Shown here: piece by piece, positions 1 through 64,000 of the stretch
How positions within the stretch are numbered: position 1 is the first letter of the stretch
Layout: the number at the start of each line of letters is the position of its first letter
Assembly: GCA_019638675.1 (NCBI GenBank)
Contig: JAHBTE010000001.1
Coordinates: 1,396,605-1,460,604 of the forward strand
DNA length: 64,000 bases
Reading direction: 5' to 3'
Origin: Fimbriimonadaceae bacterium
GTDB taxonomy: Bacteria > Armatimonadota > Fimbriimonadia > Fimbriimonadales > Fimbriimonadaceae
Made by a program: the position numbers and the translations under genes
The notes under the pieces: generated by a model
Told to the model about the DNA's origin: nothing
The model's input: only the letters and a program-made list of their open reading frames with translations
The model's database searches: none

Positions 1-703
<703 letters not shown>

Positions 704-705
704 TT

Positions 706-1425
706 ATGGCTGGACGCGAGAATTATTTCTGGCACAAGTTGCACTCCTTAACCGGAGTTATTCCGACTGGATTTTATTTGCTCCAACATTTGTCGCTTAA
801 TACGTTTTCATTGGCTGGGCCAGAAAAATTTGACTCCATCATCAAGTTTTTTGAAGCGATGCCAAAACATTTGCTTTTGTTCTTAAAATTTGGTGTGATC
901 TGGCCGGCTTTGATCTTCCACGCGGTTTACGGCTTGTTCATTATTTCGCGATCAGAAGGGAATTATTCTAAGCCTGCAATGAAGTTCCGTGAGAACCGCT
1001 ACTACACTCTTCAGCGGTGGAGCGGAATATTTGCGTTCTTCTTCTTGGCCTATCACATGGCTTCCACTTCTATCCTTGGTCAAATCCAAGGTGCGGACAA
1101 GATTTTTTATGACACTTGGGCTGAGCGACTCGCCGCTCCCGGCGGAACTTATCTCGTTCTGCTCATTTATGTCTTAGGAGTGTTGGCTAGTTCGTATCAC
1201 TTCGCGTACGGCATTTGGAATTTCTGCATTCGCTGGGGCATCACCATCAGCGAATCGGCGCAAATGAAAACAGCCAAGCTTAGTCAAGGATTATTCGTAC
1301 TTGTGAGTGCGCTCGGGATTCTTGCTTTGTTTGGATTCTTCAAACCAGTTTTGGAATCAAAAGAGCACGCAACAAACATGACTCCGCAAAGCATTGTTCA
1401 ATCAGAACCCATCCGCAATCGCTAA
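706..1425 (+). CDS. Succinate dehydrogenase cytochrome b558-type subunit
   Basis: Membrane anchor and heme b subunit of succinate dehydrogenase/fumarate reductase of the b558 family (Bacillus SdhC-like). The protein has about five membrane spans and membrane histidines in the contexts YLLQHLSLN, AYHMAS and SYHFAYG, which fit heme ligation; the opening RENYFWHKLHSLTG is typical of this family. I chose the ATG at 706 (MAGREN) over 688 because a -10-like box overlaps the latter. The flavoprotein and iron-sulfur subunits (sdhA, sdhB) are not adjacent: the next gene is convergent and belongs to the dTDP-sugar operon. Family assignment is firm; whether it works in succinate oxidation or fumarate reduction cannot be read from the sequence. 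Confidence 0.9.
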   Translation: MAGRENYFWHKLHSLTGVIPTGFYLLQHLSLNTFSLAGPEKFDSIIKFFEAMPKHLLLFLKFGVIWPALIFHAVYGLFIISRSEGNYSKPAMKFRENRYYTLQRWSGIFAFFFLAYHMASTSILGQIQGADKIFYDTWAERLAAPGGTYLVLLIYVLGVLASSYHFAYGIWNFCIRWGITISESAQMKTAKLSQGLFVLVSALGILALFGFFKPVLESKEHATNMTPQSIVQSEPIRNR

Positions 1426-1427
1426 CT

Positions 1428-1979
1428 CTAAAATTGCGGCCGCTTTTCTGGTGCAACTTTATCCCAAGTCGGCAAAGCCTGGTCTTTTGGTGACAGAACT
1501 GGGCGGATAATCGGCCAGGGAATCGCGAAAGTAGGATCGTTATAAAGGATTCCTGCGTCTTGCTCCGCTCGATACGGCTGAGTGCATTTGTAACTGACGA
1601 GTGCCGTATCAGAAATCACAGCAAAGCCATGGGCAAAGCCTTCAGGAATGTAAAGTGCTCGGTGATTTTCGCTGGTCAAAGTTTCCGCGTGCCATTGCCC
1701 GAAGGTGGGGCTGTTTTCGCGGATATCCACCGCTATATCCCAGATTTCACCCTGCAGACATTGAACTAATTTGCCCTGAGGAATTGGCCATTGGTAGTGC
1801 AGGCCTCGCAAAACATTAGCGGTCGAAAGGGAGACGTTATCCTGTACAAAAGTGTGTTCAAAGCGGAAAAGTGCGAGTTTTTCTTGGTTGTAGCTCTCAA
1901 AGAAGTAGCCGCGATGGTCGCCAAAGACCTGCGGATTAAGGATGACAACACCTTCTAGTTTAGTTGGATGAATGTTCAT
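1428..1979 (-). CDS. rfbC: dTDP-4-dehydrorhamnose 3,5-epimerase
   Basis: Third enzyme of the dTDP-L-rhamnose route, epimerising C3 and C5 of dTDP-4-keto-6-deoxyglucose. The 183-aa length is standard for this cupin family; [22 protein letters not shown] and the later GFAHGF (catalytic-region histidine) segments are visible. It is the last gene of a minus-strand operon rfbB-rfbA-rfbC, overlapping rfbA by 4 nt, which implies translational coupling. The expected rfbD reductase does not follow; the 3' end abuts the convergent cytochrome b gene with only 2 nt between the stops. Confidence 0.96.
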
Positions 1980-2848
1980 TTTTCTTGCAAGAGTTTTAGA
2001 AGGTATTGCCCGTATAGGTTCTTCGACATCGGTTCTGCGAGAATTTTTAGCTGTTCGCGATCAATGTGGCCCATCCGGTAGGCAATCTCTTCTAAGTTGG
2101 CAACCATCAATCCTTGACGATCTTCTACCGCCTGTACAAAGTTTGCGGCTTGGAGCATGGATTCGGCGGTGCCAGTATCAAGCCATGCAAAACCCCGGCC
2201 AAAGTGGGTGACATGAAGCTGATTGCGCTCTAAGTAGAGGCGGTTGAGATCAGTGATTTCTAATTCACCGCGGGGGGAAGGTTTGAGAGATTTAGCCAAA
2301 TCAACGACCTGGTTATCATAAAAATAGAGCCCCGTGACGGCGAAGTTTGATTTTGGTTGCGCGGGTTTTTCTTCAAGCGTTTCGGCTTTGCCGTTTGCAT
2401 CAAAGGAGACTACGCCGTATGACGTTGGGTCATCAACTTGGTAAGCAAACACGGTTGCGCCGGTATCACGATTCATAGCATCCCGCACTAGACCCGTGAG
2501 GTTTTGTCCGTAAAAAATGTTGTCGCCGAGCACGAGGGCGGCGGGATTGCCCGCGAGGAATTCCTCGGCGATGAGAAAGGCTTGCGCCAACCCTTCCGGT
2601 TTGGGTTGGGCGGCGTATTCAAATTTAATCCCGAGCTTTGAGCCGTCTCCAAGTAATCGTTTGAATGCCTCTTGCTCGTGCGGGGTGGTGATGATCAGTA
2701 TCTCAGTGATGCCAGCGAGCATCAAAACGCTGATCGGGTAGTAGACCATCGGTTTGCTGTAAACCGGAATGAGTTGCTTGCTGACTCCAAGCGTGATCGG
2801 ATGCAGGCGCGAACCGGAGCCTCCTGCCAGAACGATGCCTTTTCTCAT
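1976..2848 (-). CDS. rfbA: Glucose-1-phosphate thymidylyltransferase
   Basis: Makes dTDP-glucose from dTTP and glucose-1-phosphate. The N-terminal nucleotide-binding signature [20 protein letters not shown] is complete, followed by the [10 protein letters not shown] and VLGDNIFYG motifs; 290 aa is the usual length. It overlaps rfbB by 4 nt upstream (stop/start overlap) and rfbC by 4 nt downstream, so the three genes are one transcription unit. It supplies the activated sugar to the 4,6-dehydratase next door. Confidence 0.97.
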
Positions 2849-3909
2849 TTCGTAGAAACTCCTGGTTGCCCGTAGTGGGATTCAATCCAAGTTTGATAGT
2901 CGCCCGATTTAACCGATTCAACCCAATCGGTGTTTTCGTGATACCACTTAACCGTTTGATGAAGACCTTCTTCAAAAGTCTGGCTTGGCTTCCAACCTAA
3001 ATCTTTCTGGATTTTTGAGGCATCTATCGCATACCGGAAATCGTGTCCCGGTCGATCTGGAACAAAGGTGATCTGCGATTTCACTTGATCCACCGATTGG
3101 TTAGTAATATCCGCAACCGATTCACAGAGTGCATGAACCACTTGCAGGTTCGTTCGTTCAGAATTTCCACCCACATTGTAGGTTTCTCCTACTTTGCCGT
3201 CGGTCATTACCTTGAAAATTGCTTCGCAGTGATCACCCACAAAAAGCCAGTCACGAATATTGGCGCCTGTTCCATAAACCGGCAAAGGCTTTCCGGCGAG
3301 TGCATTTAGCGACATCAGAGGAATGAGCTTTTCAGGAAACTGGTAAGGGCCGTAGTTATTGCTGCAGTTCGTGATTTTGATTGGCAAACCGTAAGTGTGT
3401 TGCCAAGCTCGAACCATATGGTCAGAGGAAGCCTTACTCGCGCTGTAAGGAGAATTTGGCGCATAAGGAGTCGTTTCGGAGAATAGCCCGGTTTCCCCTA
3501 GTTCTCCAAAGACCTCATCCGTAGAAACGTGATGAAAGACCTTGTCATCATAATTTTCTCCCCAAGTTTGACGGGCAGCTTCGAGCAAGTTGAATGTACC
3601 GATTATGTTTGAATTCAAAAAATCGCGAGGATATTTGATGGAACGATCTACGTGGGTTTCGGCCGCGAAATGGACGATGTGAGTAGGCTGAAATTCGGAA
3701 ACCGCTTGAGCCGTCGCTTCAGAATCAGCGAGATTCACGCGGCGAAATTCGTAATTCTCTGCCTCGGAAATAAATTGGAGAGATAAGGGATTTCCGGCGT
3801 AGGTAAGGGCATCAAGGTTAAGAAACTGCACGTCGCGGAGCCTGGGAACGTAAAGGTTGAGGAAGTTCGCGCCGATAAAGCCGCATCCGCCGGTGACAAG
3901 AATTCGCAT
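2845..3909 (-). CDS. rfbB: dTDP-glucose 4,6-dehydratase
   Basis: Extended short-chain dehydrogenase that converts dTDP-glucose to dTDP-4-keto-6-deoxyglucose with bound NAD. Rossmann motif [10 protein letters not shown] at residues 7-16, the active-site block [12 protein letters not shown], and the catalytic YSASK motif are present; 354 aa is typical. First gene of the rfbBAC operon. The product can feed rhamnose or other 6-deoxy or amino sugars; because no rfbD is present in the window, rhamnose itself is an inference. Confidence 0.97.
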
Positions 3910-4011
3910 GTGGTGAGTCCAGTTTACTTGGTTTGAATTGAATCTAAGGTTTGAGTCACTTGGATTCAGATTAAGAAACAGAACGAATCGTTAAAAAATT
4001 TCATCGGTGGG

Positions 4012-4045
4012 GCACTTGGTCGAAAAAATTTATTCGACCAAGTGC
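4012..4045 (-). terminator. 13-bp inverted repeat below the E1 gene
   Basis: Arms GCACTTGGTCGAA (4012-4024) and TTCGACCAAGTGC (4033-4045) pair perfectly around an 8-nt loop of A/T bases. It sits 9 nt past the stop of the minus-strand E1 gene and probably ends its transcript. No U-run follows the stem directly on the minus strand (a T-rich stretch comes about 12 nt later), so it may work as a stability hairpin. Confidence 0.6.
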
Positions 4046-4053
4046 AAGGATTC

Positions 4054-6015
4054 TTAGTCTAGTGCCGTCTTGCAAGCCGTAAGAACGTCGTTCACATCGG
4101 GCAACGCGGCGTATTCATAAATTGGGTTATAGCCAATATGAATGTCCGGGCGGCTGACCAGCTGCGGGCTACTGTAAAGGTAGCCGAACGTGGTTGGATT
4201 GCCAGTGATCTCGCTAAGAATATGCTGACCAAATCCGCAAGTCTTGGTGTCTTCTTGGATCACAACCAAGCGACCGGTTTTTTCCAAAGACTTTGCGATG
4301 GTATCAACGTCAAGCGGAACTAGTGAGCGGATGTCGATGATCTCCACGCTGGCGTCTAGTTTGTCCGCCGCTTCGTGAGCAAGTTCAAGGGTGTTGCCGT
4401 AGGTGACGATTGTCAGGTCGCTACCTTCTCGAACCACTTTCGCCTTGCCGAATCCAAGTGGTTTGACTTCGTTCACATCTACGCGCTTGCGGAAGATGTG
4501 CTTAGGAACGAAGATGAAGCATGGATCATCGCTGTGAACAGCCGTCCAGAACAGTCCCGCCGCATCTTCAGGCGTGCTCGGGATTGCAATCTTGAGGCCA
4601 GGAGTGTGTGCGAAATACGCTTCGTTGCTTTGGCTGTGCCAGAGCGATCCACCCGGTAGATATGCGCCGTAAGGAGCATAAACCGTCATCGGGGTCGGCC
4701 ATTCGCCAAAACTGCGCCAGCGCGTCGTGCTGACGTTGCTCATGATCTGGTTCCAGGCGGGGCAGAAGAAGTCAACGAACTGCAGTTCAAAAACTGGTCG
4801 TTTGCCGTACATCGCCATGCCAACTGCTACACCGATGATGGTCGCTTCGGCGAGTGGGGAGTTGAAAACTTGCTTCGGGAAGGCATCGCTTAGGCCTTCG
4901 GTGAGTTTGAAAACGCCTCCTTTCGGATCTTCGATATCTTCGCCGAACATGATCACATCTGGATCATCCGCCAAGGTTTTCGCGAGCGTTTTGTTGATCG
5001 CATCCACCATGGTTTGAGCTCCGGTTTCGATTGGTGGAGCCGCTGGTTGATCGGCAACGCCCCAAAGGTGATCCATCACTTCTTCGGCTCGTGGATCTTC
5101 AGCTTTTTCTGCTTCTCGGTAGATCGAGTCAACCTCGGCGATAATTTCTTCTTGAAGTTTAGTGAAACCGTCTTCTGTAAGTTCGCCTGCCGCGATCAGT
5201 TCATCTTTCAGCAATTTGATAGGATCACGATCAGCCATTGCGTCAATATCGGCCTGATCTCGGTAAGTGCGGTGGTCATCCGAACTTGTATGGCTACTGA
5301 GGCGGTCGAGGTCGAACCACATCAGGGTTGGGCCTTCGCCCGCACGTGCCTTGTTGATGGCGGTGTTTGCGGCCTCTAGAACCGTGTCAACCTGGCGTCC
5401 GTCAACCTTGACCATGTAGTCATGAGCGACGATCCCTGGCAGGTTGAGCGCCATGAACTTCTCGGTTGGAGTGGAAATTCCGTACTTGTTGTCTTCAATC
5501 GCAATGATTAAAGGAAGTTTTTCTTGAACTGCAAACGCCCAGGCTTCAAAAAACTCGCCTTGTCGCATTGCAGCGTCGCCGACGGTAGCGATGACGACTG
5601 AATCTTTTTTATCCAGTTGCATTGCCCAAGCCACACCAGCGGCAGGGAGCAATCCACCACCGGTTGGAGTGCAGACACTTCCGACATTGAGCTTTCGGCT
5701 ACTGTAGTGCCCTGGCATTTGGCGTCCGCCTGAACTAGAATCTCGCTTTGCAAAGTAGGCAAGTGCGAGTTCCTTTGTGCTCATTCCTCGGGCCATCATT
5801 AGGCCACGGTCGCGGTAGTAAGGGAATAAGAAATCGTCTTCGCGGAGCAAATAACACATTGCGCCCAAAGCTTCGTGGCCCATACCACTCACTTGGAACC
5901 ATCCTTTGCTCTGGCGGAGCAGGATGCCTTCACGGCGGTCGCCTTCGCGACTGGTCATCATCATGCGAAGGAAATCGAGCTTAACAAGGGGCTTAGTGTG
6001 CGTAATCACGGACAT
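4054..6015 (-). CDS. 2-oxoacid dehydrogenase E1, alpha and beta subunits fused
   Basis: Thiamine-diphosphate E1 component of a 2-oxoacid dehydrogenase complex, of the branched-chain 2-oxoacid or pyruvate type. Residues 1 to about 320 are the alpha part, with the ThDP motif starting GDAAMRQGEFFEAW near residue 145 and ending DNKYGIST. From about residue 330 the beta part begins (TMVDAINKTLAKTLADDPDV, FGEDIEDPKGGVF, FNSPLAEATIIG, PGLKIAIPSTPEDA). The 653-aa length equals alpha plus beta. No E2 (lipoyl transferase) or E3 gene is next to it. A TATACT box in the upstream region and a GGTGAAG ribosome site support the start. Substrate is uncertain: branched-chain 2-oxoacids are favoured from the fused form, by family knowledge only. 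Confidence 0.92.
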   Translation of the reverse strand: MSVITHTKPLVKLDFLRMMMTSREGDRREGILLRQSKGWFQVSGMGHEALGAMCYLLREDDFLFPYYRDRGLMMARGMSTKELALAYFAKRDSSSGGRQMPGHYSSRKLNVGSVCTPTGGGLLPAAGVAWAMQLDKKDSVVIATVGDAAMRQGEFFEAWAFAVQEKLPLIIAIEDNKYGISTPTEKFMALNLPGIVAHDYMVKVDGRQVDTVLEAANTAINKARAGEGPTLMWFDLDRLSSHTSSDDHRTYRDQADIDAMADRDPIKLLKDELIAAGELTEDGFTKLQEEIIAEVDSIYREAEKAEDPRAEEVMDHLWGVADQPAAPPIETGAQTMVDAINKTLAKTLADDPDVIMFGEDIEDPKGGVFKLTEGLSDAFPKQVFNSPLAEATIIGVAVGMAMYGKRPVFELQFVDFFCPAWNQIMSNVSTTRWRSFGEWPTPMTVYAPYGAYLPGGSLWHSQSNEAYFAHTPGLKIAIPSTPEDAAGLFWTAVHSDDPCFIFVPKHIFRKRVDVNEVKPLGFGKAKVVREGSDLTIVTYGNTLELAHEAADKLDASVEIIDIRSLVPLDVDTIAKSLEKTGRLVVIQEDTKTCGFGQHILSEITGNPTTFGYLYSSPQLVSRPDIHIGYNPIYEYAALPDVNDVLTACKTALD

Positions 6016-6126
6016 ATCTTCACCGTTTCATCATTGAAACAATTCGAGCGAACAAGAGACTTGCCCACTAAATTCAAGTATAGCTAAGGGGTGCCGTGAT
6101 GCAAGGGGGACGAATAGGATGAATAC

Positions 6127-6693
6127 CTATTTTTTCAGCAGTTCGTCCAGCTTCATAACATTCCCTTCAACTGTCACCGCATAGTTGCCTTCTGGTCGTG
6201 GTGGGTTGGGTGCTAGTTGAGCTGGATTGCCAAAAGCGTTCCAAGTCAGGTCGCTGCTATCAAAAATGAGAGGAGTCTGGGCTGGATTTTCGACGTCACC
6301 GGAGTATTGACCGCTGAGTGCTTCGTTGAATGCATATCCAAATGCTTGGGGGTTACTCTCGTAAAGGCTAGGAGACTTGAGTTTGCGCTTCGCTTGGTCT
6401 TCATCCATATCGGCGGCTTGAAGCCGACGCCAAGCTGCGTCCATCCAAGATTCTGCGAAGGGTAGTTGACCTTCTGATGCTTCGTACTGCATGAGGGCGT
6501 TATGGATTTTTTTCAGGTTTTCCATAGTATTGCCTTCATAGTTCCGCTTGACTTGTGGGTCGAGTACGCCCACTTTATTGGCCGCCTTAACGAGTGGGCC
6601 AAGCCAAATAACGAGCGCAATAACAACCCCGACGAACACGCCGAGGCAGCCTAACATCATTCTTCTGGCTCTTGGATTTTTTTCTTCACTCAT
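6127..6693 (-). CDS. Membrane-anchored protein with a prepilin-like outer domain
   Basis: I do not recognise a named family. The 188-aa protein has a charged N-terminus (MSEEKNPRARR), one membrane span at about residues 12-34, and an extracytoplasmic part starting with NLKKIHNALMQYEASEGQLP. That pattern (Asn-Leu-x-x-Ile...Tyr...Gly-x-Leu-Pro) resembles the first helix and loop of type II/IV pseudopilin and DUF1559-like proteins, but there is no prepilin peptidase Gly-Phe-x5-Glu site, so it is probably anchored rather than assembled. It is divergent from the desulfhydrase-like gene with about 90 bp between starts. Confidence 0.6.
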   Translation of the reverse strand: MSEEKNPRARRMMLGCLGVFVGVVIALVIWLGPLVKAANKVGVLDPQVKRNYEGNTMENLKKIHNALMQYEASEGQLPFAESWMDAAWRRLQAADMDEDQAKRKLKSPSLYESNPQAFGYAFNEALSGQYSGDVENPAQTPLIFDSSDLTWNAFGNPAQLAPNPPRPEGNYAVTVEGNVMKLDELLKK

Positions 6694-6783
6694 GAGAAAT
6701 CGAATCTTATAAAGATATTACTCGGACGTTTGAGTGACGGAAATTACTTCAAATGCCTAGAAAGAGTTGGTATCTTGAGGCTT

Positions 6784-7755
6784 GTGAAGAATTGGTCGAA
6801 GGTTCCGCTGTGTGTTTTGCCAACGCCAATTCATCGGCTAGATCGCTTATCGGAGCAATTGGGCAGCGATGTTTGGATCAAGCGGGATGATCTTACTGGG
6901 TTTGCACTAGGCGGGAACAAAGGACGAAAACTCGAATACTTGATGGCTGAGGCAATTGCTCAAAATGCGACGGCTATAGTGAGTTGCGGAGCATCGCAGA
7001 GTAACTTCATCCGGCAACTGGGGGCGGCGGCTCAGATGTGCGGAATGCACTGCGCGGTAGCCACGATGGAGTCGCCCTATGAATCACTAGATCGTAGAGT
7101 CAACGGCGCTTTTTCGCAGGGTGGGAATCGAGACTTGGATGAGCTTTGCGGGGTAGATCGGCGAGAGTTTCCGGACGGAACCTGGGCTGACCTCGAAGCT
7201 CACGCTGAGCAAATTCAATTCGAGCTCGAGCGTAATGGTGAAACGGTTTTTCGAATTCCGCTCGGAGGGAGTTCATCTAGTGCAGTTCATGCATTTGTGG
7301 AGGCGGGTCGAGAAATTCAAAGACAAGTGGACTTTGAATTCGATTGGATTATCACCGCAAGCAGCAGCGGAAGCACTCACATCGGGCTTGCCCATGCATT
7401 TAGAGATTCCAAAACCCAAGTTCTGGGCATCAGCGCTGACCCTGAGCCAGAAATTGTAGATGATCTAATAGATCTCAGCCAATCGTACGCTGACGAAGTA
7501 GGCACGCAAGGTTTGAGCCGGGAAGAGATAAAGTTTTCGCTTGATTTTGTGGGTGCGGGTTACGGAATTCCGAGTTCAGCGGGGCAGGCGGCGACACGGA
7601 TTTTCATGAAATCCGAAGGCATCGCGCTTGACCCAATCTATTCGGCAAAAGCGTTTTCTGCGTTGCTCAGTTTAGTGAGCACTAACGAGCTTGAAGGAAG
7701 AATCCTGTTCTGGCACACCGGGGGGTTGCCGTCGTTATTCGCAAAGCCAAGCTAA
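6784..7755 (+). CDS. D-cysteine desulfhydrase / ACC deaminase family PLP enzyme
   Basis: Pyridoxal-phosphate enzyme of the fold-type II group that breaks D-cysteine or 1-aminocyclopropane-1-carboxylate. The Schiff-base lysine lies in GGNKGRKLEYL, followed by SCGASQSNFIRQLG, the phosphate-binding PLGGSSSS and the late HTGGLPSLF. The frame is open from a TTG at 6730; I prefer the GTG at 6784 (MKNWSKVPLCVLPTPIH), which starts nearer the conserved core and has GAGG just upstream, but spacing is short, so the start is uncertain. It overlaps the convergent DUF2752 gene by 4 nt. Substrate cannot be decided from sequence alone. Confidence 0.85.
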   Translation: MKNWSKVPLCVLPTPIHRLDRLSEQLGSDVWIKRDDLTGFALGGNKGRKLEYLMAEAIAQNATAIVSCGASQSNFIRQLGAAAQMCGMHCAVATMESPYESLDRRVNGAFSQGGNRDLDELCGVDRREFPDGTWADLEAHAEQIQFELERNGETVFRIPLGGSSSSAVHAFVEAGREIQRQVDFEFDWIITASSSGSTHIGLAHAFRDSKTQVLGISADPEPEIVDDLIDLSQSYADEVGTQGLSREEIKFSLDFVGAGYGIPSSAGQAATRIFMKSEGIALDPIYSAKAFSALLSLVSTNELEGRILFWHTGGLPSLFAKPS

Positions 7756-8240
7756 CGGCCTTGCGCAGTTATCCAAATCTTATGCCTGGGGTCGTTATAT
7801 GTAGTGTTTGCAAACCGAATCGCGCCGTAGGCAAGAAATATCACAATCGCTGATGCTAGGGTGACGGTCGCAATTTTTGTATCGGTACGGAGCCGGAGTT
7901 TACGAACCACGCCATAGAGAGCGGCTAATGCGCTGAGCGAGTAAAGCCCGTACATGATCGGCCCCAAAGTGTGAGCATGGAAAGCGTGCGAAAAATCTCC
8001 ATGCAATACGCTGGTCCAACTGGTTGTCAGCCCGCAACCAGGGCAGGGACGATCGAACATCACAACGCTATAACAGGCGGGCAATCCGAGCTGGGTGTGG
8101 GTTCCGTGGAGATCAGAAGCTGGTTTGAGGATAAACGCGCCGATTACAGTGACCGCTAGCCAAACAAGAAACCAAGCGAGTTGTCCTCTCAGTTGTAGTT
8201 TCGTGACCTCTGGGTCAAAGAGCCAGTTGGCTTGTTTCAT
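7752..8240 (-). CDS. DUF2752 membrane protein
   Basis: A 162-aa membrane protein with about three to four hydrophobic spans (near residues 20-40, 85-110 and 120-145). The motif CPGCGLTTSW at about residues 70-79 is the CPxCGxT signature of DUF2752, a family of unknown function common in Bacteroidota, Planctomycetota and Armatimonadota. The two cysteines sit in a loop that could bind metal or form a disulfide. It overlaps truB by 4 nt and thus forms the tail of an nrnA-truB-DUF2752 operon. Confidence 0.8.
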   Translation of the reverse strand: MKQANWLFDPEVTKLQLRGQLAWFLVWLAVTVIGAFILKPASDLHGTHTQLGLPACYSVVMFDRPCPGCGLTTSWTSVLHGDFSHAFHAHTLGPIMYGLYSLSALAALYGVVRKLRLRTDTKIATVTLASAIVIFLAYGAIRFANTTYNDPRHKIWITAQGR

Positions 8241-9115
8241 GAGTTGAATTCAGCGGGAATCACGCAGTCAGGCTGCAAGGTTGATAAATCTCCATCTGTT
8301 TTTACCACGCGCGCAATGCCAAGCACGTTGCCATCCGGTGTAAGTAGCACGACTGGTTGAGGAGTTTCAGCGATAGGGTAGTCAACTGTTCGACCATGCC
8401 GGATATCAACTGCTTGCAGGGCACTGAGCTCAGCATGGGGAAGGTGGGTCAGAGCGTTCTTAAGCGGAATAATGTTAAAGGCAGTCACTTGATCTAGTGG
8501 AGTCGCCTGGTTCACGTGAAATTCACCTGCGCCAGTTCTGCGGAGTTCTGTGATGTGCCCCCCACAGCCTATCGCTTCGCCTAAATCGTGGGCTAAGGAT
8601 CTAATGTACGTTCCTCCCGAGCATTTAATTGAAAACTGTGCGTTTTGACCGCTAACAGAATTAAGGTTAAATTCTTCAATAAAAATATGTCTAGGTTTTA
8701 TTACTACTTCTTCCCCTTTTCTTGCATATTCGTAAAGTGGTTGGCCTTGGTGTTTGATTGCTGAAAAGATGGGCGGATACTGCTCAATCTTGCCAAGGAA
8801 TTGAGGGATGTTTTTTTGAATCTGCGATTCTAAATCGTGTGGTACTGGCCGATTCTGGGAAATTTCTCCTTCCGCGTCGTATGTATTCGTTGATTCACCA
8901 AACTTTACAGTGGCTTCGTAGAGTTTAGGTTCAAGTGATAAATATTGTAAAAAACGAGTAGCTGGCCCTACTGCGATAACGAGCAATCCGGTTGCAAGTG
9001 GGTCAAGGGTTCCGGCATGACCAATCCGCCGCGTGTTAAGGATTTTTCTCAGACGTGAAATCACCCCGTGCGATGTGATGCCTTGGGGTTTATCGACTAG
9101 GAGGATTCCAAACAT
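8237..9115 (-). CDS. truB: tRNA pseudouridine(55) synthase
   Basis: Modifies U55 in the T-loop of all elongator tRNAs. GILLVDKPQGITSHGVISRL opens the protein; the catalytic aspartate is in RIGHAGTLDPLATGLL, and the conserved CSGGTYIRSLAHDLG follows. 292 aa is standard. Its start overlaps the end of nrnA by 19 nt. The nrnA-truB pair is part of a widely conserved translation/ribosome-maturation cluster (often rbfA-nrnA-truB-ribF); rbfA and ribF are not seen here. Confidence 0.97.
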   Translation of the reverse strand: MFGILLVDKPQGITSHGVISRLRKILNTRRIGHAGTLDPLATGLLVIAVGPATRFLQYLSLEPKLYEATVKFGESTNTYDAEGEISQNRPVPHDLESQIQKNIPQFLGKIEQYPPIFSAIKHQGQPLYEYARKGEEVVIKPRHIFIEEFNLNSVSGQNAQFSIKCSGGTYIRSLAHDLGEAIGCGGHITELRRTGAGEFHVNQATPLDQVTAFNIIPLKNALTHLPHAELSALQAVDIRHGRTVDYPIAETPQPVVLLTPDGNVLGIARVVKTDGDLSTLQPDCVIPAEFNS

Positions 9116-10089
9116 TCCACCATGGCCTGCACGAGTTTTTCGGCGGCGACATCAATTGGATCGTCGCTGTGGGCGCCCGAGGCATTGATATGACCGCCTC
9201 CGCCAAATTGACGAGCGACAGCGGTTGTATCAATGTTGCCTTGGCTCCGGATTGAAATCTTGACCCGGCCCGTGTGGCTCTCCCTGAGAATCGCAGCTAA
9301 CTTGACTGTGTCGATCGCTAATAGCTCGTTGACAAAACCTTCCGTGTCTTCTTCGGTTGCACCGCTTCGCTGGAAGTCCGATTGCCGCAACGTTGTCCAC
9401 GCCGCCTGGTTATCTGCCGCGAGCCTCAGATTGGTCAGCGCAGTTCCAAATAACTTCACCGCTGGGAGAGGTTTGCTGAGATAGACCGCTTCGTTAATCT
9501 GTCTGAGCTTCGCCCCGGCTTCCAGTAAGTCGGCCGCCACGTGCATGGAGTGGGGAGTTGTGTTTGGGTAACGAAAATTTCCCGTATCGGTCAGAATTCC
9601 GACAAGCAAATTCGTTGCTATATCGGGAGTAATTTCAACATCACTGCCACCGATCCAAAGGTCAGCCAGAATGGCCGCCGTTGCTGGAGATTTGGTTGAG
9701 ATAATCCGAATATCGCCTGGTTCTTCGTGAGGTTGGTGGTGGTCGATGACAACTACTTTTGCAGTCGATTCAAAAACATCGCGTAGAGAACCTAACCGAT
9801 CCATTGCTTCCAGATCAAGAATGACAGCAAGATCAGCTTTTTGAGTTGGTGTACTCGTCAGGCGGTCTAGGCTAGGGAGGAACCCTAAATACTTCGGGGC
9901 CGGGTGGTGGCAGAGAACGTCGTGTGATTTACCCAGTTGAGTCAAAACTTCGCTGAAGGCGAGAATAGAACCAAGGGCGTCACCATCGGGATTCACGTGG
10001 GTGCCGAGAATAATATGGTTAGCCGCTAACAGCTCGGCCTTGAGGCTCGGCCACATCGCTCTTAGTTCTTCGGGAGATGCCTCAGCCAT
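9097..10089 (-). CDS. nrnA: DHH/DHHA1 phosphoesterase (NrnA-type)
   Basis: Cleaves very short RNA (nanoRNA) and/or 3'-phosphoadenosine phosphate. The metal-binding motifs of the DHH family are visible: THVNPDGDALGS, VILDLEAMDR, VIDHHQPHE, and TDTGNFRYPNT; the C-terminal DHHA1 domain ends with FGGGGHINASGA. 330 aa matches the family. It lies directly upstream of truB with a 19-nt overlap, the standard neighbourhood. The ATG at 10089 lies in MAEASPEELR, just ahead of the core. Confidence 0.94.
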   Translation of the reverse strand: MAEASPEELRAMWPSLKAELLAANHIILGTHVNPDGDALGSILAFSEVLTQLGKSHDVLCHHPAPKYLGFLPSLDRLTSTPTQKADLAVILDLEAMDRLGSLRDVFESTAKVVVIDHHQPHEEPGDIRIISTKSPATAAILADLWIGGSDVEITPDIATNLLVGILTDTGNFRYPNTTPHSMHVAADLLEAGAKLRQINEAVYLSKPLPAVKLFGTALTNLRLAADNQAAWTTLRQSDFQRSGATEEDTEGFVNELLAIDTVKLAAILRESHTGRVKISIRSQGNIDTTAVARQFGGGGHINASGAHSDDPIDVAAEKLVQAMVECLESS

Positions 10090-10144
10090 ATTTTGAGTCT
10101 ACCTATAGGTTTTGATGTGCTCATTCAAGCGCATAACTGTCGAT

Positions 10145-10177
10145 AAAAAATGCCGCTCGAACATATGTGCGAGCGGC
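10145..10177 (-). terminator. Rho-independent terminator of the UDP-glucose dehydrogenase gene
   Basis: A near-perfect 26-nt palindrome (arms GCCGCTCG 10152-10159 and CGAGCGGC 10170-10177, inner ACATATGT, one mismatched pair) is followed on the minus strand by six T residues (complement of 10145-10150). It lies 19 nt beyond the stop of the dehydrogenase gene. Confidence 0.85.
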
Positions 10178-10195
10178 CATTCAAGGAAATGGAGC

Positions 10196-11626
10196 TTACA
10201 CCCCGATGGTGAAATAACGTAATCCGGACTTTTCGACGTCTTCTCGGCGGAAGGCTCGTCGTCCGTCGAAGAGCAAATCGCCCTTCATGGTCGATGCGGC
10301 AAGGTCAAAATCGAGCCACTTGAATTCTTCCCACTCAGTAACAAGGATTGCGGCATCTGCGCCCTCAACGGTTTCCTGGCCACCAGATTTGTAATCAATA
10401 TCTGGATGGACTTCCATCATATTTGGCATTGCTACCGGATCGTAAGCACGGATTTTTGCGCCGCCTGCCTTGAGGAGATCAATAATCTCTAAAGCCTTAG
10501 CGTCGCGAATGTCGTCGGTGTTAGGTTTGAACGCAAGTCCGAGGAGGGCAATGGTTTTGCCTTCAAAAGTACCGAGTTGATCGCTCAAGCGGCTCATAAA
10601 GTGGCTGGTTTGATCGTTATTGATGTCCTCAGCACTCTTGAGCATAGTGAAGTCGTAACCTGTCGTTTCTGCACATTTGAGAAGGCCCTGAACATCTTTG
10701 GGGAAGCAGGAGCCACCCCAACCAAGACCGGCATTGAGAAACTGCTTACCGATTCGCGAATCGAGCCCCATTCCTTTAGCGACCTCGGCAACATCGGCAC
10801 CACTTTGCTCACAGATTCGGCTAATCGCGTTGATGAAGCTGATCTTAACGGCAAGGAATGAGTTACTTGCGTACTTAATGAGTTCGGCGCTTGTGCGGTT
10901 GGTGACCAAGATTGGGCAACCATAGCGGCCGTATAGCTCAAGCAATTTGATTTCTGCCCCTGGTCGGTTGACTCCGACGACTATTCGATCTGGGTTAAAT
11001 GTGTCGTAAACAGCGGAGCCTTCGCGTAAGAACTCAGGATTGCTGACTACATCAACCAAATTTGGGTCAACGCCGAGATCTTGCAAGGTGTTTTCAATCA
11101 AATCACCAGTTCCCACGGGAACGGTTGACTTCGTTACCAGGGTGATGTGTTTTTTAATCGCTGGTGCGATTTGGTTAACAACTTGTATAACAGCGGTGAG
11201 GTCTGGTGTTCCATCGGCAGAAGGTGGAGTTCCTACTGCAATGTAGACGACGTCCGAATTTTCTACCGCCGCGGCAAGATCGCCAGAAGTTTTGAGCCGA
11301 CCAGCTCGCAAAGCGCTTTGAATAATCTTATCAAGGCCTGGTTCGTAAATTGGTGATTCGCCGCGCTCGATGACTTCTAACTTGGCTGGGTTGTTATCAA
11401 CACAGATAACGTTGCTTCCTTGGTCGGCAAGAATTGCGCCAGTGACCAAACCCACGTATCCGGTTCCTATAACGGAGACGTTAAGTGTGCGCGTCACTCT
11501 CTGTCGTGGGGCACTTTTTTCCCTGTCTAGCGATACGACAGCTTTACTTGCCGTCAGCACTTCCGGGTTTACAGTCCCTGCTCCGTTCATTACAGGAACA
11601 CCATCCAACGTAATTTTCATTTCCAA
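10196..11626 (-). CDS. UDP-glucose 6-dehydrogenase
   Basis: Oxidises UDP-glucose (or a related UDP-sugar) to the uronic acid with two NAD+, supplying UDP-glucuronate for EPS. Rossmann motif NVSVIGTGYVGLVTG, the catalytic-cysteine block GWGGSCFPKD and the C-terminal LAFKPNTDDIRDA segment are clear. The frame stays open to 11689, but AGGAG sits 7 nt before a TTG at 11626, which I take as the start (ATG at 11620 is 13 nt from AGGAG). This leaves an unusual non-conserved N-terminal extension of about 48 residues before the Rossmann fold. UDP-N-acetylmannosamine dehydrogenase is the main alternative. Divergent from the wcaF-like gene. Confidence 0.92.
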   Translation of the reverse strand: MEMKITLDGVPVMNGAGTVNPEVLTASKAVVSLDREKSAPRQRVTRTLNVSVIGTGYVGLVTGAILADQGSNVICVDNNPAKLEVIERGESPIYEPGLDKIIQSALRAGRLKTSGDLAAAVENSDVVYIAVGTPPSADGTPDLTAVIQVVNQIAPAIKKHITLVTKSTVPVGTGDLIENTLQDLGVDPNLVDVVSNPEFLREGSAVYDTFNPDRIVVGVNRPGAEIKLLELYGRYGCPILVTNRTSAELIKYASNSFLAVKISFINAISRICEQSGADVAEVAKGMGLDSRIGKQFLNAGLGWGGSCFPKDVQGLLKCAETTGYDFTMLKSAEDINNDQTSHFMSRLSDQLGTFEGKTIALLGLAFKPNTDDIRDAKALEIIDLLKAGGAKIRAYDPVAMPNMMEVHPDIDYKSGGQETVEGADAAILVTEWEEFKWLDFDLAASTMKGDLLFDGRRAFRREDVEKSGLRYFTIGV

Positions 11627-11779
11627 AATCAATCTCCTACGAGGCTCAAAGCGGCCTCGAACGATATGCATTGTACTGCGGAAGAACAATAATTCCCCGT
11701 TAAATGCCCGTACATCTTCTAGAAAGACGCCTTAAACTGGTCAATATGTCAGCCGTAATCGTACGGGGATTTTTCAACT

Positions 11780-11795
11780 TGGCACAGTTTTTGCC
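11780..11795 (+). promoter_or_regulatory. Sigma-54 (-24/-12) promoter, strong match
   Basis: TGGCAC (11780-11785), 5-nt spacer, TTGCC (11791-11795): an exact match to the RpoN consensus TGGCAC-N5-TTGC. Transcription would begin about 12 nt downstream of the GC, near 11807, leaving a leader of roughly 45 nt to the ATG at 11853 of the acetyltransferase gene. Confidence 0.75.
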
Positions 11796-11852
11796 CCTTA
11801 AATTTCATTTTTAGACAAGAGAATTGTAACTCAGCCACAATAGAGAGCATCC

Positions 11853-12425
11853 ATGAGCGAGCCAAGCGGACAAATAGACCTCACCAAAAGCAAAACGAAA
11901 TGGTCGAAATCCATTATTATCCGCCGAATTCTATGGGGCATTTGCTGGACATTGCTTTTTCGCCCTTCTCCAAAATTTTTTTTTAATGGGTGGCGAAATG
12001 CACTTTTGAGATTATTTGGCGCCAAAGTTGGGGCAAACGTAAAAATTCATAACACGGTCAAGATTCTTTATCCATGGGAGTTGGAAATCGGGGATGGCAG
12101 TTGGATTGGATGGGATGTTGACGTTTATAACTATGCTCGTGTGAAAATTGGGCGTATGAGTGTGGTTTCGCAATACACCTATCTTTGCACGGGAACTCAT
12201 GACTTTGAAGACCCGACTTTTCCGCTGACCTTTCAGCCCATCACCATCGGTGATCAGGCTTGGGTAGCGGCCAAGTGTTTTGTTGCTCCGGGTGTGATAA
12301 TTGGCGACGGAACAATTATCGCTAGCGCAAGCGTGGTGACAAAGGATATGCCTGAGTGGCAAATCTGCGCTGGAAACCCCTGTAAACCAATCAAAGAAAG
12401 ACCATCGGTGAGACCGAGCCGATAA
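11853..12425 (+). CDS. WcaF-like hexapeptide-repeat acyltransferase
   Basis: Left-handed beta-helix O-acetyltransferase, probably decorating an EPS sugar. After a helical N-terminus (IIRRILWGICWTLLFR), hexapeptide repeats run from about residue 55 (GAKVGANVKIHNTVKI) to 180; the VYNYARVKIG and CTGTHDFEDPTFPLT segments match the colanic acid WcaF family, with the catalytic-type His in THDF. 190 aa is typical. It has a sigma-54 promoter and overlaps the end of the convergent glycosyltransferase gene by 35 nt. Confidence 0.88.
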   Translation: MSEPSGQIDLTKSKTKWSKSIIIRRILWGICWTLLFRPSPKFFFNGWRNALLRLFGAKVGANVKIHNTVKILYPWELEIGDGSWIGWDVDVYNYARVKIGRMSVVSQYTYLCTGTHDFEDPTFPLTFQPITIGDQAWVAAKCFVAPGVIIGDGTIIASASVVTKDMPEWQICAGNPCKPIKERPSVRPSR

Positions 12426-13536
12426 AGGCTGATCCTTTCGCAGCGTAAAAAATTGCTTTGGCCATATTTTGCGCCATTTGCTCGGATGAGAAGGTTTTTA
12501 GAACTGCCTCTTGACCAGCTTCAGAAAATTGCATCATCTTTTCCTTGTGTGCGTGTATGTAAGCCAATTTGTCAGCTAGATCGCTAACAGAATTAGCTTC
12601 AAAGAATAAAGAATTTTTCCCTTCCTCAAGCACTACTATCTCAGGGCTATGCGGTTCGTTATCTGCTGCGAGCATCGGAACTCCATATGCTAGAGCATGA
12701 ATTGCGCTTAGGCCAACATATCCTGGCGATACCGATACCAGTGACTGATTAAAAATGGGAGCAAGCGACTTTTGATCGTACACGGCACCATTTAACTGAA
12801 TTCTATCTTTGTATGGCGAATTGCTGATTCTTTGTTCAACAGTTACTTGATCTGGTCCTTCTCCAATAATGATCAAGTTGCCTGAAATTCCATATTTCTT
12901 TATCGCCTCTTCAAAGCCATCAATAAGAAGGGGCACTTTCTTTTCTGGTATTAGCCTCCCTACATAAACAATATCCTCACGATCTTGGGTGTATGGTGTC
13001 GCAAGCTCTGCTATTTCTTCGGTTTCGATTGAGTTCCATGCTACGAATAGCTTTGCTTTCGGAATGCCGAACTTTTCAAGTACCTTGGCACCTTCTGGAT
13101 AGTAAAGGATCGTCGCATCTGCTTTGCTACAAAGGTTCGTATACAATTTAGCGAAACGACCTCGTGGGCGAATTCCGTGTCCCCACCAGACCACGGGCAC
13201 GCCTCGCCATTTTGCAATTTTGAAGAGAATTAGGTTAATTACAGAACGTGGATTGAGTGCAAGAACAAGAACATCAGGCTTTAGTTGAAAGAATGATCGA
13301 AGCAATCCAAATTGGAGAATGATCATGTCATTGCTGCCGATGAACCTATTTTTATTAACAACTACTTTGAGCCCATCTGGATTCAAGACACTTTGTAAAC
13401 CCGTATCTTCTGAGGCCTGTCCATATACATATGTTACATCTAGTCGAGGAATCGCTGCAAGTGCTCTAAACACTGAGAGTCTGTAAGGAGCCATGATACG
13501 TTGCTGTACTAAGACTCGAATTGGTGAATTCTGCAT
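12391..13536 (-). CDS. Glycosyltransferase family 4-type
   Basis: GT-B fold retaining glycosyltransferase (381 aa). The N-terminal domain opens IRVLVQQRIMAPYRLSVFRA; the C-terminal nucleotide-sugar domain has VYVGRLIPEKKVPLLIDGF, IIGEGPD and the E-x7-E region (SPEIVVLEEGKNSLF). Acts in the cytoplasm on a lipid-linked glycan; donor sugar unknown. Last gene of a minus-strand operon with the epimerase and GT upstream (spacing 14 nt). Its C-terminus overlaps the 3' end of the acetyltransferase gene on the other strand. Confidence 0.88.
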   Translation of the reverse strand: MQNSPIRVLVQQRIMAPYRLSVFRALAAIPRLDVTYVYGQASEDTGLQSVLNPDGLKVVVNKNRFIGSNDMIILQFGLLRSFFQLKPDVLVLALNPRSVINLILFKIAKWRGVPVVWWGHGIRPRGRFAKLYTNLCSKADATILYYPEGAKVLEKFGIPKAKLFVAWNSIETEEIAELATPYTQDREDIVYVGRLIPEKKVPLLIDGFEEAIKKYGISGNLIIIGEGPDQVTVEQRISNSPYKDRIQLNGAVYDQKSLAPIFNQSLVSVSPGYVGLSAIHALAYGVPMLAADNEPHSPEIVVLEEGKNSLFFEANSVSDLADKLAYIHAHKEKMMQFSEAGQEAVLKTFSSEQMAQNMAKAIFYAAKGSAFIGSVSPMVFL

Positions 13537-13550
13537 GATCCCATTCAGCT

Positions 13551-14489
13551 CTACATCTGGATAGACTGAATTAATTCCTTTAATCCGTCATCAAGACCAA
13601 TTTTGCGCTCAAACCTAATAATGTTTTTCGCTTGAGCGGGAGAACCTTCTGAATTGATAATATCTCCTTCGCGCGCAGGAGATGTTCTTAACTCAGACTT
13701 AGAGCCTGAAATTCCGATAATTTTCTGAGCTAACTCAGAAACTGAGGTTGAGCTACCTGTACAAACATTAATCCCATCTCCCTTTATCCTAGCTGTCATT
13801 GCAAGAATATTTGCGCGCACAACATCATGAACGGAGACGAAGTCACGCTTCTGGTTCCCTCCGCCATGAAGAAAAATAGGCTCATCATTTATTGCCGAGT
13901 TGATAAACTTACTGATCACGCCGCTATATGGAGAATCTGAACGTTGCCGTGGGCCATAAACGTTGAAATAACGCAAGCAGACACCGGATAAGTTGTATAA
14001 ATCGCAATAGTTCCGAACATAATGTTCGCCAAGCAACTTCTGGCTGCCGTACAGCGAAATAGGGTTGCAAGTGGCGGACTCTTGAATGGGAATTTGAGTG
14101 GAATCGCCGTAGATTGCTGCTGACGAACTGAAAACGATATGAGCGTGATTCTTGCGAGCTTGCTCTAGTATTGCCAGCGTTCCTGATGCATTGACCTCAT
14201 GTGCAAGAATCGGTTCTTCCAGAGTCTGTGCAACATTGCTGACCGCAGCAAGATGAAAGATAACGTCAGATCCTTCTGCGGCAAGTGAAAGAGCGTCCGG
14301 CTCTAAAATTGAACTCCTAATTATGCGGATTTTTGGATCAAGGTGAGACAAATTTGACTCTAATCCGTTACTCATATCATCAATAATCGTAACTTCGATT
14401 CCATTCTCATGAAGTGCTGTAACTAAATGAGAGCCGATAAATCCGGCACCCCCTGTAACGAGCGCCTTTTGTACGTTCATGCTTTGCAA
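13551..14489 (-). CDS. NAD-dependent sugar epimerase (UDP-glucose 4-epimerase-like)
   Basis: Extended SDR acting on a nucleotide sugar. Rossmann motif GGAGFIGSHL, the serine of FSSSAAIYGD, and the catalytic YGSQK (Tyr/Lys pair) followed by RYFNVYGPRQ are all seen; 312 aa is usual. The start could be either of two ATGs three codons apart (MQSMNV). It overlaps the upstream glycosyltransferase by 13 nt, so it belongs to the same transcript. The exact reaction (4-epimerase of UDP-Glc, UDP-GlcNAc or UDP-uronate) is not decided by the sequence; the neighbouring UDP-glucose dehydrogenase makes a uronate epimerase possible. Confidence 0.88.
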   Translation of the reverse strand: MQSMNVQKALVTGGAGFIGSHLVTALHENGIEVTIIDDMSNGLESNLSHLDPKIRIIRSSILEPDALSLAAEGSDVIFHLAAVSNVAQTLEEPILAHEVNASGTLAILEQARKNHAHIVFSSSAAIYGDSTQIPIQESATCNPISLYGSQKLLGEHYVRNYCDLYNLSGVCLRYFNVYGPRQRSDSPYSGVISKFINSAINDEPIFLHGGGNQKRDFVSVHDVVRANILAMTARIKGDGINVCTGSSTSVSELAQKIIGISGSKSELRTSPAREGDIINSEGSPAQAKNIIRFERKIGLDDGLKELIQSIQM

Positions 14490-15700
14490 TGTCCGTTACT
14501 CATAGCCTCGGCTCGCACCAGCTCGTAGATTCGCATCATAGCTTGATAATTGATTTTGGGTGTGTAATGTTCTTCGTAACGGAGCCGCCCTAGCTTTGAA
14601 CGTTGATTGAATTCCTGCTCAGGCATTGATATTGCCTTTTTCAGCACTTCACGGAGTGCCATTGCATCGCTAGGCTTAAACGATAGCCCTATGTTGTCAC
14701 AGTCAGCAATCTCAGGCATTTGGCCGTGGGCTGGCACTATTGGGATGGTTCCAACTGCCATAGCTTCTATGAGAGTCAGTCCAAACGATTCATAGCAGTG
14801 CGAGCTATTAACCAGAAAATGAGATTCTCGAATGGCTTCCTGAGCCTGCTCTTGCTCAACCCAACCCAAAAAGTGGATAGAAGGATCACCCGCCGCTTGG
14901 GCCTTGTATTCTTCTTCAAGTGGGCCCGTGCCGAGTAAATGAAGTTCCCAATCTGAAGGCATACTGTTTTTCCACGCCTCTATTAATACTTCAGCCCCTT
15001 TATCCTCGACAAATCGACCAACAAAAACGACCTTTTTTGTGCGTTGAATTGGTCTGAAACCCGCATCCACTGTGGAATGTCCTTTAACATGAATCCGATT
15101 TTTCGGCAGGCCAGATCGTATGAATATTTCTTTTGCGAACTGAGAAAGCGCTATGTAGCCATCGCATCGGGAGGTGAAACTTCCATTCCACCGGTTAAAC
15201 TGTTGCATAGCGACAATTGGCACAGTTGCTATGAATGAGCCGCGATAACACTTATGCTTCAATGCGGGAGTTGGAAATTTGCCCACGCAGTCTTGGCAGG
15301 TGTGATTGTCTCGCATTAAATTAGCCGCCGCACAGCATGTGCGAAAGTTATGCAGTGTTTGAATAACTGGCACACCTTCTAAATTGCAGGCTTTATAAAT
15401 GCTCGGGCTGAGGTGGGCAAAAAAATTGTGGCAATGAACTATATCTGGAGAATATTTTTGAATGGCTTGTCGAACCTGACTCAGCCCTTCCTTGGACCAG
15501 ACAATCTTGCGGGCTGTGCGGATTTTGTTGGTCAGTCCAACATTGTCATCAGGTGCATTGTCAACAAAGAACTGTTCAACCACATGACCATGATCACTGA
15601 GGATTTGCGCTTCTGCTTCCAGAACTGCAATCTCCCCCCCTGGGCTCCAGATGTAGCGATTGTGCACTTGCAGGATGCGCGTCTTCTGTTCTTTGTGCAT
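14477..15700 (-). CDS. Glycosyltransferase family 4-type
   Basis: GT-B glycosyltransferase of 407 aa. N-terminal domain begins TRILQVHNRYIWSPGGEIAV; a cysteine-rich stretch (FRTCCAAANLMRDNHTCQDC) around residues 120-140 resembles the structural zinc-like insert of several GT4 enzymes. The C-terminal donor domain shows VVFVGRFVEDKGAEVLIEAW, LLGTGPLEEEY and ESFGLTLIEAMAVGTIPIV, the E-x7-E motif. First gene of the minus-strand trio with the epimerase and the second GT. Donor and acceptor unknown. Confidence 0.9.
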   Translation of the reverse strand: MHKEQKTRILQVHNRYIWSPGGEIAVLEAEAQILSDHGHVVEQFFVDNAPDDNVGLTNKIRTARKIVWSKEGLSQVRQAIQKYSPDIVHCHNFFAHLSPSIYKACNLEGVPVIQTLHNFRTCCAAANLMRDNHTCQDCVGKFPTPALKHKCYRGSFIATVPIVAMQQFNRWNGSFTSRCDGYIALSQFAKEIFIRSGLPKNRIHVKGHSTVDAGFRPIQRTKKVVFVGRFVEDKGAEVLIEAWKNSMPSDWELHLLGTGPLEEEYKAQAAGDPSIHFLGWVEQEQAQEAIRESHFLVNSSHCYESFGLTLIEAMAVGTIPIVPAHGQMPEIADCDNIGLSFKPSDAMALREVLKKAISMPEQEFNQRSKLGRLRYEEHYTPKINYQAMMRIYELVRAEAMSNGHCKA

Positions 15701-15760
15701 TAGCCTTAAGTATGGTCAATTTGGCATCGTCGCGTATGTTCAGCTTAGATTTAAAGTTTT

Positions 15761-15776
15761 TGGAATGGATATTGCA
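15761..15776 (+). promoter_or_regulatory. Weak sigma-54-like promoter
   Basis: TGGAAT (15761-15766), 5-nt spacer, TTGCA (15772-15776). The -12 element is perfect and the invariant GG is kept, but the -24 element differs at two positions from TGGCAC. It lies 60 nt upstream of the ATG at 15836. Confidence 0.35.
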
Positions 15777-15835
15777 ATATCTTCCCATAATGATTACTAT
15801 CTCTTGATACCTGGGGAAGTTATTTTGGGCTGAAT

Positions 15836-17014
15836 ATGAAAAAAGGGATACACACTTACCATCGAATCGTATTTTGGCAAAATATTGCGTCTCATCATCA
15901 ATCTCAATTTATGATGACCTTAGCCGAGCAATACGGCATTGAGGTTGTGTGGGCGGTTGAATCGGATAATGGTAAAGATCGCTCAGAGATGGGTTGGCCG
16001 GACTGTCCTGGTGGAAGTGCTCAACTCGTTTTGGCTCCCGATTCAAAGAGGATCAATGAAATACTCAGTATCGATCCTGATCGATCTCTTCATTTGTTTG
16101 GTGGAATATTTTTTAATCCAACAGTCAGGAAGGCTTTTTTCAAAGCAGTTTTCAAGCCGCTTAAGTTGGCTCTAATGACTGAGGCACCTCTCCCGGCGGG
16201 ATTTGAGGAATCAGGCGCAAAATCAAAGGCGAGCAAACTAAAAAAATTCCTACCGATTGCGCATATGCTGACTAGATTGTTATTTGGCAGAAAAATCATT
16301 GCTATCTTTTGCATTGGAGCGATGTGTGCAGATTTCTATAAAAAAGTTGGTTATGAAGATGAAAAGCTCATACCTTGGGCTTACTATCCTCCTAACCCCA
16401 CCTCAGTCCCAGCAATCAATCCCGACGACGGAATCGTTCAGTTGACTTATTTGGGAGCAATGAATCATAGGAAAGGTACAGACCTTCTGATGAAGGCTCT
16501 CACCCCTTTAAAAGGATTGAATTGGCATCTGAATTGTATAGGTGATGGCACTCTAGCGAAAGAATGCAGAGATATTGTGCAGAAGGGCGATATAGGGCAT
16601 CAAGTCACGATTCAAGGATATCTGCCATGGGAGCAAGCAATGGATTTGCTCGCAATATCAGATATTGCGCTTGTTCCAAGTCGGCATGATGGATGGGGTG
16701 CAGTAGTGAGCGAAGCGCTAATGAGGGGAGTTCCAGCAATAGCGACGGATCACTGTGGATCAGCAGATTTACTCGGTCAACCTTGGCGAGGGGCAGTTGT
16801 AAAAGCCAATGATGTAGATGCATTGACTCTAGCACTGCGTAATTGCATAGCAAAGGGAAAGCTTACAAGTGCAGAACGCACTAGAATTGCCGACTGGTCG
16901 GTTAAGTGTCAAGCTTCCACAGGGGTTGATTATTTTATTTCTACCCTTAAGTATTTTGAATTGGGAGGTCAGAAACCATCTGCTCCCTGGCACGATAAGA
17001 CTGGGACGGGGTAG
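15836..17014 (+). CDS. Glycosyltransferase (GT4-like)
   Basis: 392-aa GT-B glycosyltransferase. The C-terminal half has LTYLGAMNHRKGTDLLMKAL, CIGDGTLAKECRDIV, GYLPWEQAMDLLAISDIALVP and RHDGWGAVVSEALMRGVPAI, the E-x7-E donor-binding motif. The N-terminal domain (HTYHRIVFWQNIASHHQSQF) is of the type that reads 'where the acceptor is approached'; its conservation is low, as usual. It stands alone on the plus strand, divergent from the previous GT and 48 nt upstream of glmS. Donor sugar unknown. Confidence 0.85.
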   Translation: MKKGIHTYHRIVFWQNIASHHQSQFMMTLAEQYGIEVVWAVESDNGKDRSEMGWPDCPGGSAQLVLAPDSKRINEILSIDPDRSLHLFGGIFFNPTVRKAFFKAVFKPLKLALMTEAPLPAGFEESGAKSKASKLKKFLPIAHMLTRLLFGRKIIAIFCIGAMCADFYKKVGYEDEKLIPWAYYPPNPTSVPAINPDDGIVQLTYLGAMNHRKGTDLLMKALTPLKGLNWHLNCIGDGTLAKECRDIVQKGDIGHQVTIQGYLPWEQAMDLLAISDIALVPSRHDGWGAVVSEALMRGVPAIATDHCGSADLLGQPWRGAVVKANDVDALTLALRNCIAKGKLTSAERTRIADWSVKCQASTGVDYFISTLKYFELGGQKPSAPWHDKTGTG

Positions 17015-17062
17015 ACGATTCGCCGAAGCCATTTCATTAACTATGCTACGATTTCCTAACTG

Positions 17063-18889
17063 ATGTGTGGAATCGCAGGATATGTAGGTCAGCGGAATGC
17101 TATTGAAATTGTTCTTGATCAAATAGAACGATTGGAATACCGCGGTTATGATTCGACTGGGGTTGCTTTCAAAAGCGGCGATTCGTTGCAGATCATGAAG
17201 CGCGCAGGCAAGTTGGCTCACCTGCGTGCGGCTGTCGAAGAAGAGAATCCGTTTTCCGAAGTTGCGATTGCTCACTCTCGCTGGGCGACTCACGGGGCTC
17301 CGAATGATCTCAACGCTCATCCACACTATGATGCAACTGGCGAAGTTGCTCTCATCCACAACGGAATTATCGAGAACTACCTCGAACTCAAAGAAGAACT
17401 GACCCGGGCCGGGCACGTTTTTCAAAGTGAGACAGATAGTGAAGTCGCCGCTCACATCATCGGGCTAGAGTACGCCGAAGGCGTTCCACTTGAAGAAGCT
17501 GTCCGCAGGGCCGTTGGAAAGTTCACCGGCGCGTACGGATTTGTAGTTATTTCCATGCGAGAACCTGGAAAAATCGTTTGCGCTCGGAATGCCAGCCCCC
17601 TGGTTGTCGGCTTTGGAAAAGGCGAAAACTTTATTGCTAGTGATATTCCGGCATTGCTTCCTTACACGCGAACTGTGGCCGTTTTGGACAACGAAATGGT
17701 CGCTCTGGTGACAACCGAAGGAATATCTGCGGTCTCGCCAGATGGTCGGACAGTCAAGCTCAGCCCGTTTGATGTTGATTGGGATATTGAATCGGCTGAA
17801 AAAGGCGGCTACGAGCACTTCATGCTCAAAGAGATTCATGAGCAAGACGATGTTGTACGTCAATGCTTGGCTGGTCGGCTTGGGCAAGAGAACCTAACCT
17901 TAGACGGCTTGTTTGGCGAACACGTCTGGCAGGATATTGACCGGGTTAACATCATTGCGTGCGGCACCGCTTACCATGCGGGTCTGATGGGCAAGACTCT
18001 TTTCGAGAAAATGCTCCGGTTACCAACTGATGTTTATTTTTCAAGTGAGTTTCGTTACAACGACCCCTTGCTTTCGCCTAAAAGCCTTGCTGTATTTGTC
18101 AGCCAGAGCGGGGAAACAGCGGACAGTCTTGCCGCACTACGACTCTGCAAAGAACGGCGCATCCGCACTCTAGGCATAGTCAACGTTGTTGGTTCCAGCA
18201 TCGCTAGGGAAGTTGATCGCGTTCTCTATACACAAGCTGGCCCAGAAATCAGCGTTGCCTCGACAAAAGCTTATTTGGCTCAATGTCTGGTGCTTTATCT
18301 ATTAGGCTTGCATATCGCCGAGATCAAAGAGATGCCCGGCGTTAACGTCAAGGCTGGGTTAAAAGCAGTGCGAGAGTTTCCTGAGTATGTCAAGGAAGCT
18401 CTTGACCTCGAAAGCTCAATTCAAGATGTTGCGAAGCAGTTTGCGAACTCCAAACTTGCATTTTTCTTGGGTCGCGGCGCAGATGCAAACGTCGCGTTGG
18501 AAGCGGCACTCAAGCTGAAAGAAATAGCTTACATTCCAACTCAGGAATGCCCAGCCGGGGAAATGAAGCACGGCCCTCTCGCGCTGATTGAACAGGGCAC
18601 GTTATCAGTAGTTGGTGCGACTCAAGAAGATGTCCGAGACAAGCTGGTAAGCAATATTCGTGAGCTTCAAGCGCGCGGATCTCACGTTTTAGCAATCACT
18701 ACGAAGGATGACGAACTCACTCCGACGGTTGTGGATAGCTGTGCGATGATCGCTCAAACAAATGACTGGTATTTGAATGCTCTGCTCTCTATTGTGCCAT
18801 TGCAATTGTTCAGTTACTACATGGCTTTAGAGCGGGGATGCGAGATTGATCAGCCCCGTAATTTAGCCAAATCCGTAACAGTCGAGTAG
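17063..18889 (+). CDS. glmS: Glutamine--fructose-6-phosphate aminotransferase
   Basis: Makes glucosamine-6-phosphate, the first step to UDP-GlcNAc for peptidoglycan, LPS and EPS. Cys2 is the glutaminase nucleophile (MCGIAGYVGQR); RGYDSTG, HSRWATHG, NAHPH and HNGIIENY complete the glutaminase site. Two SIS domains follow (SQSGETADSLAAL, STKAY, GAMKHGPLAL-like GEMKHGPLALIEQ) and the protein ends NLAKSVTVE, the normal C-terminus. 608 aa is standard. A TATGCT hexamer lies about 15 nt before the ATG. No glmS ribozyme is expected or seen in the short 48-nt upstream gap. Confidence 0.98.
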   Translation: MCGIAGYVGQRNAIEIVLDQIERLEYRGYDSTGVAFKSGDSLQIMKRAGKLAHLRAAVEEENPFSEVAIAHSRWATHGAPNDLNAHPHYDATGEVALIHNGIIENYLELKEELTRAGHVFQSETDSEVAAHIIGLEYAEGVPLEEAVRRAVGKFTGAYGFVVISMREPGKIVCARNASPLVVGFGKGENFIASDIPALLPYTRTVAVLDNEMVALVTTEGISAVSPDGRTVKLSPFDVDWDIESAEKGGYEHFMLKEIHEQDDVVRQCLAGRLGQENLTLDGLFGEHVWQDIDRVNIIACGTAYHAGLMGKTLFEKMLRLPTDVYFSSEFRYNDPLLSPKSLAVFVSQSGETADSLAALRLCKERRIRTLGIVNVVGSSIAREVDRVLYTQAGPEISVASTKAYLAQCLVLYLLGLHIAEIKEMPGVNVKAGLKAVREFPEYVKEALDLESSIQDVAKQFANSKLAFFLGRGADANVALEAALKLKEIAYIPTQECPAGEMKHGPLALIEQGTLSVVGATQEDVRDKLVSNIRELQARGSHVLAITTKDDELTPTVVDSCAMIAQTNDWYLNALLSIVPLQLFSYYMALERGCEIDQPRNLAKSVTVE

Positions 18890-18914
18890 TTTTACGGGTG
18901 AGATTAACCTAAAT

Positions 18915-18930
18915 TGGCACGTTCCATGTT
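18915..18930 (+). promoter_or_regulatory. Sigma-54-like promoter, moderate match
   Basis: TTGGCACG surrounds TGGCAC (18915-18920), then 5 nt and ATGTT (18926-18930), which differs from TTGCW at two positions, including the C of the -12 GC. Predicted start is only about 4 nt before the ATG at 18946, so the transcript would be nearly leaderless if this is used. Confidence 0.4.
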
Positions 18931-18945
18931 CCGACTATTGGAACC

Positions 18946-19287
18946 ATGGGAGCACTACGTAAGACTGCACCGGAAATTCTGCAGCCAACGCAGATCATCA
19001 TTTTTCCGGTAGATCAGGCAAGACCTGATCTTATCGAACGTCCAAGCGCATGGGAACGCTTTGCCGATAGCCCGGTGGGAAGCCTGGTTTTGTTCGAGAT
19101 CAAAATGTTTGCTACCGTTGCGGCAGTGGCATTGGTGCTTGTCGGATCGTTGGCATTTGGATACACCGCTAAGAGTGCAGCCGGCATCGATCTTTACCCA
19201 GAAGCAAGCCTTTCACAGTGGAAACCAGCTTTTGATGCGACTTACATGCAGCCAGGGCACACATTCGCAGGCCAAAGCTTCAATTAA
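18946..19287 (+). CDS. Small single-span membrane protein of unknown function
   Basis: Not recognised. 113 aa: a cytoplasmic-type N-terminal half (residues 1-52, rich in Pro and charged residues), one membrane span near residues 53-75 (MFATVAAVALVLVGSLAFGY) and a 38-residue outer tail (ending GHTFAGQSFN). The span is central, and there is no PEP-CTERM-type tail, so it is not an evident exosortase substrate. It sits between glmS and the first sugar transferase, under a sigma-54-like promoter, and is therefore a candidate accessory protein of the EPS locus. Confidence 0.6.
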   Translation: MGALRKTAPEILQPTQIIIFPVDQARPDLIERPSAWERFADSPVGSLVLFEIKMFATVAAVALVLVGSLAFGYTAKSAAGIDLYPEASLSQWKPAFDATYMQPGHTFAGQSFN

Positions 19288-19440
19288 CCGCACGTTCACC
19301 AAGGTTATTGATATAATAAAGAGAGAGGTCAATAAAGACCTTGTCGTATTGGAACAAGCAAGGGCCCAAAAGCGTCATTTTTGCTAGGTCTTGCTGGTCA
19401 TCGTGAATTGTCACGAAACTTGACCTTAATTTGAAGTGGG
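19288..19440 (+). promoter_or_regulatory. Leader region of the first sugar transferase gene
   Basis: No gene in this 153-nt gap. It contains TATAATAAAG near 19312-19321 (a -10-like element without a good -35), a short stem with arms AGGTC/GACCT around AATAAA, and TTGACC further down. If the TATAAT is used, the mRNA would carry a leader of roughly 115 nt. No known riboswitch was recognised. Confidence 0.3.
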
Positions 19441-20148
19441 ATGATTACGGAACAGCCGTTGGTAGAGGCAAGATCCTCGAAACGAGAACGTAAAGGTGGC
19501 AAAGGCCCGCGTTCTGTTCCTCGCTATGAGCAGCCTAGTTTCAAATTTATGAAGCGCACTGCTGATATTGGTTTGTCTGCGGCTGGGTTGGTATTGTTTG
19601 CCCCAGTATTTCTGGTGCTCAGTGTCATCGTGGTGAGCGCAGATGGGGGACCAATATTTTTCAAACAGAAGCGAATTGGTCAGTATGGCGAAGTATTTTG
19701 GATGTACAAATTCCGAACGATGCGTAAGGATGCCGAAAAGGTTTTAGCTGAGATTCTCGATAAGGATCCAGAAGCCCGCAAAGAGTACGAACAATCGTTC
19801 AAATTAAAAAATGATCCACGTCTCATTCGTTTCGGAAAATTTATGAGAGCTACCAGCTTAGATGAGTTACCTCAGTTTCTAAACGTTCTCATTGGACGCA
19901 TGAGTATTGTTGGCCCACGCCCCATGTTGCTGAGTGAAGTTGAGAAAATGGGCGATCGGATAGAAACTTATAAGAAGATGAAACCGGGTTGCGCAGGGCT
20001 GTGGCAGGCAAGCGGGCGAAATGATGTCAGTTATGAGGCTCGCATGGCTCTCAATGAAGAATATTATCGCGACGCTTCCTTCCGCAGGGATTTTGTTGTG
20101 CTTTGGAACACAGTGAAAGCCATGGTGCTTGCCCGCGGGGCCTACTAG
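19441..20148 (+). CDS. Polyprenyl-phosphate sugar-1-phosphate transferase
   Basis: Initiating EPS enzyme: transfers a hexose-1-phosphate from a UDP-sugar to undecaprenyl phosphate at the inner membrane. 235 aa: a non-conserved N-terminus, one re-entrant/membrane helix (IGLSAAGLVLFAPVFLVLSV, about residues 42-64), then the conserved catalytic domain KQKRIGQYGEVFWMYKFRTM, SLDELPQFLNVLIG, SIVGPRPML and KPGCAGLWQASGRND. A ribosome site (AAGTGGG) precedes the ATG. It is about half identical in motif order to the protein at 21232, so the locus has two priming enzymes. This small (monotopic) form lacks the extra spans of WbaP/WcaJ. Confidence 0.92.
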   Translation: MITEQPLVEARSSKRERKGGKGPRSVPRYEQPSFKFMKRTADIGLSAAGLVLFAPVFLVLSVIVVSADGGPIFFKQKRIGQYGEVFWMYKFRTMRKDAEKVLAEILDKDPEARKEYEQSFKLKNDPRLIRFGKFMRATSLDELPQFLNVLIGRMSIVGPRPMLLSEVEKMGDRIETYKKMKPGCAGLWQASGRNDVSYEARMALNEEYYRDASFRRDFVVLWNTVKAMVLARGAY

Positions 20149-20180
20149 CCTTAATAATGCTATCGCAGAATGAAGCTGTC

Positions 20181-20196
20181 TGGCACTGAATTTGCT
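20181..20196 (+). promoter_or_regulatory. Sigma-54 (-24/-12) promoter, strong match
   Basis: TGGCAC (20181-20186), 5-nt spacer, TTGCT (20192-20196): a perfect consensus match. Expected transcription start near 20208, about 12 nt upstream of the ATG at 20220. Confidence 0.78.
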
Positions 20197-20219
20197 AGAC
20201 AACATTTATCAGAGTTCAA

Positions 20220-21167
20220 ATGAAAATTCTTGGAAATACTGTTGCCGAAAATCAGTTTTGGGACGAAGCAAAATCAAACGGCCTTATTGTTGTAACTGGT
20301 GGGGCAGGCTTCATAGGTGGTCGGTTGATCCCAGCGCTAATCTCTCATTTCCCAAATCATAGAATTGTAAGCGTTGATAACTATTTCACAGGTTCAAAAG
20401 ATAATCACCATCAAGATCAAAGGTTAATGTACTTGGATGCTGCAACAATGGACGGGTTAGACTTCCTCCCAGTGGCTCCAAAATATGTCTTTCACCTCGG
20501 AGAATTCTCGCGGATTGTTCGGAGTTTTCCGGATATTGAGTATTGTGCTCAATTTAACCAAACCGGAACTTTCAAAGTTGTTGACTACTGCCGCCGCAAT
20601 GGATCGAAGTTGATTTATGCAGGTTCTAGCTCTAAATTTGGAAACGAAGGCAAGGATGAGCACCTTTCTCCATACGCATGGATGAAAGCAAAGAACATTG
20701 AACTCATCCACAATATGAAGGATTGGTTTGGACTGGATTTCGCGATCACTTACTTCTACAATGTGTATGGACCAGGTCAGATTCTGACGGGTAACTATGC
20801 AGCAGTCATTGGATTGTTTGAGGAAAAAGTAAAGCAAGGTTTGCCGCTTACAGTCGTGACACCCGGCACTCAAAAGCGAGACTTTACTCACGTTGACGAC
20901 ATTGTGCGTGGCCTTGTGCTTGCGGCAGAAAAAGGGGATGGTGATAACTATCTTCTTGGTAGCGGCGAGAACTGGACAATTCTTGAAGTCGTCGAAATGT
21001 TCGACCATCCTTATGAATTTATTCCAGAGCGCACGGGTGAACGATTTACATCTCTCGCTTATGAGAGCCGAGCGCAGGCAGAACTAGGCTGGTCGCCTCA
21101 AATCCGCCTGCCTGAATACATCAAAGCCTGGAAAGCAGAATGGTTAAAATCTCAAGGTTCAAATTGA
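20220..21167 (+). CDS. NAD-dependent epimerase/dehydratase
   Basis: Extended SDR of 315 aa. Rossmann motif GGAGFIGGRL, a serine triad YAGSSSKFG, the YAWMKAKN (Tyr/Lys pair) and FYNVYGPGQ are visible, and RDFTHVDDIVRGLVLA is typical of nucleotide-sugar epimerases. It lies between two sugar-1-phosphate transferases and has its own sigma-54 promoter, so it probably makes the sugar used by one of them. A DELGW-type C-terminal block (QAELGWSPQIRLPEYIKAW) is complete. Exact substrate is unknown. Confidence 0.86.
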   Translation: MKILGNTVAENQFWDEAKSNGLIVVTGGAGFIGGRLIPALISHFPNHRIVSVDNYFTGSKDNHHQDQRLMYLDAATMDGLDFLPVAPKYVFHLGEFSRIVRSFPDIEYCAQFNQTGTFKVVDYCRRNGSKLIYAGSSSKFGNEGKDEHLSPYAWMKAKNIELIHNMKDWFGLDFAITYFYNVYGPGQILTGNYAAVIGLFEEKVKQGLPLTVVTPGTQKRDFTHVDDIVRGLVLAAEKGDGDNYLLGSGENWTILEVVEMFDHPYEFIPERTGERFTSLAYESRAQAELGWSPQIRLPEYIKAWKAEWLKSQGSN

Positions 21168-21199
21168 ACCTAGTTAATTCGCGTAAATAATTTCTGCTT

Positions 21200-21215
21200 T
21201 GGCATGGAACGTGCT
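21200..21215 (+). promoter_or_regulatory. Sigma-54 (-24/-12) promoter, good match
   Basis: TGGCAT (21200-21205), 5-nt spacer, GTGCT (21211-21215): one mismatch in each element, with GG and GC kept at the right spacing. The predicted start is about 5 nt before the ATG at 21232. Confidence 0.6.
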
Positions 21216-21231
21216 TCTTTGAGAATCACGT

Positions 21232-21921
21232 ATGCTCGGGCAAAAGAGGGTTGTTAGGGAAAATGTCATTGAGCTCGGTGCATTTGCACCCGGGTCTTAC
21301 GAAAATCTTTGGTACCAAACTCTGAAACGGGGTTTTGATATTGTAGCTTCGGGAATCGGCCTTATAGTTCTCTTGCCTGTATTTTTGGTTATCTCGCTTA
21401 TTGTGATGCTGGGTGATGGTGCTCCCATTTTTTACAAGCAAAAGCGGATCGGCATGCGAGGGGAGACTTTTTGGATATACAAGTTCCGTAGCATGCGCAA
21501 AGATTCCGATGCGATTTTGAAAGAGCTACTCGCTACCAACGAGGAGATGAGAAAGGAATTTGAAGAGACTTACAAGCTCAAAAATGATCCAAGATTGATT
21601 AAGTTTGGTGATTTCCTCCGCAAATCAAGTCTAGACGAACTACCTCAATTACTGAACGTATTTCTTGGTCATATGAGCTTAGTCGGGCCTCGGCCAATTG
21701 TGCCAAATGAAGCTTACAAGTACGGAAATGTATTTAATGTGTATAAACGTATGAAGCCCGGCTGTGCTGGCCTGTGGCAATGCAGCGGCAGAAACGATAT
21801 GGCCTATGAGGAGCGAGTGAACTTGGATAGTGCTTACTACCAGTCAGCATCTTTCGTCGGTGATATTACAGTGCTTATGAGCACTATTCGCTCAATGCTT
21901 CAAGCAAAAGGTGCTTACTGA
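21232..21921 (+). CDS. Second polyprenyl-phosphate sugar-1-phosphate transferase
   Basis: 229-aa paralogue of the protein at 19441 with the same layout: a membrane helix near residues 35-60 (GIGLIVLLPVFLVISLIVML), then YKQKRIGMRGETFWIYKFRSM, SLDELPQLLNVFLGH, SLVGPRPIVPNEAY and KPGCAGLWQCSGRND. The two copies differ in the exact sugar-pocket residues and may use different donors or serve two polymers. The gene is under a sigma-54-type promoter and is followed by a short reading frame and the exosortase. Confidence 0.92.
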   Translation: MLGQKRVVRENVIELGAFAPGSYENLWYQTLKRGFDIVASGIGLIVLLPVFLVISLIVMLGDGAPIFYKQKRIGMRGETFWIYKFRSMRKDSDAILKELLATNEEMRKEFEETYKLKNDPRLIKFGDFLRKSSLDELPQLLNVFLGHMSLVGPRPIVPNEAYKYGNVFNVYKRMKPGCAGLWQCSGRNDMAYEERVNLDSAYYQSASFVGDITVLMSTIRSMLQAKGAY

Positions 21922-21945
21922 ACTCTAAATTATCTAGTGCCATCC

Positions 21946-22098
21946 ATGATAAAATCTCAGGAAGTCAGACATTCAGTTCAGGATTGCGTTGATTTTCGTT
22001 CTCATAGAAATGTTTGCCCGATGCAAGCCGTAGAAATTCAGGGAACAAAGCCAGTGTTTCTCCCGGATTTGGAACGATTGAGCCGTATTGGCTATTGA
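21946..22098 (+). CDS. Possible 50-aa small protein
   Basis: An ATG frame (MIKSQEVRHSVQDCVDFRSH... ending RLSRIGY) fills most of the gap between the second sugar transferase and the exosortase. It is soluble-looking and has two cysteines. No ribosome site is seen upstream of the ATG and no homologue is recognised, so it may be a chance frame in a leader. It ends before the likely exosortase start at 22157. Confidence 0.3.
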   Translation: MIKSQEVRHSVQDCVDFRSHRNVCPMQAVEIQGTKPVFLPDLERLSRIGY

Positions 22099-22156
22099 AT
22101 TGATAGTAGCAGATGGAAATGAAGAGAAGTTGGTCGGTGCGAATGAGGTGGGCTGT

Positions 22157-23056
22157 ATGAGTTCACCTGCTTTAGAGGGAAGCCAGACAAGCTGGTTCCC
22201 TCAGCTAAACGTTGATTCACTCTTAAATTGGCTGAAGCAACGTGAGGTTCAGATAGGATTTCTGCTTATTGCTCTTCTCTTTGCGGTGTTTTGGCAGTTA
22301 ATGTCATTTACATTCCGCTATTGGTTTGACATGGATAGTTACTATCAGCACGGCCCTCTGGTGCCATTTGCCATGGGTTATATACTTTATGCTCACAGAG
22401 AACGCATAAACAAATACGAAGTGAAGCCAACGTTGTTACCACTTCCTTTGTTCATTGGGTTTCTAATTATGGGAGTTGTTTCTGCTTGGGCATTTTTATT
22501 TGTTCCGGTTCAGTGTTTTTTCTTGGTTGGTGCACTATGTACTCTGGCTTGGATGATTTATGGTTTCAAAAGAGCTTGGGCTATGAGCCCAGCTCTACTT
22601 TTTAGTTTAGTGGGCTTGCCTTTTTGGAACCGTGTGATTGACGACAATACGAACCAACTGCAGATTTGGAGTACTGGCGGAGCATTTAAAATTCTAGAAA
22701 TTATTGGGATGCACCCATTTAGGCAGAGTGCTACTTCAATCCAGCTAGGTAATTTTCCGCTTGAAGTAGCTGCAGCATGTAGCGGGATGAAATTAACTCT
22801 GGCACTGCTCTCATCAGTAATTTTCATTATGTTGATTGCAAGATTAAAGTGGTGGGGAAATCTGGTGTTAATAGGTATGACATTGCCTTTGGCAGTTGCG
22901 ATCAATTCATTGAGAATTGCAATAATTGGGCTCTTCGGTGATTTAGTGAGTTCGGAAGCTGGTTATATGTTCCATGACTATGGAAGCTACCTAACTCTAA
23001 TCCTTGCATTTTGGATTCTTTATGCCACTGCAAAAAAGCTTGGGTGGAAAGTATGA
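22157..23056 (+). CDS. Exosortase (EpsH/XrtA-type)
   Basis: Polytopic membrane transpeptidase-like protein of the exosortase family, usually linked to PEP-CTERM protein sorting or to EPS assembly. About eight spans; the catalytic triad residues are visible as Cys208 (AACSGMKL), Arg253 (INSLRIAI) and His273 (MFHDYGSYL). The frame is open from a TTG at 22088, but ATG at 22157 with GAGGTG 7 nt upstream is the better start, giving 299 aa. The stop overlaps the start of the EpsI-like gene (ATGA). No PEP-CTERM substrate is evident in this window; the context is a polysaccharide locus, as in EpsH/EpsI systems. Confidence 0.9.
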   Translation: MSSPALEGSQTSWFPQLNVDSLLNWLKQREVQIGFLLIALLFAVFWQLMSFTFRYWFDMDSYYQHGPLVPFAMGYILYAHRERINKYEVKPTLLPLPLFIGFLIMGVVSAWAFLFVPVQCFFLVGALCTLAWMIYGFKRAWAMSPALLFSLVGLPFWNRVIDDNTNQLQIWSTGGAFKILEIIGMHPFRQSATSIQLGNFPLEVAAACSGMKLTLALLSSVIFIMLIARLKWWGNLVLIGMTLPLAVAINSLRIAIIGLFGDLVSSEAGYMFHDYGSYLTLILAFWILYATAKKLGWKV

Positions 23057-23703
23057 AAAAGCAGTTATCAGTAATCATCGGAGTCATGGCTGTTATGGCG
23101 GTCATATCCTACATGGGACAGCGCCCTCATGAGCCATTGCCAGAATCGTGGCTGGAAGAAAAAATGCTGACATCAAATGAAGGTTTTATCTTGAGGCCGA
23201 TGTCTTTTGATTCAAAGATTAGTTATCGCATGGATCAGACCACCTACGATACTCTCAAACCAATCGGCATCGCATGCCAAATTATGCAGGATACTAAAGG
23301 ACGGGAGATAGATGTTGTTACGATTGCTGGCGAATCGATGGAGGCATTTCATGACCAACGTATTTGCTTTAATGCACAGGGTTGGGAATTGCTAGTGGTA
23401 GAAACTCGCTTTATCGCTACTAAGCGACATGGCAGGATTCCCGTGAGTTGGATGACTATTAGAAGACCGGGGGAGCAGAAACGTGAGGCCATGTATATAT
23501 TCCGCACGCCTGAAGGCTTTGCTGACTATAATTCAGCAAAATGGGGATTTCTTGTTGCTAAAAGTAAAGATCCATTCGCGAGGCAAATAGGATTTTCATA
23601 CAGGTTCATAGGACTGACACCGGATGTAAATGCCGAGGATCTCACGCAATTTGCCATTGAGTACTTGGATACGCTTGATGAAACTACGAATGGCGTGATG
23701 TAG
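23053..23703 (+). CDS. EpsI-like exosortase-associated protein (DUF3485)
   Basis: 216-aa partner of exosortases, anchored by one N-terminal span (QLSVIIGVMAVMAVISYM) with an extracytoplasmic domain. The tell-tale FHDQRICFNAQGWELL stretch matches the EpsI family (H-x-P/Q-R-x-C-F...GW). The ATG at 23053 overlaps the exosortase stop by 4 nt. In many genomes EpsI is fused to EpsH; here the two are separate but coupled. The function of EpsI is not known. A very strong hairpin follows the stop. Confidence 0.86.
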   Translation: MKKQLSVIIGVMAVMAVISYMGQRPHEPLPESWLEEKMLTSNEGFILRPMSFDSKISYRMDQTTYDTLKPIGIACQIMQDTKGREIDVVTIAGESMEAFHDQRICFNAQGWELLVVETRFIATKRHGRIPVSWMTIRRPGEQKREAMYIFRTPEGFADYNSAKWGFLVAKSKDPFARQIGFSYRFIGLTPDVNAEDLTQFAIEYLDTLDETTNGVM

Positions 23704-23718
23704 GGGGAAATAGAGTAC

Positions 23719-23760
23719 AAAAGGAGATCTTCCGTATTTGAGTACGGAAGATCTCCTTTT
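23719..23760. terminator. Bidirectional hairpin terminator (18-bp perfect stem)
   Basis: Arms 23719-23736 and 23743-23760 are perfect reverse complements (18 bp: AAAAGGAGATCTTCCGTA and its complement) around the 6-nt loop TTTGAG. A-run before and T-run after make it a terminator for both the EpsI gene (plus) and the convergent kinase gene (minus, stop at 23780). Confidence 0.93.
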
Positions 23761-23779
23761 GCTGATAGATTATATAAGG

Positions 23780-25870
23780 TTAGATCTTTGTAAGGTGAGC
23801 TTCTTTTGCACTTACACGGTTTTCGACTAATCCAAGGAGAGCTGGAGAGGCTGCATCCAAAATTGAGACAGCTTCTTTGTATTCGCTCTTCGAAGGCTTA
23901 CCGATTTGAGTTACTATGATCGCTGCATCTGTGACCGCGGCAAGAGATTGTGCATCCGCAAGACCTGAAACATGCGGTGCATCAAATACGACCATGTCAC
24001 ATTGCTCGGAAAGCAAACTGATAATTTCTTGCATTCGTGGCGATCCGATGACCTCTGTTGCATTTGCTGGCACAGTGCCTGCTGTGACTATATAGAGCCC
24101 CTCTACGCTACTAGGCTGAAGAACATCATTCACTGTTGCTGTCCCCAAAAGAAGGTCTCCAAGGCCGGGTTTTTCATTCACGCCAAACAGTGAATGAACG
24201 TTGGGGTATCTAAGGTTTGCATCAACCAAAATTGTGCGCTGACCGTTAAGAACATAAGCAACAGCAAGGTTGGATGCAATAACGGATTTTCCTTCTTTTC
24301 TCAAGGTGCTCGTTACCGTGAGCGTTTTTAGATCAGCCCGGCGGGAATGTACGGCAATATTTGATCGAAGAACCCTATACGACTCAAAGGCCATATTGGT
24401 TTGTGGATTCGTAATGATTGGGTGCTTGCTTCGGCTGCGTTCTGGAATATGTGCGAGCGGACTAAGCCCTGAAAGAAGATAAGCTTCCTCTTTCGAGTTG
24501 ACTCGATCTTGAATAGAGTCGCGTACCATTGAGAAAACGACAGCTAGCGTCAGACCTAGGATGACTGCAATGGCCATGTTTACCAACCAATTGGGCTGAG
24601 ACTGCTTCGCATATACTGCTCTTGTAAGCGATTGCACCGGGTTTCTCAACTGATTATTGCGAAGTTTCACTCTGTTGAGTAGATCAGTCATCCCATTAAC
24701 CGTTTGAGTGTGCTCAACCAGTTTGCGCTCAAATTCTCGCTGATCTTTAGTTAAATTAGCGAGTTGATTTAGTCGGTTTGTTCTGTCATCAGAAAGTTTT
24801 TGCAACTCAATTACCCGGGAAATCGCAGCATCTTTCTCAGCAAGGGCGTCGGCATATCTACGTTGAGCGCTATCCCATTCTGGATTAGATTCTTTCAGAT
24901 TAGGCTTGAGTTCCTTCTCTTGATCAGCAAGAAATTGTTTTTGTACTGCAATTTGAGCATCTACTTCCTTTACTTGCTTTGCAGTCGGTTGATAAACTTG
25001 AAGTAGTTCAACTCTCTTAATTTCGAGGAGGTTGAGCTGACGTTTTGTATCCAAAAGGATATTCATATTGGCGAACTCGGCAACCCGTTCTCTAACTTCT
25101 GGGATCTTATCGAACTCGCGTTTTAAAATATTGACGGCGGCAATTGTAGATGCTTCCCTTGCCTTCGCTTCGGCTAAAACTTGCTCAGTAGAAGAAACTA
25201 GACCAAGTCTTAGTTGTAGCTCAGCACTTGAATCAACGACCTGATTTGCACTCTTGAATGCTGAAAATTCGTTTTCTGCTTGTTTTAAAAGCAGCTTCTC
25301 TTCTTCTATTCGCTTTTCTACAAATCCTTGCGCATTTGATGCCGCTTCTCGTCGGAAACTATCAGCATAGCTTTGGAATTCTTCGGCATAGTTTTGGGCC
25401 ATTTTTACAACTTGATCCTGGTTGGTTCCTTCAATGGTAACAATGAAAATGTTGGATTCAGTTTTTTGCCGCACGTAAACTTTCGGGAGCTTTTCAAGTT
25501 CTTCGAGACTTCTAGGTGTTGGAATTCCGGCTTTCTCCAGCACTCGCATATAAACTTCTTGAGACTGGAGCAACTCAACTTGTGTTTGAAGTGTGTAAAC
25601 CGAGTTAGGAACAGAAAGCTCTGCGAGTACGTTATCAGGTGTCGAAACTAGACCACTCGCAGAAGCACCTTCAACCAGTACTTCGGATGCTGCTGCATAC
25701 TGGGGGGGAATAAGTAGAGAGGCAACTACGCCGAGCAACAACACAGTGATGAGCGTTGTCCAGAAAACTCCGGCATTGCGTTTGATGGTTTTGAAAAACT
25801 CACCAATAGTAACCGAAGACGAATAATCTGCGGCCTGCCAGGTTTGGGAATCATGTTCAGCGGTTGTCAT
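23780..25870 (-). CDS. Wzc-like polysaccharide chain-length / BY-kinase fusion
   Basis: Inner-membrane EPS co-polymerase joined to a P-loop domain. Residues 1-60: a short cytoplasmic stretch and first span (WTTLITVLLLGVVASLLIPP); 60-425: Wzz/GNVR periplasmic domain with long coiled coils (about 180-420); 429-449: second span (MAIAVILGLTLAVVFSM); 460-696: ATPase domain with Walker A in STLRKEGKSVIASNLA (about 515-530), Walker A' ILVDANLRYP (about 546) and Walker B MVVFDAPHVSGLADA (about 625). Two features are unusual: A' has DANLR rather than DADLR, and there is no C-terminal tyrosine cluster (ends SAKEAHLTKI). The polymer exporter (Wza) is not in this window. Confidence 0.92.
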   Translation of the reverse strand: MTTAEHDSQTWQAADYSSSVTIGEFFKTIKRNAGVFWTTLITVLLLGVVASLLIPPQYAAASEVLVEGASASGLVSTPDNVLAELSVPNSVYTLQTQVELLQSQEVYMRVLEKAGIPTPRSLEELEKLPKVYVRQKTESNIFIVTIEGTNQDQVVKMAQNYAEEFQSYADSFRREAASNAQGFVEKRIEEEKLLLKQAENEFSAFKSANQVVDSSAELQLRLGLVSSTEQVLAEAKAREASTIAAVNILKREFDKIPEVRERVAEFANMNILLDTKRQLNLLEIKRVELLQVYQPTAKQVKEVDAQIAVQKQFLADQEKELKPNLKESNPEWDSAQRRYADALAEKDAAISRVIELQKLSDDRTNRLNQLANLTKDQREFERKLVEHTQTVNGMTDLLNRVKLRNNQLRNPVQSLTRAVYAKQSQPNWLVNMAIAVILGLTLAVVFSMVRDSIQDRVNSKEEAYLLSGLSPLAHIPERSRSKHPIITNPQTNMAFESYRVLRSNIAVHSRRADLKTLTVTSTLRKEGKSVIASNLAVAYVLNGQRTILVDANLRYPNVHSLFGVNEKPGLGDLLLGTATVNDVLQPSSVEGLYIVTAGTVPANATEVIGSPRMQEIISLLSEQCDMVVFDAPHVSGLADAQSLAAVTDAAIIVTQIGKPSKSEYKEAVSILDAASPALLGLVENRVSAKEAHLTKI

Positions 25871-26069
25871 GTTTTCTCTCTAACTCAAGAAGAAGGTCTA
25901 GAATACCTTCCCAGACTAGAATTTTCGGCTTTTTGAGCGCAAATACCAAGTAGTTTTCCCTAGTAATCTGCGCATCAGGCCTTACACTCCATTGAATTGG
26001 ATCATTGAAGAGTCAGAATAAAGACGTCATTGCAGAACAAATGAGATCAATGCTAACTCGGGTGACTAA
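25871..26069. promoter_or_regulatory. Intergenic promoter region between wzc-like and gmhB genes
   Basis: A 199-nt non-coding gap divergent between the kinase gene (minus) and the heptose-bisphosphatase gene (plus). No convincing sigma-70, sigma-54 or operator motif was picked out by eye on either strand. Confidence 0.3.
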
Positions 26070-26609
26070 GTGAAGGTAATGCGGTGCGACGCGTTTGAAT
26101 TGACAAACGCGCCAAGAACATGCGGCAATCCTATAGCACTTTTTGACCGAGATGGGGTTTTAAACATTGATCATGGATATGTTGCCAACCGCGAAAACTT
26201 TCAGTGGGTTGAGGGAGCAAAGGAAACGATTGAATTCTGCCGGAATGCGGGGTTTTCAATCGCAATAATTACCAATCAGTCAGGGATTGGCCGATTTTAT
26301 TATACAGAGCAGGATTTTCTCGGGTTAATGGGTTGGGTTGCCGAAGAGATTGATGTTGAAGTGGTTTTTTACTGCCCGCACTCGCCGGAGGCAAAATGCG
26401 ATGGACGTAAACCAAGCCCGAAGATGGTGAATATGGCCCTTCAATATTTAGAAGGCGACCCTGCCAAATCTTTCTTTGTCGGCGACAAAGTCAGCGACAT
26501 TCAAGCGGCTGAGCGAGCGGGGATTAGGCCAGTTCCATTCGCCGGTGGTGATTTGAGGGAAGTTGTTCTTCCCGTGATCCAAGAAATTACGGATTCAAAA
26601 ATTTCTTGA
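26070..26609 (+). CDS. gmhB: HAD-family heptose/histidinol bisphosphatase (GmhB-like)
   Basis: Removes the C7 phosphate of D-glycero-D-manno-heptose 1,7-bisphosphate in the LPS-core/GDP-heptose route; relatives act on histidinol phosphate. HAD motif I DRDGVLN, motif II TNQSGIGR, a zinc loop CPHSPEAKC (the usual fourth ligand Cys is replaced by Asp in CDG), and motif IV VGDKVSDIQAAERAG. 179 aa is standard. Start may be the GTG at 26070 or the ATG at 26079. It overlaps the convergent manC-like gene by 23 nt. Other heptose genes are not in the window. Confidence 0.85.
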   Translation: MKVMRCDAFELTNAPRTCGNPIALFDRDGVLNIDHGYVANRENFQWVEGAKETIEFCRNAGFSIAIITNQSGIGRFYYTEQDFLGLMGWVAEEIDVEVVFYCPHSPEAKCDGRKPSPKMVNMALQYLEGDPAKSFFVGDKVSDIQAAERAGIRPVPFAGGDLREVVLPVIQEITDSKIS

Positions 26610-27639
26610 CTTCTTGAGCCCGATCTTTTGGAATGACGAGGATTTTGTCGCCAGTTACAACCACCGCCATTCCTTCTATACCAAGTAGGCAGACTTCGTG
26701 GCTGTCGGTTTCGTTGTAAACCACGTTATCACTGCTTTCAACTAGATTTGCTGAACCGAGAGCGACGTTGCCGCTAGAGTCTGGTGAATACGATCTTGCA
26801 ACTGAATCCCAAGCTCCTAGATCATCCCACTCGAAATCCGCTTCAGTAACCAGCACTCTTTTCGATTTTTCCATCAGAGCAAAGTCGATTGAAATGTTGG
26901 GTAAGGATTCAAAGACCGCATCCGCCTGGGTTAGTTCTCCTTGTGCCAGATGGCCGGCAATACTGCGAATTGCTTCGGCAATAGTTGGTTGAGCAAGTGC
27001 CATTTCACTCATGAACGTTGGAAGCGTGTAGAAAAACATCCCTGAGTTCCAAAGGAAGTTTCCGGCAGAAATGAATTCATTCGCGGTCGCCACATCTGGC
27101 TTTTCTCGGAACTGTTTGACTTCCAACACATCGCCTGACTTTCCGCCGCATTCGATGTAGCCGAATCCAGTTTCTGGGCGAGTTGGTCGGATGCCAATAG
27201 TGACAATAGCGCCGTGCTCTTCTGCCGCAGTCATAGCACGATTAAAAGTAGATTCAAATCCCTCCTGAGGGGTGATCAGTTGGTCAGCGGTTAAGATCGC
27301 CAATGTTGTGGTCGGCCAAGTGTCGGAATATTTAGCGATGAGGTTTGCCGCCACCCAAACAAGGCAACCGGTAGTGTTCCGTTTTGCCGGCTCAGCTAGA
27401 ACATTTTCAACGGGCAATTGTGGGCAGGTCTTTTGAGACAAGTCAACCAGATGGCGTCCGGTCGCGATATATGTTTCTTCGGTTGAAGTGCAACTTGCAG
27501 CTCTTTCCACCGCTTGCTCCAAAAGTGTTTGCGTTGGGCTTGCTAATTTCAGAAACTGCTTAGGTTTCAACCTCGTGGAAACTGGCCAAAATCGTTCACC
27601 AGAGCCCCCGGCCATGATCACTGCGAGTCGACGATTCAT
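26587..27639 (-). CDS. manC: Mannose-1-phosphate guanylyltransferase
   Basis: Makes GDP-mannose from GTP and mannose-1-phosphate for EPS. The pyrophosphorylase motif AGGSGERFWPVST and the later QFREKPD and WNSGMFF segments identify it. 350 aa matches the short form without the fused C-terminal isomerase (cupin) domain. It follows directly on a lipoprotein gene on the same strand, and its 3' end overlaps the gmhB-like gene. A phosphomannomutase is not in this window. Confidence 0.93.
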   Translation of the reverse strand: MNRRLAVIMAGGSGERFWPVSTRLKPKQFLKLASPTQTLLEQAVERAASCTSTEETYIATGRHLVDLSQKTCPQLPVENVLAEPAKRNTTGCLVWVAANLIAKYSDTWPTTTLAILTADQLITPQEGFESTFNRAMTAAEEHGAIVTIGIRPTRPETGFGYIECGGKSGDVLEVKQFREKPDVATANEFISAGNFLWNSGMFFYTLPTFMSEMALAQPTIAEAIRSIAGHLAQGELTQADAVFESLPNISIDFALMEKSKRVLVTEADFEWDDLGAWDSVARSYSPDSSGNVALGSANLVESSDNVVYNETDSHEVCLLGIEGMAVVVTGDKILVIPKDRAQEVKKFLNP

Positions 27640-28041
27640 TTACTGATTCTCCAATTTGTAAGCACCATCAATGGCGGTTTTGCCATTGATCACGATTTCG
27701 GTGGTGTTTTTGTAAGTGACAGTGGCGCGTATTTCGGTCGGGAAATCTGCCTCTTGAGCCATCGGCGATTGCTTCATCATTGCAGCGAGCATTGGCGGTA
27801 CCGTTAGATCTGTAATCTTAAGTTCTCCCCTCGCATATGTGTACTTTCCCGGAATATCAATGCTTTGTCCCATCGCGCTGATTTTCCAAAGCATTGTTTC
27901 GTCGCTTTTAAAAATGAGGGTGAACGGGCGGTTATCACTAGCAACCCAGTTTCCCGCAATAGATTCGCTTTTGCACCCGAAAATACTTACAAGAACAACG
28001 CAGTACATCATCCAGCGGCAAACGGGGATATGGCTTGGCAC
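27640..28041 (-). CDS. Putative lipoprotein of unknown function
   Basis: 133 aa with an N-terminal hydrophobic signal and a lipobox ending in SIFGC (Cys at about residue 23), giving an acylated N-terminus. The rest is a small beta-rich domain (GNWVASDNRPFTLIFKSDET...KYTYARGELKIT) of the kind seen in lipocalin-like or copper-resistance-type lipoproteins; no firm family was recognised. The stop is directly followed by the manC start (27639), so the two are co-transcribed. Confidence 0.6.
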   Translation of the reverse strand: MPSHIPVCRWMMYCVVLVSIFGCKSESIAGNWVASDNRPFTLIFKSDETMLWKISAMGQSIDIPGKYTYARGELKITDLTVPPMLAAMMKQSPMAQEADFPTEIRATVTYKNTTEIVINGKTAIDGAYKLENQ

Positions 28042-28097
28042 AGCTAGAGTGTATCCTCCAATTCAGGCGGCAGTTAGGTTGAACCAGGATTTTGCAG

Positions 28098-30698
28098 ATG
28101 TTTGAAGATGCGGTCAGAGCCGAAGCTTCTCTTGCTCGGATTGGACGTCTTTGCCGCCGAGATGTCTCCGATGTCCTGCGCACCATGTTTGGCGACTGGC
28201 CAAGAGGGGAAGACGGACTTTCTCGCTTGGAAAGGATCACTGCTGTTTTAAGCTCACCTAGTGTTTTAGCGGATCAGCTTGTGGAGTTTCCCGAACTCGC
28301 TGGCTTACTCGCTTCCGTACTTTGTTCAAGTCACCACCTGGGCGACGTTTTAATCCAAAATCCCGAGCTTGTTTTCCAGTTCTTCGATCCACAAATGCTG
28401 GATACAACGGTTTCGCAAGATTTAGTCATCGCCGAAGGGTCAAGGTTGCTGGGAAGTTCCACCAGTTATTCGCATCAATTAGATCGGTTACGGTTTCTCA
28501 AACAGAAGTATTTGCTGATATTGGCGGCGCAAGATATCGGCGGACTGAAACCTCAACCAGAGGTCTGGAAAGGAATATCCGAACTCGCTTTGGCTTTGGT
28601 TTCGCTCACCAGAATCGCCGTGTGGGATCAGTTGAGCAAACGAGAAAACTCGGAATTAGAATGTCCAATTCAAATTGCTGTTTTCGGCAAGATAGGTGGG
28701 CTGGAATTAAACTATTCAAGCGATATTGATCTGGTTTTCGTTGCCGCAGATAACTTGTCGGAGCCAGAAGAATCTCTGGCCAAGAAATTCTGTGAAGACT
28801 TTCGCTCGGCGGTCAGCGGCAGGATGGGGCGAGGTGACCTCTATCGGATTGACCTGCGTTTGCGTCCATTTGGAAAGCAGGGCGCACTATTCAGCAGGAT
28901 GAAAGCGGTTGAAGCGTATTACGAAAAATACGCCGAGCCGTGGGAGCATATGGCTCTTATTAGAAGCTTCATCATCTCCCCTGGTGAAGTCGCAGATCGA
29001 TGGGAAGCGATGCGAACTCAGATTGCTTTTCGGAAATCGCGTAGTGAAATGGCGGTTGACAATATCCTCAAGATGCGCCGTCGGGCGGAAGCCGAATCCG
29101 AGCCAGGAGATATTAAGCGAGGACGTGGTGGGATTCGAGATATTGAATTCAGTGTACAGATCGCCCAACTCCTGCGGGGAAGTGAAACACCTGAGCTGTG
29201 TGGTCGTAATACGCTGGAAATGCTGGAAGCTTGCGAGAAAGTTGGTGCTCTGACCAACCAGCAGGCGGCAATCTACCGAGATTCATATCCTTTCTTTAGA
29301 AAACTTGAGCATAGGTGCCAGATCGAAGGGAATCGGCAAACTCATTCCTTGCCGGACTTAGTAGAGTTGCGTGAGGTGATTGCTTATTCTCTCGGCTATG
29401 GATCAGTGAGCGCGCTTGAAGATGAGCTTGCGTTCCGCCGGGATCAAGTACGAGAAGTTTACGATGAGCTTTTTGGTTCAATGGCTGGTCGGTCGGAGCA
29501 GCAGCAATATGAATGGCTGAACTCATTACCGGGCGGGGACGCCTTTGCAAAAGTAGTTTCCGAAAATGAATCCAGTGCGGCTCGGCTCGCTCTTGTTTCT
29601 GCTCAAGCCCCAGTTTTGCTCCCGTACCTAAAGCAGTCAGTGAGCGTAGTTGAGCAAGTGTTGAGCGGGGAAGTTCAGGAACAAGTTGATCCCGATGAGA
29701 AATTCGCGCTTCTGAGAACTCATTACGACCGGCAAGAGATGCACCGGGCTATCCGCAATGGCTGGCTCAGGGCAAACCTGAGGTGGATTTTCGTCGCTGG
29801 AGTTGATCTCGGCCCGCTGCTCGGTAGCCACATGGATAGCGCGATCAGCGCGTTGGCGCACAGATGGGGCGAAGGGGTTTCTGTTTTTGGGCTGGGGAGT
29901 TACGCCGGTAACGAGATGAGCCCCGGATCGGATGCCGACATTTTGGTTTTGGTTTCCGAAGATTCTGACCGGGCATCGGTTGAACGGAGTGTGCAGTCAG
30001 CGGCAATTGAGATCTCAAAACTTCGAGGCCTGGGCGCGCCATTTGAAGTTGATTTTCGGCTTCGACCAGAAGGCAAAAGCGGAAGAATGGTTGTAACGCC
30101 AGCTTCACTAGTCAGATATGCTTCCGACCGTATGGAGCCGTGGGAGAAATTCGCCTTGGGCCGGGTTCGCACTGTGTTTGGCGACCCTAAGCCGATCGAA
30201 CTTCTTTACGAGATCGTTTACGGAACTCCAATAACCGATATCGAACTGGAATCTCTCCTGAATATGAAAAGCCGGATGGAGAGAGAGCGTGTAAAGCCAA
30301 CCCAGCAGGATCGCCACCTCAAGTTGGGTCACGGGGGATTGGATGACATTAATTGGTTGCTTCAGCTTTGGTTGTTGCGACGTCCAGAAATGGGTGGAGG
30401 CGATGCGATTCCGGTTTCGACAAATACACGGCTGAGGAAGTTGTTTGAATCAGGAATTCTGGATGCAGTGGAGCACGATGCTTTGCTGGAAGGTCACCGC
30501 TTTTTAATCATGGCGCGCAACTGGCTGTACCTGCTCGGAATCGGCGACGATGTATTGCCGGAGAATCCGGACAGGTTGCTACTGTTAGGAAATCGGTTTG
30601 GGCTGAGCGACCCGAACGACATGCTTGCGCTTTATCACGGTCATACTCGCAGAGTGCGAGGCATTTTTGAACAAAGCCTAGAGGAGTTGGTTTCGTGA
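28098..30698 (+). CDS. glnE: Glutamine synthetase adenylyltransferase/deadenylase
   Basis: Bifunctional enzyme that adds or removes AMP on glutamine synthetase to tune nitrogen assimilation. Two nucleotidyltransferase-like domains: first GKIGGLELNYSSDIDLVF near residue 197, second GLGSYAGNEMSPGSDADILV near residue 598, plus helical HHHLGDVLI and central domains. 866 aa from the ATG at 28098 (AGGA 8 nt upstream); a TTG at 28092 is the alternative. The second signature deviates from the usual GKLGGxE form. Next gene (plsY) overlaps its stop by 4 nt. Confidence 0.93.
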   Translation: MFEDAVRAEASLARIGRLCRRDVSDVLRTMFGDWPRGEDGLSRLERITAVLSSPSVLADQLVEFPELAGLLASVLCSSHHLGDVLIQNPELVFQFFDPQMLDTTVSQDLVIAEGSRLLGSSTSYSHQLDRLRFLKQKYLLILAAQDIGGLKPQPEVWKGISELALALVSLTRIAVWDQLSKRENSELECPIQIAVFGKIGGLELNYSSDIDLVFVAADNLSEPEESLAKKFCEDFRSAVSGRMGRGDLYRIDLRLRPFGKQGALFSRMKAVEAYYEKYAEPWEHMALIRSFIISPGEVADRWEAMRTQIAFRKSRSEMAVDNILKMRRRAEAESEPGDIKRGRGGIRDIEFSVQIAQLLRGSETPELCGRNTLEMLEACEKVGALTNQQAAIYRDSYPFFRKLEHRCQIEGNRQTHSLPDLVELREVIAYSLGYGSVSALEDELAFRRDQVREVYDELFGSMAGRSEQQQYEWLNSLPGGDAFAKVVSENESSAARLALVSAQAPVLLPYLKQSVSVVEQVLSGEVQEQVDPDEKFALLRTHYDRQEMHRAIRNGWLRANLRWIFVAGVDLGPLLGSHMDSAISALAHRWGEGVSVFGLGSYAGNEMSPGSDADILVLVSEDSDRASVERSVQSAAIEISKLRGLGAPFEVDFRLRPEGKSGRMVVTPASLVRYASDRMEPWEKFALGRVRTVFGDPKPIELLYEIVYGTPITDIELESLLNMKSRMERERVKPTQQDRHLKLGHGGLDDINWLLQLWLLRRPEMGGGDAIPVSTNTRLRKLFESGILDAVEHDALLEGHRFLIMARNWLYLLGIGDDVLPENPDRLLLLGNRFGLSDPNDMLALYHGHTRRVRGIFEQSLEELVS

Positions 30699-31354
30699 TC
30701 AACGGTTGGATTTTGATGGCCGCGAGTTATTTGCTCGGTGCGATTCCGTTTGGATTGATCGTTGCGAAATCTATGGGGATCGATATTCTCAAAGAAGGAA
30801 GCGGAAACATCGGGGCGACAAATGTTGGGCGCACGCTGGGGAAAAAAGCCGGGATTTTTGTTCTTGTTCTAGATGTGCTGAAAAGCTTTTTGCCAGCATG
30901 GGGTGCCAAGTATTTGGTGGCAACACCCACTCCATTCAATGTCTCTTTAGCTGAATTCGGGTTGATTTGCGGGGGGCTTGCGATGGTTGGTCACATGGCC
31001 AGCCCATTTCTCAAGTTCAAAGGCGGGAAAGGCATTGCATCCGGATTGGGAATGCTCGTGGGTTCGGCATGGCCAGTCGGGCTAACGGTTCTGGCAAGCT
31101 TCGCCGTGTTTATGGTTTTCACTCGTATTGTCAGCTTGAGCAGTTTGGTAGGCGTGACTGCGATGGTGGTGAGTGGATTCTTTTTCAAAGAATCTAACTC
31201 TCCGTTATTTTGGATTGTCTATACACTTCTGGCGATTTTCATTTTTTGGAAGCACCGCCCCAATATTCAGCGCCTCTTAAAAGGCGAAGAAAAAAAATTC
31301 AGCTTCGCAAGTAAAAAATCGGAGGCAGCTGTTGAATCTGCCGACCAATCCTAA
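30695..31354 (+). CDS. plsY: Glycerol-3-phosphate acyltransferase
   Basis: Membrane enzyme that acylates glycerol-3-phosphate with acyl-phosphate, first step of phospholipid synthesis. GTG start overlapping the glnE stop. Motifs GSGNIGATNVGRTLGKK, FKGGKGIASGLG and HRPNIQRLLKGEEKK are those of PlsY, with about five membrane spans; 219 aa. Coupling with glnE is unusual but the family assignment is firm. Confidence 0.96.
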   Translation: MINGWILMAASYLLGAIPFGLIVAKSMGIDILKEGSGNIGATNVGRTLGKKAGIFVLVLDVLKSFLPAWGAKYLVATPTPFNVSLAEFGLICGGLAMVGHMASPFLKFKGGKGIASGLGMLVGSAWPVGLTVLASFAVFMVFTRIVSLSSLVGVTAMVVSGFFFKESNSPLFWIVYTLLAIFIFWKHRPNIQRLLKGEEKKFSFASKKSEAAVESADQS

Positions 31355-32126
31355 TTCAGTCGGGCTCGTTTTTTCGGTGTTGGTTTGGTTGCCGATCACC
31401 GCGTGGGTGGTCTGCATGGTTGGTTGGATGATCATGGATGAAGTGGATACGTTGTTTGGCATCATCGCCGTCTGCCTTGCCATTGGGCTAGGGTTCGCTA
31501 CCGTCAAGCCGCCCGCCCCAGGCTTGAACTGGATTCCTTTCCTAGCCGTCTGTTTGACAATGGCGTTTTATTTTCCAGTTCGCGAGGGAATACGTAGGTG
31601 GGAACTGATCGCCATTGATATCGAGCAGATCCGTAGCTGTTGCGAACGTCTTGCTCTGCGACCCGGAGACGTTTACGCAATCGTCAAGATGAGCGAAATC
31701 TTGGCTAGCCGAGGTCGAACTTTGCATGCGGTTCAGCTTTTAGAAGGCACGATTGCCGGGCAGCCTAAAAACCTCTTTGATGATGAATGGAAAATGGTCG
31801 CCAAGTGGCGAATGAGTTTGGGTGCACAGACTCTTGCCCCCGGAACTGCTTGTCCAAAATGCGGCAGAGTGAATATGCCAGGGCAATATTTGTGCTCGGG
31901 TTGTGGATCGCAGCACCTTTTAGAACTTGCTCGCGGTGGGGTTGCAGGGTTCAGCCAATGGCGGTTAGCATTTTTTGGATGGAGCCTTTTAGCGGCAATC
32001 GCGGTGATTTTTCCGTATTTGCAAGTGGGTACAAGCGGCGTAGTCGCTAAAATCGCATTGGCCCTGGTAGGTTTAACAGGCGGAGTGATGATTTTGATCG
32101 GGTTAATTGGTGGAGGAAAAAAATAA
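31332..32126 (+). CDS. Zinc-ribbon membrane protein of unknown function
   Basis: 264 aa starting at a TTG (GGAGG 6 nt upstream), overlapping the plsY end by 23 nt. Two membrane hairpins: one N-terminal (about residues 10-80, with two or three spans) and one C-terminal (about 205-260). Between them lies a short helical domain and a zinc ribbon CPKCGRVNMPGQYLCSGCG near residue 176. No named family recognised. It is in an operon with plsY, lptF and lptD, which suggests an envelope role. Confidence 0.55.
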   Translation: MNLPTNPNSVGLVFSVLVWLPITAWVVCMVGWMIMDEVDTLFGIIAVCLAIGLGFATVKPPAPGLNWIPFLAVCLTMAFYFPVREGIRRWELIAIDIEQIRSCCERLALRPGDVYAIVKMSEILASRGRTLHAVQLLEGTIAGQPKNLFDDEWKMVAKWRMSLGAQTLAPGTACPKCGRVNMPGQYLCSGCGSQHLLELARGGVAGFSQWRLAFFGWSLLAAIAVIFPYLQVGTSGVVAKIALALVGLTGGVMILIGLIGGGKK

Positions 32127-33193
32127 AAAAGCTCGATCAATATATTCTGAAAGAGCTCTTTGTGCCTTTGGTCGCCGGAACAATCGTTACCGCGATGCTG
32201 TTTTTGGCAAACGAACTCATCGCTGTTTTCCAAAAGCTGAACCTGAATAATGTTCCGCCGGAAGCAATCGCCAAGTACATCATTCTGCTGATTCCCACGT
32301 ATCTCAAATACACGATTCCAATGGGTGTGGCAATGGGGTCTGCTTTGGCGATTTCCAGGATAGCTCGTGATGGGGAACTGACCGCGATGCGCACGGCGGG
32401 ATTTCCGATTCGGCGTGTGATGCGGATGGTTTTCGTTGTCGGAGCTTTATTTGGAGTCGCATCATTTTTTAATGCGGATGTGTTGATTCCGCGGGCCGAA
32501 AAACAAAAGATCAAACTCGCCAACGAACTCAATATCGTCGCGATTCTGCCTCAATTTGAACGGAACAAAGCGATTCAACTGCCACCTTACGTTGCAATGT
32601 TTGGCGAAGTAGCAGAGAAGGACGACACTATGATCCTTAAGGATATTTTGTTGTTTGAGCGCCAAAAAGACAACGAGTTTCAGGTTTACATCGCGCCTGA
32701 GGGTACTTACGAGAAGGGGGTTTGGACAATTAAAAAGCCTCGGGTGCGAATGTTCCAAGATGACGCATTTGTAGATATCTACGACGTTGACGAAGTGGTC
32801 ATCAATCAACGTATTGATATTCAAGATTTTATGGTTGGCGGGCAAGCAGATTCGGTGGCTTCAGCCGACTTGATTCGTCGGATCAACGAATCGCGCCGGG
32901 CTGGCGGATACACGCGCAATCTGGAACTGCCACTTTACGAGCGTCAAGCGATTTCGTTTGCTTGCGTAGTTTTTGCGGCGATGGCCGGGGTTTTGGCAAT
33001 CCGTTTCTCTAAGGGTTCTGCATTCCAAGGGTTGTTAATGAGTTTGTTCTTCCTGTGGATATTCTTTAACTTCCATATCGTGATGACCTCCATTGTTGGG
33101 AAAAACGGTTGGCTTCCGCCAATGGTTGCCGCTTGGTCGCCGACGGTAATTTTTGGCTTAGTAACGGTTTACGTAGGCTGGAGGCAAGAGTGA
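32111..33193 (+). CDS. LptF/LptG-family LPS export permease
   Basis: Inner-membrane permease of the LPS ABC exporter. I place the start at the GTG at 32111 (MEEKIKKLDQYILKELFVPL), which restores the family's usual N-terminus KLDxYIL; the downstream GTG at 32162 would cut off the first helix. The start overlaps the previous gene by 16 nt and lies 5 nt above a GGAGG-like run. About six spans and a periplasmic jellyroll domain (residues ~120-260). 360 aa. Only one such gene is in the window; the partner LptG-type gene and LptB are not seen. The next gene, lptD, overlaps it by 4 nt. Confidence 0.88.
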   Translation, partial: WRKKIKKLDQYILKELFVPLVAGTIVTAMLFLANELIAVFQKLNLNNVPPEAIAKYIILLIPTYLKYTIPMGVAMGSALAISRIARDGELTAMRTAGFPIRRVMRMVFVVGALFGVASFFNADVLIPRAEKQKIKLANELNIVAILPQFERNKAIQLPPYVAMFGEVAEKDDTMILKDILLFERQKDNEFQVYIAPEGTYEKGVWTIKKPRVRMFQDDAFVDIYDVDEVVINQRIDIQDFMVGGQADSVASADLIRRINESRRAGGYTRNLELPLYERQAISFACVVFAAMAGVLAIRFSKGSAFQGLLMSLFFLWIFFNFHIVMTSIVGKNGWLPPMVAAWSPTVIFGLVTVYVGWRQE

Positions 33194-35454
33194 TTCGGGG
33201 TCTTACTGTTGGTTTGGTTGCCGCCTTTTCCTGCTTCGGATTTGCAGAAGAAAAAATATCAGAACCTATACTTTTGGCGGCAGATTTACTTCCTAACCAA
33301 GACGTTGGATCAAGCCAGCAAGGCGTGTTACCACCACCGAATAGCCAGACACGCCATCCATTGACAATCGTGAATGCGGATAAATCCTACACACGCGGAA
33401 CGGTCACAGTATTTGAAGGGAACGTCCATCTTGAATATAAGGGCTATACATTAAAGGCGGCAAGAATAGAAGGAGATTCGGCAACGGATATCTACATCTT
33501 ATCTGGAGGAGGGAGCCTTATGGGCGAAGGTGACGTCATCCAAGGAGAAACGATAAGAGTAAATTTTAAAGAAGATACCTATATGTTAGAGGGAGGGAAA
33601 GCTGTCATTACTCCCGAACGTACTCAGGGTTTGACCACAGGGCCGTTTTATGTGAGCGGTGGAAAAGCAAGCCTCCGCGATCCGCATTTTCATCTTTACG
33701 ATGGCACGCTTACCCCTTGCGATCTGGATCACCCTCACTTCGCTTTTGATGCAGGTAGTACCGAAGTGGTGCCAGGCAAAAAGATTGTTTTCCGTGATTT
33801 TGGGCTTGTTATTCTTGGCAAAAGAGTTCTTGGATTGCCCTACCTTTACATTCCACTGCTGGACGACCGACCGCGCTACCTTCCTGAATTTGGGCAAAGC
33901 CAAGATGAAGGTTATTTTGTGAAATCCCGCTATATCACGCCATTGCGGGGGGAAGACCGCTTTGAGACCAGGCTGGATTACATGACCAAACTCGGATTTG
34001 GGGTGGGGGGAGAGCTAGGTTATGACACCCAAACCATGTCTGGCTCTGTGGGAGCGTATGGATTGACAGGAACGCAGAATTCGTTGGTCGGGAATCTCAG
34101 GCACCAGCAACTACTCGGGGCATCTCGGTTAGATATTGATGCAAGGTTTCAGCGTAATAACTACTTGACCGCACCTTCCAGTTCACTTCTTTCCAGCCGA
34201 GCTCAGCTGACGGTTCCATCTGGAGCGGGGCAGTCAACGTTCGGATATTTCCGAAACAGCTCGGATACAGGGGCGTTTACTTCGGTTACAGAATCGCTCA
34301 CAGCTTCAGACGTTCGCCAATTCGGCAAGAACACGCGTACCAATATTTCAACAACCTGGTCTAAGTCTCAAAGCATTAACTCAGGATCCGTTTTAAGTGA
34401 AAGCGAACGCGTAGATGTGCGGTTCCAGGGTTATCAAGAACTACGCTCCTTTGCCGCCGACTTGCTTTTCCAGCGAAGCATCCCGATCGGCGATTCTCAA
34501 TCGTTTTCAAGCGCAAGCGACCGCACTCCATTGCTGACTCTCCGTAGTGATACGACAAGATTGTTTGGCCCGAAAGCGGGGCGGAACTGGCCCACGCGGT
34601 TGGAAGCGAGCATCGGAGAACTCAGAAACCCAGGTGGAGAACCGATCACCCGCATGACATTCGGCACAGACCTTAACCGTAGAGAAGAACTTGGCCGCGG
34701 ATTTTCATTAGACTGGAATGGGCAGTACCGCCAAGGATTTTATAGTGACGACACGGCCCAATATGTATTAGGTTACGGTGGAAACTTGCGCTATCAATTC
34801 GGTTCTAACTCTAACTTGCGGCTTTCTTACCGGAATCAAAAGCAGTTCGGATTTACGCCGTTGGCGATTGATTTCGCTGGTCAGAACGACGTTTTCCAAT
34901 TTGGAGCCGACGTTGGTCATGGTAAAGGCTGGACGTCCTCGTTAACCACGGGCTACGACGTTTTGGCGATTGAACGCCAGCAAACTCCCTGGCAGATCGT
35001 CACATACTCTTCCACTTACAACGGCTACGATTCTTACTTCCAATTTGCGGCGAATTACGATACTTTCAACCAAACTTGGGGGCTGTTTAGAGCAGACAGC
35101 CGGTTCAAAATTGGCGGAACGGGAATCTCCGCCTCAGCTCGTTATGACGGTCAAAGAGCGGTTTGGGCGGCAGGGAGTTTGCAGATCGAAGGGTTCAAGT
35201 GGGGACAGATTTCAACCAACGCGGTACTGTTTTACAACGGCTACACCAAGCAGTTAGAAGCTCAGCAGTATCAGATTTCTTATGATCTGCACTGTACGGA
35301 GGCGGTGCTTGAGATTACTGATTTTAAGAGCGGCTTCCGCTCTGGTCGGCAGATCGCGTTCTACATCCGCATTAAGGCACTTCCATTCGGCAGCGATTTT
35401 GGAACCGGGCGCCGTGGTCAAAGCATCGGCGGAACTGGCGGCTTTGGTTTTTAA
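33190..35454 (+). CDS. lptD: LPS-assembly protein LptD (OstA-type)
   Basis: Outer-membrane beta-barrel that inserts LPS into the outer leaflet. GTG at 33190 overlaps the permease stop (GTGA) and gives a signal peptide MIRGLTVGLVAAFSCFGFA; the frame is open further upstream but that part is not needed. Residues ~60-220 form the OstA/LptA-like periplasmic beta-jellyroll (VTVFEGNVHLEYKGYTLKA), and the remainder is the barrel. 754 aa. Apart from the signal-peptide cysteine only two Cys remain, Cys177 in the jellyroll region and Cys702 near the end, which could form one inter-domain disulfide. Confidence 0.88.
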   Translation: MIRGLTVGLVAAFSCFGFAEEKISEPILLAADLLPNQDVGSSQQGVLPPPNSQTRHPLTIVNADKSYTRGTVTVFEGNVHLEYKGYTLKAARIEGDSATDIYILSGGGSLMGEGDVIQGETIRVNFKEDTYMLEGGKAVITPERTQGLTTGPFYVSGGKASLRDPHFHLYDGTLTPCDLDHPHFAFDAGSTEVVPGKKIVFRDFGLVILGKRVLGLPYLYIPLLDDRPRYLPEFGQSQDEGYFVKSRYITPLRGEDRFETRLDYMTKLGFGVGGELGYDTQTMSGSVGAYGLTGTQNSLVGNLRHQQLLGASRLDIDARFQRNNYLTAPSSSLLSSRAQLTVPSGAGQSTFGYFRNSSDTGAFTSVTESLTASDVRQFGKNTRTNISTTWSKSQSINSGSVLSESERVDVRFQGYQELRSFAADLLFQRSIPIGDSQSFSSASDRTPLLTLRSDTTRLFGPKAGRNWPTRLEASIGELRNPGGEPITRMTFGTDLNRREELGRGFSLDWNGQYRQGFYSDDTAQYVLGYGGNLRYQFGSNSNLRLSYRNQKQFGFTPLAIDFAGQNDVFQFGADVGHGKGWTSSLTTGYDVLAIERQQTPWQIVTYSSTYNGYDSYFQFAANYDTFNQTWGLFRADSRFKIGGTGISASARYDGQRAVWAAGSLQIEGFKWGQISTNAVLFYNGYTKQLEAQQYQISYDLHCTEAVLEITDFKSGFRSGRQIAFYIRIKALPFGSDFGTGRRGQSIGGTGGFGF

Positions 35455-35492
35455 GGAAGAAAGCTAAAAAGTCCTTGGGACAGAATCCTTTT

Positions 35493-35507
35493 TGCAATAA
35501 TATTGCA
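35493..35507. promoter_or_regulatory. Palindromic operator-like site in front of the MerT-like gene
   Basis: Perfect 7-1-7 palindrome TGCAATA-A-TATTGCA ending 2 nt before the ATG at 35510, covering the place where a ribosome site would be. Such short palindromes are typical of ArsR/SmtB- or other small-HTH repressors, and the downstream gene looks metal-related, but no repressor gene is next to it. Confidence 0.45.
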
Positions 35508-35509
35508 TT

Positions 35510-35878
35510 ATGAAATCTGCAGTGGCGGCAATCAGTTCGGGGACATTGGCTTTGTTGGCCCATGTGCCTTGTTGCGGGCCAACTGTATTGTTTGCCTTTG
35601 GTGGCGTGAGCGTGGGCGCTGGCTGGCTTTCAGTTCTCGAACCGATCCGGTATTGGTTGATCGGTTTTTCGGCAATCAGCTTAGGGATAGGTTTCTGGTC
35701 GGCTTACCGCAAGCCTCACGCTTGCCACGAATGCGGCACCTGTCAATCAGAAATCCATTCTAAACGAAGGGTGCGAATCGGAACGATGTGGTTTGTCGCG
35801 GCGCTGGTTGTTTCGCTGACTGTGGTCGGTCTTATGAACGGAAATAGCCATCTTTTGGCTAATGCACACATCCACTAG
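35510..35878 (+). CDS. MerT-like small membrane protein
   Basis: 122 aa with three hydrophobic spans. VPCCGP in the first span is the vicinal-cysteine motif of MerT-type mercury/metal transport proteins; a second cysteine set (CHECGTC, residues ~74-80) is in the loop, and the C-terminus is histidine-rich (NSHLLANAHIH). These fit metal binding and movement across the inner membrane, possibly mercury or zinc. No ribosome site is seen; a palindrome takes its place. MerT itself is about 116 aa. Not embedded in a mer operon here. Confidence 0.65.
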   Translation: MKSAVAAISSGTLALLAHVPCCGPTVLFAFGGVSVGAGWLSVLEPIRYWLIGFSAISLGIGFWSAYRKPHACHECGTCQSEIHSKRRVRIGTMWFVAALVVSLTVVGLMNGNSHLLANAHIH

Positions 35879-36142
35879 AGATTTGACTAAAACTTGTACA
35901 AACAGCTGAAAACATATTTATCTTGTGTAAAGATTTTATTAATTCTTGGAGAAGTTCTCCTAAAAAATGTGGAGAACTGTACAGGGTTTTGAACCTAGGT
36001 GTGGAAAACCCTATAGGTTTTCCACATATATACAAGAACTCCGTGGAAAATTGGTCGAACTAATTTGGAACATATTCAAAACACGTAGTTTTGAGCTGGC
36101 AGGTGAGTATTTGCACAGCCTCATCCGCCAGCTTGGGAATGA
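35879..36142. other. AT-rich non-coding region with a cluster of DnaA-box-like 9-mers
   Basis: No gene in these 264 nt. TTWTNCACA-type sites: two perfect TTTTCCACA matches in an inverted repeat (TGTGGAAAA 36000-36008, TTTTCCACA 36018-36026; 11-bp arms 36000-36010 and 36016-36026, 5-nt spacer CTATA), and near matches at 35924-35932, 35968-35976, 36042-36050 and 36109-36117. A second small palindrome GGAGAA-G-TTCTCC is at 35948-35960. The pattern resembles an origin of replication or a DnaA-titration site, but no dnaA or dnaN gene is near and gene directions are mixed. Confidence 0.4.
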
Positions 36143-36823
36143 TTACTTAAGTTTCTTGAACAACCCTTTTCCGATCCAAAGGCTCTTGGTTTCCATCACC
36201 AGCCGACCAGACTTAAGGTGGGGGTCATCCTTTGTGACCTCCTTCACTTTTTCTGGTTTGTCGGTCAGGAAGATATACACACCGAGAGCCCAATCGTTAG
36301 CTTCGGTCAGCGGACCGACAACTCCTGCTGTGCCATTCCGCATCATATCGAGGTTAAGGTTAACGTGTTTAAGGAAGTCTGCCTGAGCTTCTGGCGAATT
36401 ATCCTCTTTGTAATTTGGCCCTTTTTTCACCCAACCAAAGGTGACTTTTTCCATTTCGCCGTTATATTCCCAGCTGAAAATATCTTTTGGATTCATCCAG
36501 GAATAGAGCTCAATCTTTAGCAAACCATTTTTAACATAAGGGTCTTGCTCAAACTCCGCAGCGACTTTATCTTTTGGAAGCTTGAGCAAAACGATGCCTC
36601 GAAAATCTCCACCATTCTCAAATGGGCCAGCTACGGGAGATTTTTTCTCGTTCCACAACCGAGTTAGATTCGCAAGATGTTCTTTCTGCATTTGCTCAAT
36701 TGCTTCTTGAGTAATGCCTTCGGGACGAGTGCCCGATTTGAAAATCAGGAGCGTGTTCGTCTCCATTGGCGGAAGTTTTAATTCTTGAGTGCTCATGATG
36801 AGGGCAAGCGTCGCAGAAAGCAT
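36143..36823 (-). CDS. Secreted protein with two YCII-like domains
   Basis: 226 aa starting MLSATLALIMS (short signal-like hydrophobic stretch). Two similar halves: about residues 20-115 (LLIFKSGTRPEGITQEAIEQ to KIELYSWM) and 120-215 (FGWVKKGPNYKEDNSPEAQA to VMETKSLW), each the alpha/beta fold of YCII-related domains. The ATG at 36823 is preceded by TATAAT ending 6 nt upstream, implying leaderless transcription; the frame is open to 36886. Function unknown; YCII domains are ligand-binding or chlorohydrolase-like in other proteins. Confidence 0.6.
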   Translation of the reverse strand: MLSATLALIMSTQELKLPPMETNTLLIFKSGTRPEGITQEAIEQMQKEHLANLTRLWNEKKSPVAGPFENGGDFRGIVLLKLPKDKVAAEFEQDPYVKNGLLKIELYSWMNPKDIFSWEYNGEMEKVTFGWVKKGPNYKEDNSPEAQADFLKHVNLNLDMMRNGTAGVVGPLTEANDWALGVYIFLTDKPEKVKEVTKDDPHLKSGRLVMETKSLWIGKGLFKKLK

Positions 36824-36829
36824 GTAGAG

Positions 36830-36835
36830 ATTATA
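36830..36835 (-). promoter_or_regulatory. Perfect -10 hexamer close to the YCII-gene start
   Basis: TATAAT on the minus strand, ending 6 nt before the ATG at 36823. A start point 6-7 nt downstream of it would place the mRNA 5' end at the ATG, so translation would be leaderless. No clear -35 element was identified. Confidence 0.5.
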
Positions 36836-36909
36836 CAGATGATTGCAAAGCATTAGTTCCGTAAGCAAATTTGAAACGATCGACACGGTGTTTTGCGTTA
36901 AGGCTGTAT

Positions 36910-37590
36910 ATGCAAAGGCGTTGGTGGATAGTTGCAGGTTTATTTGGTATAGGTTTGTTAGCCGCAGTTGTCATCCCGAATCAATTGAGTAACAACGCGT
37001 GGGCGGCAAAATCGCGGGCGATTGCCGCGGGATTTCGGGCTGATAAGAGCGTTAAGCCGCCAACGCCAGTAACAAAAGCCGATTTTATTGTGGAAGGTGC
37101 GAGAATGCAACTCGTCAACCCGGCTCAATACACGGGCAAATATTATTCAATTGATTATCCAAATGGAGATGTTCCGGCGAACCGTGGTGCGTGCGTGGAT
37201 GTAGTGATTCGAGCTTTTCGCCACGCAGGATACGACCTGCAAAAGCTAGTTCACGAAGATGCCAAGCTCGTGCAATATCCTCGAATACTTGTTCCGGATA
37301 CCAACATCGACCATCGGCGTTGCCCCAATCTCATCCAGTTTTTCAAGCGGCATGGAGATGAGTTGCCATTGGTTGATAAGGGCCAGCTCATGTATCGGCC
37401 GGGCGATGTGATCTTTTGGAAGTTGCCAGGTGGGCTGGATCATGTCGGAATCGTGAGCGATACGCTATCTAAAAACGGCGACCCGATGATCATCCACAAC
37501 GTCGGGCCGCAAACCTGTGAGGCGGATGTTTTGCACGATTGGGAAATTATCGGACACTTCCGGTATCCCAAAACTAATTTAGATAACTAG
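36910..37590 (+). CDS. DUF1287 protein (NlpC/P60-like fold)
   Basis: 226 aa: N-terminal span (WWIVAGLFGIGLLAAVVIPN), then the DUF1287 domain with RGACVDVVIRAFRHAGYDLQ (Cys as candidate nucleophile), PGDVIFWKLPGGLDHVGIVSD (His of the catalytic pair) and a final HNVGPQ segment. DUF1287 belongs to the papain-like NlpC/P60 superfamily, so a periplasmic cell-wall peptidase or amidase role is inferred. I chose the ATG at 36910 (TAAGG 6 nt upstream) over 36871. The 3' end overlaps a broken zinc-ribbon gene by 4 nt. Confidence 0.82.
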   Translation: MQRRWWIVAGLFGIGLLAAVVIPNQLSNNAWAAKSRAIAAGFRADKSVKPPTPVTKADFIVEGARMQLVNPAQYTGKYYSIDYPNGDVPANRGACVDVVIRAFRHAGYDLQKLVHEDAKLVQYPRILVPDTNIDHRRCPNLIQFFKRHGDELPLVDKGQLMYRPGDVIFWKLPGGLDHVGIVSDTLSKNGDPMIIHNVGPQTCEADVLHDWEIIGHFRYPKTNLDN

Positions 37591-37811
37591 CTGATTTCTT
37601 TACTGTAGTTGCATCTTGTGCAAGTGAACTCGCCTTTACGATAGAAAAACCAAGAAACTGGAGCGAGAAGGAGCAATATGGGAAAACCCATCAGACATCC
37701 AAGACAGGAATCGAGTCCTCACCAAACTGTACGACCGACGTTTTTGCGGTGCCCTAGATAGATCAAGGTTCTCTGCCGGCACTGGGGACATTTAACAAAG
37801 GGAATTTGCAT
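37587..37811 (-). pseudogene. Small zinc-ribbon membrane protein gene with an in-frame TGA
   Basis: The minus strand from the ATG at 37811 encodes 74 codons with a single in-frame TGA at codon 31 (37721-37719). Before it: MQIPFVKCPQCRQRTLIYLG and a TVW ending; after it: GLDSCLGCLMGFPILLLLAP, a hydrophobic span, then FTCTRCNYSKEIS and TAG. Three CxxC pairs (residues 8/11, 36/39, 64/67) and one span fit one zinc-binding membrane protein, so the TGA most simply replaces a TGG (Trp). Alternatives are a sequencing error, or less likely recoding. No ribosome site is seen; TATACA ends 6 nt before the ATG. Confidence 0.65.
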
Positions 37812-37840
37812 TTTATTTGTATAGCACCGGTTGGATTAAA

Positions 37841-37874
37841 GCGGAGTTCTTCTTGGGTGTAAGGAGAACTCCGC
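37841..37874 (-). terminator. Rho-independent terminator of the thiolase gene
   Basis: A 14-bp stem with one G-U pair (arms beginning GCGGAGTTCT at 37841 and ending AGAACTCCGC at 37874) and loop GGGTGT. On the minus strand it is followed by a short T-rich run; it lies 15 nt past the thiolase stop. Confidence 0.8.
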
Positions 37875-37888
37875 AAGCTTTCAAATAG

Positions 37889-39073
37889 TTATACGGTTTC
37901 GATCAGCACGGCGGTTGCTTCGCCGCCGCCGATGCAGGGACTCGCGATGGCGCGTTTGCCACCAGTGCGGATGAGTTCATGAAGCGCGGTGAGTACCAAC
38001 CGGGTTCCGGTAGCACCGATCGGGTGACCAATAGAAACCGCTCCACCGTTGACATTGAGCTTTTCGGCAGGAATTCCAACATCTTTAGCGGTGGTCATGG
38101 CGACGACCGCGAATGCTTCGTTGATTTCAAAAAGGTCGATGTCGGCGACGGTGAGCCCGGTTTTATCCAGAAGTTTTTGCACGGCTTGAGCAGGGGCGGT
38201 GGTAAACCACTTTGGTTCTTGCGCGTGCTGAGTGTAAGCCGTGATTTTGCCAATCGGCTTGAGCCCGTACTTCTCGACTGCCTCGGCAGAAGCCAGCACC
38301 ATCGCGGCGGCTCCATCGTTAATGGAACTCGCGTTTCCGGCGGTGGTTACGCCTTCTTTGCCAAATGCTGGTCGTAGTTCAGGAAGCTTGTCGGGTCGTC
38401 CGCGACCAGGCTCTTCATCTTCGGTCACCACGATTGGGTCGCCTTTGCGCTGGGGGACAGAAACCGCAGTGATTTCATCTTGGAACTTGCCGCCTTGTTG
38501 TGCAGCGAGAGCTCGTTTGTATGATTCAGCAGAAAACTTATCCAGTTCCTCGCGGCTAAATCCCTTTTCGCTGGCGCAGAGGTCGCCGCATGAACCCATG
38601 TGCATGTTGTCGTAAGGATCCCAGAGGCCGTCGTTGATCATTAGGTCAACCGCAGTTTGGTTGCCCATTCTCATTCCCGCCCGAGCGGTTGGGAGAGCGT
38701 AAGGCGTGTTGGTCATGGATTCCATACCGCCAGCAACCACGATGTGGGCATCGCCGCATTTGATCGCTTGGGCCGCCATCATTACCGTTTTCATTCCCGA
38801 GCCACAGACTTTGTTCACGGTGGTGCATGGAACTGAATCTGGGATTCCCGCACCTTTGCTAGCTTGTCTCGCAGGTGCTTGGCCGATTCCGGCACTGAGC
38901 ACGTTGCCCATCAAAACTTCGTCTACATTTTCTGGAGAAACTCCGGCGGCCTCTAATGCCGCGTGGATTGCAGTTGCTCCGAGTTGTGGGGCAGTTAGAG
39001 AAGCGAATGCACCCTGGAACGCGGCAATCGGGGTTCGTTTGCCTGAGATGATATAGACGGCATTGTCGGACAT
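37889..39073 (-). CDS. Acetyl-CoA C-acetyltransferase (thiolase)
   Basis: Condenses or splits acetoacetyl-CoA. The active-site cysteine in NKVCGSGMKTV, the late GGAVSIGHPIGATGTR histidine block and the second cysteine in SPCIGGGEAT are all present; 394 aa is standard. It could act in fatty-acid or ketone-body breakdown or polyhydroxybutyrate synthesis (PhaA-type), which the neighbours do not decide. The 3' end has a clear terminator. Confidence 0.95.
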   Translation of the reverse strand: MSDNAVYIISGKRTPIAAFQGAFASLTAPQLGATAIHAALEAAGVSPENVDEVLMGNVLSAGIGQAPARQASKGAGIPDSVPCTTVNKVCGSGMKTVMMAAQAIKCGDAHIVVAGGMESMTNTPYALPTARAGMRMGNQTAVDLMINDGLWDPYDNMHMGSCGDLCASEKGFSREELDKFSAESYKRALAAQQGGKFQDEITAVSVPQRKGDPIVVTEDEEPGRGRPDKLPELRPAFGKEGVTTAGNASSINDGAAAMVLASAEAVEKYGLKPIGKITAYTQHAQEPKWFTTAPAQAVQKLLDKTGLTVADIDLFEINEAFAVVAMTTAKDVGIPAEKLNVNGGAVSIGHPIGATGTRLVLTALHELIRTGGKRAIASPCIGGGEATAVLIETV

Positions 39074-39116
39074 GATTCCAGGTTACCTGGGCAGAAAAGT
39101 GAGCTGAGGGGCTGGC

Positions 39117-39731
39117 TCAGAGTGCTTGTTCGCGACGTTTTTTGAAGCTGGCATACCAGTTCTCGTAATCGTTTCGTCGAAGGATTTTGTAGGATGTGTC
39201 TTTCCCTTTTGTTAATTGGTGAGCCTGCTCATCAAACTTATCAAGGCGTTGAACTACTAATCCGTTATGGCTGGGGGTGTTGTGCGCCACCCAAAGGGAA
39301 TCGTTGTACCAAACTACAACGCCTGTGTGGCCGCGCCATTCATTTTTGCTGTTTTGGTAGCGGTAAACCAGAATATCTCCGGTTTTAGGAGTTGAACTCG
39401 TCTGGCTAAATCCCATGGCTTGTGTGGCGATCGGGTTCATCAAGGTTTGAGTGGTCGGGCGAAAAGTAACAACCTTGCCACAGGCTTTGATGTAATCCAT
39501 GACAAAAATGGAACAATCGTTTGCGCCCCAAATGTACTTGTTTCCTTTTTTGACGTGGGCAACTTTAGCCGATTCAATCTCGGGTTGAACCGTAGATACG
39601 ACTGAAGGGATTCCTTCGACTAGAGTAATGGGCGGGAAGAGCAAATCGCGACCAGCAAACACGATTCCGCCAGCGACCAAGACCGGTACGCCAACAAGAA
39701 TCAGTAATCTACGCGCTTTTATTGCCATCAA
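39117..39731 (-). CDS. NlpC/P60-like periplasmic protein
   Basis: 204 aa with an N-terminal span (LLILVGVPVLVAGGIVFAG). NDCSIFVMDYIKACGK carries the candidate nucleophile Cys and GHTGVVVWYNDSLWVAHNT the His and polar residue of a papain-like NlpC/P60 or CHAP fold, suggesting peptidoglycan hydrolysis in the periplasm. It is the second of three such proteins in the window (with 36910 and 45886). Stands alone on the minus strand between the thiolase and the GH25-like gene, with no obvious operon partner. Confidence 0.7.
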   Translation of the reverse strand: MMAIKARRLLILVGVPVLVAGGIVFAGRDLLFPPITLVEGIPSVVSTVQPEIESAKVAHVKKGNKYIWGANDCSIFVMDYIKACGKVVTFRPTTQTLMNPIATQAMGFSQTSSTPKTGDILVYRYQNSKNEWRGHTGVVVWYNDSLWVAHNTPSHNGLVVQRLDKFDEQAHQLTKGKDTSYKILRRNDYENWYASFKKRREQAL

Positions 39732-39771
39732 CTTTGTTTACGCGTGGCTAATTTCCGTTCGTTGCAACAAT

Positions 39772-41508
39772 CTACGGTAGGAGCACGAACCCAGAATGAT
39801 TCTGAGGGCCGTTGCCAGTCCATATCGTGAAAGAAAACTGGACGGAAGTTCCGGGCGTGCCAGCCGTGAACGGGAATTCGTAAACTCCGGCTCGTGATCC
39901 ATCTTGTGCAACCAAGCCAAGCGTTTGACGGCCAGTCAGACTTTGTAATCCCAATGTGGCATCTCCGAGCCGCACGCCATATGCTTCTACAGTGCCCGTA
40001 TTCGTTACGGTTACGGTCACTTTGTAAGTATTGTTGGCATTTCGTACAACTGAAACGTTAGCGGGAAATACGTTGATCGCACCCGGATCCGGGCTGTTTA
40101 CGTCCCATACCGCTGGATCCCATACGTTGAAGTCCACCCGGTGCCCGAGAACGGTTACGTCGAGGTAATACTGCTTTCCGCCTCGGACTTCCCAACCGCC
40201 ATAAGGAACCCAAGGGTTGCCGTTGCTGAGGGTGAGGTGGTCTTTGTAAACCGCGGTTCCTACCTCTGGCTTTGAGTCCCAAAGGGGCATTTCTCTGAAT
40301 TCATCGCTAGAGTTGGTGTATTGGTTCCACCAAAGGTTAAACCCTTCGTTGCGCGTGTAGATCATTGGCCAGAATCCCAGGTTCCGGACATGTTGAACTG
40401 CTTCCGCAATCCGTTGAACACGATCGTCGGGAGCCATGGTTCCTTGATAGGCGTTTTCAACGTCAATCATGAAGTACTTGAGGTCGTAGGGAAGCGAACT
40501 CTTATTTCCCACATAGCCAATTGCTTTTAAGCCTTGATCAACCTGCCATTGCCCAGTTTGATTTGCGGGAGCACCGGGGATTGTAGAACTGTTATCAAAG
40601 TTCATGAACGCATAGGCCGCAACTTTGAACCCGGCGTTATTTGCCCTGATTAGATTTGTTGCGGCAGGTGTCCACGGATTTCGCCCTCCCCAAGCTGCGG
40701 CAAAAAACGTGCTCCATCCGGCGGCTCGCATTGAATTCAGGAACGATTGACTTGCCGTGCCCGCCATATCTATCCCGCCAAAGATCACGTTGCTTTGAGT
40801 TGGCCCCCAGGGGCCAGGCTTGCCGCGCATATCCAGGGTTCTAGCGCGCCATGTGTAATTTCCAGGCTGGAACCCATCTTCTAGGGGTGTGTAGTAAGTG
40901 AATGTGTTGTTGGATGGTTGGGCCGCCAGCGTGATAGTTTTATTAGTTGGCCCGGATACTTCAATTTGGTATTGAATATTTTGCGGATATGTGAGGTTAG
41001 TAATTCCTCGAAAAGCAGGCGCGCAGGCAAGGTTTTCGTTTGCAACTGGGACTGTCATGCTAGGAGCGGGGAGTTCACCTACACTCACTACATATTGCTG
41101 TGAAAATAGGTACTGGCGGCTCATTTGAAACCGACAGAAAAAAGTAAAGGTGAGGATGCCTCGGTAATCTGATTTAGGTGCGATTTTTAACGCAAAATCA
41201 TGAAAGTCGTTTGGCTGTACATCAGGTAAGCGAAAAAGGATTTCCGGGGCTCTTCCAACATAGGCACTTAATCCAGGTGACTCTAAAAGCGTTGATTGAA
41301 ACAAGCTGTGTGATTCGAACCGAACACCAAACTCGATATTGCTTAGATTTTGGGCAAAAGTTATGCGACCGGGATGAGTAGACACAATGCCAGGATCTGC
41401 GTTGTTTGACCCGCTGAGAGCAAAATTTCCCTGACTGTAGCCGATTACCGGAGTAATGACTAAGAGCATCATTACAATTCTACAGCCGATTGCTATGAAC
41501 GTGCGCAT
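39772..41508 (-). CDS. Secreted GH25-like/TIM-barrel protein with a CARDB-like tail
   Basis: 578 aa with a signal peptide (CRIVMMLLVITPVIGYSQG). Residues ~30-235 hold a beta-sandwich-like part with RARTLDMRGKPGPWGPTQSN resembling an Fn3-type end; from ~243 (GGIDMAGTASQSFLNSMRAA) to ~470 runs a TIM-barrel-like domain of the GH25/DUF1906 type (KYFMIDVENAYQG, GFWPMIYTRNEGFNLWW); the tail (about 480-578) is a CARDB-like all-beta domain. A peptidoglycan or glycan hydrolase role is inferred. Only one DxE-type pair (IDVEN) is seen, so activity is unproven. Confidence 0.65.
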   Translation of the reverse strand: MRTFIAIGCRIVMMLLVITPVIGYSQGNFALSGSNNADPGIVSTHPGRITFAQNLSNIEFGVRFESHSLFQSTLLESPGLSAYVGRAPEILFRLPDVQPNDFHDFALKIAPKSDYRGILTFTFFCRFQMSRQYLFSQQYVVSVGELPAPSMTVPVANENLACAPAFRGITNLTYPQNIQYQIEVSGPTNKTITLAAQPSNNTFTYYTPLEDGFQPGNYTWRARTLDMRGKPGPWGPTQSNVIFGGIDMAGTASQSFLNSMRAAGWSTFFAAAWGGRNPWTPAATNLIRANNAGFKVAAYAFMNFDNSSTIPGAPANQTGQWQVDQGLKAIGYVGNKSSLPYDLKYFMIDVENAYQGTMAPDDRVQRIAEAVQHVRNLGFWPMIYTRNEGFNLWWNQYTNSSDEFREMPLWDSKPEVGTAVYKDHLTLSNGNPWVPYGGWEVRGGKQYYLDVTVLGHRVDFNVWDPAVWDVNSPDPGAINVFPANVSVVRNANNTYKVTVTVTNTGTVEAYGVRLGDATLGLQSLTGRQTLGLVAQDGSRAGVYEFPFTAGTPGTSVQFSFTIWTGNGPQNHSGFVLLP

Positions 41509-41639
41509 ACTGGTTGTTCCAAGCTCGAATCATATTCGGAGCACGCCGTATTCTAGCTTAAAGTTCATTGGCGAGAAAATACTTTTGAATCAGGCAAGCA
41601 TTTTTACGAGCTCTGTCGTAGCCAGTTTTGGAACCAGAG

Positions 41640-42665
41640 TTAGTCAGCGTGCCTTTCGATAAACTCAGCAACCTTCGTTCCGATAATCTCGGGATGGACA
41701 ATATTCACAAACCAATTGTGAGTGAGTTCAGAGAGATGCTGCATTTCAAGTGGCGATTCGAATAGTTTGTCTATGAGGTCAGGAAGTTGCTTCCAGTTGG
41801 TTACAATTATTGCTGGACAATCTTTGTAATACCAATGGGGGGGTAAAGGGTCGCTTAGAATAATGGCACCGCATTGTGCAGCTTCAAAGAAACGGAATGT
41901 TTCAGGGTGACTTCCTCTTGGACAAAGTGCTACTTTCGCTTGAGACATTTGAACTGAATACTCATCTGATTCAAAACGTTCTAGCTTTACTGGGTTGGTC
42001 GTTAAATTAGGATAGCATATTAATTTTGAATACTTATATTGAGTAGATGAGAAAGCATTAATCATTTGCTTACGGGCAACTGCTAATGGTCGCATGAATG
42101 TCAGCAATGAATGAGGAAATCGACGTCCTGTGGTGAGGGCACCAGCGAAAAAAATATCCCATTTACGTTCATGATAGTTTCTGTATTGCTGAGGCGAAAA
42201 ATTATAGTAGCCCAAAGGGATAGTGAAAATGCGATCCATATTATAATTATTAATTTTGTGCTTAAATTTCCGAATCAATGTCTCAAACAGAATTAATTTT
42301 CGCTTGCAAAATTCTGAAAAGTTCATTAGCATACTCCCACCTTTTCCGTGTGTTTCGTGCCACGAACTAGAACCCATTGACTTTATGATTGGGCCAACTT
42401 TATTAATATAAGAAGGTGCTTGAAAATGTTCGTCACCTAAAACATAAGGAATAACTTCTTTTCCATAGATAGGTAATCTATCTATGTTCCAAGTAACTAT
42501 AAATATAAAATCCTGATTTGCTAGGAGAGACTCCGCCATTTTCAATACTTGAAAATGATAGTTGGAGTCAGGACGAAATAATTTCGAATCGTATGAGGAC
42601 GGAGAAAACTCTATATATTTGGTCGGATCATCATGGTCATGGCAATACAAAAACCGACAGGGCAT
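41640..42665 (-). CDS. Exostosin-like glycosyltransferase (GT47-type), AT-rich
   Basis: 341 aa. The C-terminal half contains VALCPRGSHPETFRFFEAAQ and CGAIILSDPLPPHWYY, the exostosin/GT47 donor-site signature; the N-terminal half (FIFIVTWNIDRLPIYG) is less conserved. The gene is visibly more AT-rich than its neighbours, with A/T runs around 42000-42700, which points to recent transfer. Function is a guess: transfer of a sugar to a surface glycan. It stands apart from the EPS locus, just upstream of the split carB gene. Confidence 0.72.
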   Translation of the reverse strand: MPCRFLYCHDHDDPTKYIEFSPSSYDSKLFRPDSNYHFQVLKMAESLLANQDFIFIVTWNIDRLPIYGKEVIPYVLGDEHFQAPSYINKVGPIIKSMGSSSWHETHGKGGSMLMNFSEFCKRKLILFETLIRKFKHKINNYNMDRIFTIPLGYYNFSPQQYRNYHERKWDIFFAGALTTGRRFPHSLLTFMRPLAVARKQMINAFSSTQYKYSKLICYPNLTTNPVKLERFESDEYSVQMSQAKVALCPRGSHPETFRFFEAAQCGAIILSDPLPPHWYYKDCPAIIVTNWKQLPDLIDKLFESPLEMQHLSELTHNWFVNIVHPEIIGTKVAEFIERHAD

Positions 42666-42718
42666 TGATCTAGATTTTACCTTTTTTGATTGCTGCCGGG
42701 TACAAAAAAGAGGTTGGG

Positions 42719-42724
42719 TATAAC
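42719..42724 (+). promoter_or_regulatory. -10 hexamer close to the carB start
   Basis: TATAAC ends 5 nt before the TTG at 42730 and 8 nt before the GTG at 42733, the two candidate start codons. The position implies a leaderless or near-leaderless transcript. No clear -35. Confidence 0.4.
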
Positions 42725-42729
42725 GGGCT

Positions 42730-44520
42730 TTGGTGAAAAAAATCCTCGTTATTGGAAGCGGGCCAATTATTATCGGGCAAGCAGCAGAATTTGATTACGC
42801 GGGGACTCAGGCTTGTAAAAGCCTTCGAGAAGAAGGGTACGAGGTTGTTCTTATCAACTCAAATCCAGCCACCATCATGACCGACGAGGATACAGCAGAG
42901 GCTGTATACATAGAACCTCTGACGCCGGAATTCTGTGAGCGCGTTATTGCGAAAGAAAGACCAGATGGTTTACTACCCACTCTTGGCGGTCAAACTGGGC
43001 TCAATCTTGCTTCAGAGCTAGCACGACTAGGAATTCTAGAAAAATATAATGTGAAGCTTCTTGGAACGCAGTTAGATGCGATTCGCAAAGCGGAAGACCG
43101 AGAGCTGTTCCGCACTTTAATGCGCGAGATCAACGAACCAGTTCCCGAGAGTTGGATCGTAGAAAGCGAGGAAGACCTTGCCCGAGTGATGGATGAGGTG
43201 CCTTATCCTTGCATCATCCGCCCGGCTTACACGCTTGGCGGAACAGGAGGCGGAATCGCGAACACGCGTGAAGATTTGTGGGAGATCGGTCGCAAAGGCT
43301 TAAAACTATCGATGCGTAGCCAGCTGATGGTCGAGCGCAGTTTGCTCGGCTGGAAGGAAGTGGAATACGAAGTGATGCGCGATCGAATGGGCAACTGTAT
43401 CACGGTCTGCAATATGGAAAATCTCGACCCGATGGGGGTTCATACGGGGGATTCGATCGTCGTTGCGCCAAGCCAAACCCTGAGCGATATTGAATATCAC
43501 ATGCTCCGCACGGCGAGCCTGAAGATTATTTCTGCGTTAGGAATTGAAGGCGGTTGTAACGTTCAGCTTGCAGTGAACCCCGACAGTTTTGACTACTACA
43601 TCATTGAAGTCAATCCCCGGGTAAGCCGGAGTTCAGCGTTAGCGAGTAAAGCAACCGGCTATCCAATTGCTCGGATTGCGGCAAAGATTGCAATTGGCAA
43701 AACGTTGGATGAGATCGATAACGCGGTTACGCAAACGACCAAAGCCTGTTTTGAACCTGCGCTTGACTACTGTGTTGTGAAAATTCCACGCTGGCCGTTC
43801 GATAAGTTTTCGAGCGGAGACCGTTTCCTATCCACGCAAATGAAAGCGACCGGAGAGGTAATGGCCATTGACCGCACCTTTGAATCGGCATTGATGAAAG
43901 CAGTACGCGGGCTTGAAGTCAAATCCAAAGATTTACGACATGCGGGCATGGCCAGACTTTCTGAAGACGAGTTAATTGAAGCTTGCCGCAAACCAACAGA
44001 TGAACGACTCTGGGCGCTTGCAGAAGCACTCCGCCGAGGAATGAGCATCGCTCGGGTTCACGATATCACCCGCGTTGATGAGTGGTTTTTGAATAAGATG
44101 CACCACCTTATTGAAGAGGAGCGAAGATTAATTACGCTCAGAGGATGCTGGAACGAAGTCAATCCTGCCAATGCAATAAACCTTGGTTTTTCAGCGATTG
44201 CAGTGAAAGATTTGGTCGGATTGAGCCGCGGAGTTTTGAAAACCGCGGCAAACGTACTGAAAACCAGCGAAGGTGATCGTGAACTGCACCAGATGGCGGT
44301 GGCTCATTTTGAAGAAGAATTAAGAAAGGTCGGAATTACTAATGAATCGACGATTGAACTCGCGCAATCAGCCTTAGACCTCAACGAGAGAATTCGAGAA
44401 ACGCTGAACAAGGCAGTTGTTAAGATGGTAGATACGTGCGCTGGCGAGTTTGAATCAGCGACTCCATACTACTACCGAACGTTTGAATCTGAAGACGACT
44501 ATCTCGCGGTGACTCATTAG
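42730..44520 (+). CDS. carB: Carbamoyl-phosphate synthetase large subunit, N-terminal half
   Basis: First (carboxyphosphate) ATP-grasp domain plus oligomerisation region of CarB, which makes carbamoyl phosphate for pyrimidine and arginine synthesis. [20 protein letters not shown] at the start, [25 protein letters not shown] and [18 protein letters not shown] are diagnostic. At 596 aa it stops right after [15 protein letters not shown], where full-length CarB (about 1070 aa) would continue into the second ATP-grasp domain, so the subunit is split. The C-terminal half and carA are not in the window. The oligomerisation part is about 40 residues longer than in E. coli by my reading. A TATAAC box sits just before the TTG/GTG start. 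Confidence 0.92.
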
Positions 44521-44567
44521 TTTTGAGATATTGACTCGAAAATCACAACATTTTTACCAGTCCGCGT

Positions 44568-44573
44568 TATACT
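44568..44573 (+). promoter_or_regulatory. -10 hexamer close to a barrel-protein start
   Basis: TATACT ends 7 nt before the ATG at 44581, again implying a leaderless transcript. A TTGACT further upstream (near 44531) is at the wrong spacing for a -35. Confidence 0.45.
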
Positions 44574-44580
44574 GCGCTTG

Positions 44581-45321
44581 ATGAAAAAACATCTCCGCAC
44601 ACAAGGGCTGGTGCTGAGTTGCATATTTGCATCCACTGCCGCTATGGCACAAGTGGGTTCTATTAGTGAAACTCTCGCCCCCCAAACTGAAAATGGGGCA
44701 AAAAAACTCTCATTTTCTATTCGATCATTTGATAAGAATGATGCTTCTGCCTATGGCGACCTCGGGTTTGTTTACGGGTTCAGCGACCAATTCAATGTGA
44801 TGTTGAGAGTCAGTGGAGCTTCCGAGAAGAACGTTGGAGTCATCCGCACTGGAGGATCAGACGTAGAACTTCAATTGGTTTATCGTAAGAACAACTTCTA
44901 TGCATCCATCGGGGCATCTCTTCCTTCAACACCTTCGCAAGACCAAGTTGCGGCTACCTACACCATTGGCTTTGCGGGTGAGGACCATGGCTCAAGAATC
45001 TTCCTCGGATTAACTGGGGTTGCAGCAGATGAGGCCGCCTTGCTTGGCGTAGGTGCGGGCTTAAGAACTCCGATCACCGACAAACTGAGTTTTGATGCTT
45101 CAACGATTCTTATTGCACGCGGAAACAATACAGTCGACTTTAATACGGGGACATTGATGAAGACTGATATCTTGAGTTTTGCTTTGCGGTTCCAAGCCAC
45201 TCCAGAGCATGCTTTTTGGATTTCGGCTAGTAATGCCTTGGGTTCAACAACTGGTTTTGGCCTGAGCCACAGACTCGGAAATGGACTTGGTTTTGGGGCA
45301 GGTATTGAGGTGAAGTTCTGA
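44581..45321 (+). CDS. Outer-membrane beta-barrel protein
   Basis: 246 aa with a signal peptide (LVLSCIFASTAAMA, cleavage near QV) and about ten amphipathic beta strands (KLSFSIRSFDKND, FGFADSVLRVSGA-like pattern), ending in Phe (GAGIEVKF), the usual C-terminal signal for the BAM machinery. Function unknown; no family recognised. It is coupled to a lipoprotein gene by an ATGA-type overlap, which suggests the two act together at the outer membrane. Confidence 0.7.
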   Translation: MKKHLRTQGLVLSCIFASTAAMAQVGSISETLAPQTENGAKKLSFSIRSFDKNDASAYGDLGFVYGFSDQFNVMLRVSGASEKNVGVIRTGGSDVELQLVYRKNNFYASIGASLPSTPSQDQVAATYTIGFAGEDHGSRIFLGLTGVAADEAALLGVGAGLRTPITDKLSFDASTILIARGNNTVDFNTGTLMKTDILSFALRFQATPEHAFWISASNALGSTTGFGLSHRLGNGLGFGAGIEVKF

Positions 45322-45788
45322 TGAAAACAAAAATCTGCCTAGCGATCGCAATTCTTTGTTCGGTCATCATCGCTGGTTGTGGTGGGATTAAAGCTTACGT
45401 TCCCGGAAGTGGAATGTGCAGTCAAATCTTTGCATTTTTGCAAACGACAATACTTTCGGGCGAAGACGTTGATGGTGTTGAGTTCGTCTTTAGCCTTTCT
45501 GAAATTCAAGCTGGAGTTCAAGGTGATATCGCTCCCGGCATAGAGGGCGAGTTAGCAACCGTGTCCGTTGGGGGCTTACCTCAGGGGGTTACGATTGATT
45601 TGAATGGTGATGGCAACTCCACGATCATTCAATTAAATGAAGATGAGCCGACAGTCATTGAAGTGACATTGGAATCGAATGGTTCAGTTGCAGACGGTGA
45701 ATACCAAGTAACCGTTCTAATCGAGAGGGAAGGATGCGATGATGTTGAAATCCCTTATACGATCTTTATTGAAGAGTTCGTAGACTAG
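45321..45788 (+). CDS. Lipoprotein coupled to the beta-barrel gene
   Basis: 155 aa with a lipobox VIIAGC (Cys at about residue 20), then a beta-sandwich-like domain rich in Asp, Glu and Gly (DLNGDGNSTIIQLNEDEPTV). No family recognised. The start overlaps the previous stop by one base (TGATG), so it is translated with the barrel. A strong terminator follows. Confidence 0.65.
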   Translation: MKTKICLAIAILCSVIIAGCGGIKAYVPGSGMCSQIFAFLQTTILSGEDVDGVEFVFSLSEIQAGVQGDIAPGIEGELATVSVGGLPQGVTIDLNGDGNSTIIQLNEDEPTVIEVTLESNGSVADGEYQVTVLIEREGCDDVEIPYTIFIEEFVD

Positions 45789-45803
45789 TAACAAGAGTTC
45801 CTG

Positions 45804-45838
45804 AAAATCGCGCCAAGCTACCGCATGGCGCGATTTTT
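45804..45838 (+). terminator. Rho-independent terminator after the barrel/lipoprotein pair
   Basis: Arms AAAATCGCGCCA (45804-45815) and TGGCGCGATTTT (45826-45837) are perfect complements around a 10-nt loop and are followed by a T-run. Confidence 0.92.
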
Positions 45839-45885
45839 ACATTATTCAGATAAAATTCTAGCTGGAGCGGGGAATTTTAACTGAA

Positions 45886-46692
45886 ATGATGATGTGTTTT
45901 GTATTGGCAGTAGCAGTTAATGGCACATCCGGTGTTGAGTCGTCTTCGAATATGACCTACGCAAAGTTTTCAAACGAAGCTGTTTCCTCAAATTGGGCAG
46001 CCATGACCAAAGGTGAACGCATCGTGTCAGTCGGTCGCAAGTTTTTGGGTACTCCGTATGTTGCCTGGACTCTTGAGAGTCATCCTGAAAAGTGCTCGGT
46101 CTTCTTAGATGGATTAGATTGCGTGACTTTTTTAGAATCTAGCTGGGCGATAGCGAAATGCAGCCCCGAGATCAGTGCTAACAGTGTAGTAGCTGAAGTT
46201 GGCAAAACGCGGTATCGAGGGGGGCGTGCTGACGGCTATTTTAGTCGCTACCACTACACATCAGATTGGTTAATGGGCAACCAGAAAGCCGGCAGATTAA
46301 AGATAGTTTCTGAGGAGTTTACAGGAGGAATTGACTGGAACCCAACTACAAACTACATGAGCAGAAATCCAGAAAAGTACAAGGCCAGCAGTTACGTTGA
46401 AGACTTTGTGAAAGGTTGCCAAGCGATGGAAAACTCATTAAGTTCGATTCGATTTAAACGAATTCCTAAAGAGAAGTGGCAATCTGTATTATCAGAAATG
46501 CGCCCTGGCGACTTTATCGCCTTGTGCACGACAATAGATGGCTTAGATTTTTCGCATGTGGGAATCTATACGGGCAACGGGAAATTCCTTCATGCCTCCA
46601 GTACCAATAAGCAAGTTATTGAGCAGGATTTACTCGAATGGGGCAGGTCTGTTCGTACCTGTAACGGGATGGTAATTAGCCGAACCCTCTAA
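45886..46692 (+). CDS. DUF1460 protein (NlpC/P60-like cell-wall enzyme)
   Basis: 268 aa, signal-like N-terminus (MMMCFVLAVAVNG). GTPYVAWTLE, then LDGLDCVTFLESSWAI (Cys candidate nucleophile), YFSRYHYTSDWL, and FSHVGIYTGNGKFLHASS (His) are the DUF1460 signature, a papain-like family related to NlpC/P60 and thought to be an N-acetylmuramoyl-L-alanine amidase. A TAAAAT hexamer lies ~40 nt upstream. Third NlpC/P60-type protein of the window. Located between a terminator and a lipoprotein gene; function inferred from fold only. Confidence 0.82.
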   Translation: MMMCFVLAVAVNGTSGVESSSNMTYAKFSNEAVSSNWAAMTKGERIVSVGRKFLGTPYVAWTLESHPEKCSVFLDGLDCVTFLESSWAIAKCSPEISANSVVAEVGKTRYRGGRADGYFSRYHYTSDWLMGNQKAGRLKIVSEEFTGGIDWNPTTNYMSRNPEKYKASSYVEDFVKGCQAMENSLSSIRFKRIPKEKWQSVLSEMRPGDFIALCTTIDGLDFSHVGIYTGNGKFLHASSTNKQVIEQDLLEWGRSVRTCNGMVISRTL

Positions 46693-46717
46693 ACGCGTCA
46701 TACTATTTGTTGCGGCT

Positions 46718-47140
46718 ATGAAAATATTTGGACAATTGATTGTGGTGAGCCTGATTACAGGAATCGTTTTAGGTGGTTGCAATAACAAGTCAACGCCACT
46801 CGTACCCAACAAAACTGGCACTGAATCAACAACGGGTGAAACAGCAACATCAACTACAGGAGATGCAACTGATGTTGCGTTAGCTGATCCTTCGGCTCCA
46901 GGCGGTACTACTCCATCTACTGGAATCCCAACACCTGGTTCAACTCCTGCAAATCCGACTCAAACAGAAAATCCGTCCATTGATTCCAGTGGGAAAATCA
47001 TTGAGCATGAAGAAGGTCGCCCCGCTCCTGTTGGCCGAGTGTGGTGCGAAAACTGCAAAGGACACCTTCCCAAAGAAGATGCTGTGACGAAGAACGGTAA
47101 GACATATTGTCCAGCTTGCGCCGCTGAACTTAAACTCTAA
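46718..47140 (+). CDS. Lipoprotein with C-terminal zinc-ribbon
   Basis: 140 aa. Lipobox IVLGGC (Cys at about residue 21), then a long low-complexity Thr/Ser/Pro/Gly linker (about residues 25-90) and a small four-cysteine zinc-ribbon domain (WCENCKGHLPKEDAV...CPACAAEL) at the C-terminus. The two CxxC pairs suggest zinc binding on the cell surface. No family recognised. Precedes the 614-aa secreted protein gene by 11 nt on the same strand. Confidence 0.62.
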   Translation: MKIFGQLIVVSLITGIVLGGCNNKSTPLVPNKTGTESTTGETATSTTGDATDVALADPSAPGGTTPSTGIPTPGSTPANPTQTENPSIDSSGKIIEHEEGRPAPVGRVWCENCKGHLPKEDAVTKNGKTYCPACAAELKL

Positions 47141-47150
47141 AGGTTTATCC

Positions 47151-48995
47151 ATGAAGAATTGGCTGGGGAGAATGGGAATCGTTAAATGCTTGGCATTAGC
47201 GATTTCTCTCAGCTTGCCAGTAGTTTCATTAGCGCAATCTCCCGACGCTGACATCCTTACAGATTCAGCCACCCTTGTCATCAACGGGGTTCAAGTTTTT
47301 ACTCTTAAAACCTCCGCAGGCGGGCTTGCTCCAACCGAACGAGCCAACGTGATTTCCAAAGCCCTTTGGGATTTCCGGCGAGGGCAAACAGTTTCTGTCG
47401 TCGCTGATCCGGGATTACGGGTGGCTTTACAAGGAAAGACCGTGGTCACGATCACAGTCGCCGAAGCAAAGGCGCAGGGCGTTACCCCAGATGAACTTGC
47501 GGAATCTTGGGCAAGGGCGATCAACAAAGCGCTCTACGTTCCGCCGTTGGTTTTGCAGACCGAAAACATCAACTTGGTCGTTGGAAAATCTCAGGAAATC
47601 AAGATTCTTGGTTCGATGGCGCGCACAGCTTCGATTTTGGTCGAGCCTTCCGGCGCGTTAGAAATTAAGCGCAATGGGTATCGGCTCTCAGTTAAGGCCA
47701 TGTCCGTTGGCGAAGGCCAACTCATTATAAAATCCGGGGATCTGGAGAAGGCGGTTCCATTTAGCGTCATGGCGGTTGCGGCAAACCTGCCGCAGAATGT
47801 AGTTACTGATGTAACAGGTTCTCCGGCAAGTAAAGAACTTGTGCTGGATGCGATCCGAGGTGCCGTTTCTACTATGGTCGAGGCTCAGCCGGGCGCACGA
47901 ATCAGCTTTGATGTGCCTCCAATCGATGCTCTCACCCCTGGCAGTACTAGGGTGTACCAAGTAGCGGCAAAAGTCGAAGCTCCCGGGTTTTATCCTTCGA
48001 ACGGAACGATCAACGTCACAGTTCGGAATCTTGGCGGTGGTCGAGTGTTTGAAGATTTCCTTTGGTACAGCAACGAACCAGAAAATGTTAGAGCGACTGG
48101 GCAACTCTACTATGGTCGATTGCAGACCGATTCAGCCGCACGTTTGCTTTGGCATCATTGCAACAAAAGCAGTGCCCCGCTAGTTGTGCAGTACGTTTTA
48201 GCCAATCGATCTGCCGAGCCAGCTCGCGTTTGGTTGATCACGGGTGACTCTGAACCCAATCCTGATCCCACTAAGGCTGGATTCAATGCTGGAAACGAAT
48301 TCTTTAGCGCGTGGCTGAAGCACCAGGGCACGGTCGTTACTATTCCGCCGCGATCCGTTGTTCCAATTGTGTTGCGGCGCATGGCGAACGAAGAAACTGT
48401 CAGCGGTCTTGCCACACTGCGTTTGTTGCCAGGTGGCTCAGACGACGTGGTTATGGTAGCGAATGCGATTTATCCACCAGAGCTTCCAGTTGAATGGAGC
48501 GGTGCTGATCCGCAGCGCAAACCTTGGCTGGTGCAGAGGGCGATGCAGATTGAACGGTTTACGCTTCCGCTCAACGGCCAACAAAAATTAGTGTTTTCAA
48601 AACCACTTCGCCAAGTTCGATTTGACTATGAAGTTGGCGGAAAACTTGGATTTGTCCGCATCGGACAGGAGAGTATCGCATCGGCAATAGGCGGCAACCC
48701 CCTCAGCGGAAACTTTGGTGTTCAGTACTTTATCGAAGGGAAAATTGCTAATAACACAAACCGGACTCAGATTGTGGAAGTGATGTTTGAGGCATCGGCA
48801 GGTTATTCAGGTGCTTTGTTCTCGGTGAACGGTGGAACTTTGTTTGGCAAAATGCTTCAAAGCAAACAGGAGATTTCGCTTTATGAAAAGCGGTTGGCTC
48901 CTGGGGAATCGCAAGATGTGCGGATTGAGACGATTCCGCTCAGCGGGGCCCACTATCCGGCAACGATCACCGTACGGACCAAAGGCATGTATTGA
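47151..48995 (+). CDS. Large secreted protein of unknown function
   Basis: 614 aa with a signal peptide (LALAISLSLPVVSLAQS). N-terminal part: VLVINGVQVF-like beta strand, GLAPTERANVISKALW and VADPGLRVALQGKTVVTI, reminiscent of the extracytoplasmic sensor found before mechanosensitive channels in this kind of genome; middle: Ig-like or CARDB-like beta domains (residues ~150-300); C-terminus: Ig-like (KGMY end). No catalytic motif seen. Followed by a 190-aa secreted protein on the same strand (4-nt overlap with the long frame of the latter, not with its likely start). Confidence 0.5.
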   Translation: MKNWLGRMGIVKCLALAISLSLPVVSLAQSPDADILTDSATLVINGVQVFTLKTSAGGLAPTERANVISKALWDFRRGQTVSVVADPGLRVALQGKTVVTITVAEAKAQGVTPDELAESWARAINKALYVPPLVLQTENINLVVGKSQEIKILGSMARTASILVEPSGALEIKRNGYRLSVKAMSVGEGQLIIKSGDLEKAVPFSVMAVAANLPQNVVTDVTGSPASKELVLDAIRGAVSTMVEAQPGARISFDVPPIDALTPGSTRVYQVAAKVEAPGFYPSNGTINVTVRNLGGGRVFEDFLWYSNEPENVRATGQLYYGRLQTDSAARLLWHHCNKSSAPLVVQYVLANRSAEPARVWLITGDSEPNPDPTKAGFNAGNEFFSAWLKHQGTVVTIPPRSVVPIVLRRMANEETVSGLATLRLLPGGSDDVVMVANAIYPPELPVEWSGADPQRKPWLVQRAMQIERFTLPLNGQQKLVFSKPLRQVRFDYEVGGKLGFVRIGQESIASAIGGNPLSGNFGVQYFIEGKIANNTNRTQIVEVMFEASAGYSGALFSVNGGTLFGKMLQSKQEISLYEKRLAPGESQDVRIETIPLSGAHYPATITVRTKGMY

Positions 48996-49063
48996 TCAGG
49001 ATTTCTGATATTTACAGGATACTAGCCGCAGAATTGTGCGTCTATTGCATTAAGAAAGGGAAG

Positions 49064-49636
49064 ATGATGAAAATTTACAAGACGATGTTGATGGGTTTGT
49101 TCGCAGCCGCGGTGCTGGGTGGAACGGCAATTGCCGATCTGCAAGCAAAGCCGTGGAAGCGTCAATACCTGCCTGATTCAACGTTTTCCATTTCTATCCC
49201 AGGCAAGCTCTCCCAAGAAGGTGAAACCGAAGTCGAAGACAAAACCGATTGGGTGGAGCGAACTACCGATCACGTTTTTGAAACCGATGACTACTACGTG
49301 CAGGTCACGGTTTTTGTCGGCAAAAAGGGAACGGTAGCAAACGCCGCTCACTTGGAGAAAGTTGCTAAAGACCTCGTGCTTGGTATTTCAGAAAGTGAAG
49401 AATCTGTTAAAGAATTAAGCAAGAAAACGGTAAAGATCGATGGGAAATCGGTCATCACGCAAGCCCATGAAATGGGCAAGGATAAAAACAAGATCGTTTT
49501 CAAGAGCCTCTTGCTGGGTGATGCGAACAACGTCTATGCGGTTCTCGCGGTCGGCTATCCATCAGAGCCAAACTCCCTGAGCGGTATTGACAAGGTGATG
49601 GCTTCGGTTCGGTATAAGGCCGGATTGAAAGACTAA
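49064..49636 (+). CDS. Small secreted protein of unknown function
   Basis: 190 aa with a signal peptide (MLMGLFAAAVLGGTAIAD). Start chosen at ATG 49064, preceded by AAGGGAAG; the frame is open to 48992 but the upstream part is not signal-like. The mature part has an alpha/beta pattern (DSTFSISIPGKLSQEGETEV, DDYYVQVTVFVGKKGT) similar to small periplasmic PsbP/DUF-type proteins, but no family is recognised with confidence. Downstream of the 614-aa gene, likely same transcript. Confidence 0.5.
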   Translation: MMKIYKTMLMGLFAAAVLGGTAIADLQAKPWKRQYLPDSTFSISIPGKLSQEGETEVEDKTDWVERTTDHVFETDDYYVQVTVFVGKKGTVANAAHLEKVAKDLVLGISESEESVKELSKKTVKIDGKSVITQAHEMGKDKNKIVFKSLLLGDANNVYAVLAVGYPSEPNSLSGIDKVMASVRYKAGLKD

Positions 49637-49674
49637 CCCAAGTTTTTGAACTGGCTGGGTGACATAATTCACCC

Positions 49675-50436
49675 ATGCTTCAAATAGATAACCACGGCGA
49701 GTGGTTAAGTGTGACTCTGGATCGCCCTGAGGTTCGCAATGCCTTTAACGATGAACTGATTGCGGCCCTTACTAAAGTATTTGCGGAACTGGATTCCAAG
49801 GTTCGCGCCGTGCGATTACGCGGTCAAGGAAAGATGTTTTCTGCCGGTGGCGACCTGAATTGGATGAAGCAAGCCGCCAATTACACCGAAGAGCAAAACG
49901 CGGCGGATGCCTTCAAGTTGGCTACACTTTTTGAGGCAATGGTGAACTGCCCAGCGGTTGTCATCGCCGAAGTGCATGGGGCGGCGTTCGGCGGTGGATG
50001 CGGTTTAGTTGCGGCGGCAGATGTTGCTGTGGCAGAAGAAGGCACAAAGTTCTCGTTCAGCGAAGTTCGTCTTGGTTTGGTGCCAGCAACTATTTCCCCA
50101 TTTGTGATCAGCAAGATCGGCGGCGGTCATGCCCGGGCTTTGTTTACGACTGGCGAAGTGTTTGAGACGGAAAAGGCTTTGCGCATAGGATTGGTTCACG
50201 ATGTAGCGGCTCCAGGAGAGTGTCATACGGTCGCAATGGCGAAAGTGGCAGACGTTCTGCGCAACGGGCCAGAATCGGTTGCAACCAGCAAATGGCTTTC
50301 CAATCAGCCGCCACTGAGCAAAGAGGAATCGAGCAAATTGCTTGCCAAGGCTCGAGCTGGAGCAGAAGGCAAAGAAGGCGTAGCGGCGTTTTTGGATAAG
50401 CGACCGGCGAGTTTTGTGAGTACGATCGAAGAGTAA
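49675..50436 (+). CDS. Enoyl-CoA hydratase/isomerase, methylglutaconyl-CoA hydratase-like
   Basis: Crotonase-fold enzyme of 253 aa. The oxyanion-hole block FSAGGDLNWMK closely resembles methylglutaconyl-CoA hydratase (leucine breakdown), and AEVHGAAFGGGCGLVAAADV is the second conserved block; the general-acid residues are expected in the second helix. It is followed by a biotin carboxylase 4 nt downstream, a pairing that fits the leucine/isovalerate pathway (methylcrotonyl-CoA carboxylase next to hydratase), although other acyl-CoA carboxylases are possible. Confidence 0.87.
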   Translation: MLQIDNHGEWLSVTLDRPEVRNAFNDELIAALTKVFAELDSKVRAVRLRGQGKMFSAGGDLNWMKQAANYTEEQNAADAFKLATLFEAMVNCPAVVIAEVHGAAFGGGCGLVAAADVAVAEEGTKFSFSEVRLGLVPATISPFVISKIGGGHARALFTTGEVFETEKALRIGLVHDVAAPGECHTVAMAKVADVLRNGPESVATSKWLSNQPPLSKEESSKLLAKARAGAEGKEGVAAFLDKRPASFVSTIEE

Positions 50437-50440
50437 TTTG

Positions 50441-51952
50441 ATGGCGCAAATCAAGAAAGTTCTGGTCGCAAACCGTGGCGAAATCGCAGTTCGTGTTTTC
50501 GCCGCTTGCCGTGAAATGGGCATAGCTACCGTAGCGGTTTATTCCGAAGCGGATGAACAAGCTATGCACGTGGCGTACGCCGATGAAGCGGTATGTATCG
50601 GTGATCCAGAAGCGGCAAAGAGTTATCTTGATATTCAGCGCGTTTTAGATGCGGCTCGGGAAACTGGCGCGGATGCAATCCATCCTGGCTATGGCTTTTT
50701 AAGTGAACGTCCGGAATTCGCCGAAGCTTGCGAATTCGCAGGAATCATTTTTATCGGCCCACCCGCCAGTGCGATGAGGAAGCTGGGCGAGAAGATTGAT
50801 GCCAAGCAGTTAGCGGTTGCCTCTGAAGTGCCGATTACGCCGGGATTCTTTGAGCCAGGGGCAGAACCCGACCAACTCAAGCGTGAAGCGGATCGAATCG
50901 GCTATCCGATCATGCTCAAAGCAAGTGCAGGCGGTGGCGGACGGGGAATGCGCATTGTGCGCGACCCAGAGCAATTTGAGCGAGAATGCCGTATGGCAAT
51001 GGATGAGGCTCAAAAGTCGTTCGGTAACTCCGCGATGATGGTCGAAAAGCTCGTTGAAAAGCCGCGCCACATAGAAGTCCAAATCCTTGCCGATCAGCAC
51101 GGAAACGTTGCGTGTTTATTTGAACGCGAATGCAGTCTGCAACGGCGTCACCAAAAGGTTTTAGAAGAAGCTCCCAGCCCGATCATGACGGAGCCATTGT
51201 GGGCGGAAATGCAGGCTTCCTGCCGAAAGCTGATCCTCGCCGCTGGTTATGTCGGAGCAGGCACGGTTGAGTTCATGTTTGATGAAGCAAGCGGTGAGTA
51301 CTACTTCCTGGAAGTTAATGCTCGCCTTCAAGTCGAGCATCCGGTGACTGAAGTCATAACGGGCCTTGACTTGGTTCGCTGGCAAATAAAGATTGCTGAG
51401 GGATCAAAACTTGATTTGCCAACTGGTTTGATGACAGGGGATCGGTCGGTGATCGGCGGCCACTCGATTGAAGTTCGGCTGATTGCGGAAGATCCAGCGA
51501 AAGGATTTCTGCCAAGCACTGGCAAGTTATTGAGAGTAGTCGCACCGACCTCGCCAGGTGTGCGATTTGATGTGGGTTATCGAACTGGAGATTCGGTCAG
51601 CCAATATTACGATTCACTTCTGGGCAAACTTATCGTTCACGGGGCGACGCGGGCCGAGGCAGTAGATCGGCTTCGCACCGCTATGCTTGATACGCATATT
51701 ATTGGGGTTCACACCAATTTGAACTATCTGCTATCGGTGATCGACAACAAGGAATTCCAAGCTGGCAACATGGATACTGGATTTCTGGCGCGGGAGATTG
51801 GCGACTGGGCTCCGAGTGAAGAGATTCCACCTTATCTGGCCGATTTGGTTCAGCAGGCAAGAGAAACTTCCACCGTTGGGCAACCTGCAGTTGCGGGTTC
51901 GGTCAGCACTGCTTGGGGAGTGAACGACGGTTTTCGCAACGCAAGACCATGA
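50441..51952 (+). CDS. accC: Biotin carboxylase subunit of an acyl-CoA carboxylase
   Basis: ATP-grasp enzyme that carboxylates biotin on a carrier. N-terminal VLVANRGEIAVRVFAACREM, GPPASAMRKLGEKIDAK, the ATP-binding KASAGGGGRGMRI and EVNARLQVEHPVTE are all seen. 503 aa is longer than AccC (about 450) but there is no biotin-binding (EAMKM) tail, so carrier protein must be separate. The C-terminal extension (residues ~450-503) is not recognised. Directly follows the LiuC-like hydratase. It could be AccC or an MCC/PCC-type alpha core. Confidence 0.9.
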   Translation: MAQIKKVLVANRGEIAVRVFAACREMGIATVAVYSEADEQAMHVAYADEAVCIGDPEAAKSYLDIQRVLDAARETGADAIHPGYGFLSERPEFAEACEFAGIIFIGPPASAMRKLGEKIDAKQLAVASEVPITPGFFEPGAEPDQLKREADRIGYPIMLKASAGGGGRGMRIVRDPEQFERECRMAMDEAQKSFGNSAMMVEKLVEKPRHIEVQILADQHGNVACLFERECSLQRRHQKVLEEAPSPIMTEPLWAEMQASCRKLILAAGYVGAGTVEFMFDEASGEYYFLEVNARLQVEHPVTEVITGLDLVRWQIKIAEGSKLDLPTGLMTGDRSVIGGHSIEVRLIAEDPAKGFLPSTGKLLRVVAPTSPGVRFDVGYRTGDSVSQYYDSLLGKLIVHGATRAEAVDRLRTAMLDTHIIGVHTNLNYLLSVIDNKEFQAGNMDTGFLAREIGDWAPSEEIPPYLADLVQQARETSTVGQPAVAGSVSTAWGVNDGFRNARP

Positions 51953-51994
51953 AATTTGGTAACTTTCTATGCGGCGAACCTGGGATGAGCCGAT

Positions 51995-52765
51995 ATGGAG
52001 CCTAAAAAAGTATTCAGTGAACAAGAAGCGGCGCAGCTCATTGTAGAAGCAGCAAAACTGCAGGAATCAGACGGTCAACATGATTACACGCCTGGCGTGA
52101 CCTGGGCAGAACTTCAGCGGATGGCGGGTGACGTTGGGGTTGATCCTGACTACTTACGAAAAGTTATTGCAACCCAGACTCCGGGCGCAAAAAAGGCGAG
52201 CAAGCCACGCAGTTTTTTGGGAATGCCGCTCTCCGAAACCTTTGAACGAGTTGTTGATGCCGAACTTCCACCCGAAAACTTTGACGTTGTCGCTGGTGAG
52301 TTCTATACCATGGGTGGCACTCCTCAAACGGGTTACGGCGGGCCATCAATCATTGGCCGAATGATCACGGGATCGTTTTATGAAGGGATTTGGCATGGCA
52401 GTCTGGAAGTGAACTCTCGCCATGGGCGAACCAGAATCAAGGCGGTTACCAGTAATGCCCTTGCAACAATGGCGATTTGGACTCCCCTCGTATTCCTGAG
52501 TTTCATGATCGGGGTTCTGATAACGGCCAAGAAGTCTCCAGAGAACCTTCCGCTTGCTCTCGCAATCTGGGCGACATTCTCCGCTGGTTTGTGGGCAAGT
52601 TTGGGATACAGCTTACGCAAGGGGCGCGAGAAGATCGAGCATAAACTTGATCGAATGTCTAACGCCGTATTTGAAGAAGCTGAGGCTCTCAGAGCAAATA
52701 TCGGTTCAGTGTCGGCTGGAGTGGCCGAAGATCAAGAACTTCGCGAGACTCTTGGGCGCGATTAG
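51995..52765 (+). CDS. Membrane protein, first copy of a tandem duplicate
   Basis: 256 aa. N-terminal cytoplasmic domain (FSEQEAAQLIVEAAKLQE, TPGVTWAELQRMAGDVGVDPDYLRKVI) that looks like a helical, regulator-type module, then a beta-rich region (SFLGMPLSETFERVVDAELP) and two membrane spans (about residues 155-180 and 190-210), ending in a helical tail. Function unknown. The next gene is a paralogue with the same order of parts. Confidence 0.6.
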   Translation: MEPKKVFSEQEAAQLIVEAAKLQESDGQHDYTPGVTWAELQRMAGDVGVDPDYLRKVIATQTPGAKKASKPRSFLGMPLSETFERVVDAELPPENFDVVAGEFYTMGGTPQTGYGGPSIIGRMITGSFYEGIWHGSLEVNSRHGRTRIKAVTSNALATMAIWTPLVFLSFMIGVLITAKKSPENLPLALAIWATFSAGLWASLGYSLRKGREKIEHKLDRMSNAVFEEAEALRANIGSVSAGVAEDQELRETLGRD

Positions 52766-52774
52766 GATAAATAG

Positions 52775-53557
52775 ATGAGCAAGCGATTTTTTAATGAAAA
52801 AGAAGCCGCCGAGCTTGTTCTGAAAGCGGCAAAACTTCAGGAGCAGAGTAACGAAGGTTCTACAAGTTATGCGCCGGGAATCAGCTACGATGAGCTCGCA
52901 CGGATGGCGGCAGAGGCAGGAGTTGATCCGAGTTTTTTGCAGAAAGCTCTGGAAAGTGCGCCGGAGAAGAACGAAACGCCAATCGCGTTTTTAGGGATTC
53001 CCCTCAGCACAGAGTTTGAGCGTATTGTTGATGGTGAGCTACCACCAGAAAACTTTGACGTGATCTCCGATATTTTCCCGGCAAAATATGCTGGTCACGG
53101 GCCGCGAGGGCCGCGTATGCACAATGTGGGGGTTCAAGTTGGCCGCAGTATGCAAATGCAATTGGCTAAAGGCAGCGCGTTCGGAACCTTACGAGTAACG
53201 AGCCGGAACGGCCGAACAAGGATTTCAACGAGGCAAGGAATGTTTTTGCCGTTTATGGCGGGGTTATATCCTGGGTTAATGATTGCTTTTGTCACTCTAA
53301 TGATGCTCGTGGACGGTGATACAAGTGCTCACGCAAATCCAGCTGTGAATGTTCCAATCGCCATTGCTTCGCTCATTGCAGGGTTGGTCGCGCTTGTTTT
53401 GCTGGCTCGATCTGGTCAAAACAAAATGCGGGAGATGACAGATGCAATTGCTGACCGAGTACAAGAAGAAACCGATCTCTTGAGAGATCGGTTAAGTGAA
53501 ACTTCGGCAAGTGTGCCCGCAGAGGATGAAGAACTCCGCGAGCATTTGCGCGAATAG
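52775..53557 (+). CDS. Membrane protein, second copy of a tandem duplicate
   Basis: 260 aa. Same layout as the previous gene: FFNEKEAAELVLKAAKLQEQ, then a beta-rich part with IAFLGIPLSTEFERIVDGEL and ENFDVISDIF, two membrane spans near residues 165-190 and 195-215, and a helical tail. The copies share the FxE/DxELPPENFDV segment almost exactly, so they arose by tandem duplication, and diverged elsewhere. Nine nt separate the two genes. Function unknown. Confidence 0.6.
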   Translation: MSKRFFNEKEAAELVLKAAKLQEQSNEGSTSYAPGISYDELARMAAEAGVDPSFLQKALESAPEKNETPIAFLGIPLSTEFERIVDGELPPENFDVISDIFPAKYAGHGPRGPRMHNVGVQVGRSMQMQLAKGSAFGTLRVTSRNGRTRISTRQGMFLPFMAGLYPGLMIAFVTLMMLVDGDTSAHANPAVNVPIAIASLIAGLVALVLLARSGQNKMREMTDAIADRVQEETDLLRDRLSETSASVPAEDEELREHLRE

Positions 53558-53560
53558 ATT

Positions 53561-54103
53561 TTAGAAACCGCAGCCGGATTGCCGAGCTGTGGGGAATGAG
53601 TTGAGGTCAACCTTTAATGTTGGGCCGCCATGTTTCGGAAGTTCTTTGAACAAGTCCGTCAAGATGGTTTGGTTGTAGCCGCTCCAAGTTTTGCCGATCT
53701 TCCGATCATCTTTGCAAACCAAGGCGAGATCAAGGCTGTGAGTTGCACCGAATTTCTCGATGACTGATCCTCGACCATCGCTGATCAGAGGGAACTTTAG
53801 GCCAAGTTCTTCTGCATAAGCCTTTACTTTGTCGCCCGCCATATTGGTCATGCCAACCATAGCAACCTTGTCACCGAGCAAACTTTTGAGATGGTTGAGG
53901 TCTTTAGCGGCTTTCGGATTGTGGGGGCAACCCGCGGCAAGGAAGACCACCAAGGTGTTCTTCTTGACAACAGATTCTTGGGTGTAAGTTTTTCCATCGC
54001 TGGCTTTCAGGCTGAACGATGGCAAAGGTGAACAAAGGCAAGGGTCTTCCTGTGGAGAGAGCGATGCGGTAGCGAGAATTGCGGATGCAAGAAGGGTTGT
54101 CAT
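53561..54103 (-). CDS. Secreted redoxin-like (AhpC/TlpA fold) protein
   Basis: 180 aa from the ATG at 54103, which overlaps the previous stop (ATGA); residues before it in the longer frame are not needed. A signal peptide (MTTLLASAILATASLS) precedes the thioredoxin-fold domain (LPSFSLKASDGKTY, TLVVFLAAGCPHNPKAAKDL). The usual CxxC is CPHN, so the site has one cysteine, as in one-Cys peroxiredoxins. Last gene of the murJ-linked redox operon. Substrate unknown. Confidence 0.75.
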   Translation of the reverse strand: MTTLLASAILATASLSPQEDPCLCSPLPSFSLKASDGKTYTQESVVKKNTLVVFLAAGCPHNPKAAKDLNHLKSLLGDKVAMVGMTNMAGDKVKAYAEELGLKFPLISDGRGSVIEKFGATHSLDLALVCKDDRKIGKTWSGYNQTILTDLFKELPKHGGPTLKVDLNSFPTARQSGCGF

Positions 54104-54870
54104 AGTGTTTTTTCTGAACTGTTGGTGGTTTCGGTCGGTACTTCCGGGAACAAACAACCGGAAGTGAGTTTGGTCGGAGCAGCGGGAGATTCGAATCCTT
54201 GGTCTTTGACTCCAGCAAGTTTGGCAAGGCGCGAAGATGCATCTTGAAGCATTTCTAGCGAATAGCCAGCGTATGCTTTATTGATGGTTCCATCCGGCGC
54301 GACGATTGTCGTGTAAACCCCACGCTCGGCCTGATAGGCGCGAATCACCTTCTGCTCTGGGTCTTGGAGAACCATAAAGTGAGGAGTTGTTGTTTTGATC
54401 CAGGTTTGGGCAACTTCGCCCGTGGCGTTAATAATGCCGATCACGTTGGCGCTGTCTTTGTACATCACCGCAAGTGAATCAACAAAGTGTTTGGCACCCA
54501 AGCAGCAGGGACATTCCTTTTCAACAAAGAAGATCAATAGCGGCTTGCCTTCGGTGAGCGATTTGAGCGAATGCGGTTTGCCATCTGTATCGATCAGCGT
54601 GAAGTCGGGAGCATTTTTCGCTCCAAGCTTCTCGGCCGTGTCAAGCATTTCATCAGTAACCGGATGATCTTGTTGTTGCTTGAGGAATAGGTTTCCTGAT
54701 GCCTTATGATCGGTTATTCCTAGATTTGGGTCAAGGGCGTTCTTTGGCTTTTCGGGCCAAAGAAAACTGCCAATTGTAATGAGCGAGCAGACTGCGAGAA
54801 CACCGTAAAGGATCATTGTCGGTCGGTCAGGCGGCCTTTTTTGTTTAGGACGAGGGTCTTTAATTTTCAT
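54100..54870 (-). CDS. Membrane-anchored peroxiredoxin-like protein
   Basis: 256 aa from the ATG at 54870 (a TTG at 54906 is possible). N-terminal charged stretch, one membrane span (MILYGVLAVCSLITIGSFLW) and a thioredoxin-fold domain outside: NAPDFTLIDTDGKPHSLKSL, then FFVEKECPCCLGAKHF, a CPCC site differing from both CxxC and one-Cys peroxiredoxin patterns. Tail ends with TTNSSEKTL. It lies between the 139-aa and 180-aa redox-type genes. Role in periplasmic thiol or peroxide chemistry is inferred. Confidence 0.7.
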   Translation of the reverse strand: MKIKDPRPKQKRPPDRPTMILYGVLAVCSLITIGSFLWPEKPKNALDPNLGITDHKASGNLFLKQQQDHPVTDEMLDTAEKLGAKNAPDFTLIDTDGKPHSLKSLTEGKPLLIFFVEKECPCCLGAKHFVDSLAVMYKDSANVIGIINATGEVAQTWIKTTTPHFMVLQDPEQKVIRAYQAERGVYTTIVAPDGTINKAYAGYSLEMLQDASSRLAKLAGVKDQGFESPAAPTKLTSGCLFPEVPTETTNSSEKTL

Positions 54871-54930
54871 CTGTGATTGCGGGTAGGTCGGGCGAATTAG
54901 GATCAATTCGCAGCGGCATATCTGTGCAGA

Positions 54931-55350
54931 TCAGATGAAATTTGGTGGGGGAGTCGCCGGTTGAGACACAGGTTCGAGTAAAAGTTGCTTTTGGTGAGTT
55001 GGAATTACTACGTTAGGAAATAGGGGTATCCAAAATTCGGAACCCAGATAGGTCGGTAAATTAAGCGTTGGTAAAGTGGCAAAAGCGGCTTGTTCTTGAC
55101 TGGATTGCTTTTTGATACGAGATGTTTCGGCGCATTGGCACTGCTTGAAATCTTTTTCACCCAACTGAGGAGCACGGAGTTCACGAGTCGAATAATCCTG
55201 AATCTGCTGAATCGTAGCAGTGGGACAATGAACTCCTTTGGGTGTTGTCATAAAAACTGTGTAATTAAGAGTAACGGACAACAAGAAAATTGTTGCGAGA
55301 GCATTTCTCGCGAATTTGACGATTATTCGGAAGGTGCCTTTAGGAAGCAC
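54931..55350 (-). CDS. Small membrane-anchored protein of unknown function
   Basis: 139 aa with a signal/anchor near residues 15-33 (RNALATIFLLSVTLNYTVF) and four cysteines or near-cysteines in the outer part (GVHCPTATIQQI, FKQCQCAETS). Pro-rich C-terminus. No family recognised. It lies between murJ and the peroxiredoxin-like gene on the same strand, so it is in the same transcription unit; the cysteines are consistent with a redox or metal role. Confidence 0.5.
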   Translation of the reverse strand: MLPKGTFRIIVKFARNALATIFLLSVTLNYTVFMTTPKGVHCPTATIQQIQDYSTRELRAPQLGEKDFKQCQCAETSRIKKQSSQEQAAFATLPTLNLPTYLGSEFWIPLFPNVVIPTHQKQLLLEPVSQPATPPPNFI

Positions 55351-55369
55351 GGTTCCAGATTAACCGAAA

Positions 55370-57016
55370 TCAGGTTTGGTCGTTGGGGCTAGAAGGTTTA
55401 TCTTCTTCTGGCTTCGCTACGTTGATGCGTTTTGCAACTCTTTGGAAATAGGCGACTTCGGGCATTTTGAGAGCCTTCGTAATAAAGTAGTAAACCCATA
55501 GGCTGATGATGCCAAAGAAGAACAGCACCGCTACATTCGCCCACTTATTATTTCCAAGGCCGATGTAACTGACAACTTGGAAGATTCCCCAGAAAACTAT
55601 TGTCGAACCGATTGAGGCGATCGTAGATTTTCCAGCTGTTCCAAGAAGTGGTGCGAAGCTGAGTTCAGGAATTTCTTTTGTGATCGTAGTTGTGAGAAGG
55701 CAAACCAGAATAATCGCGGATACTGAGCCAGCTGCAGCGAGGGCAAAAGGTGGAAGTTTCGCAAATACCGCAGAAATTGCCAAGATAAGAAAAACGCCTG
55801 TGGTGACCGTCCCCAGAATGATTGGCCTTTTTGTGTTTTGGATGGCGAAGTAAGCGCGCATCAACACTGGCTGCAAACACCAAAATGGAACGCCGATGGC
55901 GAAAGCGGCAAGCAGAGGTGCAGTGCGGGCCGTGTCCTCAGCGGTGAATTGGTTGTGCTGGAAGATGGTTTGAATGATCTGATGGCTGCTCGTGAGCAAA
56001 ATCAGAGCAATCGGAATTGTGAGATAAACAATCGTTTTGAGAGTCTTCACCAACTGCTCGCGGTACAAATCCATTCGGCCTTGGGCGAAGAATTGAGCAA
56101 GGGCAGGGAAGGCCGCAATCGCCATGCTTTGTCCAAATATTCCTAGCGGAGCTTGCATTAATTGGTTCGCATTTTTGAAGGCGCTGGCAAGACCATCGCC
56201 GCCAAAATAAGAGCTAATACTAACTAAAAACAATGCAAAAACGCCAGGCAATGAGAGGCCAAAAACAACCGGAGCCATCAGTTTGAAAACCTTCTTGACT
56301 CCTGGGTGCTTGAAATCAAGAACGAAGCGGTACCGAGCATTCAATTGCCGCATTGCAAAAATCGGAACGACAATGTTTCCAAGGAAAGCTCCGATGGTGG
56401 CCCCCCAGCTCAGCCCTGAAATGGGCAGAGTGAGGAAGTTGCTGAGTACGAGCGCGCCGATGATGATTCCGATGTTATAGATGTTCGGTCCAAGTCCGGG
56501 CACGGTGAAAATCTGCTTGCTGTAGAGGGTTCCGAAGAGGATTCCCCCAATGAAGAAAGCGAATTGTGCTGGCAAAACAATTCTCGCCATGTAGGCGATC
56601 ATCGGCAAGATAGCTTCGGCTTTATCTGGGGCTAGACCAGGAGCAACCACCCCTGCCAAAACAGGAGCGAAGATCATGGCGAGCACAATGAACACCGTGA
56701 CGATAATCGCCATGATGTTGGTCACTGATGAAAATATGTGCCATGCGTCGTCTTCTCGATCTGTGTGGAGATATTCGGAGAACACGGGGATGAATGCGCT
56801 CGACAAGGCACCCCCAGCTATTAGATAAAAGAGTAAGTCGGGAATTTGAAACGCGTAGTTATAAGCGTCGGTGAAATCGCTTTGGCCGAATCGGTTAGCA
56901 ATGATGATTTCTCGGACAATCCCGAGAATACGAGAGAGAAAAATACTTGCGGCCATGATTCCACCGGCCTTGGCGATATTAGGGGTTAAAGATTGAGGGG
57001 CGGAGGGTTTAGCCAC
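55370..57016 (-). CDS. murJ: Lipid II flippase MurJ
   Basis: Transports lipid II across the inner membrane for peptidoglycan synthesis. About 14 membrane spans; MAASIFLSRILGIVREIIIA, FTDAYNYAFQIPDLLFYLIAG and GGALSSAFIPVFSEYL are the MVF-family N-terminal blocks. 548 aa from a GTG start at 57016. A CATAAT hexamer is about 12 nt upstream. Could in principle be another MOP-family glycan flippase, but the N-terminal blocks fit MurJ. First gene of the minus-strand unit with three small secreted/anchored redox-like proteins. Confidence 0.92.
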   Translation of the reverse strand: MAKPSAPQSLTPNIAKAGGIMAASIFLSRILGIVREIIIANRFGQSDFTDAYNYAFQIPDLLFYLIAGGALSSAFIPVFSEYLHTDREDDAWHIFSSVTNIMAIIVTVFIVLAMIFAPVLAGVVAPGLAPDKAEAILPMIAYMARIVLPAQFAFFIGGILFGTLYSKQIFTVPGLGPNIYNIGIIIGALVLSNFLTLPISGLSWGATIGAFLGNIVVPIFAMRQLNARYRFVLDFKHPGVKKVFKLMAPVVFGLSLPGVFALFLVSISSYFGGDGLASAFKNANQLMQAPLGIFGQSMAIAAFPALAQFFAQGRMDLYREQLVKTLKTIVYLTIPIALILLTSSHQIIQTIFQHNQFTAEDTARTAPLLAAFAIGVPFWCLQPVLMRAYFAIQNTKRPIILGTVTTGVFLILAISAVFAKLPPFALAAAGSVSAIILVCLLTTTITKEIPELSFAPLLGTAGKSTIASIGSTIVFWGIFQVVSYIGLGNNKWANVAVLFFFGIISLWVYYFITKALKMPEVAYFQRVAKRINVAKPEEDKPSSPNDQT

Positions 57017-57053
57017 GAGTTCTGATTGATTATGGCGGGGTGGTAAACAAAAA

Positions 57054-57077
57054 GCCGGGAAGTCTGGACTTCCCGGC
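57054..57077 (-). terminator. Rho-independent terminator of trxA
   Basis: Arms GCCGGGAAGT (57054-57063) and ACTTCCCGGC (57068-57077) pair perfectly around a 4-nt loop; on the minus strand a T-run (TTTTTG) follows. It lies between trxA (stop 57098) and murJ (start 57016). Confidence 0.92.
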
Positions 57078-57097
57078 AGTATTTTTGATTAGCAGAA

Positions 57098-57421
57098 TTA
57101 AACGTGCTTGCTAATCAGGGCCTTAATGTCTTCTTTTGAGCCTGCACCAACCATTCGATCAACTTCCTTCCCACCTTTGAAAACGAGCAATGCGGGAATG
57201 CTCATGATGTCGTGCTGCATAGCAAGGTCCTGATTGGCATCAACGTCCACTTTAAATACTTTTGCTTGACCATCCATTTCGGAAGCAATTTCTTCCACAA
57301 ACGGGGTGATGGCAATGCAGGGTCGGCACCAGGTCGCCCAAAAGTCAACGAGGACTGGTTGATCTGATTTAAGTACTTCTGATTCAAATTGGCTGGCTTC
57401 GAGTGCGAGGTTTGCTCCCAT
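57098..57421 (-). CDS. trxA: Thioredoxin
   Basis: 107-aa cytoplasmic disulfide reductase. The active site is FWATWCRPCIAI (CRPC near residue 32-35) instead of the usual CGPC; the cis-proline (SIPALLVFKGG) and DVDANQDLA are normal. AAAGGA lies just upstream of the ATG and TATACA further up, so it has its own promoter and terminator. CRPC occurs in a minority of thioredoxins and should change the redox potential slightly. Confidence 0.95.
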   Translation of the reverse strand: MGANLALEASQFESEVLKSDQPVLVDFWATWCRPCIAITPFVEEIASEMDGQAKVFKVDVDANQDLAMQHDIMSIPALLVFKGGKEVDRMVGAGSKEDIKALISKHV

Positions 57422-57598
57422 AATTGTTCCTTTCTACGTCTGTTTGCTGACCGTGATGTATACCCTGAAAGGGAGTGGAGTCGAATTTGGTTCCCCGGTC
57501 CCTGCCAACACTTGAATTTGGGGAGAACTTTGTAACCATTTAGACCGTCGTCTGCGTCCCAATTAGCGTACTGACCCTCAGGTGAAGGAATTAGGCCA
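57422..57598. promoter_or_regulatory. Divergent intergenic region between trxA and the glycine-rich gene
   Basis: 177 nt without a gene. It contains the trxA promoter (TATACA on the minus strand near 57460) and the AAGGA-like site before the GTG at 57599. No riboswitch-like structure was recognised. Confidence 0.3.
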
Positions 57599-58384
57599 GT
57601 GAAAAAAGCAATTTTAGGAACAACAGTCGCAATGATGGCACTCGGGATGACCGGGCTTGTCATCGGTCAAAGCGCTCCTCAGCCCCGCAAGGGAACGGCA
57701 GAAAGCCGGCTGATTAGCGTGTCACTTTATGATACAGGTGCCAAGGTTATCAGCATTTATGGTTCACCAGATGAAATCCAAGCTCTTAACGTAGGTGCAG
57801 CTGGCGCAACTGGCGGCGGTGGCGGCGGAGAACGCGGTGGCCCTCCAGGTGGCGGCGGCGGTGGTGGTGCTGCTACCCCTAATACTGGCGTTAACTTGAT
57901 CGGCGATCCATTTGGTAACAGTGGCATCTGGCAACAACGAGGCCCGAGCTCCGGAGAATCTGCTGGTGGAGGAGATGCCCCAACAAGTGGTCGTGGCGGA
58001 GATGGCGGCGGTGGTCGCGGTGGTGACGGCGGTGGTGCTGCTGGCGGCGGTGGAAATGGCCAAAAAGTTATTTACACCCGATGGGTTTACAAGCGCAATA
58101 ACTCACGATATGCATTCGTTTTTGACAAGTTCAACCGATGTGTGCAAATCGAAGCCGTTGGCCTCAGCAACAGTAAAGTCAAAACTCGACGCGGAATCAC
58201 TTTTGGTTCATCGTTCGGTAGCGTGATCAAAGCTTACAACGCGCCAGATGGATACGAAATCAACGGCGACAACATTGTTGCTCGATTCTTGGTTCGAGAC
58301 CGCGTAGCATTCCGACTCAGTCGCATTAAGGCGGATAAGCCTCATGTCGTTACTGGAATTGTTGTTGCTGCAGGTAAGACCTAA
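57599..58384 (+). CDS. Secreted protein with a glycine-rich linker
   Basis: 261 aa from a GTG start. Signal peptide (GTTVAMMALGMTGLVIGQ), a short N-terminal domain (RLISVSLYDTGAKVISIYGS), a long low-complexity Gly/Ala-rich linker with repeats of GGG, GGD and GRG (about residues 72-160), then a C-terminal domain (KVIYTRWVYKRNNSRYAFVF, KTRRGITFGSSFGSVIKAYN) that resembles small beta-rich repeats seen in secreted proteins of this group. No family recognised. The Gly linker produces several misleading reading frames on the other strand. Confidence 0.65.
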   Translation: MKKAILGTTVAMMALGMTGLVIGQSAPQPRKGTAESRLISVSLYDTGAKVISIYGSPDEIQALNVGAAGATGGGGGGERGGPPGGGGGGGAATPNTGVNLIGDPFGNSGIWQQRGPSSGESAGGGDAPTSGRGGDGGGGRGGDGGGAAGGGGNGQKVIYTRWVYKRNNSRYAFVFDKFNRCVQIEAVGLSNSKVKTRRGITFGSSFGSVIKAYNAPDGYEINGDNIVARFLVRDRVAFRLSRIKADKPHVVTGIVVAAGKT

Positions 58385-58415
58385 ACACAACTAAATAACT
58401 GGTCAGAATCACACT

Positions 58416-60167
58416 GTGGCCGGCGAGCTTGAACGCGTAAAAGAAGAGATTCGGAGGCGTTCCGATTTAGTAGAGCTCGTCGGTCATCGTGTTTCTCTTA
58501 AGAAGGCGGGCAAGACTTGGAAAGGTCTGTGCCCGTTTCATGATGATAAAAACCCGAGTTTTATAGTATCGCCCGAATATGGGCACTACCGTTGCTGGAG
58601 CTGTGGAGCAAAGGGAGATGTTTTCAATTGGGTAATGGAAACCCAGCGCGTCGATTTTATTGAGGCTCTTCGAATTCTCGCCCGGGAAACGGGAGTCGAA
58701 CTTCCACAATTCAACCAAGGCGAAAAAAGCGATTCTGAGGAAATGGAACTCGCGATGGCGGAGGCCCAAAGCTTTTTTAGGGAGCAACTTCGATCCGAGA
58801 AGTCGGCACTCACTTACATAGAAGAACGGGGTCTGGATCAATTTGTGATCGATCACTGGGAGATCGGTTACGCTCCGCATCAGGGCGAAGCCCTCGCAGT
58901 TCGACTCAAGAAGAAAGGATTCTCGTTGGCGACTTGCCAAAAACTCTTCTTGGTTGAAGAAGATCAGCGTGGCGGATACTACGACCGATTTCGAAGCCGA
59001 CTGATGTTTCCGATTCGAGACGAGCGGGGCAGATTGGTCGCATTCGGCGGTCGGATTATTGGGCCGGGGAATCCCAAGTACATTAATAGCAGTGATACGC
59101 CCCTTTATAGCAAAAGCCGCGTGCTTTATGGGATGGATAAGGCCAAGGAATCTATTTCTAAAGAAGATCAGGCTGTTTTGGTAGAAGGGTATATGGATGT
59201 CATCGCTTGTCATCGGGCGGGTGTTACCCAAGCGGTGGCGAGTCTGGGAACTGCACTCGCCGACGACCACGTGCGCTTACTCAAACGTTGGTGCTCGAAA
59301 GTCGTGGTGCTTTACGATAGCGACGATGCCGGGAAAAAAGCGGCTGACCGAGCCGCAATCATGATCACCGAAGCCGGGCTTGGCGCAAAAATTTCATTGC
59401 TTGCACAGGGCGAAGACCCCGATACACTGCTGAAATCTAAAGGAGCTGGGTCGGTTAAGGTTGCCGTTGATCAAGGAATATCGCCCATGGATTTTCGAAT
59501 GGCACTGCTGAACGAAAAGCTTTCGGCAGATGATGATGCCTACTGGACGGAAGTTGTCCAGGTTTTGGCAACGGCCGAAACTCCCCTCGAATTACAAAAG
59601 TATCTAATCCCTATATCCGCTCAGTACCCTGGAATAAGTGACCGTCAAGCGGCGGCAAAGGCTCTTGAACGGATGGTTCAAGCCGAGCGAAAACGAATCA
59701 AGTCTGGCGCAAACCGGAGGATAGAACGCGAAGTGGATGAGCCTTTGGTTAAATCTGAGCCGTTTAACAAAAAACTGTTCGGTCCAGAAAAAGTGCTTTT
59801 CATGAGCATTTTTGAACCAGGTTTAAGGCAAAAAGCGTGGCAGTTTGCCAAGTTTCCTCCGCTGATGAAATCGGAGCTAGCGACTGAAGTTGCTAAAGCA
59901 CTTGAATCGCTGGGTGATGCTCCAGAGGGTGAAGGCTGGCTTCACGAACTCTCAGACGGCATACCAAAAGAGCTACTCCTTGAGTTAGCGGTAGGAGAGC
60001 GAGAGCCGATAGAAGTTGACGCGCTTGAAGACGCGGTAGAACGACTAGGCAAAGAGAAAGAGCGAAGAGACATGCGCCAACTTTCTCAAGAAAAAAGCAT
60101 CTCCGAGCAAGATGATTCGGCCCTCCGAGAACTGAACGCTCGGCTAAAGAAGTTAAAGGGTGGATAA
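58416..60167 (+). CDS. dnaG: DNA primase
   Basis: Makes RNA primers for replication. Zinc-binding domain CPFHDDKNPSF (near residue 39) with CWSCGAKGD; TOPRIM core with EGYMDVIACHRAG (near 258) and LYDSDDAGKKAADRA (near 302); C-terminal helicase-binding region is short and divergent. 583 aa is within the usual range. GTG start at 58416 following a 31-nt gap from the glycine-rich gene. Directly upstream of rpoD, the conserved dnaG-rpoD pair. Confidence 0.96.
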   Translation: MAGELERVKEEIRRRSDLVELVGHRVSLKKAGKTWKGLCPFHDDKNPSFIVSPEYGHYRCWSCGAKGDVFNWVMETQRVDFIEALRILARETGVELPQFNQGEKSDSEEMELAMAEAQSFFREQLRSEKSALTYIEERGLDQFVIDHWEIGYAPHQGEALAVRLKKKGFSLATCQKLFLVEEDQRGGYYDRFRSRLMFPIRDERGRLVAFGGRIIGPGNPKYINSSDTPLYSKSRVLYGMDKAKESISKEDQAVLVEGYMDVIACHRAGVTQAVASLGTALADDHVRLLKRWCSKVVVLYDSDDAGKKAADRAAIMITEAGLGAKISLLAQGEDPDTLLKSKGAGSVKVAVDQGISPMDFRMALLNEKLSADDDAYWTEVVQVLATAETPLELQKYLIPISAQYPGISDRQAAAKALERMVQAERKRIKSGANRRIEREVDEPLVKSEPFNKKLFGPEKVLFMSIFEPGLRQKAWQFAKFPPLMKSELATEVAKALESLGDAPEGEGWLHELSDGIPKELLLELAVGEREPIEVDALEDAVERLGKEKERRDMRQLSQEKSISEQDDSALRELNARLKKLKGG

Positions 60168-60184
60168 TAATCTACAGAAACTCT

Positions 60185-60212
60185 TTGTAAAAAGCAAGGT
60201 TTGGTGTATAAA
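60185..60212 (+). promoter_or_regulatory. Sigma-70-type promoter in front of rpoD
   Basis: TTGTAA (60185-60190), 16-nt spacer, TATAAA (60207-60212). Placed 22 nt upstream of the GTG start; allows rpoD transcription independent of dnaG. Confidence 0.55.
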
Positions 60213-60234
60213 CTTATTGCGAGTTTAGTCGCAG

Positions 60235-61149
60235 GTGCTGAAATTGGCGTTGGTTCACTCAAAAGAAAGTGAACTGTCGTTCAAGGAGGGGAAGTCGCAA
60301 GAGCCAGGGGAGGCGAATGCGGGACAGTTAAAACACTCGGTTGTTGATGACAGCCTGAGATTATGGTTGACTACGGTCGGTCGTACCCCACTCCTCACGC
60401 CGGAACAAGAATCACAGATTGCTGAATCTGCTCGCGAAGGCTGTGAAGAGAGCCGTCAGCGACTTGTTGAAGCTAACTATAGACTCGTTGTCAACCTCGC
60501 AAAGCGTTATGCGGGGCGTGGAATGTCTCTTCCGGATCTCATCCAAGAAGGCAATATCGGCCTAATCAAGGCAGTTGAGAAATTTGATTTCCGCAAGGGT
60601 TATCGTTTCAGCACATACGCCACATGGTGGATCCGTCAGGCGATTAGCCGGGCAATTTGCGACCAGGCACGCATGATTCGTGTGCCTGTCCACGTTGCGG
60701 AAAATGCAACCCGGGTTTACAAAGCAGCGAATCAACTGCAAGCCGAGCTAGGCCGCGAACCGACTCTTGAAGAAATCGCGGCTAGAGTGCAAATTGAGGC
60801 GGATAAAGTAGAACAGATTTTGCAGACTGTGCCGGATGCGCTCTCCCTTGAATCTCCGATTGGCGACAACGATGATTCAACCTTGCAGGACGTGATTTCA
60901 GACGCAGGCGGGGCACAACTTGAGGTTGAAAGAGCGCATATTCGCGAATCGGTTTTGGAAGCAATGAAGATTCTGGATGAGCGGGAGCGCGAAGTTCTGT
61001 TCTTGCGGTTTGGATTTGCTGATGGCCTTCAGCGAACGCTTGAAGACGTGGCACTTCACATGCACATCACCCGCGAACGAGTGCGGCAGATTGAACAACG
61101 TGGCCTCAAAAAGTTGAAGCGCGTTGATTCTGGAATGTATATCGCCTAA
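60235..61149 (+). CDS. rpoD: Primary sigma factor (RpoD/SigA)
   Basis: Housekeeping sigma-70 factor. Region 2: [56 protein letters not shown]; region 3: [17 protein letters not shown]; region 4: [12 protein letters not shown] and [18 protein letters not shown]. The protein is short (304 aa from the GTG at 60235; region 1.1 is missing or very reduced), which is common in SigA-like and group-2 factors, so a group-2 paralogue cannot be excluded. Paired with dnaG. Start is not marked by a strong ribosome site. Confidence 0.93.
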
Positions 61150-61150
61150 G

Positions 61151-61939
61151 TTAGAAAACACTTCCAAACGGGAAGTTTGAACCTTTAGGGCCAAGATAGA
61201 ATGGATCACAATAGTCTGGTCCTTGATGGCGCGATTCGTCAAACGGTTCGCCTGTTAGGTAACGTGCCTCACACCCGGCTTCGCGGCAGACGATGATTCC
61301 GGCGGCGCAATCGTAAAGTTTGATCGTTCCAGTAATCAGCGCCCGGTATCGTTGGGTTGCAACGAAGCTCGATTCCACAACAAATGCGCCGATGTGACGC
61401 ATTTTGCCTGGAGTTTGCTTGCGGTACTTCACCTGGCTGTCGGCGTGGGCAACGAGTTCAGTGGAATCGATAATGCCAGGGGCGACAATGGGGATGGGTT
61501 CCGCATTCTTATATGCCCCAAATCCATCTACGGCTGTGTAGGTCTCGCCGACTTCTGGCAGGTGGATAACTCCGGAAACGATTCGCCCTCCATAAAGGTA
61601 AGCGGCCGTGATCCCCCACAGAGGTTGGCCATAAGCGAAGTTTGATGTCCCGTCAATTGGGTCGATGACCCAGTATCCGGCTTCCGTCGCGGGGGAATGA
61701 CCGTATTCTTCCCCGTACACTCCGGCTCCGGGAGTGAGTTTATCGAGTTGCTCGCGTAGAAATACTTCGATGTCTCTATCTACATTAGTGACCAGGGTTC
61801 GGTCTTTTTTCTGGTCGATTTTGAGGTGCTTACGTTGTTCTTGGGCGATAATGGCAGCCTGCTTGAGAAGCTGTTCGGTTGCCTGGTTTAGTTTTTGCCA
61901 ATCACCCACGGTTTGATTATGCCTTTTTGGGCCTGGCAA
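61151..61939 (-). CDS. suhB: Inositol monophosphatase-family phosphatase (SuhB-like)
   Basis: Lithium-sensitive Mg-dependent phosphatase. Metal-site motifs GEEYG, WVIDPIDGTSNFAYG and the C-terminal VCREAGCEARY (the usual GG-D block is not typical) are present; 262 aa is standard. Substrate may be myo-inositol-1-phosphate, or 3'-phosphoadenosine or fructose-bisphosphate. Start at a TTG (61939); a GTG at 61909 with CATAAT 6 nt upstream is an alternative. Convergent with rpoD with a 1-nt gap between the stops. Confidence 0.87.
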   Translation of the reverse strand: MPGPKRHNQTVGDWQKLNQATEQLLKQAAIIAQEQRKHLKIDQKKDRTLVTNVDRDIEVFLREQLDKLTPGAGVYGEEYGHSPATEAGYWVIDPIDGTSNFAYGQPLWGITAAYLYGGRIVSGVIHLPEVGETYTAVDGFGAYKNAEPIPIVAPGIIDSTELVAHADSQVKYRKQTPGKMRHIGAFVVESSFVATQRYRALITGTIKLYDCAAGIIVCREAGCEARYLTGEPFDESRHQGPDYCDPFYLGPKGSNFPFGSVF

Positions 61940-61990
61940 GTGGGTCTGGTTGCGATAGTAGGTGAGTTAGGGTATATTTTTATCCCACGA

Positions 61991-62065
<75 letters not shown>

Positions 62066-62076
62066 AAGATTTATCA

Positions 62077-62110
62077 GCCAGCCATTGAAATGTGGTTGGC
62101 ATTTTTGTTT
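62077..62110 (+). terminator. Terminator after tRNA-Gly
   Basis: Arms GCCAGCCA (62077-62084) and TGGTTGGC (62093-62100), one G-U pair, loop TTGAAATG, followed by a T-run from 62102. Ends the tRNA transcript. Confidence 0.75.
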
Positions 62111-62140
62111 TATTGGGGACAGTGTATGTAAAATTGCTAA

Positions 62141-62850
62141 ATGGTAAAAGTAATTCTCGCCCGTTCTGTAGCAGCAGTTAGTTTGTGTGTTGCGATCGCG
62201 GGACCGCAGGGAGAGGTAGGGAGTTTTAAAGCTTTTTACATCCCCATTTCCGTGACCAACTGTATGGCAAATTATGATGAGGAAATGATTGAGAATTGGC
62301 ACAATATTTCGAGTATTTTCAGTACAAAAAAATCCCAGCAGGCGATAGTAGGTCAACTTACTGGAGGGGATGGAATGTGTCATTTTCAGGATTACAATAT
62401 TCGGCTAAAATCATTGACGGAAAATCTAAGTTAATGATGGATCAAGAGGGGTGTGTCAACATTAACGGCAAGATTGCGCAACTTTCCGATGCACAACTTT
62501 CTAAAGTGATATATCAAATAAGAGAATCGCTCCCTTATAATGATCTTCGCACCTCTGGAGTTAGCGAGCAAAGCCAGGTAAATAATGGTGGTTTTAGTAC
62601 TTCGGTAAGAACCACCCAATCAGTATACATTGCAGTAAATGATTTTAAAAAACTCAAAAGGCTATCTGATGCCGAACTCGAATTTTGCAGAATAGCGGTG
62701 GAGGACGCTGGGGAAAAAGTAGTTGTGAACATCTCATTGCCATCAGAATCAATCCGCCAAGAACTATACGGCATGCCCGCAAAGCCAGTAGTCAGTTACA
62801 CACTACTTAAAAGTAGCGGACAAATATTCGAGTGCAAGGAGTCACACTAA
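62141..62850 (+). pseudogene. Secreted protein gene apparently split by a frameshift at a 7-A run
   Basis: The first frame (62141-62434) has a signal peptide (VKVILARSVAAVSLCVAIAG) and runs into SSIFSTKKSQQ; the second frame (62296-62850) carries the rest (WRGWNVSFSGLQYSAKIIDG... MMDQEGCVNINGKIAQLSDA... QELYGMPAKPVVSYTLL). They overlap and switch at an A7 run (62326-62332): one extra A would join them into a single protein of about 235 aa. No family recognised. Either a real frameshift, an assembly error in the homopolymer, or phase variation. Confidence 0.5.
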
Positions 62851-62974
62851 GTCCCTTTTAAGGGGAGTTAATTAGTGCTTTAGGTTCAAAATCTGGCAGA
62901 TTCTATAAGGCTAATAGCAGTTTGTATAAAGGTTTCGTAAAACTGGGAACGAGAAAAGATCTGTACCCATCCTA

Positions 62975-63178
62975 ATGAGTATGAGGACAAAAGAACGCAT
63001 TCTCGATTTTGTAGAAGACATGGTGAGCAAAGCTCGACCTGAACCATCACGACAAACCAAATGGAAGAGAGCGGCGGCGATTGCAGCGGTTGTGGGCACA
63101 GTTGCCACAGTAGGTTACGGAGCTTATCGCTCCTTTAACTCGGCTCACCCTGGTCGTCAAGACCCAGATTTGAGCTAA
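62975..63178 (+). CDS. Small membrane-anchored protein of unknown function
   Basis: 67 aa: basic N-terminal helix (RTKERILDFVEDMVSKARPE), one membrane span (AAAIAAVVGTVATVGYGAYR), short tail. Gene and start are plausible but no family is recognised. A second ATG two codons later could be the start. Followed by a clear hairpin. Confidence 0.5.
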   Translation: MSMRTKERILDFVEDMVSKARPEPSRQTKWKRAAAIAAVVGTVATVGYGAYRSFNSAHPGRQDPDLS

Positions 63179-63207
63179 TAGCTTTTGCACCCTCCTTGGG
63201 TACAAGG

Positions 63208-63244
63208 CGAAACGGCGGTTTGAGTTTTCATTCCGCCGTTTTCG
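63208..63244 (+). terminator. Terminator between the small protein and the damaged barrel gene
   Basis: Arms AAACGGCGG (63210-63218) and CCGCCGTTT (63233-63241) pair around a 14-nt loop, followed by a T-run. It can serve both the plus-strand gene and the convergent minus-strand barrel gene. Confidence 0.8.
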
Positions 63245-63264
63245 TATTGAGCAAGTTCTTCGCT

Positions 63265-64000
63265 CTAAAACTTTACTGTTACACCAGCTTTGTATTTTGG
63301 AGTATCTAATTCAAATCCGCTGGAAGGGTTTGCCCCTCCAGATGCGGACAAAGTAAGTTTACGATCTTTAGAACCGAATTCTAATTTGATTTCGAAGATT
63401 TCACGCCACTCATCGTCAATTAAGGAGGCAGAAAAGTGGTCGAAAAGATAAAAGTATCTGATGTTTGCGGAAAGCTTGCCACCAAATACCTCTGCTGCAT
63501 TAATGCCAAGTCGAATATTCGGTCGTACTAAAGGACCAAGTCCTGAATACTCACCTAATAAAATTCCGTCTTCCTGAATGGCATAAGTGCCTCCAAACTG
63601 GATGCCAAAATCGAAGTAGATTGGAGCAATGGATTCTTCAGCTGTGTAAAAGGAATCACCGTTAGAGCGATGATCGCCAAATCGCCAATTCCAATCAAAG
63701 AATGCTGAGTTTAGCAAGGCATTTTGGCTAGTTTGAAACCCGAAACCGGATAATCCTACTAGTCCTCCCCCACTCAGCATTGAGGACACGCCACTGAAAG
63801 AGCCCTCAATCCTTGATGACTTATCGATAGCAAATTCTGAAAGTGTAGTGGAAAGAGAGAAATCATGTTAGCTAGATTCCTTGTAAAAAAGGCCTTGTAA
63901 TGGATTCCCAATCCCTTGATAGTTGCCCGAGATTTCCAGCTGAAATCCTTTTTTTGTGTCACCGTCTACTAGAGTTACATCACTTGACTTAAGGTTTGTA
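63265..64000 (-). pseudogene. Outer-membrane beta-barrel gene with an in-frame TAA, runs off the right edge
   Basis: On the minus strand the reading frame from the window edge (TNLKSSDVTLVDGDTKKGF and QLEISGNYQGIGNPLQGLF) reaches a TAA at 63870-63868 and then continues in the same frame as HDFSLSTTLSEF and further into the 174-aa part (ATG at 63789) that ends in KAGVTVKF, a barrel-type terminal Phe. The protein-like character on both sides suggests one barrel gene interrupted by a nonsense codon. An ATG 81 nt below the TAA could still allow production of the C-terminal piece, but it would lack a signal peptide. Family unknown. Confidence 0.55.

Follow-up and report, generated by a model that had tools for sequence, protein, structure and literature searches.

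The window considered here, a 64,000 nucleotide stretch (C1:1396605-1460604) of the 2.85 Mb genome of a member of the Fimbriimonadaceae, contains a locus with genes for EPS production, among them a hexapeptide acyltransferase, glycosyltransferases, epimerases, a glmS-like gene and two initiating sugar transferases, and the same locus encodes an exosortase, an EpsI-like protein and a tyrosine kinase. The nearest named relative found, with an epimerase identity of 94%, is the Fimbriimonadaceae MAG ACE_ARM8 (CP075366, Armatimonadota). Short sequences resembling the -24/-12 promoters of sigma-54 are present in front of several of the genes, and the question raised is whether they function as such and, if so, what switches them on. 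Our reading, which we consider probable, is that they are genuine sigma-54 promoters that would fire several plus-strand EPS/exosortase genes independently, with their activator working from solution, and that the genes form one co-regulated set.

Five sites had been pointed out in an earlier note on this DNA. The two that it described as perfect for TGGCAC-N5-TTGC, at 11780 and 20181, are exact and are the only exact matches in the window, where 0.22 are expected. Scores (Table 1) are from a matrix with a maximum of 19, drawn up from what is generally known of the -24/-12 consensus rather than by training on promoters mapped in this phylum; counts of the exact pattern are independent of it. 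The grading of the site at 21200 as good and of that at 18915 as weak stands, the latter having GT instead of GC in its -12 element and falling below threshold in this genome, but the site at 15761, which had been ranked with the weaker ones, is a good one. All five are on the same strand as the gene and, as had been stated, upstream of plus-strand genes, though the distance from the end of the site to the start codon is 16-60 nt rather than 5-60 nt, the starts having been called mechanically as those of the longest ORF. The assertion that no other properly spaced site precedes a gene in the window is borne out, as no further intergenic match scoring at least 12.5 is ahead of a gene there and the remaining matches are all within ORFs.

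Table 1. Predicted sigma-54 sites and associated genes (positions are those of the window, except that the prefix C1 denotes contig positions; sites outside the window are at least those found among the matches listed)
Feature	Position	Strand	Remarks
-24/-12 site TGGCACAGTTTTTGCC	11780..11795	+	exact match, score 15.5; 58 nt before acyltransferase
Hexapeptide-repeat acyltransferase, 190 aa	11853..12425	+	PF00132
-24/-12 site TGGAATGGATATTGCA	15761..15776	+	score 14.2; 60 nt before glycosyltransferase
Family-1 glycosyltransferase, 392 aa	15836..17014	+	PF00534
glmS-like gene, after glycosyltransferase	17063-18889		SIS and GATase domains; without a site of its own
Weak site TGGCACGTTCCATGTT	18915..18930	+	score 11.0; 16 nt before 113-aa membrane protein
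Predicted membrane protein, 113 aa	18946..19287	+	orthologues in G003, G005, G006
-24/-12 site TGGCACTGAATTTGCT	20181..20196	+	exact match, score 16.3; 24 nt before epimerase
NAD-dependent sugar epimerase/dehydratase, 315 aa	20220..21167	+	PF01370
-24/-12 site TGGCATGGAACGTGCT	21200..21215	+	score 14.8; 17 nt before second sugar transferase
Bacterial sugar transferase (initiating glycosyltransferase), 229 aa	21232..21921	+	PF02397
Exosortase	22088..23056	+	exosortase/archaeosortase models, TIGR04178 49.6 bits (cut-off 23); without a site here
Intergenic sites TGGCACGTTAGTTGCG, TGGCACGATTGGTGCA			before two PEP-CTERM genes; kept in G003
Intergenic site TGGCACACTTTGTGCA			before SurA/PpiC-like lipoprotein (label from reading the sequence only); kept in G003
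Intergenic site TGGCACGACCATTGCA			before 125-aa membrane protein; kept in G003
Sigma-54-like site TGGCATAGGGATTGCC	C1:609205	+	before group-2 sigma-70 gene; kept in G003
Intergenic site			before sugar epimerase at C1:9580
Perfect site	C1:2744573-2744588	minus	no same-strand ORF close behind

That the sites resemble the consensus by chance, intergenic DNA being AT-richer, and that housekeeping promoters are used instead, merits consideration, as the core GG-N10-GC is short and common, three of the five sites have two mismatches to the consensus, and most of the 13 perfect matches in the genome (4 for the reversed control) are within ORFs. Against this, four of eight plus-strand EPS upstream regions contain a site that passes the matrix, compared with one of 416 other gene fronts in 464 kb of this genome, the background being 400 kb of sampled stretches (Fisher 2.6e-7, somewhat inflated since the EPS gene set was picked after the earlier note had pointed to it), and all passing sites of the window are within that set. 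In 3000 dinucleotide shuffles of the eight regions the mean number passing was 0.019 and the maximum 1. An equal density of such matches in background DNA is thereby excluded, and with an rpoN gene present in the genome, the proposal of sigma-54 promoters across the locus is supported. Counting against it, the glmS-like gene, the first sugar transferase and the exosortase have no passing site upstream in this genome, and the minus-strand genes of the locus are without sites. Within the genus there are few matches to the strictest consensus (8 in 8 genomes, with 7 for the reversed control); the regulon is therefore small, and over whole genomes consensus counts carry little weight on their own.

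Comparison with relatives also argues against chance, as sites are conserved where their flanks diverge and improve toward the consensus in other genomes. At the place of the acyltransferase site G003 has TGGCCCAGTTTTTGCA, and in G001 TGGAACGGACTTTGCG is upstream of the gene and closer to its start. The G003 counterpart of the glycosyltransferase, a protein only 38.5% identical, is preceded by TGGAATGGAAATTGCA within flanks that cannot be aligned, and for the epimerase TGGCATTGATTGTGCT (12.3) of G003 occupies the same columns. The site of the second sugar transferase is identical in G003, and in G005 and G006, where the protein is ~57% identical, it is the near-perfect TGGCACGTGACTTGCT (18.8). 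In these same two genomes the weak site at 18915 aligns column for column with a good one, GGGCACGAATCTTGCA (15.0), and the exosortase orthologue has TGGCCTGCAAATTGCA upstream, unlike its counterpart here. Chance is thus a very unlikely explanation for the sites, and, as far as sequence can tell, each of four or five surface-polysaccharide genes is provided with its own putative sigma-54 promoter. Such control is not universal even inside the genus, as the EPS locus of G004 and G007 has no above-threshold site before its genes; recognizable counterparts of the 113-aa protein, the epimerase and the second sugar transferase are absent from the stretch read of these two genomes. Many other genera also have the acyltransferase, but without a comparable, rightly placed site in its upstream regions. 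The 113-aa membrane protein, encoded between EPS genes, matches no Pfam or NCBIfam family, and its N-terminus, MGALRKT, is conserved. In G001 a near-perfect sigma-54 site, TGGCACGTCTATTGCT, is present at position 1501 of the stretch read, before a gene of the TIGR03790 family.

RpoN holoenzyme can occupy promoters without activation, and sigma-70 promoters may exist as well for some EPS genes, an example being the CACAAT before 11853, so it could be asked if the sites are roadblocks or repressive binding sites instead of promoters of the genes downstream. With every site on the same strand as its gene, oriented toward the gene start and 16-60 nt from it, this is highly improbable. A separate observation concerns GCCACAATAG (11830-11845 of the window): three sigma-54 sites are followed by it, near the start codon, and relatives that lack the sigma-54 site still retain it ahead of the acyltransferase; it may be a distinct -10-like element.

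The genome has one rpoN (TIGR02395, 300.9 bits; cut-off 277) and one true sigma-54 activator (243 bits), both outside the window, in agreement with the earlier failure to see rpoN within it. Five further AAA+ matches, at 22-33 bits, are of a kind that also matches in control genomes without sigma-54. The activator, of 402 aa, has a receiver domain (Response_reg), a Sigma54_activat domain with GAFTGA, and an AAA lid, and no HTH or other DNA-binding domain follows, which places it with the type Ic activators (receiver plus AAA+, no C-terminal HTH). Adjoining it, and downstream of murA- and mreB-like genes, is the gene for a GAF-HisKA-HATPase kinase, and the nearest models are AtoC/NtrC for the activator and AtoS for the kinase. 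The activator is retained in 55 of 61 Fimbriimonadales genomes, nearly always as the sole match at the threshold used, and rpoN in 56; both are present in 54 and neither in 4, with 2 having rpoN only and 1, a genome that is 72% complete, the activator only. The association (Fisher 1.4e-4, a rough figure since the genomes are related) reflects that the activator tends toward loss together with rpoN. All 29 copies that reach a stop, among 30 examined, end just past the AAA+ domain, and all have GAFTGA. The C-terminus is -AA in most copies, resembling a ClpXP-type C-terminal degron.

In the mechanism that these features suggest, the GAF-domain histidine kinase would phosphorylate the receiver domain of the adjoining activator, whose AAA+ ring would then act from solution on RpoN-polymerase waiting at any -24/-12 site, with no need for an upstream enhancer. 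The promoters would probably be switched on together by this one activator without a DNA-binding part, and the outer coat seems to be under a single switch. Because the activator has no DNA-binding domain and is usually the sole one, the promoters alone should define the regulon. Within the window the co-regulated set would comprise the acyltransferase, glycosyltransferase, epimerase and sugar transferase and, probably, the 113-aa membrane protein, with further members elsewhere.

The earlier note had instead drawn an analogy with PrsK/PrsR, and a proteobacterial scheme of that type, with a PrsR-like activator bound at an enhancer, could be entertained for an exosortase locus in a genome with 44 PEP-CTERM matches and sites before two PEP-CTERM genes. 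The analogy is not supported by the components, however: the activator scores 384.4 bits against a PrsR (TIGR02915) cut-off of 502.6 and has no C-terminal Fis/HTH domain, and the adjoining kinase, the only one scanned, scores 94.8 bits against a PrsK (TIGR02916) cut-off of 300. Nor is it supported by the targets, which here are mainly EPS genes, only 2 of 43 PEP-CTERM genes having strong sites; a general PEP-CTERM sigma-54 regulon was considered and rejected, as most of the 43 genes are without a site. Upstream activator sites, which the note had suggested looking for, were not found, no motif being common to ten promoters in a comparison of limited power, and with an activator that has no DNA-binding domain none would be expected. 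The proteobacterial scheme is accordingly extremely improbable.

A variant is that RpoN fires the sites while another regulator, bound to DNA, recruits or gates the activator, so that not all sites respond together. A partner could bring in an activator that lacks a DNA-binding domain, and intergenic upstream DNA in this genome shows a strong enrichment of AACCTA/TAGGTT (14 occurrences of ACCTAA compared with 1.9 expected), with one AACCTA copy, before 21232, also present in G005/G006. That enrichment is genome-wide and not specific to sigma-54 promoters, on which ground AACCTA was rejected as an activator site, and the ten promoters, within the power noted above, share no motif. Gating by such a regulator is unlikely, and direct activation from solution remains the preferred reading.

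If the promoters define the regulon, it should comprise the EPS genes, the two PEP-CTERM genes and the SurA-like foldase, and perhaps also the group-2 sigma factor, a small membrane protein and a candidate small RNA. Borrelia has an RpoN-RpoS cascade, and TGGCATAGGGATTGCC points to a possible cascade of that type, from sigma-54 to a sigma-70 family member. A site before an AI-2E-family gene was discarded because it falls inside the coding sequence of the gene ahead. Five members of the genus (this genome, G003, G005, G006 and G007) share the perfect site at C1:2744573, which is followed by a predicted stem-loop with an invariant, anti-Shine-Dalgarno-like UCCUCUCC in the loop; in G004 stem and loop are kept and the promoter site is absent. 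About 3 pairs of the stem arms, read by hand, have both bases changed, from G-C to A-U. RNAalifold support is weak, on a poor alignment, single-sequence z-scores range from -0.6 to -3.1, and there is no match in Rfam, so that a sigma-54-driven small RNA is a candidate only. Pairing with EPS ribosome-binding sites was considered and set aside, there being no 8-base match before any EPS gene start.

At the level of the order, there is about an even chance that sigma-54 in the Fimbriimonadales is a one-switch system, in which a usually single activator without a DNA-binding domain serves all -24/-12 promoters at once, and whose reach in this genus extends over the extracellular matrix (EPS enzymes, the SurA-like foldase and a few PEP-CTERM proteins) and takes in both a secondary sigma factor and a structured small RNA with the UCCUCUCC loop. 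Our literature search found no paper on sigma-54 control in Armatimonadota, and the Fimbriimonas genome paper names the sigma genes rpoD, rpoE and fliA, and not rpoN (PMC4072686). The sites provide a concrete candidate regulon for sigma-54 in this phylum, one linked to polysaccharide production and protein sorting. With normally one activator, and that one not binding DNA, the regulon should be readable from its promoters, making this a clean natural case for the question of activator specificity. The case further suggests that exosortase-type surfaces come under the control of sigma-54 with targets and regulators that differ from those in Proteobacteria.

In Proteobacteria the published targets of sigma-54/PrsKR are PEP-CTERM genes, 99 of 167 (Haft 2006, PMC1569441), and in Aquincola pepA is RpoN-dependent while RpoN does not seem to regulate the EPS biosynthesis genes (PMC9850573). 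Common to those systems and the present one are an exosortase/PEP-CTERM bacterium, -24/-12 sites near cell-surface genes and a two-component activator; the differences are the phylum, targets that are here mainly EPS enzymes with few PEP-CTERM genes, and an activator and kinase that are not PrsR and PrsK and are far from the locus, the activator being without a DNA-binding domain. Sigma-54 as a controller of the bacterial exterior is an existing idea (Francke 2011, PMC3162934), with which exopolysaccharide, lipoprotein and envelope genes and AtoC-like activators are shared, and a search of that paper's text for Armatimonad gave no match. Activators without a DNA-binding domain are known from Chlamydia, CtcC (PMC7482065), and Helicobacter, FlgR (PMC3162934). 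In common with CtcB/CtcC-sigma-54 and FlgR, whose activators are of type Ic, the system here has a receiver plus AAA+ activator, AtoC-like, as its main sigma-54 activator, and its regulon, like theirs, should be determined solely by the promoters. Unlike them, it belongs to Armatimonadota, its kinase has a GAF domain, and what it appears to govern is polysaccharide and exosortase genes, in contrast to type III secretion or flagella.
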